Shown here in pieces: positions 1 to 20,469 of a stretch of DNA of 20,469 bases; within the stretch, counting starts at the first letter, position 1; each line of letters begins with the position of its first letter. The stretch is from a virus. Location of the stretch: IMG/VR virus record IMGVR_UViG_3300030616_000091, positions 1 to 20,469 of that record, one strand, 5' to 3'. The notes under the pieces were generated by a model. That model did no database searches and was not told the DNA's origin. It saw nothing but the letters and a program-made list of their open reading frames with translations. The translations under genes and the position numbers were made by a program.

Positions 1-100
1 TAATACCCATTTCTTTTCTTTATATTTAAATAATCAGATAAATAGAGGAACAGGCCATTAATATCTTGGATTGCAGATATAAAGCGGAATGACGATAGAA

Positions 101-112
101 AGGTTTATATAC
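101..112 (+). promoter_or_regulatory. Archaeal TATA box, promoter of a short non-coding cassette
   Basis: The octamer TTTATATA lies at 104-111, preceded by a purine-rich stretch (GAAAGG) that could act as a BRE. Archaeal TATA boxes sit about 26 bp before the start site, which would place transcription initiation near 134. No protein gene follows on this strand before a hairpin and T-run at 162-206. The same octamer occurs at 1396-1403 ahead of the late operon. Confidence 0.55.
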
Positions 113-116
113 CTAT

Positions 117-132
117 AATACTATATAGTATT
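117..132. promoter_or_regulatory. 16-bp perfect palindrome, candidate repressor operator
   Basis: The sequence AATACTATATAGTATT is a perfect inverted repeat with no spacer. It starts 6 bp after the TATA box and ends at the predicted start site, where a bound dimer would block polymerase recruitment. That placement is typical of archaeal repressor sites. The binding protein is not identifiable here. AT-rich DNA yields short palindromes by chance, but 16 bp at this position is notable. Confidence 0.5.
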
Positions 133-133
133 G

Positions 134-206
134 TAGTCATATACCCCCTAAAAATCTAAAAGAAGGAAAGGTTTTTCATATTTTTTCCTTTCCTTTCTCT
201 TTTTTT
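134..206 (+). ncRNA. Putative ~70-nt small RNA
   Basis: This is inferred from a TATA box 26 bp upstream and an intrinsic-type terminator at its end, with no open reading frame of useful length between. The transcript would contain a C-rich single-stranded segment (ACCCCCTA, about 142-150) and then the 3' hairpin. No known RNA family is recognised. The start site is predicted only by TATA spacing. Confidence 0.4.
162..206 (+). terminator. Hairpin plus T7 terminator
   Basis: GAAGGAAAGG (162-171) pairs with CCTTTCCTTT (187-196): nine Watson-Crick pairs and one G-U, around a 15-nt T-rich loop. T7 follows at 200-206. Both the stem and the T-tract support transcription termination on the plus strand. 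Confidence 0.6.
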
Positions 207-314
207 CTATGTGCTTTTATTTTAAGTGCATTATGGTAATGTTTAAGATAAGGCACTTCCGTATTGAATATAATGATTAATATATTAAATTGAGAATATA
301 ATGCGGAATGGGAT

Positions 315-321
315 AAAAAAA
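315..321 (-). terminator. T-run terminator after the minus-strand gene pair
   Basis: On the minus strand a run of seven T lies about 12 nt beyond the stop codon of the gene ending at 333. Archaeal termination often needs only such a T-run. No strong stem is seen beside it. Confidence 0.35.
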
Positions 322-332
322 TATATAAAGGA

Positions 333-527
333 TTAAAGTATAAGATTATGATAATTCTTAATTGCTATTGATATACTATTATACTTAAAGTTATATACTA
401 AATAAATATTACTTAATATCTGTTTAATATATAATGCTGGTTTATCCCTATTTGTAAGTATAAAGTTTTTATATTCTAAAGTATAGTATATCTTATTGTT
501 ATCTATTCCTTTTTTGTATATTTGCAT
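333..527 (-). CDS. Hypothetical protein, 64 aa
   Basis: Not recognised. The product is short, basic and rich in Ile, Asn, Lys and Tyr, as expected for AT-rich DNA, with no motif, Cys pairs or clear membrane segment. It lies 18 nt downstream of the stop of the 546-1115 gene on the same strand and would share its transcript. An AAAGGGA stretch lies 5 nt before the ATG and is at best a weak ribosome binding site. A chance open frame remains possible because the region is AT-rich and stop codons are still absent over only 64 codons. Confidence 0.4.
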   Translation of the reverse strand: MQIYKKGIDNNKIYYTLEYKNFILTNRDKPALYIKQILSNIYLVYNFKYNSISIAIKNYHNLIL

Positions 528-545
528 TTTATCCCTTTAAAAGAA

Positions 546-1115
546 TTAAAGAAGGAATATTAAATAATATTCCCTATCTATTTGTTTTGCTAATTGTCTT
601 GCTTGATATATTTTGTTATCATCTATTAATCTTTTAAGTTTATCGTAATTGCTGTCAATATTTACTATATGTGGGGTTGCTTTTAGATTGCTTAATAAAT
701 TGTTTAATGTGTTATTATCCCAGTGGTCTATGTCAATTGTTTTTATTCTGTTTTTATCGTGTAAGATTTGTTTGATTGCTTTTATTGAAAGGTTTTTGCT
801 ATTTGCTATTATGTATTTTAGTCTTGAATATTGTATTATTGAATTACCTTTAGTTTTTTTGTTATTTTCTGTTAATAGTTTTACCCTGTTATCTATATCT
901 ATAAATATTGTTTGTTTTTTGCTGTTATCATTTGTGTATCTAAAGAATAATTCATATTTTACACAAGATTTTATTAAATTACATATATCCTGTGTTATAT
1001 TTTTATTCTCTATATACTGAAAGGTTTTATATTTTTCAGGATTATTTCTTGCTTCTAATACACAATCTTTAATGATTGTGATATTACCTATTGTTTGATA
1101 TTTTATTTCTGACAT
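546..1115 (-). CDS. Hypothetical protein, 189 aa
   Basis: Not recognised. The product is a soluble, Lys/Asn/Ile-rich protein, predicted mostly helical, with one acidic-aromatic stretch (DIDHWDNN, about residues 127-134) and no zinc or nucleotide-binding motif visible. The strand is supported by a good archaeal promoter whose TATA box is centred about 28 nt before the ATG, implying a leaderless mRNA. It is transcribed away from the structural genes, which suggests an early or regulatory role; that is inference from position only. A GGAATATT/AATATTCC inverted repeat (554-573) lies inside its last codons and may form a hairpin in the transcript. The plus-strand frame opposite (649-1020) is a shadow. 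Confidence 0.7.
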   Translation of the reverse strand: MSEIKYQTIGNITIIKDCVLEARNNPEKYKTFQYIENKNITQDICNLIKSCVKYELFFRYTNDNSKKQTIFIDIDNRVKLLTENNKKTKGNSIIQYSRLKYIIANSKNLSIKAIKQILHDKNRIKTIDIDHWDNNTLNNLLSNLKATPHIVNIDSNYDKLKRLIDDNKIYQARQLAKQIDREYYLIFLL

Positions 1116-1137
1116 AATTATAACAAATGCAAATTTT

Positions 1138-1148
1138 ACTTATAAAGG
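1138..1148 (-). promoter_or_regulatory. TATA box for the leaderless minus-strand operon
   Basis: Read on the minus strand the sequence is AACCTTTATAAGT. The TATA centre (about 1143) is 28 nt from the ATG at 1115, so transcription should begin at or within a few nucleotides of the start codon, as is common for archaeal leaderless genes. No Shine-Dalgarno sequence is present before this ATG, consistent with that. Confidence 0.65.
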
Positions 1149-1177
1149 TTGTGGTTAATAGATATTACAATTACATA

Positions 1178-1221
1178 TATCATATATAATATATCATATT
1201 ATCATAATATCATATATCATA
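1178..1221. repeat. Five TATCATA repeats in an AT-only tract
   Basis: TATCATA begins at 1178, 1192, 1200, 1208 and 1215, so spacing is 14, 8, 8 and 7 bp. The longer unit ATATATCATAT occurs exactly at 1175, 1189 and 1212. The array sits between the divergent promoters at 1143 (minus) and 1396 (plus). Closely spaced short direct repeats beside a very AT-rich stretch are features of iterons or of a multi-site operator. Low complexity could also produce the pattern by slippage. Confidence 0.5.
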
Positions 1222-1243
1222 TTTATATCAAAAATAAAAACAT

Positions 1244-1380
1244 AAATACCGATTAATGAAGATTGAAAATTGATACTCGCTAAGTCACCCACAAATTGGG
1301 TAACGGAAAGAGAAAAGAGGCATCCTCCTCTGAGGCCCAAAATTAGCTAGAAATAACGATCTGAAATACCTTTTTTGCCT
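1244..1380. other. GC-richer intergenic island with two small hairpins and a T6 end
   Basis: In a region otherwise nearly all A/T this stretch contains ACCCA/TGGGT (1287-1291 with 1297-1301), AGAGG/CCTCT (1316-1320 with 1327-1331, 6-nt loop), then T6 at 1371-1376. A TATA-like ATTTATAT lies at about 1220-1227, which would start a transcript near 1250. GC islands in AT-rich genomes often mark structured RNA, but no tRNA, riboswitch or C/D-box architecture could be fitted. It could equally be replication-origin or protein-binding DNA. Confidence 0.35.
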
Positions 1381-1389
1381 AAAAACACC

Positions 1390-1404
1390 GAAACCTTTAT
1401 ATAC
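1390..1404 (+). promoter_or_regulatory. Strong TATA box, main plus-strand promoter
   Basis: GAAACC followed by TTTATATA (1396-1403) is a textbook BRE plus TATA element. Predicted initiation is near 1424-1427, leaving a leader of about 150 nt before the first gene at 1573. It uses the same octamer as the cassette promoter at 104 and differs from the ATGTTATAATGT elements found inside the late cluster. Confidence 0.65.
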
Positions 1405-1440
1405 TATGACTATGTTTCATAATGCATATATATATATGAG

Positions 1441-1477
1441 AGAAGGTATATAGCTATATATCTCAACTTCTTTTTTT
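1441..1477 (+). terminator. Leader hairpin plus T7, possible attenuator
   Basis: TATATAGCTATATA (1447-1460) is a 14-bp perfect palindrome, extended by a G-U and two more pairs. T7 follows at 1471-1477, 50 nt after the predicted start site and about 95 nt before the first gene. Termination here would give a short leader RNA; read-through would give the late mRNA. A purely AT stem is weak, so efficiency is uncertain. Confidence 0.4.
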
Positions 1478-1572
1478 GAGATCTCGGTTAAAACAAATAT
1501 TGGAGCAGCAAGAAACGCTGGGTAGAAGGTGGGATATTACAATTCAAAAAGAAATAAATAGAGTGTGTTATA

Positions 1573-2148
1573 ATGACCAAAAAAAATAAGGTTGTGAAGT
1601 GGAATCTAGAAGATGAAGTCATACGCCTTAATAAAGAGGGAAAAAGCACTAATGCTATAGCGACAGCTATATCAGATAAATACGGAGACATTCCTGAATT
1701 AGATGATATTAGTGCTATGTCAATACATCGTTTTCTAAAAAGCTATGATGAGAAAGAGCTTCAGGAAAAGATGGACATAACAAAGGATCCACAAACAACT
1801 ATGGAAAGAGAGTTTAATATTAAAATGAGAGAGTCAATACTTGATTCCGAGAAGGCTAGACAAACAATAGAGAGCTATATGGCGAAACTAAAGAATGAAG
1901 ATTTAACATCATCTGATGTACAAAAGATAATTAGCTCGTGGCAGAAAGTAAATGACCAATATCGAAAGAATTTGGTCTCGTTAAGGGAGTTTGCAGACAA
2001 TCGCATAATAAAGCCAACTCAGAACCTTATATACAAGAAAGAAATAAATATAAAGAATCTACTCCTTGATGTTTCACGAGACCTCTGTAAAGAGTGTAGA
2101 GACAAAGTTAAAAAGAGGATAAAGGAGGTAATAAATGAAAAAGAGTGA
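1573..2148 (+). CDS. terS: Small terminase subunit candidate (HTH protein)
   Basis: The 191-aa product starts with a likely helix-turn-helix: a helix ending in LNKEGKSTNAIATAIS (about residues 18-33) and a second near ISAMSIHRFLKSY (46-58), resembling resolvase or Terminase_1-type HTH domains. The rest (about 70-190) is strongly charged and helical, as expected for an oligomerisation region. A CKEC pair lies near residue 174. It is the first gene of the late operon and lies about 560 nt upstream of the large terminase, so recognition of packaging-site DNA is the likely role. The ATG sits inside GTTATAATG and has no Shine-Dalgarno site. A plain transcription regulator is the alternative, since small terminases are poorly conserved. 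Confidence 0.55.
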   Translation: MTKKNKVVKWNLEDEVIRLNKEGKSTNAIATAISDKYGDIPELDDISAMSIHRFLKSYDEKELQEKMDITKDPQTTMEREFNIKMRESILDSEKARQTIESYMAKLKNEDLTSSDVQKIISSWQKVNDQYRKNLVSLREFADNRIIKPTQNLIYKKEINIKNLLLDVSRDLCKECRDKVKKRIKEVINEKE

Positions 2149-2383
2149 AGTAGCTTGGTACATACCAGGTCCTCAGTTCCATTTGTCAGAAGCAATGAAG
2201 AAATTTCTATTATTGATTGCTTTAACATTTGTAGCTGGTGGATTAAATGCTGTAATAGCTCTAATTGAAGGTGGTTCAGTACTTATACCACAAGAGTTTT
2301 TAGCATATTCTGGTTTGTTACTAGCAGTATTGCATACTATATATACAATCGTAATAACTTACAAAGATGGACTTGAAGATTAG
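2135..2383 (+). CDS. Small membrane protein, two predicted TM segments (holin-like)
   Basis: The 82-aa product has a charged N-terminus, a first hydrophobic segment at about residues 23-45 and a second at about 55-77, then a short acidic tail. The start overlaps the preceding gene by 14 nt and is fixed by an excellent AAAGGAGGT ribosome binding site at 2121-2129. Size and topology match holins or other small viral membrane proteins, but no family signature is visible. A second small membrane gene follows. Lysis of an archaeal cell, or a membrane role in assembly, are both possible. Confidence 0.65.
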   Translation: MKKSEVAWYIPGPQFHLSEAMKKFLLLIALTFVAGGLNAVIALIEGGSVLIPQEFLAYSGLLLAVLHTIYTIVITYKDGLED

Positions 2384-2443
2384 ACAACGAGACAACGAAA
2401 TGTATATTAGCAATGTAATATAAATAGGAATGGAGGAAAAAAT

Positions 2444-2635
2444 ATGAAGCTCGGTTTACTTAAAAAGCTTCCAAAAGCCGTCTTACTTACTCTAGGCGGT
2501 ATCGTACTAGGACACATAGTTGGTGTGTTGTTCACTGATATTGGAGTAGCATCAACTATAGCTTGGGAAGAGATACTTATCTTCTTAGGTGGTATATCTG
2601 GTCTAGTACTTGGATTAGCTGATGAAGAACTCTAA
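2444..2635 (+). CDS. Small membrane protein, two predicted TM segments
   Basis: The 63-aa product has a basic start (KLGLLKKLPK), a Gly-rich hydrophobic segment at about 12-31 and another at about 38-59, ending with acidic residues. An ATGGAGG ribosome binding site lies at 2431-2437. It follows another two-TM protein by 60 nt. The pair resembles a holin/antiholin arrangement by layout only. Membrane-anchored virion or pore function cannot be told apart from sequence. Confidence 0.65.
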   Translation: MKLGLLKKLPKAVLLTLGGIVLGHIVGVLFTDIGVASTIAWEEILIFLGGISGLVLGLADEEL

Positions 2636-2669
2636 TACTAGTATAAGGTAATACAGTAATACCAAATAC

Positions 2670-2681
2670 ATGTTATAATGT
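2670..2681 (+). promoter_or_regulatory. Late-gene motif copy 1 (exact ATGTTATAATGT)
   Basis: This exact 12-mer ends 23 nt before the terL ATG and is followed by T-rich DNA. Two other exact copies (6785 and 16841) and three with one mismatch precede other late genes. The spacing fits a promoter element at about -25 to -30 for a transcript with a very short leader. Confidence 0.55.
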
Positions 2682-2704
2682 TTATTTATTTTATATAGAA
2701 GAAT

Positions 2705-4099
2705 ATGACAGTAGATCCTTTAAAGTTCTTGGAGTATACGACTGATTGCAAAGTCTTCATGGAAGATGTGTTAGGACTCACAGTAAAAGACTTTCATGAA
2801 GAGTGGCTCGACCTATTCGATAAGAATAGATTTGTATGCTTACTAGCCCCAAGAGGACATGGTAAAAGTACCATTGTTGAGGGGTATATCATATGGCGTA
2901 TCTTAACTGATCCGTCTATTAGAATATTAATTACTACAGTAAATCAAAATAAAGCTGAAGAAATGATGACATTCATAAGTCATCATCTTGAGTATAATGA
3001 AAAGATCATAGATCTATTTGGTGAACAAAAATCAAATCTATGGTCAAGATCAAAATTAAGAGTTAAAAACAAAGGTGGAGGTGTAATCCACAAAGAACCT
3101 ACATTACAGGTTCTTGGAGTAACATCATCCCAAATATCATCTCACTATGATATAATTATCTTAGATGATGTTTGTGATAGAAAAAATACAGCAACAGCAC
3201 ATAGAAGAAGACAATTAAAAGAATGGTATGAAACAGAATTATTAGAGATGCTAGAACCAGAAGGTCAAATAATAAACATAGCAACAAGATGGCATGCCGA
3301 TGACATACACAACTACTTATCAGAGAAGGAAACCTATGTATCAAGAAGATATAAATCTATACCTGATAAAGAAAAAGAAATATCTTTATGGCCTGAAAGA
3401 TTCAGCTATGATGACTTGGTAAGATTAAGAGATGAACATATAGGTAAAGTTGCATTTGAAATGCAATATCAGAATAATATAATTCAAACAGAAGACTCAC
3501 CTATTAAGAAGGAATGGGTTGATAATGCAATGGCAAGATGGGATGAATCTAAATTTCCTACTGATACAGAAAGATTCATTGGTGTAGATCTTGCATCAAA
3601 GAGTATTGAAGGAGATTACTTTGTTGCTACAGTAGTAGCAAAAACACAAAATAATAGTTATTTCGTTGTTGAAAGTATTAGAGACAAAGTCTCTATGAGT
3701 ACTCAACTTGAAATAATAAAATCATTAAGTGATAAATGGGCTCCTAGGATGATAGGAATAGAATCTAATGCAGCCCAGAGAATAATAACAGATGAGTGGA
3801 AAGATACAACTACTCTACCTATCAAACAATTAAAATCCTCTTGGGTTAATGACAAATGGTCAAGACTACAAAAATTAAGTGTATTGCTTGAAACTAATAG
3901 GATAACTATTAATCCTATGTTAGATTTCTTAGCAGATGAGCTAATAAGCTATCCTAGAGGAATGCATGATGATGCAATAGATAGCCTGGCATTTGCTATA
4001 CAATCATCTGAGGATGATTTGGATCCAGTTAACTGGAATCAAGTATCTCAAATATTTACAGCAAGGAAAAGAAAGCTACCCTTTGTTGTAAAAGCATAA
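2705..4099 (+). CDS. terL: Terminase large subunit (packaging ATPase-nuclease)
   Basis: The motor that pumps DNA into the prohead and cuts the concatemer. The 464-aa product has a Walker A motif RGHGKST (50-56) and Walker B IIILDD (150-155). A coupling motif lies in NIATRWHADD (191-200). An RNase H-like nuclease domain shows D295 in GVDLA, E353 in GIESN, and D422/D423 in HDDAIDSLAF. All expected catalytic residues are present and the length is normal for the family. The ATG has no clear ribosome binding site and lies 24 nt after the ATGTTATAATGT motif, so a short-leader transcript is likely. Gene order (terS upstream, portal downstream with alba between) supports the call. Confidence 0.95.
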   Translation: MTVDPLKFLEYTTDCKVFMEDVLGLTVKDFHEEWLDLFDKNRFVCLLAPRGHGKSTIVEGYIIWRILTDPSIRILITTVNQNKAEEMMTFISHHLEYNEKIIDLFGEQKSNLWSRSKLRVKNKGGGVIHKEPTLQVLGVTSSQISSHYDIIILDDVCDRKNTATAHRRRQLKEWYETELLEMLEPEGQIINIATRWHADDIHNYLSEKETYVSRRYKSIPDKEKEISLWPERFSYDDLVRLRDEHIGKVAFEMQYQNNIIQTEDSPIKKEWVDNAMARWDESKFPTDTERFIGVDLASKSIEGDYFVATVVAKTQNNSYFVVESIRDKVSMSTQLEIIKSLSDKWAPRMIGIESNAAQRIITDEWKDTTTLPIKQLKSSWVNDKWSRLQKLSVLLETNRITINPMLDFLADELISYPRGMHDDAIDSLAFAIQSSEDDLDPVNWNQVSQIFTARKRKLPFVVKA

Positions 4100-4134
4100 T
4101 GTTGTTTCATGTATAAAGAATAAGTGGTGTCAGT

Positions 4135-4425
4135 ATGTCTGAATATGAAGATGTATATATTGGTAATAAACCAATTCAAAATTATCTAACTGCTGGGATT
4201 TGGGCATTAGGTCAAAAAAACCCAACAAGATTATTAGGAAGAGGAAGTAACATTAAAACAACAGTTGATGTTGCTGAAATCTTAAAAAGACAAATGATAA
4301 ACCCTGAAACTATAATAGAAATAGATAGTGAAGAATATGAAGATTCCAGAAATGGAAATAAAAGAAAAGTCTCTACTATATCTATAATACTTAAGGGTAA
4401 GAAAAAAGAAAAAGAAGAAAAATAA
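4135..4425 (+). CDS. alba: Alba-family nucleic-acid-binding protein
   Basis: Alba proteins are small dimeric DNA/RNA-binding proteins of archaeal chromatin. The 96-aa product matches the fold's landmarks in order: beta1 and loop VYIGNKPIQNY (7-17, compare the GKKPVMNY signature), a helix over 18-29, the GRGSNI loop and second helix TVDVAEIL (35-50), then KRKVSTISIIL (76-86), the usual RVSTIEI-type last strand. A Lys-rich tail (KGKKKEKEEK) follows. A GGTG ribosome binding site lies 7 nt before the ATG. It sits between terL and portal, so it is expressed with packaging genes. It might bind packaged DNA, compact host or viral DNA, or bind RNA; the location favours a late role, by inference. Confidence 0.85.
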   Translation: MSEYEDVYIGNKPIQNYLTAGIWALGQKNPTRLLGRGSNIKTTVDVAEILKRQMINPETIIEIDSEEYEDSRNGNKRKVSTISIILKGKKKEKEEK

Positions 4426-4438
4426 ATGAGATGAATAT

Positions 4439-5779
4439 ATGTCTATACTTGATAGATTTAGAAACATAGGTTTCTTTAAGAATAAAATAGATTACCTTGA
4501 TGACCAAGGTAAGCCTAAAACTATTATACAAACTGGAAAGAAAAAACAGTTTGGTCAAAATAAGGGTCTTAGAACAAAAGCCCAACTTGTTAAATATTGG
4601 AACTACTACTCTGGTGAAGATACTGTGTGGGCTGCTGTAAATTCTATAGCATTCAATACTGTAATGGTTGGATATGATATAGAATCAGACAATCCAAGAG
4701 CAAAAGAATTAATACAAATGTGGTGTAAGAGAGTAGATTTAGATACTCATATGCTAGATAACACAAGATATGCTCTTGCAATGGGTGATGCATTCATAGA
4801 AATAGTTTATAATAAAAAGAAAGAACCATCATCTTTATTAGATGTTGACCCAAAAACAATGGAAATAGAATATGATGAACACGGAATAGTTCAATCATAT
4901 AGACAAAGTTTAGGTGTAAGAGATAAAGAAGGGATTCCTAAACTAGATAAACATAGTATATGTCATATAAAGTTCTTCTCTAATCCATCAAATCCATATG
5001 GAATGTCTTTAATTGAGGCATCTATGGACGTAATAGAAAAGAAAGTAAGAACTGATAATGCAATTGCAAATGCAATTATAAGGCACGGTACAAGTAAAAC
5101 AGTCTTTACAGTAGGAAATGAACACGATAGACAATTACCACCAGAATCAGTATTAAAGGACATAAGAGATGAGGTAGAGGATATAGATGAAAAGAATGAA
5201 TTCATCGTACCTTGGAATGTAACAGTTAGTACAATAGATGAAAAAGGTATTACAGGTGTTGAAGAATATTATAATTACTTCCAATCACAACTGGTATTGG
5301 GATTACTCTGTACTGAAGAAGCTTTAGGATTAGGTAGAGGAAGTACAGAAGCAACTAGTAAGACCAAAGCGTTACTATACGAAAGAATGATACAATCATT
5401 CCAATTAAGACTTGCCCATATAATAGAAAAACAACTATTTAATCAAGTATTAGTTGAGAATGGATTTGACCCAGATATAGTTACAATAGAGTTTAGAAGT
5501 GTAACTTCAACTGATGAATCAGAAAGAGCAAAATGGATGGGTAATCTAATAAGAGGTTTCAGATCATCTAAAGTAAAACCATTCACAATTAATGAAATAA
5601 GAAAGAAATTTAAGATGAAAGAAATAGATTTGCCAGAGGCAAACTCTATTATATATGAAGGTTATGGTTCTGGAGAATCTGAACCAGAAGAAGAGCCACA
5701 GAGTGATGAACCTGTTACAGAGGAACCAGAAGAAAGTGAAGAGAATGAAGAAGAGGAAAAAATAGATGAGGAAGAGTAA
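4439..5779 (+). CDS. Portal protein
   Basis: The dodecameric ring at the special capsid vertex through which DNA enters. The 446-aa product shows features of the HK97/SPP1-type portal family: YALAMGDAFIEIVYN (about 107-121), the ICHIKFFSNPSNPYGMS segment (about 174-190) followed by a long helix, and the region LCTEEALGLGRGS with downstream QSFQLRLAHIIEKQLFNQ. The last ~35 residues are almost entirely Glu/Pro/Asp, an acidic tail. The gene lies 13 nt after alba and overlaps the start of the protease gene by 14 nt, the classical terminase-portal-protease order. Confidence 0.9.
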   Translation: MSILDRFRNIGFFKNKIDYLDDQGKPKTIIQTGKKKQFGQNKGLRTKAQLVKYWNYYSGEDTVWAAVNSIAFNTVMVGYDIESDNPRAKELIQMWCKRVDLDTHMLDNTRYALAMGDAFIEIVYNKKKEPSSLLDVDPKTMEIEYDEHGIVQSYRQSLGVRDKEGIPKLDKHSICHIKFFSNPSNPYGMSLIEASMDVIEKKVRTDNAIANAIIRHGTSKTVFTVGNEHDRQLPPESVLKDIRDEVEDIDEKNEFIVPWNVTVSTIDEKGITGVEEYYNYFQSQLVLGLLCTEEALGLGRGSTEATSKTKALLYERMIQSFQLRLAHIIEKQLFNQVLVENGFDPDIVTIEFRSVTSTDESERAKWMGNLIRGFRSSKVKPFTINEIRKKFKMKEIDLPEANSIIYEGYGSGESEPEEEPQSDEPVTEEPEESEENEEEEKIDEEE

Positions 5780-6296
5780 AAAGACTTTTCATGCTCCATA
5801 CGTAAAGTTTGAGTATGATAAAAGACAAGTAGGAAAAGCAACTGATGTTAGGATATATAGAGATGTTACTTTACTTACAGAGGGTAAATTTACAGACTCT
5901 TTATCAATGACAGGGGTTTCTTATCCTAGAGATGTATTAGAAAGGACTGTTAATAATTGGCAATCTAATTACTTAAACATAGACCATTCACATAATGTAC
6001 TTGACAGGATAGGTACAGTAGAGAACGCATATTGGAATGGAGACAAAGTCAAAGGCGACTTATATATACACCCAATAACTAGAAATGCTATGGATACGAT
6101 AAAACTAATTGATGATGGATTAATAAATTGGTTATCAGTTGAGATTATGACGGAAGATGCATGGGACAGAAATGATGAGAGATATGTTAAGGATTTAGAA
6201 TATATAGGATTAGCTGTAGTAACTGCTCCAGCTTGCCAAGGTGCATTAATATCTGACGAAGGTCCAAAACCACCAGAGTTTTTATATGAAGAATAA
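5766..6296 (+). CDS. Prohead maturation protease 1 (HK97/S78-like)
   Basis: Cleaves scaffold or capsid N-terminal domains during head maturation. The 176-aa product has the family's His motif (NIDHSHNVLDRIG, H74/H76) and Ser motif (INWLSVEI, S124) 50 residues apart, then a strand ending AVVTAPACQGA. The start overlaps the portal gene. It is short and lacks a scaffold domain. A second, longer protease-like gene is present at 9290, so this window carries two. The N-terminus preceding the protease domain (RKSKKTFHAPYVKFEYD) is not recognised. Assignment of S124 as nucleophile follows the family pattern and was not tested. Confidence 0.75.
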   Translation: MRKSKKTFHAPYVKFEYDKRQVGKATDVRIYRDVTLLTEGKFTDSLSMTGVSYPRDVLERTVNNWQSNYLNIDHSHNVLDRIGTVENAYWNGDKVKGDLYIHPITRNAMDTIKLIDDGLINWLSVEIMTEDAWDRNDERYVKDLEYIGLAVVTAPACQGALISDEGPKPPEFLYEE

Positions 6297-6450
6297 GGCA
6301 ACTTGTGAATACCAAAACATTTGTAGTAACTACCCACTAAAATGTCATAAATGCGTATTTAACAGAAATTTAAAGTTAAAAAATTATTTAAAGATAAAGA
6401 AAGGAAATAAGGAGATTCGTTATTTAGGGGATTCTGATGAAGGGGTGTAA
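6286..6450 (+). CDS. Small zinc-finger-like protein, 54 aa
   Basis: A short frame that overlaps the 3' end of the protease gene by 11 nt and the 5' end of the next gene by 14 nt, filling what otherwise looks like a 140-nt gap. The product starts MKNKATCEYQNICSNYPLKC and has C7, C13, C20 and C23, a pattern (C-x5-C-x6-C-x2-C) that suits one zinc ion. A very basic segment (about 27-41) and an acidic end follow. The tight overlaps on both sides and conserved-looking Cys spacing argue for a real gene. Function unknown; protein or nucleic-acid binding is plausible. Confidence 0.65.
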   Translation: MKNKATCEYQNICSNYPLKCHKCVFNRNLKLKNYLKIKKGNKEIRYLGDSDEGV

Positions 6451-6784
6451 GTCGGTTCAAGTACCAGGTTGTCCACTTTGTGATATGTTCATTAAATTGA
6501 ACATAAAAACAAAGTTATATTATCCAGAGAAAGATAAGATACAAGATCAAGATGATTTCGTGATTGTGGAATGTCAAACTTGTCACGTTCCTATGGTAGT
6601 GGTATCAGATCATACTACTGAAATTGGAAGGGAACAATGGGGAAGGATTCTCTATAGATGTAGGGAATTGTTTGGTAATGGAATAAAATTAAGAACCCAT
6701 AGAAGATATATAAAAGACCATTGGCATGCTCACATAACAAGCATAACCAAAGATATTAAAAAATTAGAAGATTTAAATAAGTAA
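6437..6784 (+). CDS. HIT-like small protein with zinc-binding CxxC pairs
   Basis: The 115-aa product has CPLC (12-15) and CQTC (46-49), enough for one zinc site. It ends with DHWHAHI, an H-x-H-x-H triad at 95-99 like the HIT nucleotide-hydrolase signature. The middle (FVIVECQTCHVPMVVVSDH) also resembles the central strands of HIT proteins. If it is HIT-like, the activity would be hydrolysis or transfer of nucleotide phosphates, but the triad's last hydrophobic pair is only partly visible. It overlaps the preceding small zinc gene and ends just before the late motif at 6785. Alternative: a structural zinc protein whose His triad binds metal. Confidence 0.6.
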   Translation: MKGCKSVQVPGCPLCDMFIKLNIKTKLYYPEKDKIQDQDDFVIVECQTCHVPMVVVSDHTTEIGREQWGRILYRCRELFGNGIKLRTHRRYIKDHWHAHITSITKDIKKLEDLNK

Positions 6785-6796
6785 ATGTTATAATGT
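6785..6796 (+). promoter_or_regulatory. Late-gene motif copy 2 (exact ATGTTATAATGT)
   Basis: It begins directly after the TAA stop of the upstream gene and ends 25 nt before the capsid protein 1 ATG. No Shine-Dalgarno site lies in those 25 nt, which fits initiation close to the start codon. Confidence 0.55.
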
Positions 6797-6821
6797 CGAT
6801 ATATATAATAATAAAATAAAT

Positions 6822-7766
6822 ATGTCAAGATTAGCAAAAATACTCGAATATACCTATGCAGGTAATTTGGAAAGGAAAAAACTAATAAATAGACCATCAT
6901 TTCCATATGATATCAAAGAACTTCTTATGAGTGAAGGAATGGAAGCAGATACAATATTAACCGAGGAATTACAAGGAGCACTAATAGATGGAGCAGAAAA
7001 GAGATCAGTAATAAGAAAAATATTGCCAATAATAAAAGTTAGTAAATATAAAGCAATTGTTCCTACCAATATATCACCTAGTGGAGTAGTAGGTCCAACA
7101 GCAGAAGGAGCAGTTCCAGCAAGTCTTGAAGGTTCATACTCATCAGGCTCATTATCTATTAATAAATATTCTACTAAAATAGGAATAACTAATGAAATGA
7201 TAGAGGATTGCCAATGGGACGTTATTGAATATCAAGTTAAAAGAGCAGGTGCTCTATTAGAAAACACATTAAATAAAGATGGCATGACAGAACTCTTAGA
7301 TGGACATAATGGTACATCTCCAGCTGATAAAGATCCAGCTAGTTCTCACTTTGAATTAGCAGACCTTGCAGATATAAAGAATACCCTTATGGATAAATAT
7401 TGGGGTGGTGGAGGATTATCATTTATAGGACATCCAGAGGCAATACAATTCTTACTAGATAGTGATGCATTGGCAGTAAACGTAGTTCCGAACCAAGGCG
7501 GACAATTACTTGGTGTTGATATTTATGAATTAAATACTCCTATAGGAAGTGCTACAAATTATTGGGATGCTACAGATGCTGCAAACCATTATTATGGAAT
7601 CGTTCTAGATACAGATAATTACGCTGTAATTGGTATGAGAGATGATATACATATAACAAAAGAAGTGAAGGATCCAATACATGACCTAACACAATTAATA
7701 GCTAGTATGAGATTTGATGTTAAGGTCATAAATAGTAAAGCAGCTGTTAGGATTTTAAGTAAGTGA
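6822..7766 (+). CDS. Major capsid protein paralog 1 (HK97 fold)
   Basis: The shell-forming protein of the head. The 314-aa product carries a typical HK97 N-arm (MSRLAKILEYTYAGN), an E-loop/P-domain region ending GITNEMIEDCQWDVIEYQVKR, and the usual C-terminal end KDPIHDLTQLIASMRFDVKV. It is clearly paralogous to the protein at 11341: the N-terminal 21 residues, the ITNEMIED motif, and the DPIHDL-x5-MR end are shared. It lacks an ~11-residue N-terminal insertion present in that paralog and has a GGGGL loop of its own. Both may build one shell, or one may be a minor or alternative capsid protein. Start chosen at the ATG matching the paralog. Confidence 0.85.
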   Translation: MSRLAKILEYTYAGNLERKKLINRPSFPYDIKELLMSEGMEADTILTEELQGALIDGAEKRSVIRKILPIIKVSKYKAIVPTNISPSGVVGPTAEGAVPASLEGSYSSGSLSINKYSTKIGITNEMIEDCQWDVIEYQVKRAGALLENTLNKDGMTELLDGHNGTSPADKDPASSHFELADLADIKNTLMDKYWGGGGLSFIGHPEAIQFLLDSDALAVNVVPNQGGQLLGVDIYELNTPIGSATNYWDATDAANHYYGIVLDTDNYAVIGMRDDIHITKEVKDPIHDLTQLIASMRFDVKVINSKAAVRILSK

Positions 7767-7791
7767 TGATTTAATAAATAGAGAGATAATA

Positions 7792-8637
7792 ATGGTAGAA
7801 ATAACAGGCTATGATAGAGAAGACGAATCTAGTATGAGAGGAGTTGAAACGTGTGACTTTGATGATTATTACGGTTTACTAACTATAGATGTACCATACT
7901 CAGCACATATGAGATGGCATCGGAACAGAAAGATGGTTGAAGGACAAAATTACCTTATAGGTAGTACTATTGAAGATATTAGTAATTTCAACCAAAATAA
8001 CAATTACGCAGAACCTTTAACTGCCATAGGTGGATTTAAGATATCGTCAACAAGTTCACTTGATACTGACCCAAGTGGTTCTGGTATTAATGCAGTTAGG
8101 ATAAGTTACCTAGACGCAAACTGGAATGAGGCAACTTGTGATGTTGCTCTTAGTGGTACAAAACAAGTAACTGTTCCTAATAGTATGCTTAGAGTAAATA
8201 AACTTGAAGCTGTTAGGGTAAGTACTAGTGCATGCAGAGCAGTTGGAAATATAACTCTTGCTAGTGGAGGTACTCCTTATTTAAGAATATCCGCTGGTGA
8301 AACAAAGTCATATGGTGGATACTATTACGTACCTACTGGACAAGTATTTATAATAACTGATTGGAATTGTTATCCATTGAAAGGTAGCACAGCTGACTTC
8401 TCATTTGAATTAGTCAAGGAAACCAAAAAAACATATAATGGTAAAACATACACATCAGAAAGAAGTAGACACATTGGAGATACTGTAGCAACTTATACTG
8501 TGTTTAACATACCTCCAATTAGTATGCCACATATGGTAGAGGGATGTTGTAGAGTCAGAATTAGAGGACAATCTCAAGCTGGTGGTGGATCAGGTGGTGC
8601 TTGGTTAAGAGGATATTTAGTTGATAGACATGTGTGA
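7792..8637 (+). CDS. Beta-rich virion protein (head fibre or decoration candidate)
   Basis: The 281-aa product is Gly/Ser/Thr/Tyr-rich and predicted almost all beta. Residues about 99-165 (INAVRISYLDANWNEATCDV, then a TVPNSMLRVNKLEAVRV strand pair and VGNITLASGG) match a pattern common in phage structural proteins: a beta sandwich handling a change of value against a reference. The end has a Gly-rich loop (AGGGSGGAW). No enzyme motif is seen. It lies 25 nt after capsid protein 1 and is probably translated from the same message. Likely on the capsid surface; the exact role is inferred. Confidence 0.6.
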   Translation: MVEITGYDREDESSMRGVETCDFDDYYGLLTIDVPYSAHMRWHRNRKMVEGQNYLIGSTIEDISNFNQNNNYAEPLTAIGGFKISSTSSLDTDPSGSGINAVRISYLDANWNEATCDVALSGTKQVTVPNSMLRVNKLEAVRVSTSACRAVGNITLASGGTPYLRISAGETKSYGGYYYVPTGQVFIITDWNCYPLKGSTADFSFELVKETKKTYNGKTYTSERSRHIGDTVATYTVFNIPPISMPHMVEGCCRVRIRGQSQAGGGSGGAWLRGYLVDRHV

Positions 8638-9070
8638 TTGGATGGTCAATAATAACTTAAAGAAACTCGAAGAGATAACGGAAAGACTCAGTAGTAGTAT
8701 AGATGATCCATCCCATCCAAGTTCAATTTATTCATCAATGTGTACATTTCTTGATACACTAAAAACGAGTATATGTATTGTTAGAAATGACAAGATAGTA
8801 CTCTTTATGAATAAATATCTTCAAAAGAGACTTCATAAATGTACTGGATATTCTCCAAATGATTTTCAATTTAAAAAGTGTATAGGATGTAGTGATGTAG
8901 GATGTCCAATAAAAGATAAATGTGAAGGAATTTGGAACGATAGTAAAGTTAGAGTATTTAATAATGTTGCAGCTCCAGTGACTAAGAAGAATTTTAATGT
9001 TGTTGTAATACCATTAAAATATAATTGTACTAAAGCTATAATAGAGATATGGGACTTAGATGACGACTAA
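8630..9070 (+). CDS. PAS-like protein with Cys-rich insert
   Basis: The 146-aa product (ATG at 8630, overlapping the previous stop by 8 nt; a TTG at 8621 would add three residues) begins with a helix (NLKKLEEITERL), then a PAS-type core: strand SICIVRNDKIVLFMN (47-61), a loop with KCIGCSDVGCPIKDKCEG (83-100; C84, C87, C92, C98), and paired strands KVRVFNNVAAPV and NVVVIPLKYN, ending IIEIWDL. PAS domains with this C-x2-C-x4-CP insertion in archaeal and bacterial sensors are thought to bind metal or respond to redox. No kinase or output domain is attached. It is unusual in the middle of capsid genes. A structural role of a PAS fold is the alternative. Confidence 0.6.
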   Translation: MCDWMVNNNLKKLEEITERLSSSIDDPSHPSSIYSSMCTFLDTLKTSICIVRNDKIVLFMNKYLQKRLHKCTGYSPNDFQFKKCIGCSDVGCPIKDKCEGIWNDSKVRVFNNVAAPVTKKNFNVVVIPLKYNCTKAIIEIWDLDDD

Positions 9071-9290
9071 TGACAATGGCTGGAAAGAGTGGAGCAAGTA
9101 TGTCCTAGCTGAACTAAAGTCTCTTAACAACAAATATGAGAATATCAACAAGATATTAACAAACCATCTTATGCATACACAAGAGAGACTAACTGTGTTA
9201 GAAACAAGCTTAAGGAATTGGAAATACTTTGTTGGACTTATGGTAACCATATTAGGATTAATAATTGCAATATCAGGATTGATTAGATAA
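9060..9290 (+). CDS. XhlA-like membrane protein (coiled coil plus C-terminal TM)
   Basis: The 76-aa product has an amphipathic coiled-coil (about residues 8-52) and one strong hydrophobic segment (56-75) ending LIR. This is the layout of XhlA/hemolysin-type accessory lysis proteins and of some tail or baseplate anchors. It overlaps the upstream gene by 11 nt and its stop shares one base with the next start (TAATG), so translation is probably coupled. A membrane role in lysis with the two-TM proteins at 2135 and 2444 is possible but unproven. Confidence 0.6.
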
Positions 9291-10801
9291 TGCCGCAACC
9301 ACCTAAAAAAGATGAAAGTAAATCTGACTTTATGAAAAGATGTATCCCTACATATATAAATGAGGGATATCCTAAAGATCAGTCAACAGCTATGTGTTAC
9401 AGTATGTGGAGAAAAAAACATCCAGAGGACAAGAAAAAGGCCAGAGGTGATGGCCAAGGTCAAGATGGAGATAGACAAGGAGATGGAGGAGCAGATATCT
9501 GTGTGTGTCCAGAATGTGGATATGAGACAGAACATGATAAAGGAACTCCTTGTAATGAAATGACTTGTCCTGAGTGTGGGTCTAATCTTGTTGGAAAAGA
9601 TAAAGAGGAAAGTATGTCATTAAAGAATATTGACTTTAGTAATTTAACAGTTACACTAGATGAAGCTGTAAAGGCTTTATATATAATGGCTAATCCAAAA
9701 ACATTAGAAATAGAATCACCAAAAAGACACATTCATATAGATTTACTAGGTAACATAAAGATCATAGATAAATCTGATAGTAGAAAAATAATAGCTGGTT
9801 ATGCATCATTAGCTGTAATAGATACAGAAAATGAATATATACCAGTAAAAGTTCTACAAGAAGGACTCAACACACTAATGAAAGATGAATCCTATTCAAA
9901 TATAATGATTGTTCATAAGAACATACAAATAGGTAAGATACTAAAAGAATACGAAGAATTAAAAACCCATGTAGATGACAAAGGACTATTTATAGTTGCT
10001 GAGATAAGAGATGACTTAGAGATAGCAAAAGCTACATGGATAAAGATTGAAGAAGGTGAGATACGAGGATTCTCAATAGGTGGTGAGATTATAGAAGACC
10101 ATGAAGAATGTGGAGACGATGGATGTATAAAGGTAATAGATAAAATTAATCTATTTGAGATTTCAGTCTGCTCTAATCCTGTCAATAAGGATTCAGGCTT
10201 TGAAATAATTAATAAATGTGATGTGGATATGTTAGATAATAATATTGATAAGATGAAAAAATCCAAAAAGGATGAACCAGAAGTCGAGGAGAAATCAAAA
10301 GATGAAGACTGTAAAGACTGCGACCCAAAAGAGCTAGAAGAGCCACAAGAAGAAATTGAAGAAGAGGTAAAGACCAACGAAGAGCCAGAATTACCAAAAG
10401 AAGAATTACTAAGTAAATCTGATATTATAGAAACAATCAGAGAAACAATTACAGAAACCCTTAAAGCAATACACGAAAAAGAATTACAAGAGAAAGAGGA
10501 CGATGATGAAGATGATGACGATGAAGAACCAGTAGAGGTTGAACCAGTTGAAGAAGAAAAAGTCGAAGAGAAATCAGAGAAGGTAGAAGAGACAGATGAA
10601 GAATTAGAAATGGCAGTTAAAGCCAGAGACGAAGCAATAGAAGGTTTCAGAGACGAGATTAAAAAACTCAAAGAACAAGTTAAAAAATTAGAAGAAACCG
10701 AAGAAGTGCCAAAGACATCTGTTGAAGAGAAAGAACCTTCATATGAAAAAGATTCTGGTATTATCATAGATAAACGTCATGGTCGCATATATAAACAGTA
10801 A
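9290..10801 (+). CDS. Protease 2 fused to zinc ribbon and acidic scaffold-like tail
   Basis: A 503-aa multi-part head protein. Residues 13-46 form a small Cys-containing segment ([13 protein letters not shown]...[11 protein letters not shown]) seen at the start of some phage protease-scaffold proteins. Residues 71-100 are a zinc ribbon (CPEC at 73 and 93, with extra C71 and C88). Residues about 165-310 resemble an S78-type prohead protease: [17 protein letters not shown]209 in MIVHKN, S262 in RGFSIGGEI (53 residues apart), then [12 protein letters not shown]. From about 315 to 480 the chain is Glu/Lys/Asp-rich with a coiled-coil ([20 protein letters not shown]), a scaffold-like tail. The gene precedes decoration and capsid 2 genes. 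Self-cleavage to release scaffold is expected from the family. Confidence 0.75.
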
Positions 10802-10823
10802 TTTATCTAATGTGATGTTTTTA

Positions 10824-10837
10824 TTTATTTAAATAAA
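10824..10837. promoter_or_regulatory. 14-bp palindrome in the decoration-gene leader
   Basis: TTTATTTAAATAAA is a perfect palindrome between the protease 2 stop and the decoration protein, following a TAATGTGATGTTTTTA stretch that loosely resembles the late motif. The next gene has its own Shine-Dalgarno site (GGAGTGAT). It could be part of a promoter or a weak stem; being all A/T it carries modest evidence. Confidence 0.3.
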
Positions 10838-10862
10838 GTCTTAAATAATTGGAGTGATAAAT

Positions 10863-11273
10863 ATGGCAATGACATTTACGGCAATAGCTCAAGACCCAGT
10901 TCTTGTAGAAGAAGGAACATTTGCTATGAACTATCTTTGTTCTGGAATTATATATGCTGGGTGTGCAGTGTGTTGTACAGGTGCCACTGAAGCAGTTAGA
11001 GCACAACTTGGTTCACCAGGATGCCCATTACCAACTCATAGAAATGGGTTTGTTGGAGTAGCTGCCTACGATGGAACTCACGGATATAAAATAGCAGTTT
11101 ATGGTCCAGGAAACAAAGTAAGAGTTCGAGCTTCTGGTGCAATCGTTAAAGGACAAGCAATAAGACCAGTTTCTAAAGGGTTCTTCAAGGTAGCAAGGCC
11201 GCCATCAGGTTCTTTTGCAGTAGCATTAGAAAATATAGCTGACGGTGGATACGGCAAAGTTCTACTAGTCTAA
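10863..11273 (+). CDS. Capsid decoration/stabilisation protein (DUF2190-like)
   Basis: The 136-aa product begins MAMTFTAIAQDPVLVEEGTF and is a Gly/Val/Ala-rich beta protein. Its later pattern FVGVAAYDG...YKIAVYGPGNKVRVRASGAIVKGQAI...SGSFAVALENIADGGYGKVLLV is characteristic of small head-decoration proteins that sit next to the major capsid gene. Four Cys (CAVCC region and CP) are odd for this family. The ATG at 10863 is chosen because GGAGTGAT (10851-10858) lies at ribosome-binding distance; the in-frame GTG at 10854 is part of that site. Followed by capsid protein 2. Confidence 0.65.
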   Translation: MAMTFTAIAQDPVLVEEGTFAMNYLCSGIIYAGCAVCCTGATEAVRAQLGSPGCPLPTHRNGFVGVAAYDGTHGYKIAVYGPGNKVRVRASGAIVKGQAIRPVSKGFFKVARPPSGSFAVALENIADGGYGKVLLV

Positions 11274-11340
11274 TTACGTTCATTATTATAATGAAAACAT
11301 GTATGTCTATCTTATGTTTATAATAAATTAAGTGATTTGT

Positions 11341-12321
11341 ATGAGTAAACTAACAAAAATGCTGGAGTATGCCTATGCTGGTAACGTAGAGAGAAAGAAA
11401 TTAGCAAACAAAGAAAGCTTTAAGAAAACAGTACTAGATACATTACCAAGAGAAAGACGTGAATTACTTCTAAATGAGGGAATGGAATCAGACACATTAC
11501 TTCAAGAAGAGGTATATAGTACCATCGTAGAAGGATCAAAACCACTACAATGCGTAAGAAACGTATTTCCAATAATCAATACTAATACATATCAAGTACG
11601 TATCACAAAAGAAAGTGGTAACTTAGGTAAAGCTGTAGATGTAGCAGAAGGAGCTGCAATACCAATTGACACAGAAACATTCAGTACAGTTGACTTAGTA
11701 ATCAAAAAAGTTGGTACAAGACCAGTAATTACCAATGAAATGATTGAAGATGGTCTCTGGGATATGGTAGAATTCGAGTTGATGAGAGCTGGCCAAAAGA
11801 TTGAACACAAACTCAACTATGATGTAATCAATGAAGCAACTGATAAAACTACATATGCTGCAATATCTAACGTAAATGCAGGAGCTGCTTTTACATTAGC
11901 TAATGTACTTGAAGCAATTAAAGACATTCTTGACTATGATTATGTTCCAACAGATATGATCATGACTCCATTTGCTGAACACAATCTTATTAGTTCAAAT
12001 AACTTACTACAGGCTCATATGGCAGGTAGCGATGCTGCTTTAAGAAACTATGACCTAGGTAAGATATTCGGATTAAATCTACATAGATTAACAGTAGACG
12101 GATGGACAACTGGAACATATAAGTGGAATTCTGGAAACGACACAGCTAACGATGTACACGCATTAGTTTGTGACCCATCATACTGTTTCATCGGTATGAG
12201 AAGGGATATTACAGTAGAACAATACGATGACCCAATCCATGACCTTATAGGTATAGCTGCAACAATGAGATATGGTGTCAAGACAGTTCAACCAGAAAAA
12301 GCTTGTATCATAGAGCATTAA
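11341..12321 (+). CDS. Major capsid protein paralog 2 (HK97 fold)
   Basis: The 326-aa product is an HK97-type capsid protein: N-arm MSKLTKMLEYAYAGNVERKK, the segment VITNEMIEDGLWDMVEFELM, an A-domain with MIMTPFAEHNLI, and C-terminal YDDPIHDLIGIAATMRYGVK. The start is the ATG at 11341, not the in-frame GTG at 11332: the ATG reproduces the paralog's N-terminus at 6822 exactly and GTGAT upstream serves as ribosome binding site. It has an ~11-residue insertion near residue 30 (VLDTLPRERRE) absent from paralog 1. It stands as its own unit with the decoration gene, ended by a strong terminator, as expected for the most abundant virion protein. Confidence 0.9.
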   Translation: MSKLTKMLEYAYAGNVERKKLANKESFKKTVLDTLPRERRELLLNEGMESDTLLQEEVYSTIVEGSKPLQCVRNVFPIINTNTYQVRITKESGNLGKAVDVAEGAAIPIDTETFSTVDLVIKKVGTRPVITNEMIEDGLWDMVEFELMRAGQKIEHKLNYDVINEATDKTTYAAISNVNAGAAFTLANVLEAIKDILDYDYVPTDMIMTPFAEHNLISSNNLLQAHMAGSDAALRNYDLGKIFGLNLHRLTVDGWTTGTYKWNSGNDTANDVHALVCDPSYCFIGMRRDITVEQYDDPIHDLIGIAATMRYGVKTVQPEKACIIEH

Positions 12322-12327
12322 ATAATT

Positions 12328-12364
12328 GATGGTATATTCGTAGAATATCCATCGTTATTTTTTT
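12328..12364 (+). terminator. Strong hairpin plus T7 terminator after capsid protein 2
   Basis: GATGGTATATTC (12328-12339) pairs with GAATATCCATC (12343-12353) through 11 Watson-Crick pairs with a single bulged T and a 3-nt loop. T7 follows at 12358-12364. It lies 7 nt after the capsid protein 2 stop and immediately before a copy of the late motif, so the connector genes need their own promoter. Confidence 0.8.
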
Positions 12365-12368
12365 ATGT

Positions 12369-12380
12369 ATGTCATAATGT
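12369..12380 (+). promoter_or_regulatory. Late-gene motif copy 3 (one mismatch)
   Basis: ATGTCATAATGT differs from the exact motif by one base. It lies directly downstream of the strong terminator and 27 nt before the next start codon. That is the best positional support for promoter function. Confidence 0.55.
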
Positions 12381-12407
12381 ATCTTATAATTATCTGGGGG
12401 TAGAATT

Positions 12408-12668
12408 ATGCTTCATGGTAGAGGAAATCAATATAAGCTAACTAAGGAATATGAAAAATTAAGAAGAAAAGGACTATTAGATAGAACAAAATTAACCACA
12501 GCAGAAAAGAGGCTTGTTGATATAAATGCATCAGGTCAAGGTGGTGGAAGAACTGACCCAGATAAGACATATATATTTGATAATATTCCAATTCCAGGCG
12601 AGGCAAGAAATCCTCGAAAGGTAGATAGAAGAAAAGTTCCTACATATGGATTAGGTGAAAATGAATAA
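12408..12668 (+). CDS. Hypothetical protein, 86 aa
   Basis: Not recognised. The product is basic and Gly/Arg/Lys-rich with no predicted membrane segment: an N-terminal helical part (KLTKEYEKLRRKGLL), a Gly-rich linker near residues 43-48 and a Pro-rich end (FDNIPIPGEARNPRKVDRRK). A TGGGGGTAG ribosome binding site lies before the ATG. Its stop overlaps the start of the connector gene (TAATG), so it belongs to the head-tail joining operon. Small basic proteins between capsid and connector genes are common and often unannotated. Confidence 0.7.
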   Translation: MLHGRGNQYKLTKEYEKLRRKGLLDRTKLTTAEKRLVDINASGQGGGRTDPDKTYIFDNIPIPGEARNPRKVDRRKVPTYGLGENE

Positions 12669-13081
12669 TGACAGACTTTAGTCCATCTCTAGTAAGAGAA
12701 TATGAAGTAAGAAATGCATTTACTCCTCCTTTATCTTATAATGATGTATCTAAAGCAGATATATTACTAAAGATAGAAGCGGTAGAAGATTATATTAAAT
12801 CAACATACTTTAATGATTCAATGCCTTCAGCTACTAAAGGTAGGATTCCAGCATTACTAATAGTAATGTCAAAGATAATAAAAGGGAATCCAGCACTAAT
12901 TAAGAAATATGGAATAGTAGAGTCTTTGGAATTAGGAGATTATAAAGTAACCTATGCTCACTCTGGAAGGGGAGAACATGTTACTGCTACTGAATCTGCT
13001 AAATCCTGGGAGCAAATGGCTGAAGATATGTTATTTGCTAGAGGAACAAGTAAGTGGCAACTAGTGAAAGCTAATGGCTAG
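12668..13081 (+). CDS. Head-tail connector adaptor candidate (gp6/gp15-like)
   Basis: The 137-aa product is mostly helical. ADILLKIEAVEDYIKSTYF (about 31-48) and ALLIVMSKIIKGNPALIKKYG (about 62-82) resemble the helical bundle of adaptor proteins that dock under the portal (HK97 gp6, SPP1 gp15 class), and WEQMAEDMLFARGTSKWQLV fits the C-terminal helix region. Sequence conservation in this class is low, so the call leans on position: first of a run of adaptor, stopper, completion and terminator genes. Overlaps both neighbours. Confidence 0.6.
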   Translation: MTDFSPSLVREYEVRNAFTPPLSYNDVSKADILLKIEAVEDYIKSTYFNDSMPSATKGRIPALLIVMSKIIKGNPALIKKYGIVESLELGDYKVTYAHSGRGEHVTATESAKSWEQMAEDMLFARGTSKWQLVKANG

Positions 13082-13334
13082 ATACAAGAGACCGAGTAAA
13101 TTATATCCTAAAAATTGGAATAAGTTAAGGTTTGCTATATTTAATAGAGACAAATTTGTCTGCCAAATGTGTGGTGTTAAGTGTAAGATAGGACATGGTT
13201 GGAGAAGTCCACAATGTCATCACATAGTTCCAGTTAAGTATGGTGGAAATCACTCTTGGGATAATCTAACAACTCTATGTAAGAGATGTCATGAATTAGT
13301 ACATAAAGAATATTTGATCAAACATGGTAGATAG
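13074..13334 (+). CDS. HNH endonuclease
   Basis: The 86-aa product has the full HNH zinc finger: C30 and C33 (FVCQMCG), H49-H50 (QCHHIVP), N64 (SWDNLTTLC), C69 and C72 (CKRCH) and H73/H77. A basic N-terminus precedes it. Stand-alone HNH proteins next to terminase genes stimulate cos cleavage during packaging in HK97-type phages; here the gene is between connector genes, about 9 kb from terL, and overlaps both neighbours by 8-11 nt. It may be a packaging nuclease or a former homing endonuclease now in the operon. Confidence 0.85.
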   Translation: MARYKRPSKLYPKNWNKLRFAIFNRDKFVCQMCGVKCKIGHGWRSPQCHHIVPVKYGGNHSWDNLTTLCKRCHELVHKEYLIKHGR

Positions 13335-13650
13335 TGTATATGAGTCTTTACTCAATAGAACAGTTGCTAGGTATACAGAAACTACTAGTACCAATGCACT
13401 TGGTGAAGATGTAGTTACTATGACTTATAATGCATCTGGTATAAAGTGTAGGCTAGTACCTATAACAGCTGAACAAATAAAAGAATTACCAGGAGAATTT
13501 GAGGATGTTAAATTTACTGGATATTTTCTTAGCAGCCAAACACTAACTACTGATGATGAAATACACTATAATAGTGACACTTATAGAGTTAGAGAAGTTT
13601 ATGATGACTCAAGTGGATATGTTAGAAAAGCATTATTGAGTAAAAAATGA
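13324..13650 (+). CDS. Head closure/stopper protein (gp16 / gp7-like)
   Basis: The 108-aa product is a small beta-barrel type protein: the sequence RYTETTSTNALGEDVVTMTYNASGIKCRLVP and, later, TTDDEIHYNSDTYRVREVYDDSSGYVRKALLSKK follow the phage head-tail joining protein pattern (a D-x-I-x-Y-N/D-G-x-x-Y-x-V-x-x-V motif). It follows the adaptor candidate (with the HNH gene between) and precedes the completion protein, matching the HK97 and SPP1 order. Start overlaps the HNH gene; the stop overlaps the next ATG. Confidence 0.75.
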   Translation: MVDSVYESLLNRTVARYTETTSTNALGEDVVTMTYNASGIKCRLVPITAEQIKELPGEFEDVKFTGYFLSSQTLTTDDEIHYNSDTYRVREVYDDSSGYVRKALLSKK

Positions 13651-14132
13651 TTAAAATAACTGGACTTAATCCTACATTACGTAGACTAGCTAAAATCCAA
13701 GCTGGAATAGATCCTATAATAGATGAATCTATGAAACTACTAATGGAAGATGTAGTAGACCAAGCAATGGAAAACTTGAGAAATAGATTAATGGGAACAA
13801 GTACCACTAGAGGAGATGAAAAGACTCACATAAAACTAGCTGATAATTTAGATCTATGGGAATATGAAGAGATAAAAGCTGGTGGAGTTGGATTTCATCA
13901 ATTTAAGTTATGGAATAGATCAGACCACGCTGCACCAGTAGAATGTGGTTCTAGAACACCAATATTACCAAAAGGAGACTTTCTATATCTAGGTAATAAT
14001 ATAAGAGTTAAGGAAGTAAAAGGGCAAGAGCCAAAACACTTTCTTGGAGATGCTCTTTATTATCAAAGAGATAGATGGGCAAAGAATTTAGCTAGATACA
14101 CTAGAACTAGAATTAATTCTCTAATAAGGTGA
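13647..14132 (+). CDS. Neck/tail completion protein (HK97 gp10-like)
   Basis: The 161-aa product has a helical N-terminal half (LRRLAKIQAGIDPIIDESMK), a central charged loop, and the family signature DHAAPVECGSRTPI (about 92-105) followed near the end by KGQEPKHFLGDALYYQRDRW. That is the Y-A-x-x-V-E-x-G-T plus P-F-L-x-x-A pattern of HK97 gp10-type proteins. It fits between stopper and tail terminator. Start ATGA overlaps the upstream stop. Confidence 0.75.
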   Translation: MIKITGLNPTLRRLAKIQAGIDPIIDESMKLLMEDVVDQAMENLRNRLMGTSTTRGDEKTHIKLADNLDLWEYEEIKAGGVGFHQFKLWNRSDHAAPVECGSRTPILPKGDFLYLGNNIRVKEVKGQEPKHFLGDALYYQRDRWAKNLARYTRTRINSLIR

Positions 14133-14136
14133 TATA

Positions 14137-14529
14137 ATGTCATATCAACTATTAAAAGATTTATACGATAATATAATAGGTAATACTAATATATCTGCTA
14201 TGGTGGCTCCTACTAATGTAAAAGTTGGATGGCAAAATGAAATTGCTGCATATCCTTGCATTACTATAATGCAAGCTGGTGGTAATTCAGTTGGAATGTT
14301 AGGATTCAATAGAACTGTATCTGGTCAAATAAAAGAGAACTTTGGTGTTCAACTAGATATATATTCTAGAACAAGTATAAAAGAGAATTACGATATACTA
14401 GAAGTATTAATTAATACAATGATATCTTCTGGATATGAAAAACTATCTGACGTTGATTTCTGGGATGATGATTTAAACGCCAATAGAAAAATGACACGTT
14501 GGAATAAAATTGATATTTATAAAAAGTAA
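14137..14529 (+). CDS. Tail terminator protein
   Basis: The 130-aa product has the layout of tail terminators (lambda gpU, SPP1 gp17, DUF3168-like): N-terminal helix LLKDLYDNIIG, then KVGWQNEIAAYPCITIMQAGG with a strand pair, a long strand NFGVQLDIYSRTSIKENYDILEVLINTM, and a C-terminal RWNKIDIYKK strand. A GGTGAT ribosome binding site lies at 14128-14133. It immediately precedes the major tail genes, the standard place for this role. Confidence 0.75.
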   Translation: MSYQLLKDLYDNIIGNTNISAMVAPTNVKVGWQNEIAAYPCITIMQAGGNSVGMLGFNRTVSGQIKENFGVQLDIYSRTSIKENYDILEVLINTMISSGYEKLSDVDFWDDDLNANRKMTRWNKIDIYKK

Positions 14530-14532
14530 TGT

Positions 14533-14544
14533 ATGTTATAATTT
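14533..14544 (+). promoter_or_regulatory. Late-gene motif copy 4 (one mismatch)
   Basis: ATGTTATAATTT lies 3 nt after the tail terminator stop and 20 nt before the start of the first major tail gene, which also has an AGGTGA ribosome binding site at 14552-14557. Confidence 0.5.
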
Positions 14545-14564
14545 GAATAATAGGTGAAAATAAT

Positions 14565-15002
14565 ATGGCACTATTAACTGGAGAAGATTGTAGTATCATG
14601 ATTGGAGATTCTCATACGCAAGAAACAGTTTATGGTTTATCAGATTTCTCTTTCTCTATAGATAGAGGAACAATAGAACAGGAACTAGTAGGTGCTGCAG
14701 GTAATTACTACACCCAAGGAGCAATGAGTCTAGAAGGTAGTTTAACTAATTGTAGATTTGCAGCTTCTGGTAATTGTGAGTTCCTTAATAGTATTATTGA
14801 TGGAACTGTAGTAAAAATATCTGGACAGATAGATTCTTCTGATAGTCTTCATTTTGTTCTAATATCTTGCCAAGTAACTGGATATGATATATCTATAGGA
14901 GACGCATCAACTATTACTGAAGCTTCAATCGACTTTACACTCATGGATCCAAAAAACCTAACTTATACTGTCGGTCCACCTAATAAAATATACGAGAGCT
15001 GA
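14565..15002 (+). CDS. Major tail protein paralog 1
   Basis: Tail-tube protein candidate. The 145-aa product is beta-rich with the pattern GLSDFSFSIDRGTIEQELVGAAGN, YTQGAMSLEGSLT and ISIGDASTITEASIDFTLMDP. The next gene encodes a clear paralog with the same three blocks (DFSxxIDRGT, EQELVG/EKELVG, FTQGAL/YTQGAM, IGDASTxTExSIDFTLxDP). Position after the tail terminator and before the assembly chaperone fits a tail-tube role. Whether both subunits build one tube or one is a tip/cap protein cannot be told. Six nt separate them, so they are co-translated. Confidence 0.75.
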   Translation: MALLTGEDCSIMIGDSHTQETVYGLSDFSFSIDRGTIEQELVGAAGNYYTQGAMSLEGSLTNCRFAASGNCEFLNSIIDGTVVKISGQIDSSDSLHFVLISCQVTGYDISIGDASTITEASIDFTLMDPKNLTYTVGPPNKIYES

Positions 15003-15008
15003 TAGAAT

Positions 15009-15458
15009 ATGGCAACAACCCCAAGAACATATACTGGTGAAGATGCAACTATAAAGATAAGTGGTTTAGGACAAGCTAGCTTTGCAATAGGTGACTTTTC
15101 ATTAACTATTGACAGAGGAACCGTTGAGAAAGAACTAGTAGGTGAAGCAGGAAATAAATTTACACAAGGAGCACTATCTGTTGAAGGTTCATTCACACAA
15201 GCAGAATTTGGAGATAAAGCAGTAAATGCAATAGTTGGTTCATTGATCAATGGAACAATGGTTTCAGTATCTGGAACAAGCGGTGTAGATAGTTTACATT
15301 GGTATCTAAAATCTTGTCAAATTACAAACTTCGAGCTATCATTTGGTGATGCAAGTACTGTCACTGAAGGTTCTATAGACTTTACTCTATTGGACCCATA
15401 TAACTTAACTAAGACGTTCTATCATGGTGGCGGAAGCGGTATGAGAATATACGACTAA
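15009..15458 (+). CDS. Major tail protein paralog 2
   Basis: The 149-aa product is a paralog of the preceding gene, sharing the IDRGTxExELVGxAGN, TQGALSVEGSF, GDASTVTEGSIDFTLLDP and C-terminal Tyr-Asp/Tyr-Glu endings. The N-terminus is longer by about four residues and the C-terminus is Gly-rich (YHGGGSGMRIYD). It is slightly less Cys-rich than paralog 1 (one Cys against four). The tandem arrangement suggests duplication; long divergence (roughly half identical by eye) implies both are kept by selection. Confidence 0.75.
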   Translation: MATTPRTYTGEDATIKISGLGQASFAIGDFSLTIDRGTVEKELVGEAGNKFTQGALSVEGSFTQAEFGDKAVNAIVGSLINGTMVSVSGTSGVDSLHWYLKSCQITNFELSFGDASTVTEGSIDFTLLDPYNLTKTFYHGGGSGMRIYD

Positions 15459-15461
15459 ATA

Positions 15462-15473
15462 ATGTTTTAATGT
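15462..15473 (+). promoter_or_regulatory. Late-gene motif copy 5 (one mismatch)
   Basis: ATGTTTTAATGT begins 3 nt after the tail protein stop, followed by a T-rich stretch (T7 and T5) that could also terminate the upstream message. The next start codon is 30 nt away with an AATGGAGGAT ribosome binding site. Confidence 0.5.
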
Positions 15474-15503
15474 ATTTTTTTATTTTTATAATGGAGGATC
15501 GAT

Positions 15504-15989
15504 ATGACAGAAGATTCTAAAAAAACAAAACTAGAAAGAGAAGCAGATAAAATTAGAGAGAGATCTAAACAAGGTTCTGAAAAGAAAATACAAGATTCAA
15601 GAGCACTAATATCAACTAGAACAAAGATAGAAGGAGACTACGATGCAGACCTATTAAAGGTCACTTTTGATACATCTCCTGAAACAAGAAGAACCATATT
15701 AGCTAAAAAACCAACTAATAAAGAGATGATAACTATAATGAGGTTATCAGCAGAGGCTGCAAAGTATGAAGGAAATGCAGACCCTGATTCATTAGTTAAG
15801 ATGGTTGAAATATACGAGAAGCTCAGTAGCATAGCTGATAAGTTATCTACCGATAAAAACTTAGATGAGGAATTCTGGAATGAGAAAGTTTCATTTTCTA
15901 CTTTACAGAACTTCATTACTCAATTAATAACAGAATCCCAAAGGGGAACAGGAGTTACTGAAGAAGAACTAAAGAAATTTCGTAAATAG
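15504..15989 (+). CDS. Tail assembly chaperone, G frame
   Basis: The 161-aa product is highly charged and helical (KKTKLEREADKIRERSK at the start; a helical core at 66-110) and lies between the major tail genes and the following virion gene. That is the position and character of lambda gpG-type chaperones, which hold the tape measure during tail assembly. ATG is supported by a GGAGG site 7 nt upstream. The frame ends EELKKFRK, then TAG. Just before the stop, the ribosome can shift +1 at TTT-CGT to enter the T frame. Arg codons in this gene are nine AGA/AGG and a single CGT, and that one is at the shift site. Confidence 0.7.
   Translation: MTEDSKKTKLEREADKIRERSKQGSEKKIQDSRALISTRTKIEGDYDADLLKVTFDTSPETRRTILAKKPTNKEMITIMRLSAEAAKYEGNADPDSLVKMVEIYEKLSSIADKLSTDKNLDEEFWNEKVSFSTLQNFITQLITESQRGTGVTEEELKKFRK
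15978..15983 (+). promoter_or_regulatory. Predicted +1 frameshift site TTT-CGT
   Basis: Phe codon TTT (residue 159 of the G frame) is followed by the rare Arg codon CGT. tRNA-Phe can re-pair on the overlapping TTC, after which GTA and AAT are read in the T frame. The two frames overlap only from 15973 (after TAA in the +1 frame) to 15989 (TAG in the G frame), so any shift must occur in this 17-nt window, and TTT-C is the only classical +1 slippery tetranucleotide in it. Confidence 0.6.
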
Positions 15990-16176
15990 TGGATTTGGCT
16001 TTATAGAATTTGAGGTTTGTAAATTACTAGGCAAATCCCCAAAGGAGATAAACCAACTAAGAAAAGATAATCCAGATGGAATAGCTTTTCTAGAATACTA
16101 TATACTAGATACTAGACAGAAAGAAATAAAAGCACAAAAGAAAGCTAATCAAAGAGCTAAACATAAAAGGAGATAA
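15982..16176 (+). CDS. Tail assembly chaperone, T-frame extension (expressed by +1 frameshift)
   Basis: The open frame 15973-16173 has no ATG, GTG or TTG in its first part and a stop on each side, so it must be reached by shift from the G frame. It would add 64 residues to residue 159, giving a 223-aa GT fusion. The extension begins VNSGFGFIEFEVCKLLGKSP, has a helical centre (EINQLRKDNPDGIAFLEYYI) and ends in a Lys/Arg tail. Short T domains with basic C-termini are usual for GT fusions. Its codon use (AGA, ATA, GCT) matches real genes here. The stop overlaps a TAATG. Confidence 0.65.
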   Translation, partial: VNSGFGFIEFEVCKLLGKSPKEINQLRKDNPDGIAFLEYYILDTRQKEIKAQKKANQRAKHKRR

Positions 16177-16213
16177 TGTATGTTTTTATGTTATATAAAT
16201 AGGTAGATTAATT

Positions 16214-16840
16214 ATGGCAGCAGATGTATATGTCTGTGAGATGAATGGTGCTTCTTGGGCACTAGGTAATCAAACTAAACTTAGCGGTGCAGGGGTATCA
16301 GTAACTGCAAGATATTGTACTATGGATAGTGCGGCTCCTGGTGATGCAAATCCTATACCAATTCCAACAGAGGCTTATAATCCAAGTTATTGGAAGAATC
16401 ATTACTTATTGTTTAGTGGTAGTAATGGTGGTTCATATGACTTTACATATGTGTCCTCAATCAGATGGTATTGTGATGGTGACCTATTCGGATGGAATGA
16501 TTTAAAGACATCTGGTATGGTACTATTAATGGATGCATCTGGAGATGGAAGTGCATATGGAGTAACTAGTGGAAATTATGATCAAGCTACTGGAGCACAA
16601 GGAACTTCTGGTGCAAAGATAGGTGAACATAGTGCATGGAATTCTGCAAGTAGCCAAGCTTCTGGTATTAACTCATTAGGTAATGCAATTACAGTAGATG
16701 AAAGGAAAATTGAACCAAACGATACTGCTGGATTTGTATGGTCTAAACACTTAGTACATCAAGCATGGGTAGGTGTAGACGCAGCTTCAGGAAATCCAGG
16801 AACAGAAACATATACTTGGGTTTGGGACGAAGTATCTTAA
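16214..16840 (+). CDS. Beta-rich virion protein (unknown tail or surface role)
   Basis: The 208-aa product is a Gly/Ala/Ser/Trp-rich protein, likely all-beta, starting MAADVYVCEMNGASWALGN. It has a YDFTYVSSIRWYCDGDLFGWND core and ends with a QAWVGVDAASGNPGTETYTWVWDEVS strand pattern. It resembles families of structural proteins in archaeal and environmental tailed viruses, but I cannot name one. It lies where a tape measure gene would normally follow the chaperone, yet it is far too short and lacks long helices. An AGGTAG site and ATGTTATA (16188) precede the ATG. Confidence 0.6.
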   Translation: MAADVYVCEMNGASWALGNQTKLSGAGVSVTARYCTMDSAAPGDANPIPIPTEAYNPSYWKNHYLLFSGSNGGSYDFTYVSSIRWYCDGDLFGWNDLKTSGMVLLMDASGDGSAYGVTSGNYDQATGAQGTSGAKIGEHSAWNSASSQASGINSLGNAITVDERKIEPNDTAGFVWSKHLVHQAWVGVDAASGNPGTETYTWVWDEVS

Positions 16841-16852
16841 ATGTTATAATGT
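16841..16852 (+). promoter_or_regulatory. Late-gene motif copy 6 (exact ATGTTATAATGT)
   Basis: It starts on the base after the TAA stop and is followed by TTTTATTTG, much like copy 1. The zinc-ribbon gene begins 33 nt later with an AGGAGG ribosome binding site between. Confidence 0.55.
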
Positions 16853-16885
16853 TTTATTTGTAATTTTCAGGAGGACTGCAATAAA

Positions 16886-17566
16886 ATGCAAGATGACAAG
16901 GTATTCAAACCTCAATTAATTTCTAATAAAAAAGATGGTGCATGGTTATGGATGTGGATGGCTCATTATAGTGATGGGACTTCATTACCACAATACGATC
17001 CATATACCTTAAAAACACACACCTTTAGAGAAGTAAATCAAGATAAATTAATTAAATTTGGATTATATCCATTTCCACCAACATTAGCTAGAAGACTTGT
17101 AGAAGAAAAAGGAATAAATGTTAGGTCTAATATATTCTTACCTAGATACGAAGTTAATATCAAGGAAGGAATGAGAGTTATAGGTGCTTTAACTACTAAC
17201 TTCTCAAGAACTACAACTTATATAATATGTCCAAGTTGTAATAGAAAGTTTAAATCTTCACAAGTTAAGTTTTCAAATATAGGTGGGAATGTTAAAACAC
17301 ATATATGTCCTGAATGTGGGGCACAATCACATTGGTTTTGTAAGAAATGTGGTAAGATATATAAACACATAAACAAAACTGATAATTGGAAGTGTACTAA
17401 ATGTGGTACTAGAGTTGCTGGTAATAGAGTACAATTCCAAACAGATAGTTTAGAAGAAAGATGGAGAATCTATAAATTAGGATATCAAGAAACTATTAAA
17501 GGAGTTAACCATAAGACAATTATGGAGATATCTGAAAATGGTGATGTCGAAATGAAATATAAGTGA
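16886..17566 (+). CDS. Zinc-ribbon protein, 226 aa
   Basis: Not assigned to a family. The N-terminal half (about 15-65: DGAWLWMWMAHYSDGTSLPQ, then YDPYTLKTHTFREVNQDKL, FGLYPFPP) reads as an aromatic-rich domain. The second half has four CxxC motifs: C115/C118, C141/C144, C152/C155 and C170/C173. Together these can hold two zinc ribbons. The C-terminus (KTIMEISENGDVEMKYK) is a strand pair. A strong AGGAGG site (16869-16874) supports the start. Being between tail genes and a giant surface protein, a tail-tip or baseplate role is possible, as is nucleic-acid binding. Confidence 0.65.
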   Translation: MQDDKVFKPQLISNKKDGAWLWMWMAHYSDGTSLPQYDPYTLKTHTFREVNQDKLIKFGLYPFPPTLARRLVEEKGINVRSNIFLPRYEVNIKEGMRVIGALTTNFSRTTTYIICPSCNRKFKSSQVKFSNIGGNVKTHICPECGAQSHWFCKKCGKIYKHINKTDNWKCTKCGTRVAGNRVQFQTDSLEERWRIYKLGYQETIKGVNHKTIMEISENGDVEMKYK

Positions 17567-17694
17567 AATAAGTAATTAGTAAGTCTAATGTCAAAGAAAC
17601 TATTTTGATATACAATTACACTTAGACCTCTATTAGTCTTGTTTCAATGTTTTTCTGTATTTAACTAGATGTAAGACTATTTGCTATTTAGTAA
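17567..17694 (+). promoter_or_regulatory. Intergenic region before the giant surface protein
   Basis: These 128 bp contain no gene. AGTCTT (17635-17640) and AAGACT (17673-17678) are inverted copies, and an AAGTCTAAT stretch near 17580 adds a related sequence. No exact late motif and no clear Shine-Dalgarno site is present before the ATG at 17695; a TATTTA stretch near 17685 is too close to act as a TATA box for a leaderless start. Nothing further can be called. Confidence 0.3.
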
Positions 17695-20469
17695 ATGATT
17701 ATTTGGATTATATTAGGTTTATTAGGACTCGTTTCGAGTTTGATTATATGGAAATATGAAAGTATTTCTATTTGGATAAAGAATAACTGGAAGAAGTTAT
17801 TATCTGCTATATTAATTGGTGGGATTGTTACTGGAGGATTAATATTGAGTGAACCACCAATACCTCCTACTGAGGATATAGATTGTGCTGCTTATATTTG
17901 GCATCAAGGAAATGGAATTGGTTCTTTTTCATATTGGGAAGTTAATAAAACCTATGCAAAAGATTTTTTGAAAGATAATATTAAATGGAGACTAAAAGCA
18001 TCTCCAGATAATAATACTTGGTATGATGCTGATGAACTTTTAGATATAGATTTAGATTGGAATGATACTGGTTTTTATTATAAGATTACTCTAACACTAG
18101 ATACTCATGAAGCACCACAAAGTTTATATTATCGTTTTGATCTTGCTCTTAATAAGAGCCTTAAAGATTACGTTGAAGTAGATGGCTATGAGTGGAGGTT
18201 TAAGGTTCCAGCTAATAATACTCGTGACTATTCTATTTTAATTAATTGGTCTGATATTAAACCTTTAATTAGCAATAATAAAGTTTGGTTTGATAGAGGA
18301 GTAAAAAATAACTTTTTTTGGTTTAGAATTCAAACTGTAAATAAGATTCCTGTTGATACAATATTTATAGTTGACCCAGCAATTGGTATGATTACTGATA
18401 GTGCTATAGATACTTGGGAAATAGACCCACAAGAATTAGAATATGGTGGACTCTATGCAACAGTTAATTTAGGAGATAGTGAGTATTATGCAACTGTTAA
18501 ATCTGGAGATACAGGTACGGATAATGATGGATTTATACGTACCTTTAAAATATATGATAACAATGGAACAATACACAAAACTCTAATTGACAGTTGGGAG
18601 TATGAGACAAGTTCAGCATATACTCCAACAATAACTCATGTTTCAGGAACTACATATTTTATTACATATAGAACTGGACAAATGGCAGATGATGGAGAAG
18701 TAGCTACTGTGACTATTTCAGATGCAGGAGTTATAACAAAATCTTTTTTAGATACTGACACAACAACAAATCCTCTTCATAATCCTTGTACTATTCTTGC
18801 AAATGATGGATTAATTGTTACGACTTATGCAGATTATGGAAGTCAATATGATTTTCAAATTGATACTTTTACTGTAACCGCTGCTGGGGCAATAACAGGA
18901 GTTGTAGACAATGAAGAATTTCTTTCATCTCCAGATGACTTAGCATCAGGAATTTCTTGTATTATGGTAGATGATGATACATTATTAATAGTACATTGTG
19001 GTGAAAATTCTGTTCTTAGTCCTTGGAATCTCTATGCTCTTACTTATAACATAAGTTCAGATGGTTCAATAGATGACGACCCATCAGATTCTTGGGATTT
19101 TGGTTCAAAGGCTTTTTCTGCTGCAGTTCATGAAGTAGGGGATAATGTATTTTTGATTGGATATACAACTGATGATGGTGACGATGGGTGGCTTTCAACA
19201 TTAGAAGTGGATGATGATGGAAAAATTACAGATGATCTTATTGATTCATATGAATTTTATGCCACTGCTTCAGTAATATATGGCAAGGGTATTTTTACAA
19301 TTTCAGATGCTTCTTCAGGAGTATATGGAATATCTTATAGTGATGGTACAGGGGATGGGTTTGTTTCTACTATAAATGTTACAAGTGCAGGAGAGATAGA
19401 TGATGAGTTGATAGATACTATGGAATTTGATGAAGCTGATTTCAAATCTACCACTGATAAGTTTATAAATGTAGATGATAATTATTATATGATTTGTTAT
19501 ACTGGTACAGGTTCTGATGGTTTTGTAAAAACAATAGAGATTGAATCACCAACATTTTCAATAATATCTAATGAAGGTCCTTCATCTGGTTCTTTTAATG
19601 CCTCAATTTCTCCCACATGTAATGTAACAGTTGAGGACATTAAAGGACGAACTATGGATGTTAGTTTTTATACTTCATCTGATAATGTATCTTTTACACA
19701 CCAACAAACTAATACTAGTGTGAATAATGGAAGTTATGAGTTTGTTTATTCAGGAGCTACTTTATATCAGACTACTTATTATTGGAAAGTTACTGCTGAA
19801 AATTCAGATGGATTTAATATTTCTAGTGATGGTTATGAATTTGAGACAACTCCATATAGGTCTTTATATTTTAATGATACATTCCCTAATGAAAATTGGA
19901 TAGATAGTTCTCATAATATGACATTTGAAGCTGGTTGGGAGAATTTTACTTATAGTTCATCTTCTTCTGGTAATCTCCATTATTCAGTAGGTGCTGGTGT
20001 TAATGATGCTCATGAAGGTGATGGTGGTGCTGGTTATAGTAGAACATTAACCTATTGTTTGTGCTATGCTGACTCATCAGCTGGTAGTAGGTATAATGGT
20101 GGATTTGTTTTTACTGGTGTTGAAGTACCTCAAGGAGCAACAATTGATAGTGCTGCTATGTATTTTGAACCATATAATCATGATAGTTACGATGACCCTA
20201 ATGTAGATATATATGCTGAAGATGAAGATAGTGCTAATAACTTTGATGATGAAGAGGACGTAACATCTAGAACTAGAACTACTGCTAGTGTATCTTGGGT
20301 AGATTCTAATATAAGAGGATCATTTGTTTATACTCCTGATATAAAATCTCCTATACAAGAAGTTATTAATAGGGGAGGGTGGTCTTCAGGAAATAATCTT
20401 TGTATTCTAGTAGATGGAAAATCTACAGAGTCTCCTGACTTAATTATTTATTCTTATGAATTAGGAGAC
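17695..20469 (+). CDS. Giant membrane-anchored beta-rich surface protein (3'-incomplete)
   Basis: The frame is open for 925 codons and runs off the window. A stop codon directly precedes the ATG, so this start is firm. Residues 2-20 (IIWIILGLLGLVSSLIIWK) and about 33-53 are hydrophobic and could be two membrane segments or an anchor. From about 255 to 620 there are repeats of ~50 residues with a DGF-x-x-T-x-x-I...G-x-I-x-x-x-L-I-D-x-x-E...Y-x-I-x-Y pattern, with partial units at both ends: a beta-propeller, probably seven-bladed. Residues ~623-722 look like a fibronectin-III-type domain (TYYWKVTAENSDGFN, FETTP). Residues ~775-925 resemble a DNRLRE-type carbohydrate-binding module (VPQGATIDSAAMYFEP, SPIQEVINRGGWSSGN). 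Asp-rich, Arg-poor (16 Arg). Likely a host-recognition fibre or cell-surface protein. Confidence 0.75.
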   Translation, partial: MIIWIILGLLGLVSSLIIWKYESISIWIKNNWKKLLSAILIGGIVTGGLILSEPPIPPTEDIDCAAYIWHQGNGIGSFSYWEVNKTYAKDFLKDNIKWRLKASPDNNTWYDADELLDIDLDWNDTGFYYKITLTLDTHEAPQSLYYRFDLALNKSLKDYVEVDGYEWRFKVPANNTRDYSILINWSDIKPLISNNKVWFDRGVKNNFFWFRIQTVNKIPVDTIFIVDPAIGMITDSAIDTWEIDPQELEYGGLYATVNLGDSEYYATVKSGDTGTDNDGFIRTFKIYDNNGTIHKTLIDSWEYETSSAYTPTITHVSGTTYFITYRTGQMADDGEVATVTISDAGVITKSFLDTDTTTNPLHNPCTILANDGLIVTTYADYGSQYDFQIDTFTVTAAGAITGVVDNEEFLSSPDDLASGISCIMVDDDTLLIVHCGENSVLSPWNLYALTYNISSDGSIDDDPSDSWDFGSKAFSAAVHEVGDNVFLIGYTTDDGDDGWLSTLEVDDDGKITDDLIDSYEFYATASVIYGKGIFTISDASSGVYGISYSDGTGDGFVSTINVTSAGEIDDELIDTMEFDEADFKSTTDKFINVDDNYYMICYTGTGSDGFVKTIEIESPTFSIISNEGPSSGSFNASISPTCNVTVEDIKGRTMDVSFYTSSDNVSFTHQQTNTSVNNGSYEFVYSGATLYQTTYYWKVTAENSDGFNISSDGYEFETTPYRSLYFNDTFPNENWIDSSHNMTFEAGWENFTYSSSSSGNLHYSVGAGVNDAHEGDGGAGYSRTLTYCLCYADSSAGSRYNGGFVFTGVEVPQGATIDSAAMYFEPYNHDSYDDPNVDIYAEDEDSANNFDDEEDVTSRTRTTASVSWVDSNIRGSFVYTPDIKSPIQEVINRGGWSSGNNLCILVDGKSTESPDLIIYSYELGD

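Follow-up and report, generated by a model that had tools for sequence, protein, structure and literature searches.

The open reading frame at positions 4135–4425 of the window (the whole 20,469-nt stretch of viral DNA analyzed here, IMG/VR record IMGVR_UViG_3300030616_000091) lies on the plus strand, begins with ATG and specifies a protein of 96 aa, hereafter referred to as the viral Alba on the basis of its Pfam match, its structural model and its conservation in relatives. Alba is known as an archaeal chromatin protein and as an RNA binder. The frame starts 35 nt past the stop of the terminase large subunit gene (TerL; 2705–4099, plus strand; phrog_38, E 3.9e-78) and ends 13 nt ahead of the start of the portal gene (4439–5779, plus strand; phrog_9232, E 4.9e-25). 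With a match of 44.5 bits to Pfam family PF01918 (Alba; E 1.3e-11, cut-off 25), the original prediction of an Alba gene between terminase and portal is borne out.

The best PDB relative of the protein is the A. fulgidus Alba 1nfh (E 1.6e-10, phmmer). A predicted structure lacking the Alba fold would have refuted the original prediction; the single-chain AlphaFold (AF2) model that we built from eight viral Albas is a confident one (pLDDT 88.8) with the b1-a1-b2-a2-b3-b4 Alba fold, agreeing with 1nfh at a Z of 13.3 and an rmsd of 1.2 Å over 83 residues. Alba structures are also its top Foldseek matches (E 2e-7), the viral structures of BFVD returned no match at E 0.001, and all 21 viral Albas in the aligned set match PF01918 at E ≤ 0.001. 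A chance reading frame was considered and rejected: 60 dinucleotide-shuffled versions of the window yield 3,410 ORFs, none of which matches the viral Alba HMM, and both the fold and the kept position also speak against it. That the frame encodes a genuine Alba-fold protein is confirmed.

The fold (Z of ~12–13), the Pfam family and the size are those of archaeal chromatin Alba (Sac10b family; Sso10b/Alba1, AF1956 and Mth10b). The window protein scores below the cut-off of the chromatin-Alba equivalog TIGR00285 (49.5 vs. 88.25 bits) and below that of NF003088 (51.6 vs. 90 bits), so that it belongs to the Alba domain family but falls outside the chromatin-Alba equivalog. The Alba2 paralogs (Sso10b2, Ape10b2) have the common Alba fold and are also diverged, but are host chromosomal, and Alba1-type structures match the viral model slightly better than Alba2 structures do. 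Rpp20/Rpp25 and Pop6/Pop7 (RNase P/MRP) and SpoVS have the Alba-superfamily fold in common with it, at an identity of only ~10–20% and with other cellular roles.

Upstream of TerL lies a candidate small terminase (TerS; 1573–2148, plus strand), nominated by its position, by an alignment of 18 relatives and by a model (pLDDT 81) in which short N-terminal helices resembling a helix-turn-helix are followed by long helices. Comparison of this model with a small terminase (G20c) gives a Foldseek E of 0.87, amid noise, and an S15-like NCBIfam match found in only 1 of the 18 members was taken as chance. Since a separate TerS candidate is present upstream in the 18 relatives aligned, albeit one with weak family and fold matches of its own, Alba is not obviously a TerS replacement. 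Downstream of the portal gene come a prohead protease-like protein (5766–6296, plus strand; PF04586, E 0.00097, just under the cut-off) and an HK97-fold major capsid protein (6822–7766, plus strand; PF05065, E 1.5e-9). The window has a second HK97-fold major capsid protein gene at 11332–12321, and each of the two has a prohead-protease-like gene upstream, the weak one already given and a strong one at 9290–10801. The 115-aa product of 6437–6784, conserved after the protease in several relatives, ends in the HxHxH-like DHWHAHI, by eye like HIT proteins, and has no Pfam matches. A search of the window for tRNAs found none.

Distribution and descent of the TerL-Alba-portal block

The distribution of the block was followed in 60 records with an alignable TerL, drawn from TerL-keyed scans of viral contigs, two MAG contigs and TerL matches in archaeal genomes. 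Where TerL identity to the window is 41% or more (28 records), Alba stands directly after TerL in 26, which answers the call of the original prediction for the gene in relatives with the same gene order, and the portal gene comes next in 25 of these 26 carriers, the contig of the remaining one (L028) ending there. At TerL identities of 33% or less, Alba follows TerL in none of 32 records in the DNA examined, where some loci are short. The two close relatives that depart from the pattern (L011 and L036) have the portal gene directly after TerL, without Alba between, in the records examined. These are possible losses; Alba is dispensable or replaceable in these two viruses, and because of them it is not indispensable.

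A second scan of viral contigs, keyed on an Alba pattern from viral and host sequences and independent of TerL, gave 20 loci, 19 of which have the TerL-Alba-portal block; for one of the 20, L033, the gene order was read in the TerL-keyed set. The odd one, a 128-kb record (L238, IMGVR_UViG_3300028891_000081), carries elsewhere a host-like Alba with a KARGRAIS motif (3989–4261), outside any packaging block seen, and is a separate acquisition. The 26 TerL-keyed records and 11 Alba-keyed additions, each counted once, bring the records with Alba directly after TerL to 37, a count from which we left out the IMG/VR copy (L231) of the L083 contig, which has the same length and the same block. When 48 virus records were searched over their full length for PF01918, 23 had Alba, 22 of them above the cut-off. 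Intergenic gaps range from −17 to 37 nt between TerL and Alba and from −29 to 19 nt between Alba and portal, and since the genes are so tightly packed, co-transcription of the three seems likely. Alba is a core gene of the packaging module of this virus clade, and the arrangement is clade-wide.

The TerL scan of genome contigs found no relatives. TerL searches by taxon gave, among 389 genomes of the G050 phylum, one close match (G050 itself) and distant matches in three genomes; they gave none at E 1e-50 in the phylum of G440 (398 genomes), two in the phylum of G443 (392 genomes), three in that of G441 (195 genomes) and G049 itself in its order (101 genomes). No Alba was seen at the five matches from the phyla of G443 and G441, which are short loci with little DNA downstream in L180 and none in L181. 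The Bathyarchaeia tailed virus Fuxivirus, an archaeal member of the Caudoviricetes, also has TerL and portal genes close together; as described in PMC10848311 they are the consecutive genes 27 and 28, without Alba between. Viruses of the Fuxivirus type were rejected as relatives with the same block on this account.

Apart from the question of Alba, packaging genes of the clade carry inserts. The TerL ORFs of L036 (2041–5736), L037 (1486–5568) and L031 (3852–6257) are 801–1360 aa long with intein splicing/Hint and/or LAGLIDADG domains, the inserts lying by eye at the Walker A motif, and the start of L012 is an intein-like end. The portal ORFs of L030 (6720–9005), L035 (6830–9166) and L033 (2042–4084), at 680–778 aa, are far above the usual length; a LAGLIDADG domain in that of L030 and a weak one in that of L035 indicate that a further packaging gene of this clade has intein-like inserts.

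The TerL tree (which omits L028, L053–L055 and L059) places 24 Alba carriers within a clade of 26 (99/97), with L036 sister to the rest and L011 nested, and the Alba presence label undergoes two state changes on it. This is consistent with Alba having been gained once, after the L036 split, and lost once, in L011; a history with a second loss would take one change more. On the Alba tree, 23 viral sequences (near-identical L023, L028 and L053 being left out here and in the residue counts) fall on one side of a branch (100/99) from 37 host sequences of diverse archaea, the latter being what 75% thinning left of 78 pattern-drawn ones. A recent pick-up of a host gene was rejected on two grounds. 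The sampled host Albas stand apart from the single viral clade on this tree, and a viral Alba profile run over 80 genomes from the class to which G050 belongs gives 135 bits for the viral contig but no more than 63 for any other Alba.

Alba distances correlate with those of portal (r 0.70) and TerL (r 0.62), with p 0.0005 in a Mantel test that omits L023, L028, L053, L083 and L087. For the window and L006, dN is 0.145 and dS 0.916 for Alba, which is purifying selection; most other pairs are near silent-site saturation. Because the viral Albas form a single clade whose divergence parallels that of TerL and portal, the sequence comparisons support a single ancient acquisition followed by vertical descent with the packaging genes.

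Residues kept and replaced in the viral Albas

We compared 32 viral with 100 host Albas residue by residue in Sso Alba1 numbering. The host set includes 78 Albas from a pattern scan that restricts Sso columns 42–51 to few residues each; at 47 the pattern accepted K as well as S, at 45 N as well as A, and the patch columns discussed below lie outside it. L236 and L237 have the same Alba as L087 and do not enter the counts.

The GNKP loop (residues 10–13; 4162–4173, plus strand), the KVSTISI strand (78–84) and the Lys-rich C-terminal tail (87–96; 4393–4422, plus strand) are all present as the original prediction had read them. K12 of the loop is Sso K17, one of four nucleic-acid contacts that the viral Albas keep, K17 in 30/32 and Y22, R42 and G43 in 32/32. 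The window protein has all four and shares them with archaeal chromatin Alba. In its RGSNIK motif (residues 36–41; 4240–4257, plus strand), R36 is the kept Sso R42, S38 replaces R44, N39 replaces A45 and K41 replaces S47. These replacements are general: the contact residue R44 is R in 3/32 viral vs. 92/100 host Albas, N takes the place of A45 in 29/32 viral and 0/100 host sequences, and K that of S47 in 32/32 and 0/100, respectively. K40 is found in 0/32 viral vs. 96/100 host Albas.

A further change concerns the dimer-dimer patch, which is the oligomerisation surface of Sac10b-family proteins as described in PMC7498313. Between Q15 and T19 (4177–4191, plus strand), the first residue is Sso M20 and the last Sso L24 of this patch, and both are now polar. 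At least three hydrophobic residues among M20/L24/L27/F60 are found in 0/32 viral vs. 98/100 host Albas, and the same result holds among 26 HMM-drawn host Albas, 24 of which have at least three. Every one of the 32 viral sequences has S, T or N at position 24; position 60 is Tyr in 21/32, and in the window's subclade a one-residue gap makes it uncertain. With the patch lost from 32/32 viral Albas and the cut-off of the chromatin-Alba equivalog missed, the claim that the protein does not act as host-like chromatin is supported. Unlike chromatin Alba, the viral protein is encoded by a virus in a packaging block and has lost the patch, R44 and K40, with lysine for S47 and asparagine for A45.

Other parts of the protein vary within the clade. 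The beta3-beta4 hairpin is shortened in 26/32 viral Albas, the window keeping a long one, and most have a Lys-rich tail, which is short (K91 in 20/23, hosts mostly ending before K91); in the window model the last block of the tail has a pLDDT of 61. The net charge of the window Alba is only about +2. Three viral Albas (L029, 6472–6837; L034, 4041–4427; L239, 3983–4360) have an insert of ~28 residues from helix 2 to strand 3, and a Micrarchaeota MAG (L142, 4653–5264) has two tandem Alba domains in one 203-aa ORF.

Possible roles of the viral Alba

The course of events that we favor is that a host-type Alba was captured once by the ancestor of this clade of tailed viruses (Caudoviricetes), became fixed in the late packaging operon in the interval between TerL and portal, and has been inherited with it since; synteny, phylogeny and correlated divergence support such a single capture, fixation and co-inheritance. 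The kept contact residues and the fold suggest that the viral Alba dimer probably still binds nucleic acid. The loss of the hydrophobic surface that joins chromatin Alba dimers into fibres and bridges DNA is seen in the residues themselves, and from it we infer that fibre formation and bridging would be lost as well. Discrete dimers would then sit on viral DNA where TerS/TerL and portal engage and would help the packaging complex to assemble, as an architectural packaging cofactor much like E. coli IHF for lambda terminase. One capture, sequence constraint, kept contacts and the absence of the fibre surface together argue against host-like chromatin and for a discrete component that binds nucleic acid during packaging or assembly. 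We favor an architectural cofactor dedicated to packaging of the genome, and give this reading a probability of about 0.4. The more specific version, in which chromatin Alba was domesticated as a virus-encoded terminase-portal cofactor in IHF's role for lambda, its fibre surface dismantled and its grip kept, is one that we hold to be doubtful.

IHF is described as helping lambda terminase (PMC11868608; PMC4856287), and the likeness is one of working only: IHF is a small DNA-architectural protein that acts at the start of packaging, whereas this role of the viral Alba is a proposal, and IHF has an unrelated fold, is host-encoded and bends a specific site. According to a review, Alba stiffens or bridges DNA without stringent sequence specificity, so the analogy is a loose one. 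A helpful yet dispensable cofactor would fit the two relatives without Alba. Against a packaging role deduced from position, any late gene passed on vertically should vary with TerL and portal in this way, so that its place is no proof of such a role; and the changes at R44, K40 and (in most relatives) the hairpin mean that binding may be weak or different in kind.

The reading that comes next is that of a virion nucleoprotein, which would enter the particle together with the genome that it coats or neutralises, like the chromatin proteins in some archaeal virions. The presence of a cellular chromatin protein in SSV1 virions, as given by a title cited in PMC10848311, is a precedent, and the late-operon location and the Lys-rich tail would suit such a protein. 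The lost dimer-dimer patch argues against dense cooperative coating, and the net charge of only about +2 also speaks against this reading. Products of TerL and portal genes are needed in few copies, and a gene flanked by those for low-copy products seems poorly placed for a coat. At ~5 bp per dimer (PMC4200833), a genome of 60–70 kb would call for more than 10,000 dimers, and we consider this role unlikely, at roughly half the weight of the packaging cofactor.

Two further roles appear more improbable still, to about the same degree. In one, the viral Alba would heterodimerise with host Alba and, for want of the patch, cap or reshape its fibres, as Alba2 does with Alba1. The fold and many core residues are kept in a manner suited to this, and the Thermoplasmata MAG G050, which has the viral block, has two other Albas. 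Host-takeover genes are usually expressed early. A takeover gene needs no fixed place between TerL and portal, yet the place is kept down to ~41% TerL identity. In a review, Sulfolobus Alba2 is described as working by pairing with Alba1, and Alba1:Alba2 heterodimers as forming condensed, not rigid, complexes, which speaks for this reading.

In the other, the protein would act on RNA: it might be a chaperone, regulate translation of the late operon or belong to a complex with a packaging RNA. Binding of RNA by Sac10b/Alba proteins is described, and the S. islandicus RNA chaperone Sis10b needs a basic residue at position 17 (PMC7498313); K17 and G43 are kept in the viral Albas as given above. 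The same source reports that Sis10b no longer worked as a chaperone when the patch was mutated, or when R44 was mutated in combination with K16 or R83; patch and R44 are both altered in the virus. No Rfam family was found in the window or five relatives at the gathering score, nor in positions 1–6000 of the window at E up to 1, a search that covers known families only. The suggestion in the original prediction of binding to an RNA of the packaging motor thus drew no support, and a packaging RNA was rejected as a candidate for want of an Rfam match, an undescribed RNA lying beyond the reach of Rfam.

Least probable by some distance is re-use of the Alba fold in a protein of head completion or of the portal that no longer binds nucleic acid. 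The position (in lambda, too, a small gene, W, separates those for TerL and portal), the lost R44 and K40 and the shortened hairpin of most relatives could be cited for it, but the invariant R42, G43 and Y22, the K17 kept in 30/32 and the new invariant lysine at Sso 47 fit nucleic-acid binding better.

Host and significance

An archaeal host is probable for the window virus and its clade, since the genome of a relative (the L022 record) has PolB, ERCC4-HHH nuclease, Rad51-like ATPase and PriS-like primase genes, which fit one. ANMV-1, a virus of an uncultured archaeon, heads the list of TerL matches in named phages (26%), and two of the three portal matches are one Methanobacteriales virus (25%). 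The blocks of L083 and L087 are binned in Thermoplasmata MAGs; the whole contig of L083 (L187) has only viral-looking genes, so that the link rests on binning, and we treat Thermoplasmata as a lead to the host.

Searches of the open PubMed Central literature listed no virus-encoded Alba tied to packaging, and a survey from 2024 that covers 15,161 Alba proteins (PMC11621453) has none of the words "virus", "viral" and "phage" in its main text. No Alba was found in 50,697 named phage records (tblastn, three Alba queries, E up to 1), and such tblastn negatives in named records stand without a positive control, as a plasmid search with a host Alba query gave one poor match.

The block described here suggests that a chromatin protein has apparently been turned into a part of virus packaging or assembly. 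If the viral Alba is indeed a packaging cofactor, it would open a direct and testable way into the start of packaging in the tailed viruses of archaea, and would amount to a natural experiment in which a fibre-forming chromatin protein became a discrete DNA-binding part.

Follow-up and report, generated by a model that had tools for sequence, protein, structure and literature searches.

An optional capsid gene paralog and two dissimilar proteases in a tailed virus family: one shell system with a second subunit as the favoured reading

Two HK97-fold capsid genes and two capsid protease genes in one locus raise the question of whether a virus assembles two shells or one. The window analysed here (20,469 nucleotides, IMG/VR record IMGVR_UViG_3300030616_000091) carries the capsid genes MCP1 and MCP2 and the protease genes prot1 and prot2, all open frames at the coordinates in Table 1 (the start of MCP2 is taken as the ATG at 11341, within an ORF opening at the GTG at 11332). 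An earlier sequence-only reading had seen a duplicated protease-capsid module, each copy specialised. Our results do not support this: the proteases show no detectable relation, and the duplicated part is, on sequence comparison, one capsid gene. Because the second capsid gene is optional and both proteases recur without MCP1, the gene set did not come from copying one enzyme-plus-shell unit. The explanation we favour, with evenly balanced confidence, is one assembly system with two shell proteins, in which the optional MCP1 co-assembles, likely at the vertices, and both proteases act regardless.

Table 1. Features of the capsid locus, in window coordinates
Feature	Position	Strand	Basis
Terminase large subunit	2705..4099	+	phrog_38 terminase large subunit, E 3.9e-78
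Portal protein	4439..5779	+	phrog_9232 portal, E 4.9e-25
prot1, stand-alone capsid maturation protease domain	5766..6296	+	Pfam S78, gp21-type model, gp17 profile match
Conserved gene of 115 aa with CxxC pairs, lying after prot1 and before variable slot	6437..6784	+	
Upstream element TGTTATAATGT, preceding MCP1	6786..6796	+	exact TGTYATAATGT
MCP1, optional HK97-fold capsid paralog	6822..7766	+	Pfam, model, clade of 13
o281, accessory gene in variable slot	7792..8637	+	phrog_8198, unknown function, E 5.5e-8
PAS149 (working label), 149-aa conserved small gene	8621..9070	+	
76-aa gene with hydrophobic C-terminal stretch	9060..9290	+	sequence, relatives
prot2, S78 protease domain and acidic scaffold-like tail	9290..10801	+	Pfam S78, E 1.7e-13
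o139, capsid stabilisation (cement) protein, HFTV1 gp18 counterpart	10854..11273	+	phrog_673, E 3.5e-7
MCP2, HK97-fold major capsid protein common to whole family	11341..12321	+	Pfam, phrog_10
Upstream element TGTCATAATGT, before 86-aa gene at 12408	12370..12380	+	

An S78-like protease had been read before each capsid gene. This order holds, but the pairs are not directly adjacent: the 115-aa gene separates prot1 from MCP1, and a cement-like gene of 139 aa separates prot2 from MCP2. The 115-aa gene also comes after prot1 in relatives, and a family search with it gave no match (E all above 0.2); a Pfam scan of PAS149 gave none either. The accessory gene o281 was found in three relatives without MCP1 (L023, L036, L081) and was not found in L010 and L037, both MCP1 carriers. 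The o139 family profile matched HFTV1 gp18 and the same-place genes of HRTV-4, HRTV-29 and BLv36, and prot2, o139 and MCP2 stand at the positions of HFTV1 gp17 (scaffold-protease), gp18 (cement, capsid stabilisation) and gp19 (MCP), the order shared by Haloferuviridae. In that family, one MCP was found per stretch of about 18 kb, with a single annotated protease fused with the scaffold. Here, prot1 is a separate gene behind the portal gene, not a gp17-type fusion beside cement and MCP.

We compared the two capsid proteins with each other and with known families. The results showed a full-length match between MCP1 and MCP2 (34% identity, E 1e-52), and both scored above the cut-off for Pfam Phage_capsid PF05065 (E 1.5e-9 for MCP1 and 4.6e-11 for MCP2); MCP2 also matched the phrog_10 major head protein (E 5.3e-22). 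The HK97-type paralogs first recognised at 6822 and 11341 are thus real, and the alignment bears out their common N-arm, ITNEMIED and DPIHDL. Structure prediction, a check that the sequence-only reading had named, upheld the HK97 fold of MCP1: the model (pLDDT 88) had the HFTV1 MCP as its best PDB match (E 6.6e-14), with 376 structure matches at E ≤0.001, and the best 50 of these 376 were phage or GTA capsid, encapsulin and virus-like-particle chains. The fold of MCP2 is based on the joint MCP profile, which again had HFTV1 as its best PDB match (8qpq, E 3.6e-40). MCP1 was found on contigs from eight IMG data sets, and this recurrence shows that it is no assembly artefact.

Identity between the MCP1 and MCP2 of the same virus was averaged over nine viruses, with the proteins divided into an N-arm and following regions by our own scheme. 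The mean was 49% in the N-arm (residues 1-38) and 31, 35, 40, 23 and 37% in the five regions after it, 23% being that of the A-domain. The N-arm was the best-kept region in 6/9 viruses; another region equalled or beat it in L007, L008 and L022, and it tied with the E-loop in L009. The N-arm coincides with a part missing from HFTV1 virions, where residues 1-100 are lost, and the MCP profile match begins at HFTV1 residue 105. We also considered gene conversion of the N-arm. Own and other pairs were 49.0 vs 46.3% identical (permutation p 0.02), a pattern repeated outside the arm (p 0.01); because the difference is small and the remainder behaves alike, there is no good evidence for conversion.

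The two proteases were examined separately. As described earlier, prot2 has a scaffold-like tail, which is long, acidic and coil-like, while prot1 has 176 aa and no tail. Against Pfam S78, prot1 scored 19.8 bits, just under the 21-bit cut-off (E 0.00097). Its model (pLDDT 85) matched T4 gp21 (5jbl; Foldseek E 2e-5, Z 14.9 over 144 residues), and by fold prot1 models as a capsid maturation protease of the T4 gp21 and herpesvirus type. Residues H74 and S124, invariant in 50/50 sequences, are presumably catalytic. A search of the PDB with the prot1 sequence profile matched no protease, and a comparison with the haloferuvirus gp17 family, whose profile was built without HGTV-1, gave E 2.8e-9 (prob 96); on this sequence evidence, prot1 is the counterpart of the HFTV1/haloferuvirus gp17 protease domain. 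In prot2, residues 162-307 matched Peptidase S78 PF04586 at 51.5 bits against a cut-off of 21, and H209 and S262 were invariant in 22/22 sequences. Profile comparison found no match between the protease domains of prot2 and gp17, and no detectable relation between prot1 and prot2 (probability 0.2). The tails of prot2 and gp17 resembled each other weakly (E 0.0012, prob 19), and the weakness of this link to the gp17 scaffold runs counter to a one-scaffold view. Two prohead proteases of different type throughout a family look unusual, and a literature phrase search for such pairs across one family returned nothing relevant.

To avoid the circularity of loci chosen for their proteases, we counted the genes in relatives chosen on MCP2 alone that had 9 kb of sequence before it. 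The results showed both proteases in 18/18 distinct relatives and MCP1 in 7/18, with both proteases kept in all 11 single-MCP relatives. Of 35 distinct contigs carrying both prot1 and prot2 (contigs with an identical last 110 residues of prot1 counted as one), 11 also had MCP1; this set cannot show that the proteases are always paired, because it was chosen for having both. Counted from prot1, of which there were 49 distinct genes, prot2 lay within the locus in 35 cases and elsewhere in the whole record in three more, L099, L107 (prot2 cut by the contig end) and L114 (prot2 at the opposite end of the record); the remaining 11 stretches stop within 3.6 kb downstream of prot1. The copies of the window, L001 and L002, were excluded, as was L123 from the prot1 census. 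Among 30 whole records, six had two MCPs and 21 had one, the latter including the near copies G012/G013, G014/G028 and G019/G029. The prot1 match in G023 and the prot2 match in G012 each cross one stop, with open frames of 166 and 434 aa, respectively, despite the stops.

MCP1 is an optional gene in a variable slot. We considered whether single-MCP relatives carry a diverged, unrecognised MCP1 in this slot, and neither a profile search nor a listing of slot frames bore this out. The whole-record profile search of the 21 single-MCP records gave no second match, broken or whole. Eight slot frames above 900 aa were listed in relatives and four were scanned with Pfam: DNA ligase domains passed the cut-off in three, of which one additionally passed it for a beta-lactamase-like domain and an intein-type LAGLIDADG insert, and the fourth (1,557 aa) had no Pfam match. 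A role of MCP1 in larger genomes or heads was likewise not supported. An elongated shell had been suggested earlier; taken as a way to house a bigger genome, it found no support, with single-MCP records reaching 144,545 and 154,999 bases (record length differs from genome length).

In the capsid tree, 13 MCP1 sequences formed one clade (support 99/97), including the L052 MCP, which the quick tree had labelled MCP2 and the later AU test MCP1. The tree placed MCP1 nested among the MCP2s, and a single clade of all MCP2s was not rejected (AU p 0.09); the phylogeny proposed earlier did not date the duplication. Lineage A (the window, L005-L010 and L037) held for MCP2 in the quick tree with support 100, with L003 and L004 included and the MCP2 of L037 cut off, and was less firm for prot1 (94/80, not starred; L006 without prot1). 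For MCP1 it was rejected (AU p 1.8e-5, a value that flatters because the group was named after viewing the quick MCP2 tree). These sequences suggest that MCP1 crossed lineages or suffered repeated loss; a transfer would look the same here as an old duplication followed by uneven loss.

MCP1 frames were free of stops in the six two-MCP records and in L007, L037 and L107. The dN/dS of MCP1 was 0.11-0.53 in nine pairs, rough values because dS is close to saturation, and MCP1 is by this measure under purifying selection. Both capsid genes show signs of being in use. In the window's closest pair, dN was 0.35 for MCP1 vs 0.10 for MCP2, compared with 0.15 vs 0.20 in L008-L009 and 0.15 vs 0.12 in L022-L032. 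The faster change of MCP1 in the window's closest pair also fits weak constraint, which counts against the favoured explanation.

We searched the window for the exact pattern TGTYATAATGT. Four copies were found on the plus strand and none on the minus strand (expected 0.03), all noncoding and 34-44 nt ahead of a start codon. The upstream element, with its pattern picked after inspection of some of these same sequences, stood upstream of 12/13 MCP1 and 32/36 MCP2 genes (shuffle means 0.3 and 1.5).

In the favoured explanation, the standard set would be MCP2 together with prot2 as scaffold-protease and o139 as cement protein, and MCP1 would be an optional paralog of MCP2 carried in the variable slot. 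Because MCP1 keeps the N-arm, the same scaffold could recruit it and a protease could trim it, and it would enter the same prohead as MCP2. Its diverged parts may fit it for one particular place in the shell, with the fivefold vertices the likeliest, as for T4 gp24 beside gp23. On this analogy, MCP1 is most likely a specialised capsomer of the gp24-like vertex type. In this lineage of capsids, prot1 would be the long-standing maturation protease and stand apart from the scaffold. A second protease, of S78 type and joined to the scaffold, would be prot2. Both may act on the prohead, dividing the labour between them whether MCP1 is present or absent, rather than serving one capsid protein each. 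MCP1 is, like gp24, an HK97-fold paralog of the presumed hexamer protein, prot1 has a gp21-type fold as modelled, and the two paralogs of T4 share one head, as MCP1 and MCP2 would here. According to PMC9958956, gp23 and gp24 are about 20% identical, gp21 processes both, and gp24 loses only a 10-residue propeptide. The same text describes gp24 as essential in wild type, whereas many relatives here are without a second MCP; this and the short propeptide weigh against the vertex reading.

A-domains sit at capsomer centres in HK97-fold proteins. The A-domain, on average the most diverged part here (23%), makes separate capsomers a better fit than mixed ones, and a minor vertex protein is our preferred role for MCP1 over a mixed shell, in which MCP1 and MCP2 would share capsomers or tile irregularly with no fixed vertex position. 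We regard a mixed shell as unlikely, even with an N-arm common to both proteins and a published HK97-fold shell of variable composition. That shell is the two-component encapsulin of Streptomyces lydicus, in which, according to PMC12407261, two HK97-fold shell proteins co-assemble; co-assembly is seen there and would be expected here. The window further resembles that system in having two such proteins. Unlike the window's system, encapsulins are not viruses and are without portal or tail. It is quite improbable that MCP1 stays outside the virion, as a relic or acting in the cell, for example by interfering with the capsids of other viruses. Its patchy presence and fast change in the window's lineage would fit, as would a rudivirus second MCP paralog reported in PMC10848311 as not incorporated into virions, but the stop-free frames, the purifying selection and the upstream element common to both capsid genes argue against it.

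Very unlikely, in our view, is a second particle type that MCP1 makes or switches to, for example a head of smaller size or one meant for another element. The window genes scanned included no second portal or terminase, and MCP1 retains an arm suited to a common scaffold, although its place in a variable slot and its failure to track virus lineages would agree with such a role. The duplicated module, in which each protease serves its downstream capsid protein in two assembly lines or alternative particles, appears extremely improbable. It has in its favour the gene order of the window and the Ekchuahviridae (Nakonvirales; Methanophagales viruses GBV301 and GBV302), archaeal head-tailed viruses for which PMC9894754 describes two divergent HK97-fold MCPs and two maturation proteases, a cognate protease per MCP, and an MCP-2 read as acquired from haloferuviruses. 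Against it stand the lack of detectable relation between the proteases, their retention in all 11 single-MCP relatives chosen on MCP2, the recognition of neither a scaffold nor a cement gene next to MCP1, and the match of prot1 to the protease of haloferuviruses, whose capsid is MCP2-like. The arrangement of two MCPs and two proteases is not unprecedented, since Ekchuahviridae are already published. Judged by that published description, the window resembles them in both pairs of genes and differs in that its two MCPs come from one family and the second protease occurs in relatives without a second MCP; in the published case, as described, protease and MCP are paired, whereas in the present family having two proteases is no sign of having two capsid proteins.

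A bolder form of the preferred one-system reading is that MCP1 serves as a dispensable penton subunit, passed horizontally between viruses, that re-tools the vertices, with scaffold-free and scaffold-bound proteases family-wide. We put this forward tentatively and would sooner doubt it than accept it. If it is true, viruses gain and lose MCP1 as slot cargo, changing the vertices and whatever docks there while the rest of the shell stays the same. The family offers a natural experiment on how viruses gain a second shell protein: scaffold, cement and proteases are common to relatives with and without MCP1, so that comparing them can test what the extra subunit does.

A literature search, mostly outside subscription journals, found no published paper on this virus family. 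A distant capsid relative lay on a contig binned as an ANME-2 archaeon and another contig was binned as a Planctomycetota genome, so the bins do not settle the host. The host of this tailed virus is probably an archaeon, because its relatives are haloarchaeal viruses.

The window, at 20,469 bases one complete IMG/VR record, carries a single long plus-strand gene block in ORF, Pfam and PHROGs searches. The block runs from the terminase large subunit through the portal, prot1 (a stand-alone protease gene), a 115-aa gene, MCP1 (an optional capsid paralog) and o281 (an accessory gene) to two small genes, prot2 (an S78 protease with an acidic, scaffold-like tail), o139 (a cement-like gene), MCP2 (the capsid protein of the whole family), and the neck and tail genes. 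MCP1 and MCP2 are paralogs with 34% identity, and both passed the Pfam Phage_capsid cut-off. Among 50,697 phage records, MCP1 gave 6 matches, every one a haloarchaeal tailed virus, and MCP2 gave 17, comprising 9 haloarchaeal viruses, with the best scores among them, and 8 Streptococcus or Bacillus phages. The AlphaFold2 model of MCP1 (pLDDT 88) was of HK97 type, with the capsid protein of Haloferax tailed virus 1 (HFTV1) as its top PDB match (E 6.6e-14), upholding the fold that the sequence-only reading had assigned to it.

The prot1 sequence profile found no protease in the PDB. The prot1 model (pLDDT 85) matched T4 gp21 (Foldseek E 2e-5; Z 14.9 over 144 residues) and, with lower scores, herpesvirus proteases. 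One His and one Ser were invariant in prot1 (50/50 sequences), as were one His and one Ser in prot2 (22/22 sequences). Pairwise and profile comparisons found no relation between prot1 and prot2, which are, judged from their sequences, not copies of one another. The duplicated protease-capsid module proposed earlier was abandoned, since these comparisons were empty and both proteases are kept in all 11 relatives that were picked by MCP2 and lack MCP1.

Both proteases were compared with the family of gp17, the HFTV1 scaffold-protease, using a profile built from BLv36 and three Haloferuviridae, four haloviruses in all. The results showed that prot1 matched the gp17-family protease domain (probability 96, E 2.8e-9), the aligned blocks including both conserved residues (His and Ser), and that the prot2 protease domain gave no match to it (probability 0.8). 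The prot2 tail showed a weak likeness to the gp17 tail in the profile comparison (E 0.0012, probability 19). In whole-record searches of five haloviruses, a weak prot1 match lay inside the gp17-family gene in 4, and the prot2 tail likeness was seen in 3. The HFTV1 record annotation places gp17 before gp18 (capsid stabilisation) and gp19 (MCP), and the o139 family profile matched gp18, so that prot2, o139 and MCP2 occupy the standard gp17-gp18-gp19 places. By its match to the gp17 protease domain, prot1 corresponds to the old protease domain, here a separate gene behind the portal. In several relatives, the start of the window's prot2 also matched a small free-standing gene that directly follows the 115-aa gene; this first part is a domain that occurs both alone and fused to prot2.

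Relatives were gathered by viral-contig scans with MCP2, an MCP1 alignment and a prot1 alignment; a scan with a single MCP1 sequence found none. The main census comprised distinct relatives chosen by MCP2 alone, with at least 9 kb upstream (n=18, window counted). Both prot1 and prot2 were present in 18/18, and MCP1 in 7, being absent from 11. Starting from 49 distinct prot1 genes, the sequence ran on into prot2 in 35 stretches, with MCP1 in between for 11 and none for 24; 28 also reached MCP2 (MCP1 in 8, no MCP1 in 20). Among 30 whole records, two capsid genes of the window's family were found in 6, one in 21 and none in 1. Searches of the 27 family records found one prot1 in 26 and prot2 in 26, both misses being contigs that end before the gene's expected place. 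Among 11 further records searched, L099 and L114 had prot2 and no second MCP match. The remaining 2 of the 30 are from a different group, whose capsid genes are neighbours. Two capsid genes close together characterise a separate virus group (L059, L060, L061, L063, L065, L066, also L067 and L068), with 34-44% identity in five pairs compared; 3 of 4 capsid genes in L065 and L066 passed the Pfam Phage_capsid_4 cut-off, and the group's stretches gave no prot1 or prot2 match. Tandem o139 copies occur in some single-MCP relatives (four in L016, L018, L019 and L034; two in L012, L020, L033 and L118), and o139 is single in each of the 8 MCP1 carriers whose stretch extends past MCP2, numbers too small for a trend.

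The interval from the 115-aa gene to prot2, where MCP1 is located, measures <1 kb to >6 kb in relatives. Instead of MCP1, this slot holds frames of 902 to 1,557 aa, o281-like genes, small frames or little, and DNA ligase domains were found in 3 of 4 large frames scanned; MCP1 is one among several alternative tenants. Homologs of o281 occur without MCP1 in L023, L036 and L081, indicating that o281 is not an MCP1-specific partner. One 1,261-aa slot frame, in L014, combines beta-lactamase-like and DNA ligase domains with an intein-type LAGLIDADG insert.

All 13 MCP1 proteins of sufficient length formed one clade (support 99/97), and this clade may have split off either before or within the MCP2 diversification (a single MCP2 clade was not rejected, AU p 0.09). 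The window's lineage was a single group in the prot1 tree (support 94/80) and was rejected as one group for MCP1 (AU p 1.8e-5). Mapped onto the prot1 tree, MCP1 presence required 6 changes, and well-supported branches made 3 of these unavoidable. By these trees, MCP1 does not track virus lineages; it either crossed between lineages or was lost repeatedly. Several features, with the upstream elements described below, suggest that MCP1 is in use. Nine overlapping pairs gave MCP1 dN/dS values of 0.11 to 0.53 (dS being close to saturation), and the MCP1 genes of six whole records contained no stop.

MCP1 and MCP2 of the same virus were compared in nine two-MCP viruses, with domain borders of our own division. 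Mean identity was highest, at 49%, in residues 1-38 (N-arm), the top region in 6/9 viruses, followed by 40% (122-178), 37% (265-314), 35% (E-loop, 67-121), 31% (39-66) and 23% (A-domain, 179-264); in the window alone, residues 1-38 reached 61% and other regions at most 43%. Capsid residues 1-100 are absent from the HFTV1 virion, interpreted by its authors as processing (PMC12494034), and the family alignment begins at HFTV1 residue 105, so that the family N-arm matches this absent stretch. A common scaffold and one protease set would handle both MCP1 and MCP2, and MCP1 would take a distinct place in the shell; a kept arm with changed capsomer-forming parts would be expected from this arrangement. 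The nearest model is T4 gp23/gp24, in which gp24 pentamers accompany gp23 hexamers, a duplication origin is proposed and gp24 is replaceable by mutant gp23 (PMC9958956). We infer that MCP1 may be a replaceable vertex protein, a role that relatives coping with MCP2 alone would fit.

A 2023 ANME-1 virus study described a pair of ekchuahviruses in which each genome encodes two divergent MCPs of HK97 fold together with cognate proteases, a dual-MCP set called unique among known haloarchaeal and ANME-1 Caudoviricetes (PMC9894754); a 2026 preprint assigned two Thermococcales viruses to the ekchuahvirus family (PMC12934983). The window's set is of the same kind, here at family depth. Its contribution is that the two capsid genes are close paralogs, that the second protease is independent of the second capsid gene, that prot1 is identified with the protease domain of haloferuviruses, and that lineages differ unevenly in carrying the second capsid gene. 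Should ekchuahviruses prove members of the window's family, their "cognate protease" pairing would need re-examination.

A spaced ATGT-n3..12-ATGT preceded 12/13 MCP1 genes (shuffle mean 0.3) and 32/36 MCP2 genes (shuffle mean 1.5), against 90/2,015 ordinary 70-nt tiles. Exact TGTYATAATGT occurred 4 times on the window's plus strand (expected 0.03), always noncoding and 34-44 nt upstream of a start codon, and is perhaps a late promoter of the family. With two mismatches, 41 occurrences were found versus a shuffle mean of 32, and 10/100 shuffles reached 41, showing no clear enrichment.

Positions of upstream elements, prot2-start homologs and other features
Feature	Sequence	Position	Strand
TGTYATAATGT before terminase	window	2671	+
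TGTYATAATGT before MCP1	window	6786	+
TGTYATAATGT before 86-aa gene	window	12370	+
TGTYATAATGT before 226-aa gene	window	16842	+
Start of prot2	window	9290-9430	
Free-standing prot2-start homolog	L005	6298-6480	
Free-standing prot2-start homolog	L007	2378-2518	
Free-standing prot2-start homolog	L008	5591-5728	
Free-standing prot2-start homolog	L016	5458-5682	
1,261-aa slot frame	L014	2652-6437	
Tail-region paralog, upstream	window	14565-15002	
Tail-region paralog, downstream	window	15009-15458	

Two neighbouring tail-region genes are also paralogs (50% identity). A tail-tube identity, suggested by position, found no support for this pair, the upstream gene having no PHROGs match and a profile no match to the HFTV1 tail tube protein. 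Such pairs are kept in relatives, with four copies in L028 and L032.

Follow-up and report, generated by a model that had tools for sequence, protein, structure and literature searches.

A +1 ribosomal frameshift at UUU_CGU very probably joins the tail assembly chaperone genes G and GT in a group of uncultured, probably archaeal tailed viruses

The 20,469-base IMG/VR virus record IMGVR_UViG_3300030616_000091 (hereafter the window, i.e., the whole stretch of DNA analysed) contains a short gene, G, whose end overlaps an open frame that has no start codon of its own, which raises the question of how this second frame (GT) is translated. We conclude, with a probability of about 0.92, that the two encode tail chaperones of the G/GT type in a tailed, siphovirus-like virus whose host is very probably an archaeon, and that a minority of ribosomes slip by +1 at UUU_CGU to make a 223-aa fusion (Table 1). 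The +1 frame is open from position 15,973 (following TAA at 15,970-15,972) to the TAA at 16,174-16,176; none of its first 15 codons in the window is ATG, GTG or TTG, and an open frame of 64 codons has a chance probability of about 0.003 in a sequence of the window's composition. G ends, in the zero frame, with AAA TTT CGT AAA TAG, and the layout is that of a G/GT pair: two overlapping ORFs, the second without a start, which one shift joins into a fusion of 159 + 64 = 223 amino acids with the junction KKF-VNSG. An initial annotation, made from the letters alone, had described this layout (the end of G, the start-less 64-codon ORF, the 17-nt overlap and the fusion length) exactly as we re-derived it, and had noted that CGT is the sole CGN codon among the arginine codons of G, which agrees with our count (10 codons: seven AGA, two AGG, and one CGT).

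Table 1. Features of the G/GT region of the window (coordinates in bp)
Feature	Coordinates	Strand	Remarks
Tail tube-like protein 1	14565..15002	+	Pfam Phage_tube_2 0.018, below cut-off; 50% identical to tail tube-like protein 2
Tail tube-like protein 2, paralogue of 14565-15002	15009..15458	+	phrog_290 8e-5; kept upstream of G in relatives
G, short tail assembly chaperone (predicted), zero frame	15504..15989	+	161 aa; ATG 15504, TAG 15987-15989
Overlap of the +1 frame with G, 17 nt	15973..15989	+	frame analysis
AAA codon preceding the slip site	15975..15977	+	among 31 sequences: AAA 16, TCC 13, ACC 1, AAT 1
TTT CGT slip site	15978..15983	+	TTT 15978-15980 to TTC 15979-15981 (tRNA-Phe); CGT 15981-15983 occupies the A site until the shift; invariant in 31/31
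GT extension, +1 frame	15982..16176	+	64 codons plus stop; own start codon absent

Relatives were collected by scanning 2.9 million viral contigs with G, with alignments of G and GT, and with an alignment of the fusion; the search patterns lie in the middle of G (for nearly all contigs) or within GT, so that the slip region was not used. The scans yielded 36 related contigs from many metagenomes, with identities reaching down to about 45%, and all 36 have a TTT CGT in the zero frame near the end of G, followed by GT in the +1 frame. The distinct sequences number 31 (window included); they share ancestry and are not 31 independent trials. Differences between GT copies amount to 0.48, 0.28 and 0.59 per codon at positions 1, 2 and 3 of the +1 frame; they follow the codon positions of this frame (least at 2, most at 3), so GT evolves under translation, as a protein does. 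For a single contig, a misread or misassembled sequence or a gene in decay could be suspected on prior grounds; the same layout in 36 contigs from many metagenomes, and a GT that evolves as a protein, exclude this. The conservation of TTT-CGT and of the frame arrangement, proposed as a check by the initial annotation, is thus borne out, and the error it had named as the refuting case (homologues with both parts in one frame) is itself refuted by the shared +1 layout.

The slip site shows selection on its nucleotides. When the codons of G were aligned across the 31 sequences, 32 columns proved nearly invariant in an amino acid that more than one codon can encode; only the TTT and the CGT of the slip site are a single codon in all 31 sequences, and the other 30 columns use at least two. 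The other invariant phenylalanine columns of G show TTT/TTC ratios of 16/15, 10/21, and 9/22, and among the other arginine codons of G in the 31 sequences CGT accounts for 18 of 211. The invariance of CGT comes partly from overlapping coding (GTN is valine in the +1 frame, while the zero frame requires arginine). No such constraint bears on the third base of TTT, because the phenylalanine precedes the shift and is in both products; its fixation is the cleanest evidence for selection of a slip site. The preceding TCC codon is likewise free of overlapping-coding constraint: TCC TTT CGT, all nine bases, is found at 13 of the 31 sites, whereas only 8% of the serine codons elsewhere in G are TCC, and on a tree that leaves out the slip-context columns this context switches four or more times, one switch separating the closely related L016 and L023. 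This preference and these repeated changes indicate that a nine-base context, beyond the hexamer, appears to be under selection. The same observations bear on a separately made GT, by re-initiation or from a non-standard start near the stop of G. The stop of G and the head of GT are close to one another, as re-initiation needs, but in 30 of the 31 sequences GT opens without an ATG, GTG or TTG, and a separate start gives no reason for the codon-level freezing of the upstream TTT-CGT; we regard it as highly improbable.

The direction of the shift was addressed by listing the re-pairings possible at the slip region in 36 sequences, a set that includes five of Hafunaviridae. Only one of them, the +1 re-pairing of TTT to TTC, is available to every one of the 36. 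A ribosome that shifted by -2 here would enter the identical frame, with one residue more in the product, and -2 frameshifting is known from phage Mu. GenBank annotates exactly this ("putative programmed translational -2 frameshift") in HRTV-14, HRTV-25, and HRTV-27 (L085, L086 and L087), all of which fit +1. The commonest -2 option (mostly AAA onto AGA, with a central mismatch) is available in only 19 of the 36, is absent at the TCC-TTT-CGT sites, and leaves the invariant TTT without a reason. The re-pairing analysis thus argues indirectly for +1 and makes -2 unlikely, to the point that we give it only a slight chance; it likewise does not support the GenBank annotation of the three haloviruses. 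Transcriptional slippage would also produce a real shift, though not a ribosomal one, and the neighbourhood is A/T-rich; but nearly all sequences have no more than three A or T in a row within the overlap, too short a run for polymerase slippage as it is generally known, which leaves this explanation with almost no probability. We found no conserved downstream mRNA structure (mean z of -0.3 to -0.4) and, by eye, no constant Shine-Dalgarno-like stimulator upstream. A stop codon in the A site was ruled out as a stimulus, the zero-frame stop being 0, 1, 2, or 7 codons past CGT.

Taken together, the programmed +1 shift in G/GT is strongly supported by what was observed here: the frame layout, its conservation, the selection on the slip codons, and the lack of any alternative slip shared by all sequences. 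The central claim of the initial annotation, that TTT-CGT is a programmed +1 slip site of a tail chaperone of the G/GT kind, is upheld by conservation, codon selection, and re-pairing.

The identity of the proteins is suggested by several matches, each modest when taken singly, which together place G and GT in the tail-chaperone fold or family. The GT of the window has a weak match to phrog_9001 (tail assembly chaperone; E 6e-4), and the GT of five out of 29 relatives matches the same family, at best with 6.4e-5. G and GT were modelled separately with AF2 from table-11 translations. The model of G (pLDDT 81) consists of a long N-terminal helix, a beta-hairpin and a helical bundle; it resembles the HK97 tail assembly chaperone 2ob9 (Z 5.3 over 100 residues, a score that unrelated helical proteins reach as well). 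Its matches among viral models include several labelled "pre-tape measure frameshift protein G", "tape measure chaperone frameshift protein", or tail assembly chaperone. GT was modelled as a three-helix protein (pLDDT 87), with only generic helical matches in the PDB.

Gene order is consistent with this assignment, since G/GT lies after tail tube and before tape measure genes, with intervening genes. The connector genes are also upstream of G. Two tail-tube paralogues lie directly before G, an arrangement also seen in the relatives that cover the region. In the usual order the tape measure gene adjoins GT; in the window group it is separated, lying roughly 8-14 kb downstream of GT in relatives, with several genes between. 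The probable tape measure protein of relative G001 (1809 aa, about 14 kb downstream) was named from its size and position, and PHROGs clearly identify its counterpart in G008 as a tape measure. The unusual stretch in between (16,214-20,469 in the window; 16,458-35,145 in G001) encodes a 208-aa protein, a zinc-finger-like protein, and very large surface-type ORFs with an N-terminal membrane segment. The window also encodes two major capsid proteins of the HK97 type, paralogues with about one third identity, at 6,822-7,766 and 11,332-12,321; the latter is found in nearly all relatives, and several (G001 and L007 among them) carry the former as a separate copy.

In the mechanism that we propose, most ribosomes would complete G; in a minority, with tRNA-Phe on UUU in the P site and the CGU arginine codon waiting in the A site, the tRNA-Phe would slip by +1 from UUU to UUC, re-pairing fully through its anticodon GAA, and the ribosome would read on in the +1 frame into the G-GT fusion. 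The strength of the site seems to be set by UUU_CGU together with the preceding codon (AAA or UCC). As in lambda and HK97, there would be two products with a common N-terminus, an abundant G and a frameshift extension GT; by analogy with lambda, G may coat the tape measure protein, the GT extension may recruit tail tube subunits, and a fixed low ratio of G-GT to G would be needed for assembly. We infer that the shift is translational and of low frequency, and the fusion is likely to be made in a small, fixed proportion to G. Lambda, however, is a bacterial phage with a -1 shift (PMC5009743), whereas that of the window group is +1.

The initial annotation had also held that the shift is driven by a rare codon, a claim that the relatives support weakly. 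CGT is indeed uncommon (4-11% of arginine codons in these mostly AT-rich viruses), but it is neither avoided nor unique: it is present elsewhere in the G of many relatives, and in-frame TTT-CGT occurs genome-wide (in mechanical ORF calls) at about chance frequency, so that a shortage of tRNA alone is a poor explanation. A similar point has been made for amalgaviruses (PMC5052127). The haloarchaeal viruses use TTT-CGC though CGC is among their two commonest arginine codons. We therefore reject a rare CGT as the general driver. No viral tRNA-Arg for CGN was found, and the window has no tRNA gene at all. Among the relatives, L074-L076 and L078 (G007 and G009) carry a tRNA-His (gtg), twice in G007, and G007 also has a tRNA-Arg (tct), which matches the favoured arginine codon AGA.

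The archaeal host assumed by the initial annotation is likely, because relatives encode archaeal-type PolB, primase and XPF; for the window itself, the host is read from these relatives. Family B DNA polymerases are encoded by three larger relatives, and that of G006 is nearest to mostly archaeal-type solved structures; archaeo-eukaryotic primase domains were found in G006 and G007, and G007 also encodes an ERCC4-HHH nuclease and a Rad51-like ATPase. No MCM or PCNA was found in the relatives. A search of 84,980 genomes with G/GT and TerL returned no provirus or host, only a 24% match of TerL in a Rhodoferax MAG. The 138-kb G006 (L059-L065) also carries many sugar-nucleotide and glycosyltransferase genes, a PEP mutase, a B12-dependent ribonucleotide reductase, and Thy1.

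Frameshifts of this kind are already known from haloarchaeal viruses: a +1 G/GT shift has been deduced as very likely for HSTV-2 (PMC5009743, PMC8211752), and a +1 shift at TTT-CGC/TTT-CGn was proposed for the HF1 group, with TTT-CGn also noted in eukaryotic viruses (PMC7230728). We found TTT CGC in HSTV-2 (preceded by TCC), Serpecor1, HRTV-14, and HRTV-27, and TTT CGT in HRTV-25, all in frame and with a +1 ORF open behind each; TTT stands at this place in HSTV-2 and HRTV-27 although it makes up only 13-16% of their phenylalanine codons. These Hafunaviridae (HSTV-2 and the HF1 group) are tailed viruses of archaea, as that of the window probably is too, and they share with it a G/GT pair located after the tail tube and before the tape measure gene, a GT that is read in the +1 frame, and TTT-CGC or TTT-CGT at the end of G; they differ in being GC-rich myoviruses with a tail sheath, mostly TTT-CGC, and a tape measure gene directly downstream. 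HHalign comparison of the G/GT profiles of the window group with those of Hafunaviridae gave no match, nor did tblastn of the window's G in isolate phages; these are small proteins that diverge fast. As the G/GT of the two groups are not detectably homologous by profile comparison, the slip site is either very old or convergent between them. Other archaeal G/GT frameshifts, although like that of the window in kind, are -1: those of HVTV-1 and the HCTV viruses HCTV-1/2/5 (Druskaviridae; PMC5009743, PMC8211752) and of HATV-2 (Soleiviridae; record note). A 2021 review counts one demonstrated archaeal -1 frameshift (PMC8211752). The cps/tsh shift of Listeria phage PSA is +1 and in a phage structural gene, but it is bacterial, uses a CCC proline codon, and involves different genes (PMC5009743).

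The slip site also has a likeness, which the initial annotation had not mentioned, in RNA viruses of eukaryotes. All 31 sequences have a UUU P-site codon, a CGN A-site codon, and a +1 ORF, the same P-/A-site pair and direction as in PA-X of influenza A (UCC_UUU_CGU) and in plant amalgaviruses (UUU_CGN); 13 of the 31 sites agree with PA-X in all nine bases, and PA-X also works without an evident stimulatory structure (PMC5052127, PMC7230728, PMC5009743); the proteins are unrelated and the ribosomes eukaryotic, and the same sequence was presumably reached independently. The influenza site shifts at about 1-2% in reticulocyte lysate (quoted in PMC5052127). We tentatively suggest, at somewhat less than even odds, that UUU_CGN, and specifically UCC_UUU_CGU, may be a context-dependent +1 signal on archaeal and eukaryotic ribosomes alike that requires neither RNA structure nor a scarce tRNA; it would reflect a shared property of the decoding centre, tuned by the E-site codon (AAA or UCC), and would have been reached by convergence in two separate lineages of archaeal viruses and in two eukaryotic RNA virus groups.

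What is added here is a second, unrelated-looking lineage of archaeal-type viruses with strong comparative evidence for +1 at TTT-CGT, together with evidence against -2, a selected preceding codon, and evidence against a rare codon as the general driver. The "-2" annotations of GenBank are called into question, and G and GT should be joined in the annotation of a large uncultured virus group. The influenza PA-X site is employed here in what is likely to be another domain of life, and the alignment of 31 sequences, with its frozen TTT-CGT and two preferred preceding codons, makes archaeal +1 frameshifting testable.
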